A stretch of 64,000 nt of DNA from Zanthoxylum bungeanum. Its lineage: Eukaryota; Streptophyta; Magnoliopsida; Sapindales; Rutaceae. The notes beneath the pieces are model-generated. The model was not told where the DNA came from. It did not search any database and saw nothing but the letters and a program-made list of their open reading frames with translations. Positions within the stretch are counted from its first letter, which is position 1. Each line of letters begins with the position of its first letter. A program made the position numbers and the translations under genes. Location of the stretch: NCBI GenBank assembly GCA_019454045.1, contig SKCR01049650.1, forward strand, positions 308,421 through 372,420, given 5' to 3'. Positions 1 through 64,000 of this stretch are shown here, in pieces.

Positions 1-288
1 ATATGAAAAATTTGGATTCAATATTAAATTGAGTTATACTAAATTTTTTATAATCTTCAATCACACTTGCTTTAAGAATAATTCACAGTTAAAATTTAAT
101 TATACTTAATTATTATTCAATTACTACCAATAATAATTTATAAATTAAAAGAAAACACTAATTAAGAAGCTCAGATCAACTCAACACCAAATCCAAATCC
201 AAAAATGACATGACATAGATTTAAGCGTAAATTTCTATAAATTAGCATAAGTAATACAAGATTATAATTATAATTTGTAAAATTACAG
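1..288 (+). other. 3' part of the LBD4-like gene intron
   Basis: AT-rich sequence ending in a pyrimidine/AT stretch and the acceptor ttgtaaaattacag at 275-288, directly before an in-frame LOB-domain exon. LBD genes usually carry one intron at this place in the conserved domain, so the first exon (zinc-finger-like C block and GAS block) should lie left of the window. No coding sequence was seen here. Confidence 0.8.
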
Positions 289-618
289 GAACTACCAGTG
301 CATCAAAGAGGAGATGCAGTGAGCAGCATGGTGTATGAAGCAAACGCAAGAGTTCGTGACCCAGTATACGGTTGCGTTGGAGCCATTTCATCTTTACAAA
401 ATCAAATAGACATGCTACAAGCTCAGTTGGCTCTGGCTCAAGCCGAGGTGGTACACCTACGGGTTCGCCAAACTGCATCCTTGTCGAGCCATGGGTTCGG
501 CCAGGCTAGCCCAAGTAAGAGTGGCTCCAAGCTCATGGCTTCTCAGAGCAAGCCTGTTTACGACGTGGACATGGTTGATGATCAAGCTCATTATCAAGAA
601 TCAATGTGGTCTTGTTAG
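289..618 (+). CDS. LBD4: LOB-domain transcription factor, last exon (LBD4-like)
   Basis: Partial gene: the last 109 codons of a class I LATERAL ORGAN BOUNDARIES domain protein, a plant-specific nuclear DNA-binding regulator of organ boundary and vascular/meristem development. The exon opens in phase after the acceptor at 288 with ELPVHQRGDAVSSMVYEANA, followed by RVRDPVYGCVGAISSL and a leucine-zipper-like coiled coil (LQNQIDMLQAQLALAQAEVV). These are the end of the GAS block and the LX6LX3LX6L-type helix of class I LBD proteins. The variable tail ends in ESMWSC, which I recall from LBD4-type proteins; LBD3 is the main alternative. Codon 298 is GTG inside the exon, not a start. The frame is open to a TAG at 616-618 with no lesion, so the gene looks functional. 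Its first exon is outside the window. Confidence 0.9.
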   Translation, partial: ELPVHQRGDAVSSMVYEANARVRDPVYGCVGAISSLQNQIDMLQAQLALAQAEVVHLRVRQTASLSSHGFGQASPSKSGSKLMASQSKPVYDVDMVDDQAHYQESMWSC

Positions 619-2603
619 CTAGCTAGCTTTCTTTATATCCAATATTCCTAGCTACTTTTATATTATATAAAACATAAATATAAACTGCATTCACGCTTAT
701 TTATATTATTATCTCTACATATATTAATCTTTTTTCTTTTTCTTTTTTTTTTTTAGGTTTCCTTTTAATTATTGGATCCTTATTATATTTTTTAAGGAAG
801 ATCGTGTCTAATGGGATAATCAAGTATTAATCTATTATTTTTTTTGAATTTTAGAAACAAATTAATGAGGTTTATAACGAGAGTCTAGCTTGGTGGTGTA
901 GGGTTCAGGATCTCAAATTGAGATCTTGGGTCCAAATCTATGGAGTGTATTTCTTGTAAGAGTCTGGGACAACCGGGGGTTTTACCTGCTCCGCTAAAGC
1001 CCGGAATGGGTGGTTTGACGGTGGGATTTCCAACGATTTAAAAAAAAATAAAAAATAAAAAAATATATTATACATTGGATATGCCTTTTTTTTTTATCTT
1101 TAGTGCACTTTTTACATGGGTTATAAGGACCCTGTCATAATAATTAGTAACTGCATTTGTACATAATTTATGTTTATGTTGAGTACGTGTACCTAGTGAG
1201 TCGGATCTGCTTTGATTTCGTTATTATTGTATGTTTATAGTTTTAATTGGTTATAATCTTCTTCTATTTCAATTGAATGGTTTGAATTTTATTAATCAAG
1301 AAATTAATTAGCATAATAATATCGCATTTATTCACATTTCTCATTTTCACTTTGTTTATTTTTCCAAACATGAAAAAGGAATGGCCTAATTGACTCTTAA
1401 AGTAAGAGCTCTGTGGATCAATATTCATATATGAGAAAAATTTCAGGTGTGAATGTCAATAAATTTTTATTATTTTCTAGTTTAAATTCATATTTTAAGA
1501 CAAACAAACTTATGCACTAGAAAATGATTGCTTCCAGACGGAGGAGATTGGACTTCACAAATATCAACTCGAGCTAAGTTTTGTGGGGTTTTAAGCGAAC
1601 AAATTTAGCGATGTCTTGTTAAATTAGAGATATTCTTTAAAAAAATAAAATAATCATATTATTTGTTTGGAAAATAATAAAGATCAAGATATTTATTTAC
1701 TAAAATATAATAATTTAACAATTTTAATGATTTTATATTATAATTAACTAATCAATTAAGGAAATTTTATAATTTTTAACATAAAAATTAATAATAATTT
1801 TATAATATACTTAAATATATAAATACAAATTTTTATAGGATCTTATATTTAGGTAATGCCTTAAGCAACCACTGATTAAGGATTGAGCCACTTATGCCCA
1901 CTCACCTTCATATTTTGGTAAATTCATGTGAGTAAACGTGATTTTTGAGAATGATGTGATTGATGGTATTAAGAGAGCTCCAATTAATAAGAGTGGTAAG
2001 TATGTAATTTGCTATTTGTTTCGATAAGTTTTAGTTAATTTAATTTATTACTAGTGGTTTTTATTTATTTTCTTTTTATTTATTTTCTATTTTTTTTTTC
2101 CATTAAACATTTTTTACCTTCTTTCACATCTTATGTAAACATTATATTTCCTGCTAATCAGAAACCAAATAGTAACATAGGTTTGTTGCTGCTAATGTAG
2201 CTAAAAGCACGTCACGCTCATTGACTTTTGAAAGTTTGATGCTTAATTTGAATTATTTATTTTTAACAATCAATCATCAAATCTACTTCTTGAAGAAAAT
2301 TAAGAATTAGGTCATTATCATTGAATTGTTGAGGCTTGGGATTCTAAATAAATTGCACCTAAAAAACCTAATCATTTCGCTATATATTTAGACCTTTTAA
2401 TGAAGAATTTGAGTTGTTTAGCCCACATGATATTGTGGCCCATTGCATTATCTCAATAAAACCACTTGCTCACAATGGTTTTTAGGTGTAAATTTTAGTG
2501 GATTTATTTTGATTGGATGGTTTTCATGTTTAACTTACAGTGATTTTAATCAATCATTTTTTTAAATTGTTTTCATATGTGGGTCTGTTGTGTTTTACCT
2601 TAA
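619..2603. other. AT-rich intergenic region downstream of LBD4-like gene
   Basis: 3' UTR and flank of the LBD exon, then about 2 kb of AT-rich DNA with many A/T homopolymers. Apart from the SINE-like unit at 880-1055 I see no coding frame, RNA gene or repeat. The flank resumes at 11589 on the other side of the Tat-1 insertion. Confidence 0.6.
880..1055 (+). mobile_element. Probable tRNA-derived SINE
   Basis: A GC-richer island of about 175 bp in AT-rich DNA. It contains TAGCTTGGTGGT at 886-897, resembling a Pol III A box, and GGGTCCAAATC at 928-938, resembling a B box, 42 bp apart. It ends in a run of A's (gatttaaaaaaaaataaaaaat). This is the layout of a tRNA-derived SINE: head with internal promoter, unrelated body, A-rich tail. 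I found no clean target duplication, and I do not recognise the family. Confidence 0.5.
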
Positions 2604-2608
2604 GATTT
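2604..2608. repeat. Target-site duplication of Tat-1 (left), GATTT
   Basis: The 5 bp before the left LTR (GATTT) are repeated exactly after the right LTR at 11584-11588. This shows Tat-1 inserted as one unit between 2608 and 11584. Confidence 0.95.
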
Positions 2609-3357
2609 TGTTGACGGCTGATTTTTGGTCTCAGGGTAATATGGGAATATCACTCCCGAAGAAATCCTCCCTCAATAGTGAATTTGTTTGGTTATGGGGG
2701 ACCAAAAGCAAACTTAGCGAAAAACAGATAAACACACCAATCAACAAGGAGATTTAACGTGGTTCGGTGGATTTGGATCCGACCTACGTCCACGGGCACA
2801 AACATGATGATACTTTTATTACTTAAACACTCTTTTCGGGTCTCTACAAGTCAGAGCTTGAAGATTCAGATCACTAATTTTTTGATGATTTTGAGGATGA
2901 TTTTGATCATGCCTTTTACACATGCTATGCCCTCCTATTTATAATAACACAGAAATCAGACTCCTATTTGCATAAGAAATCCTAATTGAACTTAGTCTCT
3001 TCTCTTTGCAATGATTCCTAGCCTGATATTCCCTTCTCTTTTCTTATTCCTTTTCGGATTCTAACTTCATTTCCTTGTGAGAGTGGGATAACTCGTTTTA
3101 TCTTATCCGCAAGAATAGGGTGTCGTCATCTTGAACGCGTCTCACCGCCTGGTCGGTCTTCATGAGGTCGGTCATGACAATTTTTTATACTGAGAGCGTT
3201 TCTGCCGACCTTAAAGTGCTCGGTCATCCGAACCAAAGTGGTCGGTCTTCACATATTATGGTCGGGTCGGTTATATGATCTCAACCAGTCAGGGAATTAC
3301 CCTTCTGTCCTCGTCATGCTGTCTTAAATGTTATAGTGCCTGAAAACACCATCAACA
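2609..3357 (-). repeat. 3' LTR of Tat-1
   Basis: 749 bp, TG...CA ends (tgttgacggctg ... caccatcaaca). Nearly identical to 10835-11583. Read on the minus strand it contains a TATAAATAG box at about 2935-2943, oriented to transcribe leftward. Confidence 0.95.
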
Positions 3358-4143
3358 TATGTCCCCTAGTTCTCGGTTCCAACAAGCGTGCAAGTTGGTG
3401 GCGGGAACTATATAAAGAAGGTGTTTTCTGATTTGCTTTGTTGGAGGTCGGTCCGGTGTCGAGAAATGCTTTGTTGCCTCTTTTCAAGCGCTTTGTCTTG
3501 AGACACGCAACAGTCACGTCCGCTTAAATTCCTGTCAAATCAATTTTAGGGTTTTTTCTAAGTTCGACATTTGTCAAACATCCGCCGGGTTCCCGCCAAA
3601 AAAGGGGACGAATCGACCGTGTAGAGGCGTCTTCACAGTAGGCTGATCTCAGCCATCTGTTTAAACTTGGGAGACCTATTTTGCAGTCGACATCTGGCGT
3701 TCATCCGGGTTCTTCCCTTAGATCCAATGGTCACGAGCGTCTTTGTCATGACTATAAGAAGGCGAGGCTTTCACTGTTCCACCTTTTTCGGCAATTTCTT
3801 CTTCTTTTCTGAAAACATCTCCGTGATTTGTCCAACTCCGAGCTCTCGAAGTTCAACCGTGGGCTTTTTTTTTCTTTTTCTTTGCTGTGAACATAAGGAA
3901 CGGGTATAACCGTACTGCACAACCTCATGCTTTTTCCGAGAAGAACAAGTAAGTCATCTGAACGACTTCTGCCTTTTTTGTGTTTTACGAGTATGTGTTT
4001 GCTAGGAAAAGATTTGCGGTTTGCTGGGTTCTGCTTTAGGGCACTTTAGAGACCACATGTTTAGCTAACATGGAAACCGTGAGTAGTTTCTTGTAGCCAT
4101 AGACTGACTTCCCCTTCCTTCTTTGTTTTTCTGGGTGTCAGGG
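3358..4143 (+). other. Promoter and leader of the antisense gene of Tat-1
   Basis: Internal Tat-1 sequence between the 3' LTR and the antisense ORF. It has no long coding frame. A purine-rich stretch when read on minus (ctaggggacata at 3358-3369) abuts the 3' LTR and is the likely polypurine tract. A plus-strand TATA box and a leader intron (3949-4141: donor GTAAGT, acceptor GTGTCAG) lie here. Confidence 0.55.
3409..3416 (+). promoter_or_regulatory. TATA box for the antisense gene
   Basis: TATATAAA on the plus strand, 52 bp inside the internal region. It points toward the spliced antisense ORF that starts at 4144. A start of transcription near 3440 would give a leader of about 0.5 kb before the intron at 3949. 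Inferred from sequence only. Confidence 0.5.
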
Positions 4144-6594
4144 ATGTCTGACAGCGGTTCCTCCCCTGAAAAGCATGCTAAAATCTCAACTCCCCCTGCT
4201 GAGGAGCTCTCCTCGGGCTTTGGGGCACCTAGTGTAGAAGACCTTGACACTACCCCTACTCCCTCCGAGGTCGAACAAGACTCCTACCATCAGAGGGTTC
4301 CTCGGAAGGACCCAGAGCCTGGTGAACTTGGGTCGTCGGCTCTGGATATGAATCGTCCCTCCAAAATAACTGAGGATGATCTGGCGCTGTTGCGGCAATG
4401 ATACGACATCCCGATAGATATTGCCCTTGAAGTTCCCGGCCCGATGGATCGTGCTAGTCAACCTGATGAGGGCTCGGTGGCACTTCTTCCTGCTTTTTTT
4501 GAGTGTGGGCTGCGGCTGCCGATGCAACGTCATTTTTCTTGGATGCTGGCCGAGATGGAGATTGCCCCTTATCAATTGAGTTTAAATAGTTGGAGGATTC
4601 TGGCCGGCATATATGTGGTTTGGCACCGGCAGGTTTAGGCGTACCTTGCTTGGAAGAGGTGAAGATGTTATATCGTTTGAAGTCCAACCCAAAGACTCAC
4701 TACGGTTGGTATTACCTCTCTGCTTATGATAGCTCGTCCAACCTTGTCCAGAAACTCCCCGACTCCAACAAGAATTTCAAGGACCTTTGGTTCTGGGCTA
4801 CTGGGGATTGGGGTCGGGTCCTGAGATCGTTTGAGGAGGACGTATCGGTTCCGGACATCTTCAGGGCTGGAGGTTAGGAGTTTAATACCCCTTCTTTCTT
4901 TCTTTATTCCCGTTCTTAGTTTCTTAGGTTTCTGACTTCTCTGGTTCCTCCAGCTTGTTGGCGAGATGCTCCCAAGGTTTCTCGTCAGGTTCGGAGGCGG
5001 GTACATTGGGCTCGGGGGTATGCTGCCCACTGGAGGAAGTTGGTCAATGATGCGGCCTTTGTTGAGTCAGGCCTTACTCAGACCGTCCCTCCGGAGGTCT
5101 CGGGTCGGATAGGTAGATGTCTGCCGGCTGTTTTTGTTTATCATGTGTTTTATATTCTCGGGTTCTGATTTCATTTTCCTCCTTTTTTGTAGGTATGTCG
5201 AAGAGGCCTAAGTTTCTTGAGAAGTTGGCCGGTACTATGAAGAAGGCCGGTCACGCGGAAACTGGAACTTCCCGGGAACTACCTGATCCTGCAGGGGCTG
5301 AGAGGGCGTCTCAAGGGAGAGTTCAGCCGGCTGCTCGTGATCTGTCTTCTCCCGGCGCCCAGTCGTCAGGATCTGCTCGTCTTGTTAGTCCGCCGAAGCC
5401 TCTTAGGAAGAGGAGGCGTCAGTTCGGGTCAGAAGAGACCGAGCTAGTCCAAGAGGAGGAGGAGGATCCTGTCCCGGGCCAGAAAAAAGACGCTCGTCGG
5501 GGTAAAAAATCATCCGTGGGCTCCTCAAGAAAGCGAAAGGGTTCTGTAATCTTCGGGGTGGATGACTTGGGAGAAAGCATCCGGGAGGCCACTTCCCATT
5601 TAGTGCCGGCTTTCAATGAATTGGCCGAGGTGATTCCCCCTGGAGAGGTCTCGAGATATGAGGATATCTCGCCCGAGGCTGTGGTGACCGAGATGAGCTC
5701 TCAGATGGCGAAGGTAGTTTTATTTTCTCCTTTTTTTTCTGACTTCGGTTCTCGGTTCTCTTCATATCATATCATGACCTTTTTCTCTTCTTCTTTTTTT
5801 TGCAGGCTACTTACCTCATGGCCAAGAATAAGGACCTTCTTCTGAGTCTGTTGTCCGAGGGTGGTCAGGCTCAGAGGCTTCAGAATCATCTTACAGAGGT
5901 GGAAGCCAAGCTGGCCGACCGGGAGGAGGTGATAAGGAACCTTGAGTCGACTGCCATTGAGAACTTCAAAATTAATAAGGCTCTTAAGGTTGCTGCTGCG
6001 CTGGAGCGAAAGCTTGCTGACAATGCTCGGGAGGATTTGAAGACCGCCCAATCTGAAATTGGCGTTTTGAAGGCCAATGTGGCCAGTGTTGAAACAAAAT
6101 TGAAGGCCAATGAAGAATAAATGGCGCGGGCCCGGGATGACTTTGAGAGGAAAGAGGCCGAGCTTGAGGAGAGAGAGGCCGATCTTGAGGCCGAGAAGGA
6201 GGCCATCCGCCTTAAGGGGGTTAGTGATTGTGCTGATCTGATACCGATGGTGCTGCCCAGTCTGAACATGGACCCTATTCATGCGGCCATCAGTTTTTGC
6301 AAGGGGGACATAGATGAGGAGGAGTTTCGGAAGTGGCTTCCTCCTCCTTCCGATGAGGTGATGGATCCTGCCCCGGTTTCGATTGTTCCGGCTTCTGAGG
6401 CTCCCCATGAAGGACGACCTGAGGTTTCTGCCGCAGGCGAGGACTTCCTTGAGATCCCTCCCCCTATCCCTGAAGCAGAGGTCTCCCATGCTGCCGAGGA
6501 TGAAGCAGCTATTTTTCCTCCTGAGGCCGAGCCAATCCTTCCGTTGTCTGAGCGAGCTGAGGAAGAAATCCCCCTCCCTGCGCGGGCTGTATGA
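4144..6594 (+). pseudogene. Antisense spliced ORF of Tat-1 (PF04195-like domain plus coiled coil), broken
   Basis: An extra gene on the strand opposite gag. Coding exons 4144-4872, 4954-5112, 5193-5713 and 5806-6594 join in phase at all three introns (GT...AG; phases 1, 1, 0). Exon 1 contains an AFFECGLRLPMQRHF..ML..MEIAPYQLSLNSWRIL region (4485-4605) like the 'putative gypsy type transposon' family PF04195, followed by a Trp-rich segment (WYYLSA, LWFWATGDW). The second exon adds HWARGYAAHWRKLV. The third is basic and low-complexity (RKRRR, RRGKKS). The last is a long coiled coil (about 5820-6220) and an acidic Pro-rich tail. Lesions: TGA at 4399-4401, a frameshift at about 4590-4640, and TAA at 6118-6120. 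Antisense extra ORFs with this domain are known in Tat-lineage elements; the function is unknown. Otherwise well conserved, so the decay is recent. Confidence 0.75.
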
Positions 6595-6757
6595 GAAAGG
6601 GTAACCCGACCGGGGCCCTGTGTACACTTATATATTTATGTAATAACATTACAGTTTGTATTTTGACATACACACATATATATTTATGTTTATTTCGTGT
6701 CTCTCTCCTTTTTTTCTTTTCATGTTGTCCGAACAATTTCGAGGTCATCATGAACCG

Positions 6758-7200
6758 GAGGGGTACAGCCCGACCCCGATCTGAGTAAAAGACTCGGGTT
6801 CTGGGGGAATGTTACCTCCCCAATACAAAGGAGCATGTCTCGGTGGGACGTAACCCGACCCCGAGCTGAAAAAACTTGGACCTAGGGGAATGTTACCTTC
6901 CCAGTCCGAAGAAACCGACTCGGTGGGACATAACCCGACCCCGAGCTGAGTGAGATACTTGGCTCTGGGGGAATGCTACCTCCCCAGTCCAAGGAAACCG
7001 ACTCGGTGGGACATAACCCGACCCCGAGCTGAGAGAGATACTTGGCTCTGGGGGAATGCTACCTCCCCAGTCCAAGGAAACCGACTCGGTGGGACATAAC
7101 CCGACCCCGAGCTGTGTGAAAGACTTGGACATGGGGGAATGTTACCTCCCAGTCCGAAGAAACCGACTCGGTGGGACATAACCCGACCCCGAGCTGAATA
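6758..7200. repeat. 82-bp tandem repeat of Tat-1, block 1
   Basis: The landmark cggtggga recurs at 6841, 6921, 7004, 7087 and 7169 (spacing 80, 83, 83, 82), each followed by cccgaccccgagctga and a ggggaatg..acctccccagtcc segment. An older, divergent unit precedes it at about 6758. Read on the minus strand the units give a repeating Ser/Gly/Pro peptide, which is an artefact. Repeats in this place, 3' of pol, are typical of Tat elements. Confidence 0.92.
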
Positions 7201-7516
7201 ACCAAGTAGTCTCGGCGGAACGAAATCCAGCCCCGAGCCGACTACCCCCTGGGGTTTTATTCAGAAGGGAAGTGAATCAACCTTTTGAAACCCTACCGAA
7301 TCTGGCATGGGCGTCCCTCTGTCAGATCGGCGAAAAACAAAAACAAGGTTTCTGGAAAATAAAATTAAAAGGTGGGGGTGACTTAGCACCTATCCCAAAA
7401 AATGTTTTTGCAAGCATAAACAACAACATGGATGCCTCAAAACAGCGTCCCGTCTGAGGTCTCCAAAACACAATTCTGAATCTTTCAATTCAGTGTCCCG
7501 GCGAACCAGGATTCGG
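7201..7516. other. Spacer between Tat-1 repeat blocks
   Basis: Unique sequence between the repeat families. It starts with another degenerate ccccgagc unit (7216-7240) and then has no recognisable coding or regulatory element. Confidence 0.5.
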
Positions 7517-7945
7517 ATCAAAAAGAGCGTTTGATTGGTAAGGGCACATCATCTACACGTCGGTTCACTGGGGAGCCTGTGTATTGTATGAGGGCTCCTC
7601 CTTACCACGCTGGAGTAGGCACACGCTACAGGGGCACAACGCATCCCCGTGCTGCGTCTCTCGCGGATCCGAGATGATGAATGGATCAAAGAGTGTCCGG
7701 GATACTAAGGGCACATTCCTCCTTAGGTCCGGCATCACTGGAGCTAGCAATCGTCACGGGGGCATCACCATCCCCCATGCTATGCTTTCCCACGGATCCA
7801 TTACATCGGGTAGGTGAGGATCAAAGAGTGTTCGATACATTAAGGGCATATTCCTCCTTATGTTCGGTAACACTGGAGCAAGCAATCACCACAGGGGTAT
7901 CATCCCTCCCCGTGCTATGCTTCTCACGGATCCTATGCATCGAGT
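7517..7945. repeat. Degenerate ~130-bp tandem repeat of Tat-1
   Basis: Three diverged units built on gatcaaagagtgt..taagggca..ttcctcctta..cactggagc..gcaatc..ccccgtgctatgct..cacggatcc. The core restarts near 7518, 7683 and 7817. They lie between the two 82-bp blocks and form a second, independent repeat family. Confidence 0.75.
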
Positions 7946-8390
7946 ATGTCCCTGAGGACCCCGAGCTGAATGAAACACTTGGCTCTGGGGGAATGTTACC
8001 CCCCCCAGTCCAAGGAAACTGACTCGGTGGGACGTAACCCGACCCCGAGCTGAATGTGACACTTGGCTCTGGGGGAATGTCCCGTCCCCAAACCAATGAG
8101 CATGACCCGGTGGGACGTAACCCGACCCCGAGCTGAAAAAGGCACTTGGACCTGGGGGAATGTTACGTCCCCAGTCCGAAGGGCTGACTCGGTGGGATGT
8201 ACCCGACCCCGAGCTGAAAAAGGCACTTGGACCTGAGGGAATGTTACGTCCCCAGTCCGAATGGCTGACTCGGTGGGATGTACCCGACCCCGAGCTGAAA
8301 AAGACACTTGGACCTGAGGGAATGTTACGTCCCCAGTTCGAAGGGCTGACTCGGTGGGATGTACCCGACCCCGAGCCAGAAGACCTCGGC
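7946..8390. repeat. 82-bp tandem repeat of Tat-1, block 2
   Basis: The cggtggga landmark recurs at 8025, 8108, 8190, 8271 and 8352 (spacing 83, 82, 81, 81). The last three units share variants not seen in block 1 (gatgtacccg, acctgaggg), so they were amplified locally. Confidence 0.92.
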
Positions 8391-8483
8391 GGAATAAGAT
8401 CCGGCCCCGAGCTGTTTGAAATTTTAAGGGCATATTTCTCCTTATGTTTTGGACTGTTGCATTGAGTATGTCCCCGAAGTTCT

Positions 8484-9068
8484 TTACAAAAAGACCTCGG
8501 TTTCCTCAGCTGCAGTGAGTCGGGCATTTTTGTTTGGCCAGGCGCCTGGGCTTCTGTCTTCTGCTTCTTCTCCCTGGTTCCTTTGTCGTTTTCGGTTGTC
8601 TTCTGTGATGCAGAGAGTTTCTCGTGAGAGAGTAGCGAAGCAGCTGCGAGCTGTTTTCTGGCTTCCGCACACAATCCCGATCCCTTCCCGGGTGGGGAAT
8701 TTCAGTTTCAGGTGGTAGTAGGACATTGCGGCTTTTTTCTTCATCATGAAGGGTCGCCCGACGATGGCCTGGTAACTACTCATGCAGTCTACAACAGTGA
8801 AGTCTGTCATGATCGTTCGGGTCCGAGGATGTGTCCCGACAGTTATTGCCAACTGTATCCTCCCTAGTGGGATGACGGCTGATCCTCCGAAACTGTATAA
8901 GGGAGTGCTATCGTTGGTCAGGGTTGCATATTCTACCCCTAGGTCGTCTAGTGCTTCTCTAGAAATTATGTCAACTGCGCTCCCGGGGTCCACTAGGATT
9001 CTATCTATCTCCGTCCCGCTGATGACTGCCTTGATTATCAGTGCATTGTCATGAGGGAAACTTACTCC
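8484..9068 (-). pseudogene. Retroviral-type aspartic protease of Tat-1
   Basis: Continues the gag frame after the in-frame TGA at 9069-9071. The active-site loop is DPGSAVDI (about 8967-8990), in place of the usual D-T/S-G of retropepsins. Downstream is the flap/fold segment ..PLGRIQLAITVG.. and the hydrophobic YQAIVGRPFM strand, giving the single-domain retropepsin order. The protein should cut the gag polyprotein. Normally RT, RNase H and integrase would follow in the same frame. Here the frame passes GIVCGSQKTARSCFATLS and ends around 8484 just before the tandem repeats, so the rest of pol is missing. Confidence 0.8.
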
Positions 9069-9071
9069 TCA

Positions 9072-10782
9072 GGTATCCTCATCAGTGAACATTATTGGTA
9101 CCGATCGACCTCCCTGTAGCCTTGAGACCTGCTCTGTTTCTAAGACATCTGGTCCTCGGGTTCTGCTGTAATCTTTCCTTGACCGGTTAGAGTTTCCGGC
9201 CAGCGTTCTTCCTCCTGCGATGATATTGATTTGGCGACCACGTGCTCTTTGTCTGGCTGTCATGACCTCGTGGTCAATGTACTTGTTGAGATACCCGTTT
9301 CGTGCTAGATCTTCCATTTGCTCTCGCAGATCTTTACATTCGTCTGTTGCATGTCCTTTGGAGTTGTGGTGCACACAATAAGCCTTTTGGTTCCTTTTGT
9401 CCGGGGGGAATCTCCTTTGGTCGGGTTCCACTAAGAGACCTTTCCCCTGGATCTCCATGACAATTTGCCCTAGTGGTTTCTTTAGGGGAATGTATGCATC
9501 TTCCCCGACCACATGGTTTACTTCGGTCGGAACCCTTCTTTCTTGGTTGTCTCGGTGCAGTGGTTTGAATTCTTTGTGCTTCGGGGGTGGTTTTCTGAAT
9601 TCTCTTTCTGTTCAGCGGGGGGCACCCTCCCTTGCGGTTCTTTCTTTGATGGTGTTCCCTTTTCGGGATACTTTTTCTTCGTTCTCTAACAAAACGAATT
9701 TTCGGGCCACCTCCAGAGCGGTGGCGTAGTCCGGGGGGTGTCTTGGATCCTTAGATGGGTCCATAGCCTTCCGACCTTCAAGGCTCCCTTCAAGCTTTCC
9801 AAGGCCTCGGGGGATTCATACCCTCCGACTTCGAGTACCATATTATGGTATCTTTCAATAAACATCTTCAGAGGTTCATCGTCTCCTTGTTTCATAAGCC
9901 TTAGTTCTCCAATCGTCTTTCTGGGGACACAAGCCCCCTTGAAGTGTCGTATGAATGAATTTTTCAGTTGTGCGAAGCTGCTGATGCTTCTTGGGGCTAG
10001 GCTTCTATACCATAGAATGGCCGGTTCGGCTATAGTTAAGGGGAACACTTTGCAGATGGCGTCCCCTGTTACCCCTTGCACCTCCATTAGTAGGACAAAA
10101 CCTTCAATGTGAGTTTTGGGATCGGTATGGCCCTTGTATGGTGTCATGGTTGGCATGCTGAATCTTTTTGGGAATTTCTCTGATTTTATTTCTTCTGTGA
10201 GGGGGGACTCATCTTTTCCGTCCTGGACATCCCCTCTGTTTGCATTGGGGTATACTCCCCATTTGACCAGCTCCTCTCGCAGCCAAGATTTCATGCTGCT
10301 ATCTTTGGTTCCATTCCGCATCCTGCGGTCTCCTTTCTTTCTGTTATCCCGGGGGTGGTGCCTCTCGTGCCGGTATCTTCTCGTACTTCTTCGTCATATT
10401 CTTTCTCCTTTCGCCGGGTGTTGCGAGGGCTATCATAGGAGGGGTCTGGTGATGATTTGTCACTCTCTTCCTCCAATGTATCCTCGGTCTGGGAATCTTC
10501 CTGAACCACTATAGATTTTACCCTGTAAGGATCCCTCCTCCAGGGTCTGTCGTCCTCACTTATATCGACAATTCTCTTTCCTTCTGCTATGTCGTTCCTT
10601 CATCGGCTAGTCCCGGCCTCGAATTTTCCGTTGTGTGCTCCTTCTATCATTTCCAACCGGTCTACTATGGTTTTTAGCAGAGTTTGGCTTTCCTCCCTTT
10701 CTTTCCTAAGGTTCTCCTCAATCTTCTCCATCCAATCTGCAGCCGAGCTCCCTGATGGTTGGTGGCTTCCGTCTTCTGCCAT
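9072..10782 (-). pseudogene. gag of Tat-1, with stop and frameshifts
   Basis: Capsid/nucleocapsid gene in element sense. The likely start is the ATG at 10782-10780 (MAEDGSHQPSG). The N-terminal part has a short Lys/Glu helix, then an acidic/basic linker. The retrotransposon gag domain (PF03732-like) lies in 9686-10321, with the hallmarks MTPYKGHTDPKTHIEGF, ILWYRSL and NSFIRHF. A CHHC zinc knuckle, C-X2-H-X4-H-X4-C (YCVHHNSKGHATDEC), lies at about 9335-9380. Lesions: in-frame TGA at about 10600, a frameshift near 10300, a second near 9700-9750, and TGA at 9069-9071 before the protease. The GC content is above that of the AT-rich flanks. Domain order and PBS fit Tat. Confidence 0.85.
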
Positions 10783-10814
10783 TGTCTCACCACGCGAGTT
10801 GCTTTTTGTTGAAT

Positions 10815-10832
10815 TCCCCACAGACGGCGCCA
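10815..10832 (-). other. Primer binding site of Tat-1
   Basis: On the minus strand, 2 nt after the 5' LTR, TGGCGCCGTCTGTGGGGA. It is the Tat-type PBS, a tRNA 3'-end complement starting TGGCGCC. The position proves that the right-hand repeat is the 5' LTR. Confidence 0.85.
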
Positions 10833-10834
10833 AC

Positions 10835-11583
10835 TGTTGACGGCTGATTTTTGGTCTCAGGGTAATATGGGAATATCACTCCCGAAGAAATCCTCCCTCA
10901 ATAGTGAATTTGTTTGGTTATGGGGGACCAAAAGCAAACTTAGCGAAAAATAGATAAACACACCAATCAACAAGGAGATTTAACGTGGTTCGGTGGATTT
11001 GGATCCGACCTACGTCCACGGGCACAAACAGGATGATACTTTTATTACTTAAACACTCTTTTCGGGTCTCTACAAGTCAGAGCTTGAAGATTCAGTTCAC
11101 TAATTTTTTGATGATTTTGAGGATGATTTTGATCATGCCTTTTACACATGCTATGCCCTCCTATTTATAATAACACAGAAATCAGACTCCTATTTGCATA
11201 AGAAATCCTAATTGAACTTAGTCTCTTCTCCTTGCAAGGATTCCTAGCCTGATATTCCCTTCTCTTTTCTTATTCCTTTTCGGATTCTGACTTCATTTCC
11301 TTGTGAGAGTGGGATAACTCATTTTATCTTATCCGCAAGAATAGGGTGTCGTCATCTTGAACGCGTCTCGCCGCCTGGTCGGTCTTCATGAGGTCGGTCA
11401 TGACAATTTTTTATACTGAGAGCGTTTCTGCCGACCTTAAAGTGCTCGGTGATCCGAACCAAAGTGGTCTGTCTTCACATATTATGGTCGGGTCGGTTAT
11501 ATGATCTCAACCAGTCAGGGAATTACCCTTCTGTCCTCGTCATGCTGTCTTAAATGTTATAGTGCCTGAAAACACCATCAACA
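10835..11583 (-). repeat. 5' LTR of Tat-1
   Basis: 749 bp, same length as 2609-3357, with 10 substitutions and no indels by eye. Minus-strand TATAAATAG at 11161-11169 is the likely promoter for gag. Confidence 0.95.
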
Positions 11584-11588
11584 GATTT
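11584..11588. repeat. Target-site duplication of Tat-1 (right), GATTT
   Basis: Exact match of 2604-2608, immediately after the CA end of the right LTR. Confidence 0.95.
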
Positions 11589-11958
11589 AGTTGAATTTTT
11601 TTTTTGGGCACAATAAACACATTTGCAGTTCAAATAAATAAAAATATTTTAGTGGTGGACAAAGCTAAAATTGAATAAACCCATGTTTCCTCTAAGATTC
11701 AACTCAAATTAATGGTCCATTAAAGAAAATTACTAGAAATTTACTCGGTCAAAATCCTAAGAACTAGTGAGAAAGATTTATGCCGCTAACTTTACGGTTT
11801 TTTTAAGGTTATTATCTCGAAGAAAGTTCAGGTATCGAGGAGGAGTATAATAAAGATTGTACTTTATCTAAAAGTGGATAGCAAAGCCCAGAGAAAGATG
11901 AGGTTAAATAGAACGACCCAACCTCATGGTATAGAGAAATTCTCCCGAAGACAGAGCA
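11589..11958. other. AT-rich flank, possibly old Tat-2 LTR edge
   Basis: Continuation of the sequence interrupted by Tat-1. No coding frame or repeat partner recognised. The left edge of the Tat-2 LTR cannot be fixed and may lie inside this stretch. Confidence 0.4.
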
Positions 11959-12427
11959 TGTTGAGGAAGGAGCTAGAAGTACCGACCTTACCACACGAAG
12001 AGAGAGATTTGAGGATGTTTGAGAATTTGTAGAACCCAATCCGATGAGGTCATTATGTATGTATGGACCCGACCTAATTGAAGAATTGGACATGAATTTG
12101 ATAAGCATCATCTACCTCGGTATGATGACACGATGAATGAAGATGGAATCATAGGCCGACCAATATTGGGGTCATGCAGTATGCCCTAAATGTGAAGATG
12201 TGCTTGCAGAAGGCTAATGATGATAGAGGGAAAACAGTGGTTCACAGTTGTCATAGTAGGCCCTGCCAACCGCAATAAGCCAGTACGGTAGCAGGACAGT
12301 GGCAAAAAAGAGCAACTATAGGCCGCCAGAGGTCGGGGCAGTAGCAAAGGAATAAACATATATGATTGGCTAGATTGAGGGTGGTTGAGGAGAGTTATGG
12401 CTGCAATGATGGCTAAGTGACATGAGC

Positions 12428-12435
12428 TGACGTCA
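12428..12435. promoter_or_regulatory. TGACGTCA bZIP-type site upstream of Tat-2 TATA
   Basis: Perfect palindrome TGACGTCA (TGA/C-box class) centred about 35 bp upstream of the TATATAAAT at 12465. Known as a bZIP binding motif; use in this LTR is inferred. Confidence 0.4.
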
Positions 12436-12464
12436 GAGTTAGGGGAATAGTGGATTTGGGAGCC

Positions 12465-12473
12465 TATATAAAT
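12465..12473 (+). promoter_or_regulatory. TATA box of the Tat-2 LTR
   Basis: TATATAAAT in the context agcctatataaatggg, about 420 bp before the LTR end. This is a normal U3/R spacing. Confidence 0.55.
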
Positions 12474-12884
12474 GGGTTGAAGTCACAATTTCAAAGGTTA
12501 GCAATTTTTGCATTACACAACATGTAAAATCCAGAAATTTAGTGCTTGAGATAGAGAGAAAAAGCTGGTCAATTATGCGACCACTTGAGAGAATTATACC
12601 AGACTCGTTAATAACCGGGGTGTTATATTACTGTATTTGTGTTTCCGCTATTTGTAAGCTCAGGTTGGTATTGATCCTGAGTCATAATAAAATATCTCTC
12701 TATCACTCATGAATGTAAGTAGGAGTCATTCTCCGCTGAACCAGGTAAATTCTAGTATTTACCTCGTCTAATTGTCAAATTTGTGTGGTTTTCAACTAAC
12801 CAAATAAATTCATTTTTCTATGGAGGTTTATTTGAGGGGTGAATTTCTTTTTTGCCATTATAACTAAAAACAACTGTCAACAAT

Positions 12885-12902
12885 TGGCATTGTCTGTAAG
12901 GA
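12885..12902 (+). other. Decayed primer binding site of Tat-2
   Basis: TGGCATTGTCTGTAAGGA, 2 nt after the LTR. It differs from the Tat-1 PBS (10815-10832, minus) at five positions, all C-to-T or G-to-A. Only about 20 bp of Tat-2 interior remain before the Athila LTR starts at 12924. Confidence 0.7.
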
Positions 12903-12923
12903 AGGTATAGAAATTAGCATGAC

Positions 12924-14168
12924 TGGTGAGCGGAAAATATATCAATATTTATCGCCCATTTTACTTAATATTTTGTTTAGTTTCTCGGGTTTGAAGAACG
13001 TTTTGATGTGTTTTAGTTTATTTTGCAGATAAAATAATATTGGGACTCAATGAAATCATTTAGGACTAAATGTGGGTCAAATAAGGGTAAAAATTGGACT
13101 TGACATATTAATTTTGGAGATTGGAAACTTAAAAGGGCGTTCTAACGAAGTGCAGTTTCGGAAATTCCAATTTTATGCAATTGTCATATTTTGGGTATAA
13201 CAATTTACTCTGATATCGGATTGAGCTGATTCAAGTTTCAGATTAAAGAAGACTCAACAATCTACAACTTTGAAGAACAAAATAATTTCGAATTCTGAAG
13301 ATTTCATGATTGAAATTGATGAAACATCTGAAAGTGTTTTATGTGTAATTATTAAAGTCATTTTCAAAGTAAAAAAATAAAAAAATAAAAAAATAATAAA
13401 AATAGTCAAGCTCCCACCAAACATAATAGAAATTAATAATGCATTTGGTGGAGCAATTAGTGAAGGATTTGGTGGAGCATTTGGTGGATGATTTGATGAA
13501 GGGAAAATTTTGCCTATAAATATCAAATCATTTCATTTGTAAATTCATACTTTCTTATTTGAAATTCTTTATGAATAACTAAGAAGATTGTATCTTATTT
13601 GTTTATTTACAGCTTTCAGTAATTAATTTCCGCTTTCCCACTTTCTTTTCTTTACTTTTCAGTTTTTACTTTCCGTAATTTACTTTTACGCACAATACTT
13701 TCTCTTTTTTACTTTTTCAATTTTTACTTTTCAAGCAATGGGGATGTAACTCCCCCTTGCTGGGTAAAAGGTAAAGCTTTTATTATTGCTATTTAGATTA
13801 ATCTCCCTTAATTATAATATAATAAACCTGACTTAATGAGGATACCGCCATATTAGTCGGTTGGTAATTAATTATAAATTGATTTTAACCTGACTAAACA
13901 TGGATACTGTCTGGTTGGTCGGTTGGTAATTAATTATTAATTTGACTTAATCAGGGTACCGCCTATATGGCTGGTTGGTAATTATCACGCAAAGTTAATA
14001 TATTATATTAAGAGAAATATCTAAAATAGTAGTAATAAAAGTGGATCCTCTAACCCCATCATTTTCTTTTATTATACTTTTACTTTATTTACTTTTCAGC
14101 AATTTACTTTCCAGTAATTTAATTTACAGCATTTATTTTGTCTTTTCTTTTATTTAAGTTTTTACTAT
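12924..14168 (+). repeat. LTR A1, first part
   Basis: Matches 21821 onward and 35433 onward. Contains a 12-bp minisatellite at about 13435-13500, TATAAATA at 13515-13522, and repeated 'taccgcc(t)atat..tcggttggtaatt' motifs at 13850-13985. Interrupted after 14168 by solo LTR F. Confidence 0.88.
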
Positions 14169-14400
14169 TGTAGACACTGTATTTTTGCATAGAAGCCCAA
14201 TGATGAGTCTCGTATGGAGGCACTACCCGATAAGTCATGGAAGTCACGTGAAACGGACGCCGGAAGGGAAAATTCTGAAATTAATAGCTCGTCAAATTTA
14301 AATTCGCTAGTTAGCCGCGGGTTCGCTTAGTCAATTCATGTTTAAAACATTAATCTTGGCCCAAATCCCTCGCACACAAACCAAAACCCTAGTGCACCAC

Positions 14401-14408
14401 TATATAAA
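14401..14408 (+). promoter_or_regulatory. TATA box of solo LTR F
   Basis: TATATAAA in accactatataaacataa, 232 bp from the F start. It is followed by an untranslated-looking A/C-rich leader, which sets the plus orientation of F. Confidence 0.55.
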
Positions 14409-16170
14409 CATAACCTAAACCAAACCCTAGGAGAAAAAACACTTCACGCCTCCCCTCTCTCTCATTCGGCTGATCCCTCTTCTTCCTCACAAAAAAAAAA
14501 CCCAGCCGAAACCCTAAACTAAATAGCCCTCACCGAAACGACACTACAAAAACACACAGAAGCTCCACACGTAGCCCTCCTCTCTCAACCTTCACGACAC
14601 ACAACTCGGCAGCCACATGAAAACCAGTAAACCCTAAGTCCCTTCTTCTCCACTTGGACTCTCGGCCACATGGACCCTACTCGCCACTCTCAAACAAAAT
14701 GAAACCCTAATGACTATCTCATTCACATCAGCTCCTCAACACTTCTCTCCCTGATGCAGCTTCTCTCTATAGGCAAACCCACTCTCTCTCTCTCCACGAC
14801 AACAAGAACTAACCAAGCCAATAACCGTGAATCAACCAAACCTAGACACTTCACTCACAAGTCACTCGGCAGACTCTCTCATTCACGGCAAAAAGAACAA
14901 GAAAAAGAAACCTAGACAGCACTCTTTTCTTCCTTCTCCCTCACCAACCTACCGACAAGACAAAAACAAATGAACCAGTCCCCTACATCACCAACTAAAC
15001 AACAACCCTAAAGCCCATTTAATCACCGACTAGACAACAACCCTAAAACCTTCACCGACAACAAAACGCCCCTCCCTGACCATCACAAACTGCACATTCC
15101 TTCACGAAAACAAGCCACAAGAACACTCGAAAGCCCTAAGCCAAACGCCCCCCACTGACCGACAAGAAAAAGCCCCTTGGATCACGTTGATGATCATCGA
15201 CTATGTGGCGCACTGTGACCATGCCATGAATTTTGCTTGTAAGTTGTTAATGATCCGGACGTGGCTGATGCTGATGAGTGGAAGATGCGCATGTGTTCAA
15301 AACATATATTGCAAGTGACGCACGCTTAATTATATTTGCAATTGAAGCATGCATAATTAGCCATATGTACGGCGCATGATCAAAGGAACATGAATGCGCA
15401 TGGTCGATGACGAAACAATGCCAAAATCACTAAAAAACAGTGCAGGAAACAGTCTAGAAATAGTCCCTAAACACCCCCTAAAACAGTCCCTAAACCATCT
15501 AAAACCAGTCCCCATAAAATAGTCCCTGAACCACCCAAATAACAGTGAACAAAACAGCAAAACAGCGGGCGAAAACAGAGAAAACAGTGAGTGGAAACAG
15601 CGAACCAGAAAAATAGCGGAAACGTTAACCTTTCTGGCGACGTCCCAACGCACTCCCGAGAAGCGACTTAAAATGTAAGACCTGAGGGCACCCTTTATTA
15701 TATTTTATTTTGTTGCCCTGGAAACGGCATGCTTGGTTGGAAGTAAAATACGTCCAACCGGGTATGCAAAGTCCTACATTGAAAACGGCCAAATTCTTTG
15801 GTCACATATCTCATTATTCGGCATTTATTTCATGTTATTTGTCTTTTTACTATTTCGTATTTAATTTGCATTTATGGTTATTTTATTATTCCGCATTTAT
15901 TTTGTGTTATTTATCTTCCTTGTTGTGTCGCATATTTGTCTTTTCAGTTATTTATTGTTATATGCATTATAATATTTCATGTATGTCAACATTGAGTTAA
16001 TGATTGCGTGTTATCCCTTGCGGTATATCGGATGGAAACCCAGACATAAATTCTGTAGCCGAATTCGAATGGATGGTAGTGTGGTCTGTACATGGGATAC
16101 AACTCCACGTACCGCTTGAGAAACAGTCATGCATGTGTTTATGTCATTATAAATGCCATTTTTGTAATCT

Positions 16171-16435
16171 CGTTCGAACGCGTTCCCGAACGCCACACGA
16201 ACGTATGCATTCTGCCTCACTTCGTTCGAACGTGTTTATGAACGCTACTCGAACGCATGCATTCGGCCTTACCCCGTTCGAACGTGTTTGTGAACGCTAC
16301 TCGAACGCATTCATTCTGTCTTGTCATGCATCACATCCCATCCCGTTCGAACGTATTTCTGAATGCTACACGAACTCGTGCATTCTGCCTCACTCCGTTC
16401 GAACGCGTTTCCGAACGCTACATGAACGCGCACAT
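16171..16435. repeat. 52-bp tandem repeat with CGTTCGAACG palindrome
   Basis: Perfect 10-bp palindrome CGTTCGAACG at 16171, 16223, 16275, 16344 and 16396. Spacings are 52, 52, 69 and 52, and each unit also carries gaacgc.ac..gaacgc.tgcattc. One unit has a 17-bp insertion. Confidence 0.9.
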
Positions 16436-16899
16436 ACTAGACAGGTTCCTTTATCATGTTTTATGCATGCTTGTCTCTTTAGTTATTCATTTATGCATCA
16501 TGTGCTTAATTATCTGTCATTATTGTTAACGTTTCTATTTGTCATCGCCACACTTCTCTGATTAACATATTTGTAGAATTATGCATTCGTTTTCACTTAC
16601 ATTTATATTTATGGGTGTATAAACTTGTATGTCATTTGAATTATTTTGCATGTGTTGCATAAGACTTGGTTATATTATTGCATAAATCCGTTCATTACAA
16701 TCGGCATAAGTAAGGGACCATTCTGAACCCAATGGTTTGAGGTCTTCCCTTACGAGGGGTGAGTGCGGCCTTAAATCATTTCCCAGTTCACACTGGGTGG
16801 CGACTCCATTTATTTCTCCGGTTTAGTCCCCCGAGGGCTACTCCGTACACCCGACCGGGCCACAAGCCCGGGACCGCTCGCCGATTTCTGTGTCCTACA

Positions 16900-17610
16900 C
16901 TACCCGTAAATATGTGTCGTAACTAAGCCAGTTATCTGGGGTTGTGATGAAATTCAATATCACCGGTTTATAAGGGGTTAAATTACAGTTTGGTTAATAT
17001 AAAGTTTTATTTATTGAGCTTTAATCCTAATGCTTTTTATTAACTGGCCATTAATAAAATTGAACTGGTAAACTTAAAATGGACTTGGAAAATGGATTTT
17101 AGGATTAAGACCTTAGACTCAATAGCCCACGATCTTCCTTACAGGATAGGAATATACCTGTCGGGCGGGGGTAGCCATAATTGGAACTTAATCTTAATGA
17201 ATTCAGATAATTTGGTTAACATAGGAATATGATTAATCGGGTTATACTGGGTATTTGTATTTGACCATCGGAAAAGGATTTTACATAATTTCGTGTTCCA
17301 GGTTAATAAACCAATATATTACACAAACGTAAAATAACCACTTCATCTTTTAAAAAGATATTGGAAGGATTCACAACCCAATATAGTTTTATAAATTTGA
17401 ATTTTCTTTAATTTACTTTCAAGCAATTTTATTTAATTGTTTTAATTTTAAAGTCACCACCCAATCAAACAATCAATCAATTAGATACTTGTAAACATTT
17501 AACATCATAAATTGATAACAAAAGATTTTAATTCCTCGTGGGATCAATACTTTTTATACTACTTGAACGATACGTGCACTTGCGTTATGCGCGTGTGATT
17601 ACGCCGGTCA
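16900..17610 (+). repeat. LTR A1, second part (R/U5)
   Basis: Colinear with 23124-23857 of LTR A2. Ends ..gtgattacgccggtca at 17610. Confidence 0.85.
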
Positions 17611-17616
17611 AGTTTT

Positions 17617-17634
17617 TGGCGCCGTTGCCGGGTA
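17617..17634 (+). other. Primer binding site, tRNA-Asp type (A1-A2)
   Basis: TGGCGCCGTTGCCGGGTA, 6 nt after the LTR. It matches the complement of the plant tRNA-Asp 3' end except for one base. This PBS is characteristic of Athila. Confidence 0.85.
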
Positions 17635-17743
17635 CTTATTTATCTTTCACTATTAGTTTTGAGGTTAGATACCTTTACTTGTATCTAATTTTCTTTTTAC
17701 TTATTGTTTTTGTTTTCACTTGTTTCAGGTTCTCAGACACTAT

Positions 17744-20437
17744 ATGAGACGAACCAGAAGCTTTGAACTCTGACCGCTTGACCCAGAGATTGAAAGAACC
17801 ATCAGACAGTTGAGAAGGGAAATGCGAGAATTCCAAGAAGCAATCGTTAACATGGAACCTGAACCTCTGGACGTTGCACCACCAATTCCCATTCGAGACA
17901 GAACCATTCCTGTGGTTGATGGACTAATTTCTTGTAATTTACTTTCTCCCTTACCAGCAAATGCGTGTGACATCAAAAGATGCATTCAGATGATTCAGCA
18001 GTCAGTTTAGTTCGAGGGGAATGCAACTGAAGATCCTAATGCCCATATCAGCAACTTCCTGGAGATTTGTGATACTTTCAACTACAACCGAGCAGCTGAA
18101 GAAGCTATGAGACTGTGAGTTTTTCCATATTCCTTGAAAGACAGAGCCAAAGCTTGGCTACATTCACTACCAGCAGGTTCCATCATAACTTGGAACACTC
18201 TAGCCACAAAAGTCCTTGCAAAGTACTTTCCACCAGCCAGAACTGCAAAGTTGAGGAATGACATCACATGTTTTGTACAACAAGATTTAGAATCCCTTTA
18301 GGAAGCTTGGGAAAGGTACTAAGATTTACTTCGGAAATGTCATCACCATGAGATTGCAAAATGGCTACAAGTCCAAACCTTCTACAATGGACTTTCTGGA
18401 ATAATGAGAACCACAATTGATGCTGTTGCTGGAGGAGCTTTAATGGCAAAAGGAGAAGGTCAAGCCTGAGACTTAATTGAAGAAATGGCCAACAACAACT
18501 CCTTGTGGCCAACAGAAATGAGCTTGATTCAACGAATTGATGGAATTTATGAAGTTAGAGCCAATACTGCAGTGAATGCCAAGCTGGATCAGATATGCAA
18601 ATTCATGGAAACTCTCAGCATGCAAGTTAATACTAAATCCACTAGTTCACCATATGGAGAAGTACTAGAGCCAAACCAACATAAAGAGACGGTGAATTAT
18701 GTCAACAATTTCAATAGACAGGGGAATAATCCATATTCCAACACCTACAACCCAGGGTGGAGGAATCATCCCAATTTCGCATGGAGCAACAATTCAGGGA
18801 AAATGAACAATCCACCACCCGGATTCCAACAGCAAAACAAAGGCCAGGAGTATGACAATGAAACAGGAATAACAGAAGTGCTGACCCACTTGAAAAAGAT
18901 AGAAGCAAAACATGACTCTCAAGCAGCTAGGTATGATGCTTTGTTTCAATCTCAAACAGCATTAATTCAAAGTCAATCTGCTTCTATCAAAGCACTGGAG
19001 AATCAATTTGGACCACTGGCCAATGCTCAGAGTTACAGATCGCCAGGTAACCTTCCTAATAACACTGAACCAAATCTAAGAAACATTGGGAAGGAGCAAG
19101 GTCATGCCATCATGTTAAAAAGAGGTACTAAAATTAACAAAAATGTTGGAGTCAAGGCAACTTTTGAGGAAGTTCCAAAAGAAAGCAACGAAGAAGTTCC
19201 ACAGATGGAGGAAAAAGAAGCAAAGGAAAAAGATCAAGAAATAATCACTATACCTCCACCTTTTCCATAGTGTCTCCAGAAGAATAAACTAGACAAGCAG
19301 TTTTCTCGATTCCTGGAGATCTTCAAAAAGCTGCATATCAACATCCCATTTGCAGAAGCCTTGGAAGAAATGCCCAGCTATGTCAAATTCATGAAAGATA
19401 TTCTTTCACGAAAGAGAAGATTAGGAGATTACGAGACAGTTCCATTGTCAGAAGAATGCAGCGCCATCATTCAGAGGAAGCTTCCCCCAAAGTTGAAAGA
19501 TCCTGGCAGTTTCATTATTCCTTGCACCATAGGAGAACATGACTTCGGTAAGGCTTTGTGTGATCTAGGTGCGAGTGTTAACTTGATGCCTTTTTCTATT
19601 TTAAGGAAATTGCATATTGGAGAAACAATGCCTACCTCAGTCTCTCTACAACTTGCTGATATAACGCTCGTATTTCCAAGAGGTGTAGTTGAAGATGTGC
19701 TGGTCAAAGTTGACAAATTCATTTTCCCATCAGATTTTATTGTCCTTGATATGGAGGAAGACGAAGACGTGCCAATCATCCTCGGGAGACCATTCTTGGC
19801 TATAGGACGAACCATTATTGATCTACAAAAATGAGAACTATCCATGAGGGTACAAGACCAAGAAGTAACATTCAATGTTTTCAAAGCCATGAATTTCTCG
19901 GATGATGAAAAGAATGAGGAATGTTTCAAACTTGATGTGATACATAGTACCATCCAGACTTGCGATGCAATGCAAAGTTCTACTGACAAACTTAAAGCAT
20001 GTCAATTGCCCTTGGAGCCTGAAGATAAAGCGTAGTGCGTATTGAAGAAGCCAATTCTTGCACTAGAAGCAACAGAAGAGAAACAGTTCCACCAGCTCAA
20101 TGAATTGCAAGAATTTCACATACAACCTTTTGAGAATGCTAAATTGTACAAAGGAAAAACCCAGAAGAGACATGATGAGAAGTTAGTACGCATACAACTA
20201 GAACCAGGGCAGCGGGTACTGTTAAACAAATCAAGCTTGAAACTCTTTCCATGGAAGCCAAAATCAAGGTGGTTAGGTCCATTCTTAATCACCAAAGTCT
20301 TACCAGATAGAGCCGTTGAGTTACATGATCCCGACTCCAATAAAACATTCAAGGTTAAAAACAAGCGTGTCAAGCACTACTGGGGAGAATCAATTGAGCG
20401 ACAAAAAGAAAGTGTCACACTTTCAGATCCAGCCTAA
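17744..20437 (+). pseudogene. Athila-type gag-protease-integrase tail, one frame with nine stops
   Basis: A single 898-codon frame. Gag: a conserved start (MRRTRSFEL), the capsid region around FPYSLKDRAKAWLHSLPAGS (18120-18180) and W..LATK.LAKYFPPA, then a Q/N-rich tail (NPGWRNHPNFAWSNN) with a coiled segment (LENQFGPLANAQ). Protease (about 19480-19800): LCDLGASVNLMP active site and the VPIILGRPFLA strand. A short linker follows, then directly the integrase C-terminal region (20060-20390: LNELQEFHIQPFENA, PGQRVLL, KLKSRW-like KPKSRWLGPFLI). RT, RNase H and the DDE core are missing, yet the frame is kept across the junction (about 20000-20060). Stops: 17771, 18008, 18116, 18298, 18319, 18467, 19268, 19832, 20033. 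No frameshift was seen. It would not make full-length protein. Confidence 0.85.
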
Positions 20438-21805
20438 CGTTCGGGCAGTCATGTCTAGCTGATGACTTTAAACTTAGCGCTAGCAGGGAGGCAACCTATG
20501 CAATTTGGATCTTAACCTTTAAATTCCTATTTTAGATGTAGAATTTCAGCTAACCAGGTACTATCTTCTAAACTCATCTTCTAATTTTTAAGACATTGGG
20601 AACAATGTCTCATTTAGGTTTGGGGGTGGGGAATAGTTGTATTATTTTTTATTTTTATGTTGTTTTTATTTTTAGTCCAAAATTTTCGAAAAAATACAAA
20701 AAAAATGTAAAATTTTACAAAAATCAAAAAAAATATTTTGTGTTTTTAATTTGATTAATCGGGTGAAATTGGTGTAAGAGATAGCCGAGTAAGAAATTTC
20801 CACTCCTGAGACGTATCTCAACCTATTTCGAAACAAGTTAATTTTTGTTTATTTCATTTTGAATTATTTAATTAGTAAATTCTCCATAAAACTGATTAAA
20901 ATGAATCTTCATATGCTCAGTTGACATATATTATCAACATGCATGGTAACATACAGACATGAAAAGTAATTGACGAGTTTGTAATATTCAGTGCTCTAGT
21001 TTAATTGGAGGAAGCATCTAAAAAAGCGATGGGAAAAAAAAACGTTTGAGATCCGAGTTATTAAGTCCGTAGGGGTGTTTTAACATCTAGTGCCCTAAAA
21101 CCAACTGGTTTGGGAGCCACTGGCCTAAAGCTTGCTACATGGATCAAAGATGTTGCAAAATATATATATATATCTGAAGTCTGAGTAATTAAGTCCGTAG
21201 GGGTGTCTTAACACCTAGTGCCCTAAAACCAACTGATTTGGGAGTCACTAGCCCAAAGCTCGCTACATAGATGGAAGATATTGTATATAAATTTTAAAAA
21301 AAATCAAAAAAAAAAGTATTCCATTGCTTAAAAAGGTGTGAATTCTGATAAAACTTTAGGACAAAAATATTACTCTCTTCTCAACAACACTCGTGACTAT
21401 TGTGGGCAAAATGAGTTGATTAATATTTTGTTAGCTGTGTATATAAAGAATGGTAAAAATAATCGGAGAATTTACTTATTCGGTAATTTAAAAAGAAAAA
21501 TAACAACTACTGACTTGGATTAGAATTTTCACATGTTTAGTCACTAACTTCTTTATTCTCTTTTCTCTTGTCTTTTTGCTTTTGTGTGCATTAGTTTTAT
21601 TATCTTTTTACTTTTTTAAATCGTTTGTGGGTATCGTTGCTGTAAGCCCTCACGAGACTACAACTCGTCCACTAGGGAAACCTAGGGGTTTAAAGGCTTG
21701 TTGCATACGCTAAATGCAACCATGATCCCTACGAAAGTGGCTTAGTTTAATTTTAATTGTTTCTTGCATTTTATTTTATTTTTTTGCTCGAGGACTAGCA
21801 AAATA
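20438..21805 (+). other. 3' non-coding region of Athila A1-A2
   Basis: Begins with the block agcgctagcagggaggcaac (20477-20496), which is shared with element B. It then has cattgggaacaatgtctcat..aggtttgggggtgg, an A/T-rich spacer, a ~128-bp direct repeat (21045-21290), and a conserved stretch before the PPT. A 61-codon frame at 21338-21523 has a counterpart at 34939, but it is broken in B and has no known domain. No env-like gene is present. Confidence 0.65.
21045..21290. repeat. Duplicated ~128-bp motif of Athila 3' region
   Basis: Two copies of 'gagtaattaagtccgtaggggtgtcttaacacctagtgccctaaaacc..tttgggag.cactggcc.aaagct.gctacat', starting at about 21051 and 21178. They contain a small hairpin, GGTGT-cttA-ACACC. 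The same pair occurs at about 30995-31220 (B) and 34650-34880 (A2-A3). Confidence 0.85.
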
Positions 21806-21820
21806 TTAGGTTTGGGGGTG
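21806..21820 (+). other. Polypurine tract of A1-A2
   Basis: ttaggtttgggggtg directly before LTR A2. Identical tracts precede LTR B2 (31761-31775) and LTR A3 (35418-35432). This is the plus-strand priming signature of Athila elements. Confidence 0.85.
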
Positions 21821-23857
21821 TGATAAGCGGAAAATATATCAATATTTACCACCCATTTTACTTAATATTTTGTTTAGTTTCTCGGGTTTGATGAACTTTT
21901 TGATGTGTTTTAGTTTATTTTGCAAATAAAATAATATTGGGACTCCATAAAATCATTTAGGATGAAATGTGGGTCAAATAAGGGTAAAAATTGGACTTGA
22001 CATATTAATTTTGGAGATTGGAAACTTGAAAGGGCGTTCTAACGAAGTGCAGTTTCAGAAATTCCAGTTTTACGCAATTGTCGTAGTGTTGGCATAACTG
22101 TTTACTTTGATATCGGATTGAGCTGTATCAAGTTCGAGATTAAAGAAGACTCAAAGATATACTACTTTGAAGAACAAAATAATTTCGAATTCTGAATATT
22201 TCATGACCGAAATTGATGAAACATCCACAAGTGTGTTATGTGTAATTATTAAAGTCATTTTCAAAGTAAAAAATAAATAAAATAAATAAATAATAAAAAT
22301 AGTCAAGCTCCCACCAAACATGATAGAAATTAATAATGGATTTGGTGGAGCAATTACTGGAGCAATTAGTGGAGCAATTAGTGGAGGATTTGGTGGAGCA
22401 ATTGGTGGATGATTTGATGGAGGCAAAATTTTGGCTATAAATACCAAGTCATTTCATTTGTAAATTCATACTTTCTTCTTTGAAATTCCTTAAGAATAAC
22501 TAAAAAGATTGTATCTTGTTTGTTTATTTACAGCTTTCAGTAATTAATTTCCGATTTCACACTTTCTTTTCTTTACTTTTCAGTTTTTACTTTCCGTAAT
22601 TTACTTTTACGCATAATACTTTCTCTTCTTTATTTTTTCAGTTTTTACTTTTCAAGCAATGAGGAGGTAACTCCCCCTTGGTTGGGTAAAAGGTAAAACT
22701 TTTATTATTGCTATTTAGATTAATCTCCCTTAATTATAATATAATAAACCTGACTTAATGAGGATACCGCCATATTGTTCGGTTGTTAATTAATTATAAA
22801 TTGGTTTTAACCTGACTAAGCATGGATACCGCCTGGTTGGTCGGTTGGTAATTAATTATTAATTTGACTTAATCAGGATACCGCCTATATGGCTGATTGG
22901 TAATTATCACGCAAAGTTAATATATTATATTAAGGGAGATATCTAAAATAGTAGTAATAAAAGTGGATCCTCTAACCCCCAGCATTTTCTTTTATTGTAC
23001 TTTTACTTTATTTACTTTTAGCAATTTACTTTTCAGCAATTTACTTACCAGTAATTTACTTTCCAGTAATTTAATTTCCATAGTTTATTTTGTCTTTTCT
23101 TTTATTTTAGTTTTTACTTTCCGTAAATATGTGTCGTAACTAAGCCAGTTATCTGGGGTTGTGATGAAATTTAATATCACTGGTTTATAAGAGGTTAAAT
23201 TACAGTTTGGGTAATATAAAGTTTTATTTATTGAGCCTTAATCCTAATGCTTTTTATTAACTGGCATTAATAAAATTGAACTGGTAAACTTAAAATGGAC
23301 TTGGAAAAGGGATTTTAGGTTTAAGACCTTAAACTCAATAGCCCACGATCTTCCTTGAGGATTGATAACCCTTTAATAGATTTCCTTACAAGATAGGAAT
23401 ATACCTGTTGGGAGAGGGTAGCCATAATTGGAACTTAATCTTAATGACTTCAGATAATTTGGTTAACATATGAATATGATTAATTGGGTTATAATGGGTA
23501 TTTGTATTTGACCATCGGAAGAGGCTCTTACATAATTTCGTGTTCCAGGTTAATAAACCAATATATTACACAAACGTAAAATAACCACTTCATCTTTTAA
23601 AAAGTTATTGGAAGGATTCACAACCCTAGATAGTTTTATAAATTTGAATTTTCTTCAATCTATTTTCAAGCAATTTTATTTAATTTTTTTAATTTTAAAG
23701 TCACCACACAATCAAACAATCAATCCATTAGATACTTGTAAACATTTAACTTCATAAATTGATAACAAAAGGTTTTAAGTTCTCGTGGGATCGATACTTT
23801 TTATACTACTTGAACGATACGTGCGCTTGCGTTATATGCATGTGATTACGCCGGTCA
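21821..23857 (+). repeat. LTR A2, shared middle LTR (2,037 bp)
   Basis: Uninterrupted reference copy: TGATAAGCGG...CGCCGGTCA. TATAAATA at 22435-22442. A 12-bp minisatellite (ggagcaattagt-type) at about 22335-22415 lies just upstream. It is preceded by a PPT and followed by a PBS, so it acts as 3' LTR of one unit and 5' LTR of the next. Confidence 0.93.
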
Positions 23858-23863
23858 AGTTTT

Positions 23864-23881
23864 TGGCACCGTTGCCGGGGA
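23864..23881 (+). other. Primer binding site, tRNA-Asp type (A2-A3)
   Basis: TGGCACCGTTGCCGGGGA, 6 nt after LTR A2. One transition from the tRNA-Asp complement. Confidence 0.85.
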
Positions 23882-23990
23882 CTTATTTATCTTTCACTAT
23901 TAGTTTTGAGGTTAGATACATTTACTTGTATCTAATTTTCTTTTTACTTATTGTTTTTGTTTTCACTTGTTTCAGGTTCTCAGACACTAC

Positions 23991-26241
23991 ATGAGACGAA
24001 CCAGAAGCTTTGAACTCTGACTGCTTGACCTAGAGATTGAAAGAACCATCAGACAGTTGAGAAGGGAAAGGCGAGAAGGCTAAGAAGCAATCGTTAACAT
24101 GGAACCTGAACCTTTGGACGTTGCACCACCAATTCCCATTCGAGATAGAACCATTCCTGTGGTTGATGAACTCTTTTCTTGTATTGTACTTTCTTCATTA
24201 CCAGCAAATGCGTGTGACATCAAAACATGCATTTAGATGATTCAGCAATCAGTTCAGTTCGAGGGGAATGCAACTGAAGATCCTAATGCCCATATCAGCA
24301 ACTTCCTGGAAGTTTGCGGTACTTTCAACTACAATCGAGCAGCTGAAGAAGCTATGAGACTGCGAGTTTTTCCATATTCCTTGAAAGACAAGGCCAAAGC
24401 TTGGCTACATTCACTACCAGCAGGTTCCATCATAACTTGGAACACTCTAGCCACAAAATTCCTTGCAAAGTACTTTCCACCAGCCAGAACTGTAAAGTTG
24501 AGGAATGACATCACATCTTTTGTACAACAAGATTCATAATCCCTTTACGAAGCTTGGGAAAGGTACAAAGATTTACTCCGAAAATATCCTCACCATGAGA
24601 TTGTAAAATGGCCACAAGTCCAAACCTTCTACAATGGACTTTCTGGAATAATGAGAACCACAATTGATGCTGTTGCTGGAGGAGCTTTAATGGAAAAAAG
24701 AGAAGATCAAGCCTGAGACTTAATTGAAGAAATGGCCAACAACAACTCCTTGTGGGCAACAGAAAGGACCTTGATTCAACGAATTGCTGAAATTTATTAA
24801 GTTGGAGCCAACACTCCAGTGAATGCCAAGCTGGATTCGATATGCAAATTCATGGAAACTCTCAGCATGCAAGTTAATACTGGATCCACAAGTTCACCAT
24901 ATGGAGGAGCACTAGAGCCAAACCAACATAAAGAGACGGTGAATTATGTCAATAATTTCAACAGACAATGGAACAATGTATATTCCAACACCTACAACCC
25001 AGGGTGGATGAATCATCCCAATTTCGCATGGAGCAACAATTCAGGGCAAATGAACAATCCACCACCAGGATTCCAACAGCAAAACAAAGGCCAGGAGTAT
25101 GACAAAGAAACAGGAATAACAGAAGTGCTGACCCACTTGAAAAATATAGAAGCAAAACACGACTCTCAAGCAGCTAGGTATGATGCTTTGTTTCAATCCC
25201 AAGCAGCATTAATTCAAAGTCAATATGCATCTATCAAAGCACTGGAGAATCAAATTGGACAACTGGCCAATGCTCAGAGTTACAAACCACCAGGTAACCT
25301 TCCTAGCAACACTAAACCAAATCTAAGAAACATGGGGAATGAGCAATGTCATACCATCATGTTAAAAAGCGGTACTGAAATTATCAAAAATGTTGGAGTC
25401 AAGGCAACTGTTGAGGAAGTTCCAAATGAAGCAACGAAGCAGTTCCATAGATGGAGGAAAAAGAAGCAAAGGAAAAAGATCAAGAAAAAATCACTATACC
25501 TCCACTTTTTCCACAACGTCTCTAGAAGAATAAACTAGACAAGCAGTTTTCTCGATTCCTTAAGATCTTTAAAAAGCTACATATCAACATCCCATTTGCA
25601 GAAGCCTTGGAAGAAATGCCCAACTATGTCAAATTCATGAAAGATATTCTTTCACGAAAGAGAAGATTGAGAGATTATGAGACAATTGCATTGTCAGAAG
25701 AATGCAGCGCCATCATTTAGAGGAAGCTTCCCCTAAAGTTGAAAGATCCTGGCAGTTTCACTGTTCCTTGCACCATAGGAGAACATGACTTCGGTAAGGC
25801 TTTGTGTGATCTAGGTGCGAGTGTTAACTTGATGCCTTTTTCTATTTTTAGGAAACTGCAGATTGGAGAAACAATGCCTACCTAAGTCTCTCTACAACTT
25901 GCTGATAGAATGCTCGTATTTCCGAGAGGTGTAGTTGAAGATGTGATGGTCAAAGTTGACAAATTCATTTTCCCAACATATTTTTTATTATCCTTGATAT
26001 GGAGGAAGACGAAGACGTGCCGATCATCCTCGGGAGACCATTATTGGCTACAAGACGAACAATTATTGATGTACAAAAAGGAAAACTAACCATGAGGGTA
26101 CATGACCAAAAGTAACATTCAATGTTTTCAAAGCCATGAATTTCCTGGATGATGAAAAGAAGGAGGAATGTTTCAGACTTGATGTGATACATAGTACCAT
26201 CCAGACCTGCGATGCAATGCAAAGTTCTACTGACAAACTTA
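23991..26241 (+). pseudogene. Athila-type gag-protease, second copy (split by B)
   Basis: Colinear with 17744 onward. The ATG at 23991 is followed by the same TGA at codon 10 (24018-24020) and the same TGA at codon 242 (24714-24716) as the first copy. Gag motifs are present in 24237-24539 (FPYSLKDKAKAWLHSLPAGS) and 24819-25400 (HPNFAWSNN, LENQIGQLANAQ). A frameshift at about 25425 follows. The protease remnant at 25539-26110 keeps LCDLGASVNLMP and LGRPLLA but has several stops and indels. The frame is cut at 26241 by element B and resumes at 33607 within the same linker. Confidence 0.82.
26237..26241. repeat. Target-site duplication of element B (left), ACTTA
   Basis: Repeated at 33607-33611. 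The first Athila copy has a single acttaaagcatg here (about 19990), proving a clean insertion. Confidence 0.95.
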
Positions 26242-26497
26242 TGATGAGTGGTAATTATATCAATATTTACCACTTATTTGACCAAATATTTTGTATACTT
26301 TCTCGAGTTTTATGAACGTTTTGATATGTTTTATTGTTATTTTGCAGATAAATAAAGTTTGGGAAGCATTTGAAGCAATTTGGGGCAAAAATAGACAAAA
26401 ATGACGCAAAAGGGCATTTTGGTAATTAGGCCCGTCGTGACGCGCTTGCCGCGTCGCGACGTCTAACGTGCGCCGCATCATACTAACCTGCGTCGGG

Positions 26498-26765
26498 GAC
26501 ACGTGTCAAAATCTGAGAAATTTGACTTGCTAACGTGTGCCGTGCCACGTGTCATCATCACAGAAGATCCTCTATCATGCGTCGTGACACGTGTCACAAT
26601 CATATGGTGCAGACACTCCGCATGACACGTGTCATCTTCTGAATGGACCGCATCTTCTGTGAATCACTGTCTTCCACGTGTCAACATGTCATTGGACCGA
26701 TCATACCGCGTGCCACATGTCATAATTCTATTGGGCCGACGAAATCTGCGTGCCACGTCAGCAAC
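26498..26765. promoter_or_regulatory. G-box/ABRE-like array in LTR B1
   Basis: Five perfect CACGTG cores at 26500, 26546, 26588, 26626 and 26675 (spacing 46, 42, 38, 49), mostly in the extended palindrome GACACGTGTC or CCACGTGTCA. Degenerate copies are at about 26714 (CACATG) and 26754 (CACGTC). The array is 100-360 bp upstream of the TATA box. G-boxes bind plant bZIP and bHLH factors (light, ABA, stress). In LTR B2 four of the five are intact (32015, 32103, 32141, 32190). Confidence 0.8.
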
Positions 26766-26859
26766 TACCAGGTCAACGCGCTTCAGATCCCGTGTAACTA
26801 GCTTGGCGTCGCTACGTAAGAAGGAATTAGGCGTTGCGACGTGAGCCTGCTCAGCTGCC

Positions 26860-26866
26860 TATAAAT
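26860..26866 (+). promoter_or_regulatory. TATA box of LTR B1
   Basis: TATAAAT in ctgcctataaattgaag. Conserved at 32375 in LTR B2. Confidence 0.65.
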
Positions 26867-28141
26867 TGAAGCTTTCTGCACCTCATTTGGTGTGCTTTCC
26901 TTAGGATTTTTTCCTGATTTCATAGGATAGCATCTATTTTGTAATTTATTAATAATATTTAAATTATGTATTTTTATTTTTAATTTTTATTACAGCTTTT
27001 TATTTATTTTCTTTTATGTTTTGTAGTTAATTTTTCCGCTTGGGTAAAAGGTGAAACATTTAATATAATTATCTAGGTTAATCTTACTTAATTATAATAT
27101 TTAAATTATAATTTAACCGGATTAATTAATGGCAAACTTTTTTACCGCCTATATGGTCGGTTTAAATATAAATTACTTTACCGCCTATATGGCTGGTCTT
27201 TATGTGACAGATAATTATCGCCTATATGGCTGATGTAATTGGACTAAATGGATTACCGCCTTTATGGCTGGTTTTAAATGTTTAACATTATTAATTCCTG
27301 AGAAAGCAGAACATAAAATAATTTATATATTATAATAAGTAATATTCCTAGATATGAAATATTAAATGAGAGTCCTCTAACCCCAGCATTGTCTTTTATT
27401 CTAGAGAAGTGATGAAACACAATATTCACACACTTAATAATTGATTTTCTTTTTATGGGTAATTCTTTAGTTTGTTTATTGAGTCTTAAGCTTAATACTT
27501 CTTGTTGTCTGATCACCAATAAGATTGATGTTGTAAACTTAAAATGAACTTGACGAAGTGATTTTAGGTTTCAGTCTTAGATTCAATAACCCACGATCTT
27601 CCTTGAGGATATATAACCCTTTAATAGATTTCCTTACAAGATAGACATATACATGTCGGGCCGGGGTAGCCATAATTGGAACTTAATCTTAATGAATCCA
27701 GGTAATTTGTTTAACATAGACATATGATTTAATTGGATTACACTGGGTATGTGCAGCTGACCATCGACATAGGCTTTTGCATAATTTTGTGTTTCAGGTT
27801 AGCAAACTAATTTATTACACATATATAAGGGAATAAATTCATCATTAGAATAATATTGTGTGGATTCACAACCTTAGATCTTTGAGTATTTTGTTATTTT
27901 CCTTAGTATTTTCTTTTGTTTTTTTAAGTATTTTATTTATCAAATCCACATTCAACCAACCAAAAGTAATCATTCTCTTCTCCTATAATTAGACACATGT
28001 AAATAAATAGTATCAACAATTAATAACAACAATAGGAATTAAGTCATCGTGGGATCGATATTTTTATACTACTTGAACGATACGTGCGTTTGCGATATAC
28101 GCGTGTGATTATACTACTTTTTGTTTTCAGGTGGTTAAAAA

Positions 28142-29416
28142 ATGGAACATTATTGGGAGATTGAGAGATCACGAGCTTTACTAGAAGATACACCCCAAAT
28201 CTGGGAGCAACAGTCCGATTTTCTGAGGCCTGTTGTCCAGCCCAACAATTATCACTGGATGTCAGAACCAATCAATTCTACATTTGCTCAACAGAACGAA
28301 ATGGGGAGATGTGTAATATATTATGGTAACCACCCGAGCGATCAATATATATACCTTTCAGAGTGGCAGAATTATTGGAATCATTCAAGGTACGAAGAAC
28401 CATCCTATTTTCCATCTTATCCACCATCTACCTACGATCTTCATCAAGAACCAGAACCATCAGAGGAAGATCAGATGGTTAACATGCTCAAAAATTTGTT
28501 CAAGAAACAAGACAAAAAGTTGGATTCAATGCTTGAAACACACCAGAATCAACTCGAAAGTATTCAGAGACAATCAGAATCTATTCAAAGACTGACAGAT
28601 CAAACGAGATAATTAACAGAAAACCAGAGCTACATACCTCAAGAAACATTTTCAGATGAAACTGATGAAACCTTCGAGTACCAAGCATTTCACAATGACA
28701 TTTTAGAAGATGCGGAGGCTGAACAGAATCAACAACCAGAGGTATAAGATCAGGAACCCAATCCAGCAAATTTTCTATTTGATTTTTATTATTCGGACTC
28801 TGATGAGGATGAAGAAGCTGAGTTGTTTGTACCAACTGCATCAACAAATGAGGATGAAATTCTGTATCCTCAAAATAAAGATCTTGGAGCATTCATTGCA
28901 CAAATGTTTGAAGAAGATATATCTAAGCCAATCACATCAGCCTCAGAGGATGAAGACCTAATGTCAGACACATCTTTACATCCTCACGTTGATACTTCTA
29001 GAGCATGCATTTCACAGTTGACAGATGAAGAATTGAATGCGGAAATCCTAAAATATATCTGTGAAGAAAAGGTGGAGCAAGAAGCAGAGCAAATGGAGGA
29101 GCAAATGTCTGACCTTATTGAAGATCCACTGAATTCAGGCGAAACATCACTGTTTTGGGGAGTAAAGATCAGAGATATCGCCCAGAAACTTGACATAATG
29201 GAACTTCCATTCCAAGTCAAGCACCATACGAGACCTCCTGATTTTCTTTCTTTCTTTTCAGGAACCACTGGAGCGACAAAGATAAAAAATGTGGCACGAG
29301 CACTGAATGAGACAAAATTCTTTTTGCCACCTTACCGTTGGAAGAGACCCTTCAAAAGCAACGCTCATGGGATTATCTTTAATCGGACATCCAAAAGGAC
29401 GCTGAAACCTCATTGA
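28142..29416 (+). pseudogene. Unrecognised 425-codon ORF of element B, two stops
   Basis: One frame from ATG (MEHYWEIERSRALLEDTPQ) to TGA at 29414-29416, interrupted by TAA at 28610-28612 and TAA at 28745-28747. There is no frameshift. Features: a Trp/Tyr-rich N-terminal part; a Pro-rich stretch (SYFPSYPPSTYDLHQ); a coiled coil (LKNLFKKQDKKLDSMLETHQ, about residues 120-155) reminiscent of the tail of Athila gag; an acidic central region (DSDEDEEAELF); and a basic C-terminal part (PPYRWKRPFKSNAHG). I recognise no enzyme domain. The leader ends in a 3'-splice-like ttgttttcagg just before the ATG, as in the Athila A leader (tgtttcagg). It may be a derived gag or a novel element protein; function unknown. 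Confidence 0.6.
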
Positions 29417-31760
29417 CAGATGGATTTGAGTCACGTCTGGCTGAAGACTTAAAATTCAGCGCTAGCAGGGAGGCAACCTATGCAATTTGTTGTAAATTTT
29501 GTTTCCATATTTTGTGTATACATGTCGTATAATTTTTAATTTGTGTTATTTTTGCAGGAAAATAAAGACGGAATATTTTAGGACAAAGCAAGCCAGTGCA
29601 AGCGAGATTTTCAACAAAATAAATTTGACAAAATCGCGAGGATATAAAGTTAATCCAGTAAAGACGGTCGAGTAAGGAGTCAGCTCTTGAGACGCGTCTA
29701 AGTGGTTTTATTCGTCGAAAGACTTGATTTTGCCCAACAAAAAAAAAACTCGCGTCGCAACACGAAAACCCTGCGTGTCGCGACACAGAAGCCTCAAAAC
29801 ACAAACCCTGGAGTCGCAACGCGTATTCGATATCTGGACTTAAACCAGCAGCCTCCAGTCAGTTTCTGCACTTCTCACCTTCATCTTCTCGGCATTTCCT
29901 CTCAAAAGTCACCAAATCCAGCCAACTAAACACTGAAATCTTCATCTGAAATCATCAAAACTCACCAAATCAAGCGAACAACCTCAAACTCCTATCATCT
30001 CCCTCAATTTTTCCCATCTCAACCCACGGCCGAGACCACTCAACCCACGGCCGAAACACTGATTTTTTCCTCTAATACCCACAGCCGAGACACTTATTCT
30101 CCCTCAAGTACCCACGGCCGAGACCCTCCATCTTCAGATCCCGTTCTTCAATGCCAAAAAATCATCATTCAAAGGCCAACATCGTGAGTGGTAAAATCGT
30201 TCTTCACTCTTCATTATTTTTAAATTTCCGAATTACAAATGGGGATAGCCGAAAATTGAAAGAGTTTGTGGTTGATTAATTTTGTTGAAATTGGAGGGTT
30301 GTGAACTTGGAAGTTTGGCAGTGAGTAATTGGCAGATTTCTGATTTGAGGATTGACTGATCGATTGAATTTCGTAGAATTGGGGGCGAAGTTTGACATTG
30401 TTGTGATTTTTGAAGCGTTAGTTTTAGGGTGAATTTGGGGAAATTTTGAGTTTTTAGAGGAGACCCTGTCGAAAATTTTTACTGCAAAATGGCACCGAAG
30501 AGTTTCTAAACTCTTCTTCTACTCTTTAAGACATTGGGGACAATATCTCATTTAGGTTTGGGGGAGGGAATTAGTTGATCAGTATCTTGTTTTTAGTTGT
30601 GTGTTGTTTTTATTTTTAGTCCAAAATTTTCCGAAAATTACAAAAAAATTGAATTTTTTCAAAAATTACAAAATATTTTGCGTTTTTGTGTTTTTATTTT
30701 GACTAAAAGGGTGAAATTGGTGAAATATAGCTGTGTAAGGAGTTCCCACTCCTGATACGTATTTTAACCAATTTTCGAAATAATTTAATTTTTGTTTATT
30801 TCCTTTTGAGTTATTTAATTTGTGAATTCTCCATAAAACTGACTAAAGTGAATCTTCATATGCTCAGTTGGCAGGTATTATCAACATACATGGTAACATA
30901 CGGACATGAGCTGTAATTGAAAAGTTTGTAATATTCAGTGCTCTAGTTTAATTGGAGGAAACATCTAAAAAAGTGATGGAGTAAAAAAAAACGCCTGAGA
31001 TCCGAGTAATTAAGTCTGTAAGGGTGTCTTAACACCTAGTGCCCTAAAGCCAACTGGTTTGGGAGTCACTGGCCCAAAGCTCGCTACATGAATCAAAGAT
31101 GTTGCCAAATAAATATATATATCTGAAGTCTGAGTAATTAAGTCCGTAGGGGTGTCTTAACATCTGGTGCCCTAAAGCCAACTAGTTTGGGAGCCACCTG
31201 CCCAAAGCTCGTTACATAGATTGAAGATATTGTATATAAATAAAAAATAAAATCAAAAATCAAAGAAAAAATTAGAAAAAATTATTCCATTGCTACAAAA
31301 AGGTGTGAAATCTGATAGAACTTTAGGATAAAAATATTATTCTCTTATCAACTGCACTTGTGACTGTTGTGGGCAAAAATGAGTTGATTAATATTTTGTT
31401 GGCTGTGTATATGGAGAATGGTAAAAAATAATTGGAAGATTTACTTATTCGGTAATTTAGAAAGAAAGAAAACAACTAGAAACTTGGAGTAGAAGTTTCA
31501 CCTAATTAGTCACTAACTTCTTTATTCTCTTTTCTCTTGTCTTTTTACTTTTGTGTGCATTAGTTTTACTATCTTTTTACTTTTATAAGACGTTTGTGGG
31601 TATGGTCGCTGTAAACCCTCACGAGACTAAAACTCATCCATTAGGGACACCTAGGGTTTTAAAGGCTTGTTGCATTTTCTAAATGCAACCGTGATCCATA
31701 CGAAAGTGGCTTAGCTTAATTTTATTTTATTTTGTGTTTTGCTCGAGGATTAACAAAATG
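29417..31760 (+). other. 3' non-coding region of element B
   Basis: Starts with the block shared with A (gcgctagcagggaggcaacc at 29460-29479). 29540-30480 is specific to B and includes a run of about four 'acccacggccgaga' units (30021-30126) and a short start-like atgccaaaaaatcatc at 30151 that soon hits stops. From 30520 it again matches A (cattggggacaatatctcat..tttgggggag) with the duplicated hairpin motif (30995-31220). Nothing coding is supported. Confidence 0.6.
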
Positions 31761-31775
31761 TTAGGTTTGGGGGTG
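31761..31775 (+). other. Polypurine tract of element B
   Basis: ttaggtttgggggtg immediately before LTR B2, identical to the tracts of A. Confidence 0.85.
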
Positions 31776-33606
31776 TGATGAGTGGTAATTATATCACTAT
31801 TTTCCACTCATTTCACCTAATATTTTGTATAGTTTCTCGAGTTTTATGAACGTTTTGATATGTTTTATTGTTATTTTGCAGATAAATAAAGTTTGAGAGG
31901 CATTGGAAGCAATTTGGGGCCAAAATAGACAAAAATGACTCAAAATGGTATTTTGGTAATTAGGCGCGTCGTGACTTCTAACGTGCGCCGCATCATGCTA
32001 ACCTGCGTCGGGGACACGTGTCAAAATCTGAGAAATTTGACTTGCTAACGTGCGTCGTGCCACATGTCATCATCACAGAAGATCCGCTAACATGCACCGT
32101 GACACGTGTCACAATCATATTGTGCCGACACTCCTCTTGACACGTGTCATCTTCTGAATGGACCGCATCATCCGTGAATCACCGTCTGCCACGTGTCAAC
32201 ATGTCATTGGACCGATCATACCGCGTGCCACATGTCATAATTTTATTGGGCCGACGAAATCCGCGTGCCACGTCAGCAATGACCAGGTCAACGCGCTTCA
32301 GATCCCGTGTAACCAGCTTGGCGTCGCTACGTAAGAAGGAATTTGGCATCGCAACGCAAGCCTGCTCAGCTGCCTATAAATTGAAGCTTTCTGCACCTCA
32401 TTTGGTGTGATTTCTTTTGGATTTTTTCCCTAATTTCATAGGATATCATTTATTTTGTAATTTATTAATAATATTTAAATTATGTATTTTTTAAAAAAAA
32501 AAATTATTACAACTTTTTATTTATTTACTTTTATGTTTCGTACTTAATTTTTCCGCTAGGGTAAAAAGTGAAACATTTAATATAATTATATAGGTTAATC
32601 TTACTTAATTATAATATTTAAATTATAATTTAATCTGATTAATTAATGACAAACTTTATTACCGCCTATATGGTCGGTTTAAATATAAATTATTTTACCG
32701 CCTATATGGCTGGTCTTTATGTGACATATAATTACCGCCTATATGGCTGGTGTAATTGGACTAAATGGATTACCACCTTTTTGGCTGGTTTTAAATGTTT
32801 AACATTATTAATTCCTGAGAAAGCAGAACATAAAATAATTTATATATTATAATAAGTAAGATTCCTAGATATGAAATATTAAATGTGAATCCTCTAACCC
32901 CAGCATTGTCTTTTATTCTAGGGAAGTGATGAAACACAATATTCACACACTTAATAATTGATTTTCTTTTTATGGGTAATTCTTTAGTTTGTTTATTGAG
33001 TCTTAAGCTTAATGCTTCTTGTTGTCTGATCACCAATAAGATTGATGTGGTAAACTTAAAATGAACTTGACGAAGGGATTTTAGGTTTCAGCCTTAGATA
33101 CATTAGATTTCCTTAATCTTACAGAATATACATATACTTGTCGGGCGGGGGTAGCGATAATTGGAACTTAATCTTAGTGAATCCATGTAATTTGGTTAAC
33201 ATAGACATATGGTTTAATTGGATTACACTAGGTATGTGCAGCTGACCATCGACATAGGCTTTTGAATAATTTCGTGTTTCAGGTTAGCAAACTAATTTAT
33301 TACACATGTATAAGGGAATCAATTCATCATTAGAATAATATTGTGTGGATTCACAACCTTAGATCTTTGAGTCTTTTGTTATTTTCCTTAGTATTTTCTT
33401 TTGTGTCTTTAAGTGTTTTATTTATCAAATCCACAATCAACCAACCAAAAGCAATCATTATCTTCTCCATATAATTAGATACTTGTAAATAAATAGTATC
33501 AACAATTAAAAACAACAATAGGAATTAAGTCCTCGTGGGATCGATATTTTTATACTACTTGAACGATACGTGCGCTTGCGTTATACGCGTGTGATTACGC
33601 CGGTCA
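31776..33606 (+). repeat. LTR B2
   Basis: Second B LTR, TGATGAGTGG...CGCCGGTCA, about 1.83 kb. Relative to B1 it has a deletion around 33100-33125, one lost G-box (CACATG at about 32061) and scattered substitutions. Confidence 0.9.
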
Positions 33607-33611
33607 ACTTA
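33607..33611. repeat. Target-site duplication of element B (right), ACTTA
   Basis: Exact copy of 26237-26241, directly after LTR B2. The Athila linker continues with aagcatgtcaattgccc. Confidence 0.95.
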
Positions 33612-34056
33612 AAGCATGTCAATTGCCCGTGGAGCCTGAAGATAAAGCGTACTACGTACTGAAGAAGCCAATTCTTGCACTACAAGCAACATAAGAGAAA
33701 CAGTTCCACCAGCTCAACGAATTGCAGGATTTTCACATACAGCCTTTTGAGAATGCTAAACTATACAAAGAAATGGCCAAGAAGAGACATGATGAGAAGT
33801 TAGTACGCATACAACTAGAACCAGGGCAGCGGGTACTGTTAAGTAAATCTAGCTTGAAACTCTTTCCATGGACGCCAAAATCACGGTGGTTAAGTTCATT
33901 CTTAATCACCAAAGTTTTACCAGATAGAGCCGTTGAGTTACATGATTCCGACTCCAATAAAACATTCAAGGTTAAAAATAAGCGTGTCAAGCACTACTAG
34001 GGAGAATCAATTGAGCGACAAAAAGAAAGTGTCACACTTTCAGATCCAGCCTAATG
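33612..34056 (+). pseudogene. Integrase C-terminal remnant of Athila A2-A3
   Basis: Colinear with 19990-20437. After a degraded start (stop within 'caacataagag' at about 33690) the frame 33722-34000 reads DFHIQPFENAKLYKEMAKKR, PGQRVLLSKSSLKLFPW and KPKSRW-like TPKSRWLSSFLI. It ends with TAG at about 33998 where the first copy has Trp. The junction with the upstream linker shows the same missing RT-integrase core as copy one. Confidence 0.8.
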
Positions 34057-35417
34057 TTTGGGCAGTCATGTCTAGCTGATGACTTTAAACTTTGCGCTAG
34101 CAGGGAGGCAACCCATGCAATTTGGATCTTAACCTTTAATTTCCATTTTAGATGAAGAATTTCAGCTAACTAGGTAATATCTTCTACACTCATCTTCTAC
34201 TTTTTAAGACATTGGGAACAATGTCTCATTTAGGTTTGGGGGTGGGGAACAGTTGTAGTATTTTGTTTTTATGTTGTATTTATTTTTAGTCTAAAATTTT
34301 CGAAAAAATGTAAAATTTTACAAAAACACAAAAAAATATTTTCTGTTTTTAATTTGATTAATCAGGTGAAATTGGTGTAAGAGACAGCCGAGTAAGAAAT
34401 TTACACTCCTAAGACGTATCTCAACCTATTTCGAAACAAGTTAATTTTTGTTTATTTCATTTTGAATTATTTAATTTGTAAATTGTCCATAAAACTGATT
34501 AAAATGAATCTTCATATGCTCAGTGACATATATTATCAACTTGCATGGTAACATACGGACATGAAAAGTAATTGACGAGTTTGTAATATTCAGTGCTCTA
34601 GTTTAATTGGAGGAAGCATCTAAAAAAGCGATGGGAAAAAAAATGTCTGAGATCCGAGTTATTAAGTCTGTATGGGTGTTTTAACACCTAGTGCCCTAAA
34701 ACCAACTGGTTTGGGAGCCACTGGCCCAAAGCTTGCTACATGGATCAAAGATGTTGCAATATATATATATCTGAAGTCTGAGTAATTAAGTCTGTATGGG
34801 TGTCTTAACACCTAGTGCCCTAAAACCAACTGGTTTGGGAGTCACTGGCCCAAAGCTCGCTACATAGATGGAAGATATTGTATATAAATAAAAAAAAATT
34901 CAAAAATATAGAAAAATTCAAAATTTTTTTTTATTCCATTGCTTAAAAAAGGTGTGAATTCTGATAAGAATTTAGGACAAAAATATTACTCTCTTCTCAA
35001 CTACACTCGTGACTATTGTAGGCAAAATGAGTTGATTAATATTTTGTTAGCTGTGTATATGAAGAATGGTAAAAATAATCGTAGAATTTACTTATTCGGT
35101 AATTTAAAAAGAAAAATAACAACTATTGACTTGTATTAGAATTTTCACATGTTTAGTCACTAGCTTCTTTATTCTCTTTTCCCTTGTCTTTTTGCTTTTG
35201 TGTGCATTAGTTTTATTGTCTTTTTATTTTTGTAAAACATTTGTGGGTATCGTTGCTGTAAGCTCTCACGAGACTACAACTCGTCCACGATGGACACCTA
35301 TGGGTAGGCTTGTTGCATACGCTAAATGCAACCGTAATCCCTACGAAAGTGGCTTGGTTTAATTTTAAATATTTCTTGCATTTCATTTTATTTTTTTGCT
35401 CAAGGACTAGCAAAATG
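34057..35417 (+). other. 3' non-coding region of Athila A2-A3
   Basis: Matches 20438-21805 throughout: the gcgctagcagggaggcaac block at about 34095, the tttgggggtggg block near 34240, the duplicated hairpin motif at 34650-34880, and the small unassigned frame at 34939-35139. No env-like gene. Confidence 0.7.
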
Positions 35418-35432
35418 TTAGGTTTGGGGGTG

Positions 35433-36907
35433 TGATGAACGGAAAATATATCAATATTTACCGCCACTTTTACTTAATATTTTGTTTAGTTTCTCGGGTT
35501 TGATAAACGTTTTTATGTGTTTTAGTTTATTTTACAGATAAAATAATATTGGGACTCAATGAAATCAATTAGGATGAAATGTGGGTCAAATAAGGGAAAA
35601 ATTGGACTTGACATATTAATTTTGGAGATTGGAAACTTGAAAGGGCGTTCTAACGAAGTGTAGTTTCGGAAATTCCAGTTTTGCGCAATTGTCGTATTTT
35701 AGGCATAACCTTTTACTCTGATATCAGATTGAGCTGATTCAATATCATGATTAAAGAAGACTAAAAGATCTACAACTTTGAAGAACAAAATAATTTCGAA
35801 TTCGGAAGATTGCATGACCGAAATTGATGAAACATCCGGAAGTGTGTTATGTGTAATTATTAAAGTCATTTTCAAAGTAAATAAATAATAAAAATAGTCA
35901 AGCTCCCACCAAACATGATAGAAAATATTAATGGATTTGCTGGAGCAATTAGTGGAGCAATTAGTGGAGGATTTGGTGGAGAATTTGGTGGATGATTTGA
36001 TGGAGGTAAAATTTTACCTATAAATACCAAGTCATTTCATTTGTAAATTCATACTTTCTTCTTTGAAATTCCTTAAGAATAACTAAGAAGATTGTATCTT
36101 GTTTGTTTATTTACAGCTTTCAGTAATTAATTTCCGCTTTCGCACTTTTTTTCTTTACTTTTCAGTTTTTACTTTCCGTAATTTACTTTTACGCACAATA
36201 TTTTCCCTTCTTTACTTTTTCAGTTTTTACTTTTCAAGAAATGAGGATACCGCCATATTGGTCGGTTGGTAATTAATTATAAATTGGTTTTAACCTGACT
36301 AAGCATGGATACCGCCTGGTTAGTCGGTTGATAATTAATTATTAATTTGACTTAATCAGGATACCACCCATATGGCTGGTTGGTAATTATCACGCAAAGT
36401 TAATATATTATATTAAAGGAGATATCTAAAATAGTAGTAATAAAAGTGGTCCTCTAACCCCCAACATTTTCTTTTATTGTACTTTTACTTTATTTACTTT
36501 CAGCAATTTACTTTCAGCAATTTAGTTTTCAGCAATTTACTTTCCAGTAATTTACTTTCCAGTAATTTAATTTCCAGCATTTATTTTATGTCTTTTCTTT
36601 TATTTAAGTTTTTACTACCTGTAAATATGTGTCGTAACTAAGCCAGTTATCTGGGGTTATGATGAAATCCAATATCACCGGTTTATAAGGGGCTAAATTA
36701 CAGTTTGGGTAATATAAAGTTTTATTTATTGAGCCTTAATCCTAATGCTTTTTATTAACTGGACATTAATAAAATTGAACTGGTAAACTTAAAATGGACT
36801 TGGAAAAGAGATTTTAGGTTTAAGACCTTAGACTCAATAGCCCACGATCTTCCTTGAGGATAGATAACCCTTTAATATATTTCCTTACATGATAGGAATA
36901 TACCTAT
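35433..36907 (+). repeat. LTR A3, first part
   Basis: Preceded by the PPT at 35418-35432. TATAAATA at 36019-36026. Interrupted at 36907 by solo LTR C1. Confidence 0.9.
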
Positions 36908-38933
36908 TGTTGGACTGTTATGAACCATAGCGTCACTATTTGTACAGATCATGGTGTTGTTGTATAAATTAACTATGTGACAAAGGAGATTACTCTCTTA
37001 TCATTTGTGATTAGATCACCAAGATATATAAATGATAGGAGGTCCATATGATTAGTTCCTGGATTGAGATGATATGAGACAGTATCAATCCACGAAAGAT
37101 TAATCATTAAATATCCCTAGTAAGAGTATTATCGAGATTGGACATCGATAATGCGAAAAAGACTAGTATTACACTTGTGCGCGTTGTGAGGGCATAACGG
37201 CATAGTTCTCATATATTTGGGTATAGGATACTCATGCAAGTGTAGTAGGAGGTTGTGTTTTACCGATGGTATGGGAAACAGCTTCGCTCTGGATAGACCC
37301 ATCGGAATTCCATTGGTAGTATGACTATGTGTTTATGGAAGTCCGAAATCAGGTTAGGTGTATTTGGTCTTAACTTGAGACTTGCACCGCTAATACTTGC
37401 GACAATCAATGTACTTTGGTTTTAGGTCGTCCAGGGCTTTAAAAGTTTCTGTGTACGCCTCTGCTGGTTATATTGAGAATCGTAGTGTGTTGGGCGTGAT
37501 GTTAAGACGGAAGTATCACTCCAGTCATAGTGGAGATGATGGTCACGTAGGATACGGAACTGGTTCTCTTAAATATTACAGTCATCGGGATAAAATGACT
37601 AGGTCATGTTTATCCGATTATAGAGACTAGTTACCTGAGATCTGATATGTGCTTCGTACGGTGCATACACATTTCCAGCCCCAGGCCTAGCACGTGACAT
37701 CCGATACTGGATCGAGATACGCAATATTGCGTATACTACGCCTGATATAGATCATATATCCTGTTAGGATATTCTGGAGAATTGGGTAGGCATGGCGCTT
37801 TGCTAGAAGCCAACCTTGTCTTGTAAATCGGTACAAACATAGTACTAGGTACTTACGTGTTCGGATAGTCCGACGACCGGATTTACTGCCAACATATCCG
37901 GGGATCTCATGGGTCGCTTCCCGAAGATTCACCGATGATGTATAACTCGCACTTTATTAATCTGGGATTAATTATAATAGAGAGAAAATTAATCTGGGAT
38001 TAATTGCGGAGATATTTTATCTGGGATAAAATATCATTTAAAGAGATAGAACGATTAATTTGAAATTAATCGATAAAATAATATATTCGATATATTATAC
38101 GAAATTAGATTTCGACGCGGAATTGAAATAGATTTTAATTCGGGCGAACGAGTTAATTTAGAATTAATTTGTTAGCGACGTGAATAGTGATTTTACTAGG
38201 CATAATCATTTAATTACGTCGCAACGTAAAATTCATTAATTCGGAATTAGCCAACCCGAGCCCGGGAGTGTTTGCGAGCGCATTCGCATTTCGAATTCGA
38301 GTGCGGAACGCAAGTCACATCAAGCATCAAATCGCTAGTCACATCAAGCGTCAAATCATTAGTCACTTTGAGTGATGTGACAACTTGTCACTTGATTGAT
38401 TGAGTGATGTGAATAGTTGATGGAAGTGGTTGGCAAAGCTTTAATGGCTTGACTCTTTGGAAAAGCTAAATTGGAAAATGAATTTTGAATTCATTAAGTG
38501 TATTAGTACACATTTTTCACCAACCAACACACAACTCTCCTCTCTTTCTCTTCATCTCTCTCACGCCCAAATGGGCTGTTTTCTTCTTCTGGTCTCAGCT
38601 CACTGCCGTGAGTCATGGAGAAGCAAAGAGTGATTTTTGTGGCAAAAATCAAGAGTGCTAGCACACATCGGAGTCTTGCGAAGGTGATAGGGAAACCCAC
38701 TTGTGAACAAGGAATCACCAAATCAAGCTTGGAGCTCAAAACTTGATGATTGCCAAGAACACCAAGGAGCCAAAACAGTGGACTGCCGTGAGCTCTAGGA
38801 AGGAAAAGCTTGGAGTTTTGTTCTTCGTCGCATCGTTCAACCGCTCGATGTAAGTATTCCGCAACTTTCTCGTGTATTCGTACATGATTTTTATTGCTTG
38901 ATATGATCTTGGGATGTTTAGAAAATTCCAACA
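36908..38933. mobile_element. Solo LTR C1 (2,026 bp) inside LTR A3
   Basis: TGTTGGACTGTT...AAATTCCAACA, matching the 5' LTR at 52678-54699 along its length. Flanks are cctat (36903-36907) and cctgt (38934-38938), a 5-bp duplication with one mismatch, at a point where LTRs A1 and A2 are continuous (atacctgtcggg). Carries paired 'aatctgggattaat' motifs near 37960-38000 and 'agtcacatcaagcgtcaaat' repeats near 38310-38380. ORFs seen inside are not conserved in the other copy. Confidence 0.88.
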
Positions 38934-39100
38934 CCTGTCGGGCGGGGTAGCCATAATTGGAACTTAATCTTAATGAATTCAGATAATTTGGTTAACATAT
39001 GAATATGATTAATTGGATTATACTGGGTATTTGTATTTGACCATCGGAAGAGGCTTTTACATAATTTCGTGTTCCAGGTTAATAAACCAATATATTACAC
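38934..39100 (+). repeat. LTR A3, second part, truncated
   Basis: Continues as in A1 and A2 up to 'accaatatattacac', then stops. The last ~400 bp of the LTR (tttaaaaag..cgccggtca) are missing and Tat-2 pol follows. Confidence 0.85.
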
Positions 39101-40200
39101 TACTCTCCTTTATTGATGACGTCACGGAGTAGAATAGGAAGGAAATAGAAGAGTATTCAGTTGAAGTGGAGTTCGCTGACCCTTGACCCGAGGACCCTAC
39201 TAAGTACGGAGGAGCGAGAGAGGAGCTAGAGTTAGTGGAGCTCTATGGCTGGGAGAAAATAATTAAGGTTGAGGTCGGGTTGGAACAAAATTTGAAGATG
39301 GAACTCATCGAATTCCTCAGGGATTATGTGGATGTCTTTGCATGGAGCATAAGGACATGCCTTAGATAGACCCTCGTGTCATAAGCATCGCCTATCAACA
39401 GACCAAGCTCACAAGATGGTGAAGCAGAAGATGAGGGCATTCAACTAGGAGTGGTATAAGGCCATCAACACAGAAGTGGATAAATTGATGCAAACCAAGT
39501 TTATTAGAGGAGTTAAGTATCTAAAGTGGGTATCAAATGTCATCTTGGTCAAGAAGGTAAATGCAAATAGAGAATGTGTGGGGTCTTCTTCGATTTGAAC
39601 AAGGCCTATCTGAATGATAGCTTTCCACTTCCGAGAGTGGATAAGTTGGTGGATTCAACAGCGTGCTATGGGCTATTAAGTGTTATGGATACATTCTCGG
39701 GATACAACCAGATCAGAATATTTCCCGAGGATGAGGAAAAAACATCATTTGTCTTGGATCATGGGTTGTATTGCTAAAGAGTGATGCCATTTGGTCTGAA
39801 GAATATAGGGGTAATGTATCAGAGGTTGGTAAATCATGTCTTCAAACTTTTTATCAGCAAAACGATGTAAGTCTTTGTCGATGATATGATAATAATGATA
39901 ATACTGCCCAAGGATCATTTAAAGGACCTCATAGAGAGTTTTGAACTTCTGATTAATATAAAATGAAGCTGAATTTGGAGAAGTGTGCTTTCGGGGTGTC
40001 CTCGGGGAAATTCTTGGGGTACATGGTCAGATCGAGAGGTATTGAGGCCAACCCCGTATAAGATCAAGGCGGTGCTGGACTTGAAATCACCAAGAATGGT
40101 AAAAGAGGTGCAAAGCCTTATTGGTCGTGTAACAACACTTAATCTATTCATCTATAAGGCCACTGATAAGTGCCACGTCTTCTTCCAGTTGATAGAAAGG
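39101..40200 (+). pseudogene. Reverse transcriptase remnant of Tat-2
   Basis: Tat-type Ty3/gypsy RT. It begins in the protease-RT linker (..FLRDYVDVFAWS-like, about 39316-39350), then the fingers/palm motifs FDLNKAYLNDSFPLPRVDKL (39589-39648), LLSVMDTFSGYNQIRIFPED and MPFGLKN. The catalytic segment reads VFVDDM (39871-39888), followed by the [20 protein letters not shown] region (about 39970-40030). Several stops and frameshifts break it (for example TAA after GLYC at 39775-39777, and at about 39868). Gag, protease and the start of pol are absent, lost between 12903 and 39101. Confidence 0.85.
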
Positions 40201-41130
40201 TAAAGAATGAGATACAGTGGACAAGCGAGTGCAAGGATGCATTCCAATAGCTCAAGGAATACCTGACCCGACCTCCACTTCTGGCTAAGCCAATCCCGGA
40301 TGAAAGGTTATTTATGTACTCGGTTGTTTCATTACATGTTGTAAGCTCAGTATTTATACAAGAAAAAGATTAAGTCTAGAGGCCAATTTATTATTCTAGC
40401 AAAGCATTATTATATGTAGAAACTAGATACTCAGCCCATGAATTAATTGGCCTATCATTAGTCACTGCAGCTAGGAAGTTACAATATGACTTCCAATCTC
40501 ACCCCATTGAGGTATATCCCCTTAGGAAATGTTTACGTAAACCAAAGACCTATTGTCATCTAGTAAAAAGGTCGGTAGATCTTAGTGAATATGATATATC
40601 TTACCTTCCATGAGTGTCTATCAATGGGCAAGCTCTAGCAAATTTTATAACGGAGTTCACCGGTCCCCAAGTGATGGTAGTCTGAGATAAAAAGAAGTGC
40701 AGTTGTTTATAGACGGGCTGGCCAGCTCACAATGATATAGGGCTGGTATCACCCTCAGCAATGGGCATACCAGGTTGAGATTTGCGTTTGAGGCGACTAA
40801 TAATGAGTCTAAGTATGAGGAGATCCTGGCCAGGATGAAACTATGTGATGCGGTCGGGGTGTGAGATGTGGTGGTGAAGAACAATTCACAGTTAGCCATC
40901 TAATAGTTGAATGATGGGTTTTAGGCAAGGGAGCCCAATGTGATAGCATACCTCATAGAGGTGAAGAAATAGCTAAAGGGAATGAGGAATATGACATTAG
41001 AATAGGTCAGTCGGGATAGTAACCAACAGGCAGATTCATTGGCCTGACTGGCATCATCCATCAAATTTAAGATCTCTTGGGTCATCCCCCTGGAAATCCT
41101 TGAGCCAAAGAGTGTGGGAGACTAAAGCAT
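40201..41130 (+). pseudogene. RNase H region remnant of Tat-2
   Basis: Tether and RNase H segment, heavily decayed. Recognisable pieces are CKDAFQ.LKEYLTRPPLLAKP (40235-40295), LFMYSVVSLHVVSSVFIQEK, RPIYYSSKALLYVETRYSAH (about 40380-40440) and FITEFTGPQ. The second half is in several frames with many stops. Identified mainly by position between RT and integrase and by Tat-like wording. Confidence 0.7.
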
Positions 41131-42400
41131 TATGAAAGTAAAGGCTGGAGACAAACCAATCTGGATGGACCCAATCAAAAGGTATCTGGAATCTGGGGAA
41201 TTGCTAGGGGATAAGAAAAAAGCAAGGAATCTAAAGTATCAGAGTGCCCATTTCTACCTCATAGTCGGGGTGCTAAACAGTAGGGGCTACACGATGCCGT
41301 ATTTGAGGTGTCTGGAGCCCGATGAGGCTAATTTTATTTTAAGGGAAATCCATAGAAGTATTGTAGGAGTCATATTGGGGGAGATCGTTTGCTCATAAAT
41401 TACTCAGACAAGATTATTATTGGTCGATGATGCATCAAGACGAGATCGACATGGCCCGTGCATGTGATGGGTGTCAAATGAATGTTAATGTTCCCCAGCA
41501 ACCACCCGAGCAGTTGACGAATTTGTCTAGTCCTTGGTCATTTGACCAATAAGGGTTAGATCTCATTGGATCCTTGCCTACGGGTATAAGACAAGCCAAA
41601 TATATCATTGTGGCAATAGATAATTTCACAAGTGGGTAGAGGTTGAGCTACTGTAAACCATTATTAAGAAGAAAACCACAAATTTTATAAACAATAATAT
41701 AATATGATGGTTTGAGATTCCCTGGGCCATCATCACAGACAATGGGAAGTAATTCGACAGCATAAGCTTCAGGAAGCTCTACGGTGACCTTCAAATTGCC
41801 TTGAGGTTTACTTCACCTACTCATCTGAAATCTAATGGACAGGTTGAGGCAACAAACAAAATAATCAAGAACCACTTGAAGGTAAGGCTCAGGTCATGCA
41901 AAGGCTATATGTTAAAGAACTACCAGAAGTCTTGTGGGCACACCATACGAGAGAAACCCCATTTTCATTGGCCTCTAGAAGTGAGGTAGTAATTCCAACA
42001 GAGATTGGGATGACGTCCACGAGAGAAACCCCACTTTGATGAAGAACAAAATAAAGACCTCCTCAGGCATCACTTTGACCTGTTTAAAGAGAAAAGATAG
42101 AGATCGACGGTCATAGTGGCTGAATATCAGCAAAGGATGACCCATTTCTACAACAAAAGAGTTTGGGCAAGAACCTTTCATTCCGGGGACTTGGTCTTGA
42201 GGAAGGTCACTTTGAATACAGGGAAGCCCGATGAAGGTTCTCTGGGAGCAAAATGGGAATGACCTTACAAGGTAGCAGAGGTCGTCAGGCCAAGAGCCTA
42301 TCACTTGGAGTAGCTGGATGGAACTCGACTCAAGAAGCATTGGAACGCATAAATGCTTTGAAGGTATTATCAACAGAGTCTCTTAGAATGACCCACAAAG
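41131..42400 (+). pseudogene. Integrase remnant of Tat-2
   Basis: The N-terminal region before the zinc finger is open at 41132-41398 (WMDPIKRYLESGELLGDKKK, YLRCLEPDEANFILREIH). The HHCC finger tail is at about 41440-41470. The core keeps a WSFDQ-like DLIGS.., HKWVEVE, ITDNGK (41733-41750) and SNGQVEATNKIIKNHLK (41832-41880), which carries the third acidic residue. Many stops and frameshifts, e.g. TAA in place of the residue after NGK. The C-terminal part (VWARTFHSGDLVLRKV, about 42160-42210) is followed by loss of coding sequence. Confidence 0.82.
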
Positions 42401-42944
42401 AGTAGTAAGAGTGGTAGTAGATCCCAAAGAATATAAACAAAGCTTTCACTTTTATAATAAGGACTTACACCCATACACACTTGTTCATTATTTGAATAGG
42501 AAATATTTATTTGATATTCTTGAGAAATACTTATGATCGATATCAGCAAAAAGTGCAAGACGATGTCTAGAAAGTTTGCACCGACGTGGCACCCCAAACC
42601 CGTCGGCACAATCAAATCCCCGGACAGGAACGCAAGTATCTGATGACTTGTACCTTCGAAGACAAGCTAGTGTGAAGACCTGTGTGGCATTTGGCATCTC
42701 AGGTATCCATAGCACGCTTTGTGAGAGGATCAACGAGGTGTTTGGTACCTCAAGGTAACCATAGCACATACAGATTTTAGAAAATTTTGAGGTATTACAG
42801 TAGTATCGGGTCTACATAGCATGTGTAAGGATAATTCCCTAATGGCGTTTGCAGCTCATATTGAAAGTGGGAGGTACATAAAATAAAAAAGACCCACGAG
42901 TCTCTATAGCGACTATAGCCTTGGGATTTTCCTAGCATGAGGAG
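42401..42944 (+). other. Tat-2 spacer between integrase and 3' repeats
   Basis: No coding frame. A short degenerate direct repeat around 42690-42770 (gcatttggcatctcaggtatccatagcac / ggtgtttggtacctcaaggtaaccatagcac). It is cut at 42945 by element D and resumes at 50417. Confidence 0.55.
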
Positions 42945-45698
42945 TGTTGGGGTTGGTGCTCGGAGCGCCAATCCAGCACGTGTTTATGTCTGATTCATGA
43001 ATACGAATAATTATTTTTTCCATAATATTACTTATTAATGGTTGCACCTCTTGTTTTTATATATACGTATTCGATCTAATTACGATTAGATAGAAACTAA
43101 ATATGGTTTAGTGATATGTATATATTAGACAAAGACCCGATAATATATAATGAAGTGCACAGTTACAAAGGAGTTTGTAATTGACATTGGGAAATGTCAC
43201 TAGTAGATGTATATTATCGAATATAATTCCCGGTCAAGATTTACTAACACAGGTCGGTTAGTAAATCCATTGAGACCAGTACATGTCATATATCGAGACA
43301 TGATCCGATGGTTTATCCCAATGAACCATGAGTTTTGGGAGACTCGTATAGATGTGTAGGTGTTTATATTGGATAAACACTGAACGAATCACCGAAGATT
43401 CTTAATAGATGGTTCACCAACGTCAATAAGAATGTTCTCGGGTTGAGTAGTATACTGGTTTTTTGACTTGAGATACCATTATGGATGTATGAGATATCCT
43501 CCACACTTAGATGGCAGTCACGTCGCCGATCTATTTAGATCAGACATCCACATGTTCGTTGGGTGTGGACCGATCCTCAGGATATCCTGTGTGTGTCAAG
43601 ATAGGATCTGTCAGTTTTGTGTACAGAGCATAGGTAGTCCAAATGTGGTTAGCGATTTGTCAAATCTATTGCCATAGTATACTTCGGAAGTGAGTTCCGA
43701 ATGTTATTTACAGATTGCTAATAGATACGTCGAAAACATTAATCCTATAGAGATTTGACGTTTACATCTTTATCTCTGGGATAATTCAGATACCTGTGAT
43801 GGAAGGATTATACATATGCAATGACCTCAGCCTGTATGGTTTAGCGAGTTTATCTGTGGTCGTCATAATTTACGGGTGGGTAGATTATGGACACGAAATT
43901 GGATTTTGTGACGGATATGCTTGAACCTAGAGAGTCTCACTAATGAAATACACTCGTAGAGCACTAGAGCAATATTTATGAATAATAGTGATTATTTATA
44001 AATCGTTTAAAGGTTAAATGAAAGATACATGCTTTAGGGGCAGATTTGTCATTTCTTAATTAATGTGTATTTGTATTTAATATATGATACTATTAAATAC
44101 ACATTAATTAATTGTCAAATTAAGATATTTGACATATATCATTAATATATGTATTTGGATTATTTAAAGTAAATATAATACATATATTTGAGATATTTAT
44201 ATTTAATTAATTAATTAATTATTTAATTATTAAATAATTAAAATATAAATATCTACCATTATGATAAAGTTAGGAAATGATTATGCAATGTAAATTGTTG
44301 ACTTTACATTAAAAGAAATGGTTGTCAATTGGTTTTGACTTCTTTGATATTTGTTTAAATTTGTTTAAAATTGAAAATATCTTTTTTCTTTTATTAATAC
44401 AGTTTTCGGCCATATAACCTAGTATGTAAGGTGTTATATTTTTTCATTTGCTTAAAACCTTATTCAAGCCTACAAAAATAAAACAAAACAAGTTAGAAAG
44501 AAAAAGAGAAGAAAAATAAGAAAATCAAAAGAAAGCTTGAATTTTAGTAAGTATTTCCAACTTCCTATTAGAGGGAAACTTGTTCCTTTTATTCTTGGCT
44601 AAGACATATGTAGTTCTTAAGTTTTTCTACTCTTTCTTGTTTGTGTTTATGATGGTTGGAATCATGGATGATGAGTATATGCATGTATGATGTTCAAAGA
44701 AAGCCATTAAGGAGTTAGTAGCTTTCTTTTGGTCATTTGATGATCATGTTTCCATTCTAGAGTTGCTAGGCCACTCATTGATGACCTAGAATTGTTCTTG
44801 AGTTGTTTCAAAGTGGTGAGACTTGTTTGGTGTTGTAGAGATTAGATTAAAGTATTTGATTTTGTTAATTTTGGCTAATTTTATTAATTTGATTAATTTG
44901 AGAAATTAGGGTTTTGAACCTCCACCAAAATTGGGAATTTTCATATATATGTTGTATTTTGATGTATATGAGATGTACAAATTATTTTGGTAGTGATTGG
45001 ATTACACCTAATCTTGTATTTGACAAATTATGACCAAAATGATCAAAATGTAAAGTTTTTGGGGCTCACGAAAATATGTTAAAAATCTGGAAAAAAATTT
45101 CTGGATTTCATTTTAATGTATGTAAGATATACAAATTATTTTGGTAGTGATTGGATATGACATAATCTTGTATTTGACAAATTATGACAAAAATAATTAA
45201 AATGCAAACTATTGGGACCCCACGACAATTGTGTTAAATTCTGGAAAATTTTCTAGGTTGTTTTTTAATGTATATATGATGTACAAATTATTTTGGTTGT
45301 GATTGAAAATCATCTAAACTTGTTTTGAACAAGTTAGGACCAAAATGATCAAAAAAATAAAAGATTTGGGTCTTTTGCTAATTACTAAAAAATTTGGAAA
45401 ATTTTCAAAATTCTGTTTTTCATGTATATTTGATATACAAATCATTTTGGTTGTGATTTGAAATCACCTAATTTTGTTTTGAACAACTTAGGACTAAAAT
45501 GATTAAAATTGAAAGTTTATGGGCTTTACGATAATTTACTGAAAATATGATTTCTGGGTTAAACATTTTGTTTTTGAGTATTGAGTGATTAAAATAAATT
45601 AGTTTATTTAATTACCCAAAAAAATTTAAAGAAATGGGAAAATTCGATTTTCCCGCTTTCCGCTGCGTAACCCGGGTAATACGTACAAAACCCCAACA
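42945..45698 (+). repeat. 5' LTR of element D
   Basis: TGTTGGGGTTGG...ACCCCAACA. The first 670 bp match 49747-50416 (ggtcggagcgccaat.., aagataggatc..). The 3' third contains a ~153-bp tandem repeat. A polypyrimidine/purine stretch and aaaataagaaa-rich sequence near 44500 may mark R. Confidence 0.88.
44955..45570. repeat. ~153-bp tandem repeat in LTR D
   Basis: Four diverged units marked by 'gatgtacaaattattttggt.gtgattg' at about 44971, 45125, 45278 and 45431. Spacing is 154, 153 and 153. Confidence 0.85.
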
Positions 45699-45701
45699 AA
45701 A

Positions 45702-45713
45702 TGGTATCAGAGC
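45702..45713 (+). other. Primer binding site of D, initiator tRNA-Met
   Basis: TGGTATCAGAGC, 3 nt after the LTR. It is the standard Copia-type PBS in plants. Confidence 0.9.
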
Positions 45714-48700
45714 GAGTCTGATTCTAGGCCCATGATGTGATTAGCTCTTTAAAATGTGATATTTATTCTCATCTTTACTTGATGCATGCATATGTTATTT
45801 AATTTGATTAAATAATAGTGTATGACACTTTATGGAATATCCCGGCTAAATAAGGTTTTAACGTAACTAGTATAGAGATACTTGTTTCTTGGTTCGCTTT
45901 GTCAATACGATTTATGGATATATGTTCTATGACTACATCTGAGAACGTGCCAAAGCAGTGAGAGTGTAGCCGATAGAAATTTATTTATACCGGATGTATA
46001 CTTGATACTAGATAAATTCAAGCGAAAGCGAAATCCTGAACGTGCCAAAGCTGTCAGGGTTACGCAAGTAGCTTGAGTTTATCATTGACGAGTTTAACCT
46101 TGGTACGCCTCCTTGTGAATGTACCAAAGTTGTCATAACGAGAAACGGTCAAAACCAAAATCGGAGTCATAGTGAGTGTGATTGACAATGAGTTGTCTAC
46201 CTGTGAATATACGTAGGCGAGAACGTGCCAAAGCAGTGAGTTGAAATATATTCATATGGTCCACTTCCCATTATGGAATTTCGATTTAATTATTGAATTC
46301 TCATTTTTTTTCATTGGGGATTACGGTATTACGTAAAATAGTAGGAGGCACTGCTAAGTTTAAAATATTCCATAACTTGGGCAGTGTGTAATATTATGAA
46401 AATTGCCGCTTGTTTGTTTTCCTTATTCTTTAGTAGATAGAATTAAACTTTTAATCCACTGTGCACATATTTTATATGTTTTCTAACTTGACTCGTGGTT
46501 GTAGTTTTCTAGAATAGGTTCTAGATACTAATAAATTAGGATATAATTCTGTAGAGAAAATAGTTTCTTGTGCAGTAAGAATTAACACGAATTAGTTTAT
46601 ATCCCGAGAGTCTTGACTGGCATCAAGAAAACCCCATTAGGTATTTATTTCTCTGATAATGGCATTTCTTAGCTTAGTGACCTTCAGAGGTAATGTGTCT
46701 GACACCATTTGCTAATCAATTATTTGCAATTGTTGTGAATAGTTGAAGGCAAATAATAAAGCTAAAGAAGAAGATGCGTATAGTTGTGTATAGAAAATAT
46801 CGATTCTCATAATACGACAACTATATATATTGGATATCAGATCTCCTGTCTAGTTGTTTAAAATATTGTTTAATGATTGTTTTGATATTTGATATCAGAA
46901 CTTGTGACTATTAGATAGTTACTTGTTCTTTATAAATAATTATTATATATTTTAATACGACTAGTAATGTCATTGACGTAGAGATAAACATTAAGAAAAA
47001 TATTCGGTAAAGTAAATAATTCAGAACATTGCTTTATGAGATTTCATCACTTAAGCATTAGATGCTTATTCCGTATGGTAAAGGATGGTCTGATAGGAGA
47101 TCACACCACGTATTCTTATCCATTTAATGAATATTGTATTCGGGAATGTGATTAAATCTCATTTAACCAATGATTGTCATTGGAGCACAAGATTTATTAA
47201 ACTGATACATTAGATGTATGTAGTTTAATGAATTATAATTACTTAAGGTAGTTTTCTTTACTTTGTAACTTAGTTGATGAATAGTCATAACTTAGTTACG
47301 TGTTTCTAAGAGAACACATATTGAACGTCTTGAAAGATTCAAGAACACTCAATCTGTTCAGATGAAACACAGATAGAATATCTTTGACTAGTTCAAAGAT
47401 ATTCGATCTGAAGTTTTTTGAAAACTTTATCCTTAAAATTCATTACAAATCTTTGAATTGTTCAAAGATCTTTGATATGATCAAATGTATGAATTTATGA
47501 CAATTAGTTCTAAGATTATTCAGTGAATATGATTATAAGTCAATATAATTCTTCCACGATTCCATCTTGATGGAATTGGTTAGTGGGGGTAATCGAATCT
47601 TATATATGATTTGATTCGTTTGATATTGAGTGTTGCCAAATTAGTTTCAATACTCTTGGGGATATGAACCAGTAACACAAATTCATCTTTTTAATTAAGA
47701 TTCCATTAGTTTCTACGGTTATGTATATGATATGTAGAGGTAGAAAATTCGAATCTTGAAAAGTTTGAGATTTGAATCTTTCTTTTGTATAATGGTTGTA
47801 TAGTTGAAAGTACTTGCGCCTCGGAGGTATAAGTAAAAGTTTATCCTTTATTCAGTTTTATAGAATATTGTATTCTATTTGATAGAATATATTTCCTACG
47901 ATCCTAAGTAATAAAATTGTCTTATTACTTGGTGTGTAACATCGGATGTTAACCATTGTAGAAAAGAATTGACTTATTGATGTCAAATGTGAGAATGATA
48001 AACTATAAATGGAACTATGTAATTAATAAAATGAAATGACCCTTAGCCATCTTCCGTATAAGTCCAATAGGATGTTAGAATCATTTACGAGTATTTGATA
48101 CTTAATGGTTCTGTTGTTTTCTTATCGAAGAAAATTATACTATAACTTATAGTGTGAGCTATATTTGATATCGATTTCGGAAATTACCATTGAACCATAG
48201 ATCTAAGATTGTTCATAGTTTACTGCAATCAATTTTTGAACTTGATTAAGATTTTGATATGAATAGTTAATAAAATGTGCTAATTATTTGCGCAGCAAAA
48301 GCAATGTGAGCTTATTAAAGGTTTGACCATTATAGTATGACAGTAAGAAAGGTTATACTCAGTAATCTATTGTAGATTCTGAGGAAACTTATCTCTAGTT
48401 GTACTAATTGAAAAATTTAAGATCTGTTGATTAATGTTGATATTAAATTATGTATTTTAGCTAAAGAATTCAAAGTAGTTTTTGAATGGCTTCTCCGGAT
48501 AAGAGATCAGTTGTGATTTCTTTGTTTGAAGAGTACATTCTGGAATGGCCCTAGAGTTTGTGTTCTGCTGAGATCGCAACTTAGTACACTAGCATATAGA
48601 GCCTATTGTAGACTCGGGGTGAGCCTTCCAGAAATATGTGTTCTCTATTTTTTATATCAGTCAGATTTTCTAATTTTATCAAAGTATAGAGAATACATAT

Positions 48701-49729
48701 GAGATAGAAGGGTTAGTGGGAGCGTACAAATTGCTTTCTAGTGTTATATATCCTAACAAAATTATCATTATTATGGTAATAATGAGATGTTTGTAAGGTA
48801 AAAGGTTTACCTAAGTCTTCTTTACTCCGTGAAAGCAGTGGGAGTAGTCTCTGTTATATTCGATATAAAGTTTTATATATGATATAAAACTGGGAGACTT
48901 GTGAGATACTCTTATTAGTGGTGCATTAGATATGATCTAATAAATGACACAACAAGGCTATCTATATGACAGTTAGTGTGTCTTATATATTGTATTCATC
49001 TTTCATAAAGGATGATTCATTTGTCGAAAAAGAAATTGATTAAAATGTCTAATCAATCTTATGTATCATGGGATGATGACATAATAAATAATTTTTTATG
49101 TACGATTAAAGATATCGATTTAATCGTAATTGTTACGAGTTATTTTGATACCCTATAGACCATATGATGGATCTTGAAACATGTCCTTTATGATCTTTGA
49201 GATATTAATAACGAATTTCTAATTCATGGAACATACAGTCTGCAACCATTTGGGTCATATTAGTTTTGAATCTAATTGTGACGTTAGACGATCTACGTCA
49301 TAAAGAGTCAGAAAAGATGCAATGGGAGTGTCACAGAGGATTATACTTTGTGAGTTGAATTATATGCAACTTATGAAGTATTGACTTATGAAGTTGCATA
49401 GTGACCTTATAAATTAGAAGTTTTGACATTGGTTTTGTGCTCGCGGTTGTCTACATAATATTTTGGATTTGATCCACAAATACTTGGACAAATCAATAGA
49501 TGTAGCACAAAATTGATGTAGCATATGAGTCATATTGATGCAGAACTTAGTTTCTACAAAATATGAATGATGCTGACTTTGGGAAACGATTGGGTTTATT
49601 GGACAAACTCAATGTGTTATAGTGGACCTACTTCTTGTTGCCTACCTCTTGAGTGCTAGGTCAGCTCTTGAGGGCCATACGTATAAGATACATATTGAGA
49701 TGTGTATACGATACCGTGGATTGTCACTA
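45714..49729 (+). other. ORF-less interior of element D
   Basis: 4 kb of AT-rich DNA. I see a weak repetition of 'gaacgtgccaaagcagtgag' at about 45950, 46040 and 46220, but no frame, RNA gene or domain. Sequence between LTR and PPT is otherwise unique within this window. Confidence 0.6.
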
Positions 49730-49746
49730 GAGAAAATGGGAGAAAT
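49730..49746 (+). other. Polypurine tract of D
   Basis: gagaaaatgggagaaat immediately before the 3' LTR. Confidence 0.65.
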
Positions 49747-50416
49747 TATTGGGGTTGGTGGTCGGAGCGCCAATTTGGCACGTGTTTATGTCTGAATCAT
49801 GAATACGAACAATTCTTGTTTCCATAATATTACTTATTAATGGTTGCACCTCATGTTTTTATATATATGTATTCGATCGAATTATGGTTAGATTGAAACT
49901 AAATGTGGTTTACTGATATGTATATATTATACAAAGACCCGATAATATATAATGAAGTGCACAATTACAAAGGAGTTTGTAATTGACATTTGGAAGTGTC
50001 ACTAATAGATGTATATTTTCAAATACAGTTCCTGGTCAAGATTTACTAACACGGTTCGGTTAGTTAAATCCGTTGAGACCAGTACATGTCGTATATCGAG
50101 ACTTGGTCCGATGGTTTATCCCAATGAACCATGAGTCTTGGGAGACTTGTATAGACGTGTATGTGTTTATATTGGATAAACATTGAACGACTCATCAAAG
50201 ATTCTTAATAGATGGTTCACCAACTTCAATAAGAATCTTCTCGGGTTGAGTAGCATAATAGTCTTTCGACTTGAGATACCACGGTGGATGTATGAGACAT
50301 CCTCCACACTTAGATGGCAGTCACGTCACCGATCTATTTAGATCAGACCTCCGCCTGTTCGTTGGGTGTGGACTGATCCTCAGGATATCCTGTGTATGTC
50401 AAGATAGGATCCGTCA
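49747..50416 (+). repeat. 3' LTR of D, truncated
   Basis: Matches 42945-43612. The terminal TG is mutated to TA. Breaks off at aagataggatccgtcag; the remaining ~2.1 kb of the LTR is missing and Tat-2 repeat DNA follows. Confidence 0.85.
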
Positions 50417-51150
50417 GCCACTATCGATGATAATCATAGGTGACTCGAGGTTCATTCCCTCATATTTAGGCACTTCCCACTGAGGCCATTTTATTTGAAT
50501 GGCATGAGAATGGTTCATTCCCTCATGGCTGAATGTATTGAATGGCTCGGGGTGGGTACGTCCCACCAAGGCCCTGTTATTATGAATGGCACACAGAGGG
50601 TTCATTCTCTTGTGGCCGAATGTATTGATTGGTTCAGGGTTGGTCTCATTCCGTCGAGGCCCTATTATTGTGAATGGTACGTGGAGAGTTTATTCCCTCG
50701 TAACCGAGTGTATTGAATGGCTCGAGGTTGGGAGCGTCCCACTGATGCCCAATTATTATGAGAATGGCACGATGATGGTTCATTCCCTCATGACCTGGTG
50801 TATTGAATGGCTCAAGGTTAAGTACGACCCACCAAGGCCCATTTATTATGAGAATGTCACGAGTAGGGTTCATTCCCTTGTGGAAGAATATATCAGATGG
50901 CTCGGGGCTAGATCAATTTCATATAGGCCTTACCATATTGAATGGCATGGGGTGGAGTTTCTCTCATGTGGCCATGTTGAAATAGCACCAAGAGGACCGA
51001 GCTCCTTCGGGATCATATTGTGAATGACATGAGGTCGGAGTTTCTCTCTCGTGGCCCTGCCGAGATGAACAGTAATGAGAGGGCCAAACTCTCTTGGGTT
51101 CGTGGAATTGAATGGTATGTGATCAGAGCTTCTCCCTTATTGCCTTGCTA
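50417..51150. repeat. ~88-bp tandem repeat of Tat-2 3' region
   Basis: Units of the type 'ggttcattccctcatggc.gaatgtattgaatggctcggg.tgg..tacgtcccaccaaggccc.ttattatgaatggcac', starting at about 50449, 50512 (short), 50599, 50687, 50777, 50867, 50954 and 51036. Spacing is mostly 82-90. It occupies the same place as the 82-bp repeats of Tat-1 (between pol and antisense ORF) but is unrelated in sequence. Confidence 0.85.
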
Positions 51151-51815
51151 AGATGATCAATAGTAAGAGGGTTGAGATCCCTCGAGATCAACATAGCAAA
51201 CAACATGAGGAAGTTTTCAGCATCAGTTTTGGCTTCAGCATCATTTTTGGCTAAGTTCCAACCAATGCTGACTCAGGTCAGCCCTATGAGCGGGATAGTG
51301 CCTCAAGGCGTCAGAATGGATCACATTTGGATATGGCATTCTACCTTTCATGTTGATGGAACAACATTAGATTACGGTGTTGACGGGATCAGGATTAGAG
51401 AGTACCGTTATATGAAGGGTTTCTTTGAGAGGTCCTTCAATCAAAGCAATAAAAAGACTGTGGTTAGGTCAATTTTAAGATGTTCAGAGAGCTTAGGGCA
51501 ACAATAGCTCTTTGGGGAAGTTTTTCTTCAAAATTATAAGTGTTGAAAGGTGCTACAAGGCATCAGGCTGGGATGATCAACTTTGTTAGGGCATCGCGAT
51601 AGAGTATTGGACATATTATTGGTCTGGTCATGATAAGTTTTTCAGAATGAGTCAATCCATTTATGTGCTCAGGCAAAAATATTGCAATAAGTAAAATGTC
51701 ACCATGGGATCAGTTGAAGGAGATGAATTGATTAAACTACCAAGTTATATTGTTAAACTCTTGATTACAGGTATGAAATTTTTCTAAGTTTCGAAATGAG
51801 GAAGAATGCCCTAGA
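51151..51815. other. Tat-2 3' spacer
   Basis: Between the 88-bp repeats and the antisense ORF remnant. It contains an open plus frame at 51172-51507 that I do not recognise and consider chance. Nothing else supported. Confidence 0.4.
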
Positions 51816-52640
51816 TCAGGTCTTTGCTTGGTTCGTGGTGCGGTATGAACAAAATAAGTTAAGAGGACAAGTACATAATAAGTGAAAAATGAATTTTTTT
51901 TCATGTATTATTTTATTACATCTTTGGCCCCTCAGGATTTTCAACAATAGGGTAGTATTTACAATTGATGGGCAGATTATAGGGACTGAAGGGGGAGCAG
52001 TAGCAGAAGTGGAGGCAGTAGGGTCAGGCAAAGCAGCGGCATCAATAGCAGCATGGGGAGCAATGATCTCTTCATCATAGGGAGCAAGGATCTCTTCAAC
52101 AACAGAGGGCAGAGAGGCCGGAGGGAGATGAGTCACGAGCTAAGTCGGATTCTTCAGAAGCCCTCGTGCCGTAGACCTCATCAAAAAATATCTCCTCATT
52201 TGAGACCTTCAGGACTCAGTAGAGCACGCTCATATCTATGCCGTGATAAGTGTTAGTAATGAGGTCGATGGATTTCTCTAGCTCTTCAATAAGGGTATCG
52301 ATCCTTACTGTTTTAATATGATCAACCAGTTTGGCTTTCAACTCATCCAACTCGTACTTTATCTTGGTTAGCTCATCTGTGGCCATGGTCAGCTAAACTT
52401 AGATCTTGTCATGTTCCACCTCGGTCATGGCTGTCTTTGCTTGTAGCAATTTGAGCTCTGAAGTCCTAGAAGCAGCCTCAACTCGAGCCTCATTCCTTTC
52501 AATTCCTGCAACCTGGATGGCTGACATAGAGATTAAGTCTTGTTCTTTGAATTATCTATTTTTTTTACTTAGCTTATGCTTCATCTAGGTCAGCCTTCTC
52601 TGGTGCCTCAAGGCTGATCACCTTCTGGAATGGTGCTCGT
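51816..52640 (-). pseudogene. Antisense ORF remnant of Tat-2 (coiled-coil part)
   Basis: Minus-strand coding remnant opposite to Tat-2 pol, in the position of the antisense gene of Tat-1. A stretch from about 52533 leftward reads MSAIQVAGIERNEARVEAAS.., then EL-rich helices (DELTKIKYELDELKAKLVDH, LIEELEKSIDLI) with coiled-coil spacing. A Pro/Ala/Asp-rich tail (PSVVEEILAPYDEEIIAPHA) lies at 52000-52136. In-frame stops are present (two near 52400, one near 52215). The upstream part is cut off by the family C LTR at 52678. Assigned by layout and composition, not by sequence identity to Tat-1. Confidence 0.6.
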
Positions 52641-52677
52641 GAGCACGTCTATGTTGGTGACTAGTAGGTATGTTAAC

Positions 52678-54699
52678 TGTTGGACAATTATGACCCATAG
52701 CGTCACTATTTGTACAGATCATGGTGTTGTTGTACAAATTAACTATGCGACAAAGGAAATTGCTCTTTTGTCATTTGTGATTAGATCACCAAGATGTATA
52801 AATGATAGAAGGTCCATATTATTTTTTCGGATTGAGATGATATGAGACAGTATCAATCCACGAAGTTTTAATCATTAAATATCCTAGTCAGAGTATTATC
52901 GAGATTGGACATCGATAATGCGTAAGAGACTAGTATTACACTTGTACGCGTTGTGAGGGCATAATGACATAGTTCTCATATATTTGGGTATAGGATACTC
53001 ATGCAAGTGTAGTATGAGGTTGTGTTTTAACCGATTGTACGGAAAACAGCTTCACTCTGGATAGACCCCTCGGAATTCCATTGGTAGTATGACTATGTGT
53101 CTATGGAAGTCCGAATCAGGGTAGGTGTATTTTGTCTTAACCTGAGACTTGCACCGCTAGTACTTGCGACAATCAATATACTTTGGTTTTGGTCGTCCAT
53201 GGCTTTAACAGGTTCTGTGTACGCCTCTTCTGGGTATATTGAGAATCGTAGTGTATTGGGTGTGTTGTCGAGATGGAAGTATCACTCCAGTCATAGTGGA
53301 GATGATGATCACGCAGGATAGGGTACTGGTGCTCTTATGTACTGCAGTCATCGGGATAATATAACTAGGTCATGATTATCCGATATAGAGACTAGTTACC
53401 AGAGATCCGATATGTGCTTCGTACGGGGCAGACACATTTCCAGCCCCAGGCCTTGCACGTGACATCCAATGCTGGATCGAAATATGCAATACTACGTATA
53501 CTACCCTTGATATATATCACATATTCCTGTAAGGATATTTCTGGAGAATTGTGTAGGCATGGCGCTTTGCTAGAAGCCAACATTGTCTTGTAAATCGATA
53601 AAAACGTAGTACTAGGTACTTACGTGTTCGGATAGTCCGACGACCGGATTTACTGCCAACATATCTGGGGATCTCATGGGTCGCTTCCCGAAGATTCACC
53701 GATGACGTATGACTCGCACTCTATTAATCTGGGATTAATTAGATGATAGAGAAAATTAATCTGGGATTAATACGGAGATATTTTATCTGGGATAAAATAT
53801 TTCTTAAAGAGAGAGAACGATTAATTTGGAATTAATCGATAAAATAATATATTCGATATATTATACGAAATTGGATTTCAACGCGGAATTGAAATTAGAT
53901 TTTAATTCGGGCGAACGAGTTAATTTAGAATTAATTCGTTAGCGACGTGAATAGTAATTTTGCTAGGCAAAGTTATTTAATTAAATTAGATTTAATTACG
54001 TCGCAACGGAAAATTCGTTTTTTTGGAATTAGCGAACCCAAGCCCGGGAATGTTTGCGGGCGCACTCGCATAGCGAATTAAAGTGCGGCCCACAAGTCAC
54101 ATCAAGCGTCAAATCACTAGTCAATCAATTGATGTGATGTCTAATCACTTTGAGTGATGTGACAACTTGTCATTGTGATTGATGGTGGTAGTTGGCAAAG
54201 CTTTAATGCTTTGAATTTTTGGAAAAAGGAAAAATGGTATATGTTTATTTGTTTTTTGAAAACAATTAACTAATACAATTTTTGTAACAACCAACACAAC
54301 ACTCTCTCACTTCTTCTCTTCTCTTCTTCACGCCCAAGGGGCTGTATTTTTCTTCTCCAAAAACTTTCTGTTTTCACCGAGAATGGAGGAGAAGCTAAGG
54401 AATTTTGTGGCAAAATTCCTAAGTGCTAGCACACTTACGGGGTCTTGCGAAGGTGATAGGGAACCGCACTTGTGAGCATGGAATCACACAAAGCTTGGAG
54501 CTTGGAGGGATCACCATTGCCGAAAATGGAGGACAATTTTTCAGCCCAATTGTCGAGAGCACTCTAGAAGGGAGCTTGAAGTTTTGTTCTTCGTCGCATC
54601 GCTCAACCGCTCAATGTAAGTATTCTGCAACTTCCTTTGATGTATTCATACATGTTTCTTGCTTGATAATGATCCTTGGGACCTTAGAGAAACCCAACA
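52678..54699 (+). repeat. 5' LTR of element C2
   Basis: 2,022 bp, TGTTGGACAATT...AAACCCAACA, homologous to solo LTR C1 (36908-38933). It is inserted in the antisense ORF remnant of Tat-2. Followed by a PBS-like site. Ends resemble Copia LTRs. Confidence 0.88.
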
Positions 54700-54700
54700 A

Positions 54701-54714
54701 TGGTATCTTGAGCC
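54701..54714 (+). other. Degenerate initiator-Met PBS of C2
   Basis: TGGTATCTTGAGCC, 1 nt after the LTR; the first 7 nt match the initiator-Met PBS and the rest only partly. It shows this LTR is a 5' LTR with interior to the right. Confidence 0.6.
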
Positions 54715-56151
54715 AATATTGAGCATGAAATTTTTTTGGGTTAAAATTGGGTAAAATCAATTTGAGCATGATTTGATGAAATTGTTTGATTGAGTATGCT
54801 TGAATGATGTTTAATTGAAGTTTGATTGGATCAATTTCATGAAAATTTGATTGGATCAATTTTTGCCCAAAATGTGAGGCTTGACCGAATACATTATTGC
54901 CATAAACGTCTTGGTATTTTTTGTTTGTTTGATCATTGGATGACTTGAAACAATTGGGTAATGTTGATTTAAGATTCAATTGGGTTGGATTTAAAATTGG
55001 ACATAAAATACCCTAATTACCGAGACAAAGAAAGCATGAAATGGGTTTGATTTTTGATCAATTGTGTTGGACACTAATTGTTGATAACGAGCATAATTAA
55101 TTAGGCTAATTGATGTTTTGGAAATATTGATTTGGGTAATTAATTATGGCAATACACTTTGAATAATTAAGTTATAAAATTTGGAATTTGGAAATTAATT
55201 ATGTTGGGCCAAATTTGGAATTGGGCTTGTAAAGTTGTTATTGGGCTTATTGTGCTTTGTTGTACGAAGATTGGTTTAGGCTAAATTGGTTGGATCCAAT
55301 TGGGCCCAAAACCATATCCATAAAGTCCAATTATGACTAATGGACCTTAATATAATAATTGGGCCTAATGGGCCTAAATTGGTTTCTTGGCAAATAAGGG
55401 TGATTCCTTAAATGGGCTTTAGTCTTTGGGTTTGACCTAAGTTGACCAAAAGTCCATGTCTTAAGAAATTAATTAAAAGCCCATTGGACTTTAATTAAAT
55501 TGACATTGGATGTTAATCGGGCTTTGAGACCCGTAGCGATTAGATTTAGAATCTAAGTCGTAAAGGTTCGTTAATAAAGTGTAATATTTAATTTGGAATT
55601 AAATAGTGAATTAGTATTAAATACATATTAAATTGGATTTATTGTTGTAGTTTAATTTAATTCTAGAATTCGTACTTTGAGTACTTATTCGCAAAACGAG
55701 TTGGACTCGCGCAAAATCAAATCGTTATTTGAACATTGGATGGTCATTAATATTCAGATTAATTAATTGGATTAGATTGATTGATAACATGCTTGTGTGA
55801 ATACATGGTTGCGATGCATGAATAATGTATATCGGATGGATATTATATGGGTGGGGCAATTTTGGAAACTGTTGTAATAAATTTAGAATTTATTAATTGG
55901 ACCTGCGTGTCTAGCCTATTACCTCCTTACTCTTTGTATTTCTCTTCTCACCTATTCCCCTCAATGTAAATGAGGTTTCTTTAGAAGTGTTATGTAATCG
56001 GGTAGAAGTAATACATGTGCTAGCGGGAGAGAGGAAAAAGAGAGATTTGTTCTAGGAACAATGTTTAAGTATCCATCCGCATATCATTATTATATTTATT
56101 AACGCACCTTATTATGTGTTTTGAATGCATGTTTAAGGGTGTATGATGATG
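54715..56151 (+). other. Interior of C2, non-coding
   Basis: AT-rich with a run of 'aattgggcctaatgggcc'-type motifs (about 55200-55430). No ORF or domain recognised. Interrupted by element E at 56157 and continuing after 63832; the 3' LTR is beyond the window. Confidence 0.55.
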
Positions 56152-56156
56152 AGACC
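56152..56156. repeat. Target-site duplication of element E (left), AGACC
   Basis: Exact copy at 63828-63832. Confidence 0.95.
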
Positions 56157-56791
56157 TGTACGGGCCAAATTTGGACCCAAGGGTAAAATCATCTTTCACC
56201 TTAAACCCAACAATATACAAGGCCCGAAAGTAAAGACCAGGCCCAAAGAATTCTGTATTATTGGATTACAATTGAGCTATAAGCTTAAGGACAAAACCTC
56301 TTAATTATATCAACCACTTTTCCCCACTTTGCCTAACACAAGGCATATTCTCACATGCTCAAACTTTTATCAAATGTCCGGGCACGTTGTGGGACTATGC
56401 CAGCTGCCAAAGACGATCTTTTTCATCTATAAATAGCAACGCAATTCAAGAAACAAGAGGAGGAAGCGGGGCTTCTGAACTCGCTTCACTTCTTTCTGAC
56501 AAGCCTCTGCTATCTGACACTGGCTCTCTCAGAGTACTCCATCCCCTTATACACTTTTCATCGCCCTCACGGCCACCCAAAGAGGTCTAAGGTAACATCA
56601 AACCTTGCTTTCACATTTTACATATTTACTGCTCATTTCATACTACTGACTTGGGCGTCGGAGTGCCCCCGGCACCCACCACATCGGTGGGTAGTCTACT
56701 CCCGCTCACTCTGCCTTTGTCTTGCAGGATCGCTAATGCCCCCAACCTACAAATTCTGATTGTGGACCTCAGCCGAATTCCAGCATCCACA
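56157..56791 (+). repeat. 5' LTR of element E
   Basis: TGTACGGGCC...CATCCACA, 635 bp. TATAAATA at 56428. A strong hairpin, ACCCACC-acatc-GGTGGGT, lies at about 56676-56694. A splice-like donor AAG|GTAACA (56592) and acceptor TTGCAG (56722-56727) are present. Reading frames inside are not supported as genes. Confidence 0.95.
56428..56435 (+). promoter_or_regulatory. TATA box of LTR E
   Basis: TATAAATA in catctataaatagcaacg, 272 bp into the LTR; identical in the 3' LTR (63464-63471). Confidence 0.65.
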
Positions 56792-56794
56792 ATT

Positions 56795-56812
56795 TGGCGC
56801 CCACCGTGGGGC
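56795..56812 (+). other. Primer binding site of E
   Basis: TGGCGCCCACCGTGGGGC, 3 nt after the LTR. Same first seven bases as the Tat-1 and Athila PBS, different remainder, so a different tRNA or isoacceptor. Confidence 0.8.
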
Positions 56813-57700
56813 CTTAGCGATTCATTGCAAGCAAATACCACTCGATCTACAATCTTTACAAACAGACACCAGATCCTGTAGTGGCATAATCAGCCACCCT
56901 ACATAACATTTACAATCAATGGAAGATGAAAATTGATCCATGTAAAACTCGAGTACTAATCTCCAATAGTAGCGTGAGGCTACAAGTCATTTCAACTATC
57001 TTATCAAACTCAATCTCTTATGAGCATTCAAGAATATGGCAAGTGAAAATTCATCATCAAACAACCATACATTTAATCACTAAAAAGCCATCACATTTCA
57101 CCAGCAGACCTTTCACAACAAGTCACATCTTCCGTGTGAAAGGAAATGTTGGAGTAATTATCTCCAATCTACACTCGAAGAAAGCACTCTGCCACATGTA
57201 GTCCTTAAACAAATGTAGACGGTAAGAATAGCCTACTATGAGACCACATGCTAGATCATATCTGTAAAATTATATTCAAAGAAGAGATGATTGTGGGGTT
57301 CACTCGACAAAGCCACATGCAAAGGAGAAATTGTCCATTCGACAAAACACCATGCACAGGCCAAGACATATGGGATCCAACTTGATTTAAAATGACCAGG
57401 TCCCATTCGACACTACAAGATATTCTGATTTTTGAAAACCATCAGATAAGTATAGTGGAAATAATACCTCTCTTTATTCCACCATTCACGAACCATCCCA
57501 TATGCATAAACATCATACGCCTACAAAAGATGTAAGCTTATCACCCATCACCTTGAAAATCCCATGATACACTCCATACAGAAAGAGACAAATCATGCAT
57601 GGCCTAGCCAACATACGCCTTCATTAACACATCCATACAAGCACAATATATGTTTGCTTTCATGGCTTGCATGGCGCATTTTTGGACATACCAGTTGACC
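56813..57700 (+). other. 5' non-coding part of E
   Basis: No start-to-stop frame with gag features. Sequence is unique in this window and the open frame at 56926-57201 has no motif I recognise. Confidence 0.5.
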
Positions 57701-57720
57701 ACTAAACATTCAACTCTCGC

Positions 57721-58380
57721 TTGTGTTTCATACTTGTAGTTTCTTTCATTTTTATTTTTGGATTTTTTAAGTCTACATGCAAGCATATTCAAGTGTGGCA
57801 TGAAGTATTTTGGCTTGGCTTTTTTGACTATACATACAAGCATATTCACGTGATCCATGGAGTGCTTTGGCTTGGATTTTTTGAGTCTACATATAAGCAT
57901 ATTCACGTGATTCATTGGGTGCTTTGGCTTGGATTTTTTGAGTCTACATATAAGCATATTCACGTGATTCATTGGGTGCTTTGGCTTGGATTTTTTAAGT
58001 CTACGTGCAAGCATCTTCACGTGTAGCATGAAGTATTTTGACTTGGCTTTTTTTTTACTCTACATACGAGCATATTCATGTATAGCATGAAGTATTTTGG
58101 CTTGGCTTTTTTGACTATACATACAAGCATCTTCACGTGATCCATGGAGTGTTTTGGCTTGGCTTTTTTGACTCTACATACGAGCATCTTCAAGTGTAGC
58201 ATGGAGTGCTTTGGCTTGGCTTTTTTGACTCTACATACCAGCATATTCACGTGTAGCATGGAGTTCTTTGGCTTGGCTTATTTGACTCTACATGCTAGCA
58301 TCTTCACGTGATCCATGGGGTGCTTTGGCTTGGCTTTTTTGACTCTACATACAAGCATCTTCACTTGTAGCATGGAATGA
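57721..58380. repeat. 57-bp tandem repeat of E, ~11 copies
   Basis: The ttggcttgg landmark recurs at 57811, 57868, 57925, 57982, 58039, 58098, 58155, 58212, 58269 and 58326. Spacing is 57 except one 59. 57 is divisible by 3, so both strands stay open for long stretches: 19-residue peptide repeats (HVNMLICRLKKSKPKHPMN) on minus and aromatic-rich ones on plus. I treat these as by-products of the repeat length. Confidence 0.95.
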
Positions 58381-60391
58381 TTATATGAAAGGTCTCATTT
58401 TTTACTCGACACAAGTAGTACGTGTAGCTTTAGGAAGAAAATAAGGGGCAGGCTTCAACGAAAGTCAAAATAATAATATGCTTTCTTGGTGTATGTGGAG
58501 CATGAACACAAAGCCAAGCAACAAAACTATTCTCCATACGACAAGGTGGATGGCTATCCACTTCAGGCTACATGGAAAACTCCCATCTCTCCTAGACTAC
58601 TTGGAATGATTGTCAACTCCTCCAGACTAAATCAAAGGTTAGTTATATTCTTCATGCTACATTAATTACACCAACTCGAGACTACATAGGGAATCTATTA
58701 ACATGCCTAGTCAAATGAAGAACTTTCTTAGACCTCCTTTAGGTCCAATCGACCAACCTTTATCAAGTTAGGTAGTATGGAAATTTTGTGTGACTTTCAT
58801 CAAACTTTATTCCATTATAGTATCATTGACCTTATTCAAGTATTGTATAATTAGTAATGACATCGATAAGCATCAATTTCTTCCATACTACATATTAGGG
58901 TAATCATTTCCATACGTAGTATGGAGATTATCATCCATTATATACTTTATGGATAGATTTCCATAAACTCTTGAGAGCATTGGAAAAGTCTCATGAACCT
59001 TATCAGTTTCATTCGACAATAGTCTCGTGGTCAGGTAGAATGAAGATTCATTTGGACTTAGACCAAGTTCATTCGACCATAGCTTCATGGACCTTCATTA
59101 GTTTCATTCGACAGTAGTCTCGAGCCTTTGTCAGGTCTAGTAGAGTGAAGATTTTTATATACATTCACTAGGTTCATGCGATAGTGTCTCATGGACCCTT
59201 ATCAGGTCCATTCGACAATAGTCTCATGGATAGGTAGAATGAAGATTCCCATAAACCTTCATCAGGTTCATTCGAACGTGACTTCTTTGGACTTTCATCA
59301 AGTCCATTCGACAAGTCCAGTCGACAGTAGTCTCATAGAAGAGTGAAGAGTGATGACTTTCATCAAGTTCATTCCATTGTAGCATCATATACCTTCTTCA
59401 GGTCTAGTATAGTGAGTAATGACCTCCTTGGACTTCCATCAAGTCCATTCGACCGTAGTCTCGTAGAATAGAGATTACATTAATAGCTTTCATCAAGTTT
59501 ATCTATTGTAGTGTCATAGATCTTCTTCAGGTTTAGTATAGTGAGTGCTGACCTTGGACCCTTATCACGTTCATTCGACGACTCCATTCGATAGTAGTAT
59601 CGTAGAAGTATGAAGAGTGATGACCTTGACAGATATTCTTCAAGTTCATTCTACCATAGTCTCATGGACCTTCATCAGGTGTAGAAGAGTGAGTAATGAA
59701 TTCTTTGGATTTTCATAAAGTCCATTTGATAAGTCCATTCGACCGTAGTCTCATAAATCCTCATCAACAGAATGAGTAATAACCTTGATAGATATACATC
59801 AAGTCAATGCGACATGTTCATTCGACAGTAGTCTCGTGACCTTCATCAGGTCTTGTAGTATGAAGATTCTCATAGATATTCATTAGGTTCATTCGACTGT
59901 GCCTTATAGACCTTCATCAGGTCCATTTGATAGTCCATTCGACAGTAGTATCATGGACCTTCATCAGAACTAGTAGTATGAGAAGGAAAGACTCTCATAG
60001 ACCTTCTTCAGGTTTAGTAGAGTAAAGATCCTCATTGACTCATATTAGATCGTGTAGAATGAAGAATGAAGACCCCGTGGATCTTCATCATATACGGAAT
60101 GTGTAGACTCTCATGTACCTTCATCAGGTATAGTGGAATGAGTAAACTTTACTTTGACCTTCATCAGGTCGGGAGGAGTAAACTCCCATATACCCCCATT
60201 AGGTATAGTGGAGTGTGTAGACTTTCTTGGACCTTCATCGGGTAATGTAAACTCTGATGTACTTTTTCAAGTGTTGTAGAATGAAATCTTCTTAAACTTT
60301 CATCAGATCTAGTATCTATAGACTCCTTTGTACTTTTATCAATATGTATGGTCGTCTTGATACATAAGACAATGAAACATCCTCCATATGG
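58381..60391. repeat. Irregular 'cattcgac/ttcatcaggt' repeat region of E
   Basis: Dozens of scattered, diverged copies of 'accttcatcaggt', 'tccattcgacagtagtctcatgg' and 'agtagagtgaagat' without a fixed period. They look like the decayed ancestor of the regular 137-bp array that follows. No coding frame supported. Confidence 0.7.
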
Positions 60392-63010
60392 GACATCCCT
60401 CATTGGCTCATGTAGAGTAAAGTTGAAGACCTGGCCTTCATCTGGTCAGGCGATATTGTAAATTCCCCTAGTCCTTTGACCAGTAGTATGGGGATTATCC
60501 TGACCTTCATCTGGTTCAGTCGACCGGGGACATCCCCCATTGGCTCAAGTAGAGTCAAGTTGAAGACCTGGCCTTCATCTGGTCAGATGATATTGTAAAT
60601 TCCCCTGGTCCTTTGACCATAGTATGAGGATTATCCTGACCTTCATCTGGTTCAGTCGACCGGGGGTCATCCCCCATTGGCTCATGTAGAGTCAAGTTGA
60701 AGACCTGACCTTCATCTGGTCAGACGATATTGTAAATTCCCCTGGTCCTTTGACCCGTAGTATAGGGATTATCCTGACCTTCATCTGGTTCAGTCAACCG
60801 GGGACATCCCCCATTGGCTAATGTAGAGTCAAGTTGAAGACCTGACCTTCATTTGGTCAGATGATATTGTAAATTCCCCTGGTCCTTTGACCCGTAGTAT
60901 GGGGATTATCCTGACCTTCATCTGGTTCAGTCGACCGGGGACATCCCCCATTGGCTCATGTAGAGTCAAGTTGAAGACCTGGCCTTCATCTGGTCAGACG
61001 ATATTGTAAATTCCCCTTGTCCTTTGACCCGAAGTATGGGGATTATCCTGACTTTCATCTGGTTCAGTCGACCGGGGACATCCCCCATTGGCTCATGTAG
61101 AGTCAAGTTGAAGACCTGGCATTCATTTGGTAAGACGATATTGTAAATTCCCCTGGTCCTTTGACCCGTAGTATAGCGATTATCCTGACCTTCATCTGGT
61201 TCAGTCGACCAGGGACATCCCCCATTGGCTCATGTAGAGTCAAGTTGAAGACCTGGCCTTCATCTGGTCAGACGATATTGTAAATCCCCTGGTCCTTTGA
61301 CCCGTAGTATGGGGATTATCCTGACCTTCATCTGGTTCAGTCGACCGGGGACATCCCCTATTGGCTCATGTAGAGTCAAGTTGAAGACCTGGCCTTCATC
61401 TGGTCAGACAATATTGTAAATTCCCCTGGTCCTTTGACCCGTAGTATGGGGATTATCCTGACCTTCATCTGGTTCAGTCGACCGGGGACATCCCCCATTG
61501 GCTCATGTAGAGTCAAGTTGAAGATCTGGCCTTCATCTGGTCAGACGATATTGTAAATTCCCCTGGTACTTTGACCCGTAGTATGGGGATTATCCTGACC
61601 TTCATCTGGTTCAGTCGACCGGGGACATCCCCCATTCACTCATGTAGAGTCAAGTTGAAGACCTGGCCTTCATCTGGTCAGACGATATTGTAAATTCCCC
61701 TTGTCCTTTGACCCGAAGTATGGGGATTATCCTGACCTTCATCTGGTTCAGTCGACCGGGGACATCCCCAATTGGCTCATGTAGAGTCAAGTTGAAGACC
61801 TGGCATTCATTTGGTAAGACGATATTGTAAATTCCCCTGGTCCTTTGACCCGTAGTATAGCGATTATCCTGACCTTCATCTGGTTCAGTCGACCAGGGAC
61901 ATCCCTCATTGGCTCATGTAGAGTCAAGTTGAAGACCTGGCCTCATCTGGTCAGACGATATTGTAAATTCCCCTGGTCCTTTGACCCGTAGTATGGGGAT
62001 TATCCTGACCTTCATCTGGTTCAGTCGACCGGGGACATCCCCTATTGGCTCATGTAGAGTCAAGTTGAAGACCTGGCCTTCATCTGGTCAGACAATATTG
62101 TAAATTCCCCTGGTCCTTTGACCCGTAGTATGGGGATTATCCTGACCTTTATCTGGTTCAGTCGACCGGGGACATCCCCCATTGGCTCATGTAGAGTCAA
62201 GTTGAAGATCTGGCCTTCATCTGGTCAGACGATATTGTAAATTCCCCTGGTACTTGACGACCCGTAGTATGGGGATTATCCTGACCTTCATCTGGTTCAG
62301 TCGACCGGGGACATCCCCCATTCACTCATGTAGAGTCAAGTTGAAGACCTGGCCTTCATCTGGTCAGATGATATTGTAAATTCCCCTGGTCCTTTGACCC
62401 ATAGTATGAGGATTATCCTGACCTTCATCTGGTTCAGTCGACTGGGGGTCAGCCCCCATTGGCTCATGTAGAGTCAAGTTGAAGACCTGACCTTCATTTG
62501 GTCAGACGATATTGTAAATTCCCCTGGTCCTTTGACCCGTAGTATGGGGATTATCCTGACCTTCATCTGGTTCAGTCGACCGGGGACATCCCCCATTGGC
62601 TCATGTAGAGTCAAGTTGAAGACCTGACCTTCATTTGGTCAGACGATATTGTAAATTCCCCTGGTCCTTTGACCCGTAGTATGGGGATTATCCTGACCTT
62701 CATCTGGTTCAGTCGACCGGGGACATCCCCCATTGGCTCATGTAGAGTCAAGTTGAAGACCTGGCCTTCATCTGGTCAGACGAAATTGTAAATTCCCCTG
62801 GTCCTTTTACCCGTAGTATGGGGATTATCCTTACCTTCATCTGGTTCAGTCGACCGGGGACATCCCCCATTGGCTCTTGTAGTGTCAAGTTGAAGACCTG
62901 GCCTTCATCTGGTCAGAATACATTATAGATTCCTCTGGTCCTTTGACCCATAGTATGAGGATTTTCCTGAACTTTCATCTGGTTCAGTCGACCGGGGACA
63001 TTCCTCACAG
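60392..63010. repeat. 137-bp tandem array of E, ~19 copies
   Basis: The gacatccc landmark (gtcat/gtcag in two units) occurs at 60392, 60529, 60666, 60803, 60940, 61077, 61214, 61350, 61487, 61624, 61761, 61898, 62034, 62171, 62310, 62448, 62585, 62722, 62859 and 62997. Spacing is 136-139. The unit is 'gacatcccccattggctcat..gaagacctggccttcatctggtcagacgatattgtaaattcccctggtcctttgacccgtagtatggggattatcctgacc..tcgaccgggg'. It has higher-order structure (see findings). Confidence 0.97.
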
Positions 63011-63192
63011 CTAAATGTCAAGCCAAGTTGAAGACTTGGACTACTCTTAGTCCAAAAGGCATTGAATTATCTCTATCGTGTGTAACATGAACTATGCACT
63101 CTCAACATGTACTTTTACATCTTGTTTCGTTCGACACGTATAAAATACTCTCTAAATCAAGAACTTCTTGACTTAGAGAATATGGGACAAAC
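63011..63192 (+). other. 3' end of E interior with PPT
   Basis: Short unique stretch after the array. gagaatatgggacaaac at 63176-63192 is the likely polypurine tract adjacent to the 3' LTR. Confidence 0.6.
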
Positions 63193-63827
63193 TGTACGGG
63201 CCAAATTTGGACCCAAGGGTAAAATCGTCTTTCACCTTAAACCCAACAATATACAAGGCCCGAAAGTAAAGACCAGGCCCAAAGAATTCTGTATTATTGG
63301 ATTACAATTGAGCCATAAGCTTAAGGACAAAACCTCTTAATTATATCAACCACTTTTCCCCACTTTGCCTAACACAATGCATATTCTCACATGCTCAAAC
63401 TTTTATCAAATGTCCGGGCACGTTGTGGGACTATGCCAGCTGCCAAAGACGATCTTTTTCATCTATAAATAGCAACGCAATTCAAGAAACAAGAGGAGGA
63501 AGCGGGGCTTCTGAACTCGCTTCACTTGTTTCTGACAAGCCTCTGCTATCTGACACTGGCTCTCTCAGAGTACTCCATCCCCTTATACACTTTTCATCGC
63601 CCTCACGGCCACCCAAAGAGGTCTAAGGTAACATCAAACCTTGCTTTCACATTTTACATATTTACTGCTCATTTCATACTACTGACTTGGGCGTCGGAGT
63701 GCCCCCGGCACCCACCACATCGGTGGGTAGTCTACTCCCGCTCACTCTGCCTTTGTCTTGCAGGATCGCTAATGCCCCCAACCTACAAATTCTGATTGTG
63801 GACCTCGGCCGAATTCCAGCATCCACA
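63193..63827 (+). repeat. 3' LTR of element E
   Basis: 635 bp, five substitutions relative to 56157-56791, no indels. Confidence 0.95.
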
Positions 63828-63832
63828 AGACC
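63828..63832. repeat. Target-site duplication of element E (right), AGACC
   Basis: Exact copy of 56152-56156 after the CA end of the 3' LTR. Confidence 0.95.
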
Positions 63833-64000
63833 TAACAAAGAAAATTAATTGGTTGCCAATTGCACGCGAAAAACCTTCAACATCATATTAAGTGTTTTTC
63901 CTTCCATTGAGTGATTCTTACTCAAGATCCAAGACTGGCATTGGTTTGTTGGCCAAAGTCAAGACCTTTGTCCGTTGAGGATGTGTTTGAATCACGAAGG
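63833..64000. other. Flank of E, presumably C2 interior
   Basis: Continues the sequence broken at 56156. Too short to classify; nothing coding seen. Confidence 0.4.

Follow-up and report, generated by a model that had tools for sequence, protein, structure and literature searches.

Gene organisation at the locus

The window analysed here, a 64,000-nucleotide stretch of the Zanthoxylum bungeanum genome (contig SKCR01049650.1, positions 308,421 to 372,420), contains an LTR retrotransposon on its minus strand, identified as such by two LTRs, a GATTT target-site duplication and a gag gene. The 3' LTR (2609-3357) and the 5' LTR (10835-11583) are both 749 bp long and differ at 10 positions, and the duplication flanks them at 2604-2608 and 11584-11588. 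The gag gene (9689-10393, PF03732, E 3e-9) and a weak aspartic protease match (8487-9068, PF13650, E 0.01, below cut-off) are both encoded on the minus strand, in agreement with the first-pass annotation, which had placed the gene under study on the strand opposite gag. Two tandem arrays, one with 5.2 copies of an 83-bp unit (6769-7197) and the other with 5.1 copies of an 81-bp unit (7957-8376), sit between the protease and the antisense gene.

The antisense gene model runs along the plus strand. A TATA motif, TATATAAA, read by eye at 3409-3416, 52 bp inside the LTR end at 3357, is a putative antisense promoter, and is followed by a putative leader (5' UTR) intron with GT-AG ends (3949-4141); both had been predicted previously and both were found in place. 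Coding exon 1 (4144-4872) begins with the ATG and carries a PF04195/TRP28-like segment, and is separated by intron 1 (4873-4953) from exon 2 (4954-5112). Intron 2 (5113-5192) precedes exon 3 (5193-5713), which encodes a mildly basic linker with runs that by eye resemble nuclear localisation signals, and intron 3 (5714-5805) leads to exon 4 (5806-6594), encoding a coiled coil and then an acidic, proline-rich tail. The proposed arrangement of four plus-strand exons and three introns holds with respect to its GT-AG borders and compatible phases, but the reading frame is not open, as exon 1 contains one in-frame stop and one frameshift and exon 4 contains another in-frame stop. The window copy is a pseudogene.

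The coding introns of the window copy are T-rich, with a T fraction of 0.48-0.57 compared with 0.21-0.27 in the exons. Among 40 aligned sequences of the family (see below), the commonest exon lengths total 2199 nt, a multiple of three, and retention of intron 1 would introduce an in-frame stop within three codons in 38 of the 40. The stop in exon 4 of the window copy is common to two of these sequences and that in exon 1 to seven, suggesting that the latter is either a mutation hot spot or a sign that broken copies multiply too.

Elsewhere in the window, a second LTR element (56156-63828) has terminal repeats of 637 bp that are 99.2% alike, internal arrays with units of 57 bp (10.8 copies) and 137 bp (19.1 copies), and a single ORF of at least 120 aa (151 aa); it is array-rich with little coding capacity. 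Many repeated blocks of 0.17 to 3.1 kb with 72-96% identity, apparently nested elements, occupy 12900-39100. An open stretch on the plus strand at 286-618, which we take to resemble the C-terminal end of a transcription factor of the LOB-domain (LBD) type, is possibly the nearest host gene.

Splice sites and open exons among genomic copies

The family sample consisted of 39 other loci that, with the window copy, form the best 40 of 4403 candidates matched on exon 1 in the 3.96-Gb genome, so that the sampled copies are those closest to exon 1 of the window; one of the 39 (L030) is truncated where its contig ends. Each of the eight splice dinucleotides, including those of the leader intron (donor GT in 39/39, acceptor AG in 38/39), is intact in 36-39 of the 39 copies, and all three coding introns have GT-AG borders in 33 of the 40 sequences. 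A TATA[AT] motif is found near the site of the TATA motif in 30 of the 40, the window copy counted.

Individual exons are open in many of the 39 copies: 11 for exon 1, 26 for exon 2, 14 for exon 3 and 12 for exon 4. As aligned, no member of the 40 can be read through all four spliced exons without interruption, and no intact gene in one piece was therefore recovered from this sample. Lengths out of phase with the commonest length occur in 20, 8, 10 and 17 of the 40 sequences for exons 1-4, and in 17, 23 and 24 for introns 1-3, so that length phase by itself is weak support for the model. Three ENA-derived exon 1 proteins of 244 aa end one codon beyond the predicted donor, as expected from reading into intron 1, and one ENA-derived exon 4 protein is open across 262 aa; all four are encoded on other contigs, whose source may be this species or a close one.

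Searches of the genome for exon junctions (up to 3 mismatches) gave the unspliced exon 1/intron 1 junction at 713 places, compared with no place for the spliced exon 1/exon 2 junction; the intronless exon 3/exon 4 junction was likewise found nowhere. Processed intronless copies, considered as physical proof of splicing, were accordingly not obtained at either of these junctions. In an LTR element, the LTR drives transcription of the genomic RNA in the direction opposite to an antisense gene, whose introns are therefore not spliced from it. Rounds of retrotransposition would thus leave the introns in place, the genomic RNA being complementary to the antisense transcript and without these splice sites, and the 713 unspliced against zero spliced exon 1/exon 2 junctions agree with this.

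Selection on the spliced frame

Variants shared by at least four copies are concentrated at the third codon position of the spliced frame (0.239 per site, compared with 0.064 at position 1 and 0.053 at position 2; 732 sites each; chi-square p about 1e-33), while singletons are found at 0.18 per site at position 3 against 0.25 at both other positions. We then estimated omega from biallelic columns in 31 of the 40 sequences, L030 and near-identical copies having been removed. Read in the spliced frame, the shared variants, 85 synonymous and 38 nonsynonymous, gave an omega of 0.17. Shifting the frame in either way left no constraint, with values of 1.94 and 3.33. Singleton variants, private to one copy, gave 1.10. 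By exon, from 1 to 4, omega was 0.02, 0.10, 0.14 and 0.27 for shared variants and 0.53, 1.34, 1.12 and 1.55 for singletons; the low singleton value of exon 1 may stem from the choice of copies by exon 1 similarity, which lowers the diversity of that exon. Pairwise NG86 estimates over 740 pairs gave a dN/dS of 0.316, with dN smaller than dS in all 740. To judge from these comparisons, the pattern is that of a protein selected in the source copies, with largely neutral decay of the individual insertions. The family is under purifying selection, though the window copy is broken.

A sister subfamily and distant relatives

A related exon 1 protein (P0002), used as query, identified a sister subfamily, for which 150 of 16,648 candidates were scored and the best 30 loci taken; 20 of these 30 have no stop in the match. 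The donor GT and acceptor AG are present in 30/30 and 28/30 loci for intron 1, and again in 30/30 and 28/30 for intron 3. The acceptor of intron 2 is kept in 30/30, and its donor is found at the same place in 3 loci and exactly 3 nt downstream in the other 27. Allowing this phase-keeping shift, all three introns are intact in 26 of the 30 loci. Conservation of the splice sites among family members, singled out by the first-pass annotation as a check on the model, is therefore observed both here and in the copies closest to the window (36-39 of 39). Upstream of the ATG, a loose GTAA donor-like motif lies within 300 bp in 29 of the 30 sister loci, and a TATA-like motif at 500-900 bp in 17.

Comparison between the subfamilies covered exons 1-3 of five window-group copies and the 30 sister loci, of which 31, 33 and 27 of 35 sequences, respectively, were retained after those with more than one stop per exon had been dropped. 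Exon 1 gave a dN of 0.140, a dS of 1.408 and a dN/dS of 0.099, and the ratios for exons 2 and 3 were 0.218 and 0.306, values that are approximate because dS is near saturation. The splice sites thus persist at a dS of 0.6-1.5. The dN/dS test suggested beforehand gave ratios well below 1, both for shared variants (0.17) and between subfamilies (0.10-0.31). The gene itself is, on this comparative evidence, genuine although the window copy is dead, with four coding exons and three short T-rich introns, and with both the spliced protein and the splice sites kept under purifying selection in the source copies.

Three more distant PF04195 loci were also inspected. L081 has a single frame of 363 aa, suggesting that the introns may be absent from some of these genes. 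L082, whose PF04195 family shares about 24% identity in exon 1, has breaks that look like donors and acceptors at about 1240-2140 on its reverse strand, past the TRP28 region and ahead of the coiled coil; seen by eye in one locus, this is a lead that it perhaps has the same exon layout. L080, about 1 kb shorter than L082, was considered as a splice-derived copy, but the two sides of its breakpoint overlap by 3 bp (TGA) and GT-AG is absent there, so that the difference was read as a plain deletion. In the genome-wide PF04195 search, many of the 146 matches end near position 41 of the 69-position profile, which could mark an exon border within the domain in other families, or just divergence.

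Pol domains and lineage of the element

No reverse transcriptase (RT) was found in the pieces of the window element scanned against Pfam, and the first-pass annotation had regarded the element as lacking RT. Six contigs are common to the exon 1 and the protease lists of the genome searches; the spacing from the exon 1 start to the protease is 4376 bp in the window copy, 4615 bp in one other contig and 7559-8050 bp in the remaining four. Pol domains were scanned in two of the four long-spacing relatives, both of which bear the same antisense gene as the window element. L049 encodes RT and RNase H (RH) in one ORF, followed by RVT_3/RNase H and then by integrase. L048 encodes RH and RVT_3 in one ORF and then integrase, with no RT match among the ORFs scanned. 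The RNase H, second RNase H and integrase of these two relatives, with the RT match in L049, imply that the absence of RT is not a family trait: the description stands for the window copy and fails for the family. On this domain evidence, the family has members that look autonomous, the window copy being a pol-deleted form; judged by spacing alone, the lack of RT would extend to the one other short-spacing contig.

A second RNase H (aRH) between RH and integrase is common to Ogre and Retand elements (PMC6317226), and its presence in both pol-bearing relatives would place the family with the Ogre/Retand-type Tat elements. PF04195 is reported as a hallmark of Retand, present in 97% of clusters (PMC11963269), and the PF04195-like ORF described here agrees with Retand in strand and in position, between the pol site and the 3' LTR, with domain scores below cut-off. 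The same survey lists two clusters in which gag and TRP28 remain but RNase H and integrase are missing, in a table that has no RT column (PMC11963269). Taken together, the gene is most probably an aORF-3R of the TRP28/PF04195 type in a Retand-like Tat family of Ty3/gypsy elements.

Features of the predicted protein

The PF04195 match in exon 1 of the window copy scores 21.4 bits against a Pfam cut-off of 26.2 (E 3e-4), and five relatives match with E values from 3.3e-5 to 7.6e-3; all six matching exon 1 sequences or pieces score below the cut-off. The PF04195-like segment proposed earlier is thus present in exon 1, but at a score that Pfam would not accept. The fold model of exon 1 has a pLDDT of 41, so that DNA binding gains no support here, and a PDB sequence search with the exon 1 alignment gave no match up to an E value of 1. 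The net charge of exon 3 ranges from +2 to +21 in 12 sequences. The model of a related exon 4 protein consists of a 146-residue helix, with pLDDT mostly above 90, and a low-confidence tail, supporting the predicted coiled coil, and among the 12 copies with an open exon 4 the tail is acidic and rich in proline. Against NCBIfam, the exon 4 protein gave 11 weak matches, a number of them to SMC or Rad50 coiled coils and all far below cut-off.

Proposed function and alternative explanations

Combining these analyses, we consider that the locus holds the decayed copy of a spliced, Retand-like antisense gene within a pol-deleted element, and that the gene would encode a nuclear regulator acting in trans, an explanation to which, taken as a whole, we assign a probability of about 0.78. 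The best reading of the gene is a separately promoted, spliced accessory gene for a coiled-coil regulator that is probably nuclear. Transcription by RNA polymerase II would begin at the internal TATA, a short way in from the 3' LTR, and run towards the pol position, and the resulting antisense mRNA would be spliced and translated. The product, of roughly 730 aa, would probably enter the nucleus, given its NLS-like runs and the precedent of Grande GENE23, and may self-associate via the coiled coil, with the TRP28 region and acidic tail acting on element DNA or chromatin. As an outcome, transcription or silencing of the family may be adjusted in trans. This functional step, a nuclear regulator of element chromatin or transcription, is drawn largely by analogy.

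The gene had been put forward as worth testing for a role as an element regulator or a packaging helper, both of which are inferential; no result favours packaging. A protein that works in the particle, in packaging, as a nucleocapsid or in transport of the pre-integration complex, and not on transcription or silencing, seems doubtful, though a coiled coil with a mildly basic linker would also suit RNA binding or assembly, and the pol-deleted window copy retains gag and this gene, albeit broken. A putative promoter of its own outside the LTR and the nuclear location of the Grande counterpart (PMC7264820) argue instead for a nuclear role, and no gag-like fold was shown. The spliced transcript might alternatively matter as RNA and not as protein, modulating the genomic RNA through double-stranded RNA, a mode of regulation raised for such transcripts (PMC7264820). 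Constraint at the protein level would be unexpected for a purely RNA function, and we regard this as quite improbable, although an RNA role could add to that of the protein. It is similarly hard to see the gene as a captured host gene or fragment carried as passive cargo: an antisense gene with introns is what the uptake of genomic sequence in opposite orientation could produce, but the gene occurs in many copies and in diverged subfamilies, under selection, and PF04195 has been described as typical of Retand itself (PMC11963269), so that, on the element copies compared, capture has little likelihood.

Scarcely credible is the remaining explanation, that the open frames arose by chance opposite element-sense sequence and that the joined model is an artefact of reading. 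The stops and frameshift of the window copy and the 20 of 40 sequences with exon 1 out of phase would be in keeping with it, as would a 286-aa element-sense ORF opposite exon 4, where 5 of the 14 copies whose exon 4 measures 789 nt are stop-free on that strand. We considered that ORF as a real gene and rejected it, for it has no Pfam match, the constraint lies in the spliced antisense frame, and the variation would fall on the first codon position of that ORF. The constraint on shared variants is seen in the spliced frame only and is gone in both shifted frames, its phase is consistent over all four exons, and the splice sites are still kept at the divergence between subfamilies. Within the family, the chance-frame explanation is refuted by this frame-specific constraint together with the between-subfamily comparison.

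One specific form of the nuclear regulator may be envisaged by analogy with the VANC proteins of VANDAL transposons. VANDALs are DNA transposons, unlike the present LTR element. VANC acts on the noncoding regions of the element that encodes it, which form fast-diverging tandem repeats (PMC10398659), and the present element has tandem arrays too; the likeness is used as a working analogy only. A self-promoted anti-silencing factor of this kind would multimerise by way of its coiled coil, bind the 81/83-bp arrays or the LTRs and strip repressive chromatin from the family, pol-deleted members included. We consider this unlikely in such detail; were it true, the antisense, intron-bearing design would yield a spliced mRNA like those of the host and leave the genomic RNA unspliced.

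Relation to known elements and implications

Antisense accessory ORFs are widespread in Tat/Retand elements, with their function left open (PMC7264820, PMC11963269), and whether extra ORFs have any function has been questioned, with SIRE elements as an example (PMC6317226). The TRP28 ORFs of Retand (Vicient 2025, PMC11963269) share with the present gene the location between the pol position and the 3' LTR, the orientation antisense to gag, the PF04195-like segment, and the SMC-like domains and tandem arrays of that region. That survey scored single ORFs, mainly of at least 600 bp, whereas four coding exons, conserved introns and measured selection are described here. Gene23 of maize Grande is likewise an antisense accessory gene in a long 3' internal region (Gomez-Orte 2013, as described in PMC7264820 and PMC11963269), with its own promoter and a nuclear protein (PMC7264820), and is likened to the present gene by description only. 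Ogre is also a Tat element with an intron between coding parts, gag-pro and pol, but that intron belongs to the sense strand and is removed from a fraction of the polyprotein transcripts (PMC6317226), in contrast to the antisense introns reported here. Antisense TRP28 genes, a promoter of their own and a nuclear protein are thus known already (PMC11963269, PMC7264820). In the main texts of PMC11963269 and PMC7264820 no word starting with 'intron' occurs, and conserved introns in such antisense genes were not found in the literature searched, a set outside which lie the gene23 paper and a 2011 survey. As far as the searched sources go, the conserved multi-exon structure with measured selection is new.

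If such genes are split by introns, surveys of single ORFs, with thresholds of 600 bp (PMC11963269) or of 250 codons in getorf (PMC6317226), would fragment them. This might help to explain the short TRP28 ORFs of the Camellia and Sambucus clusters (PMC11963269), and also the finding of PF04195 in 23% of Retand elements (PMC6317226). The splice-site and selection evidence provides a concrete full-length gene model and, if the model is true, a clean case of an element keeping introns through RNA-mediated copying.
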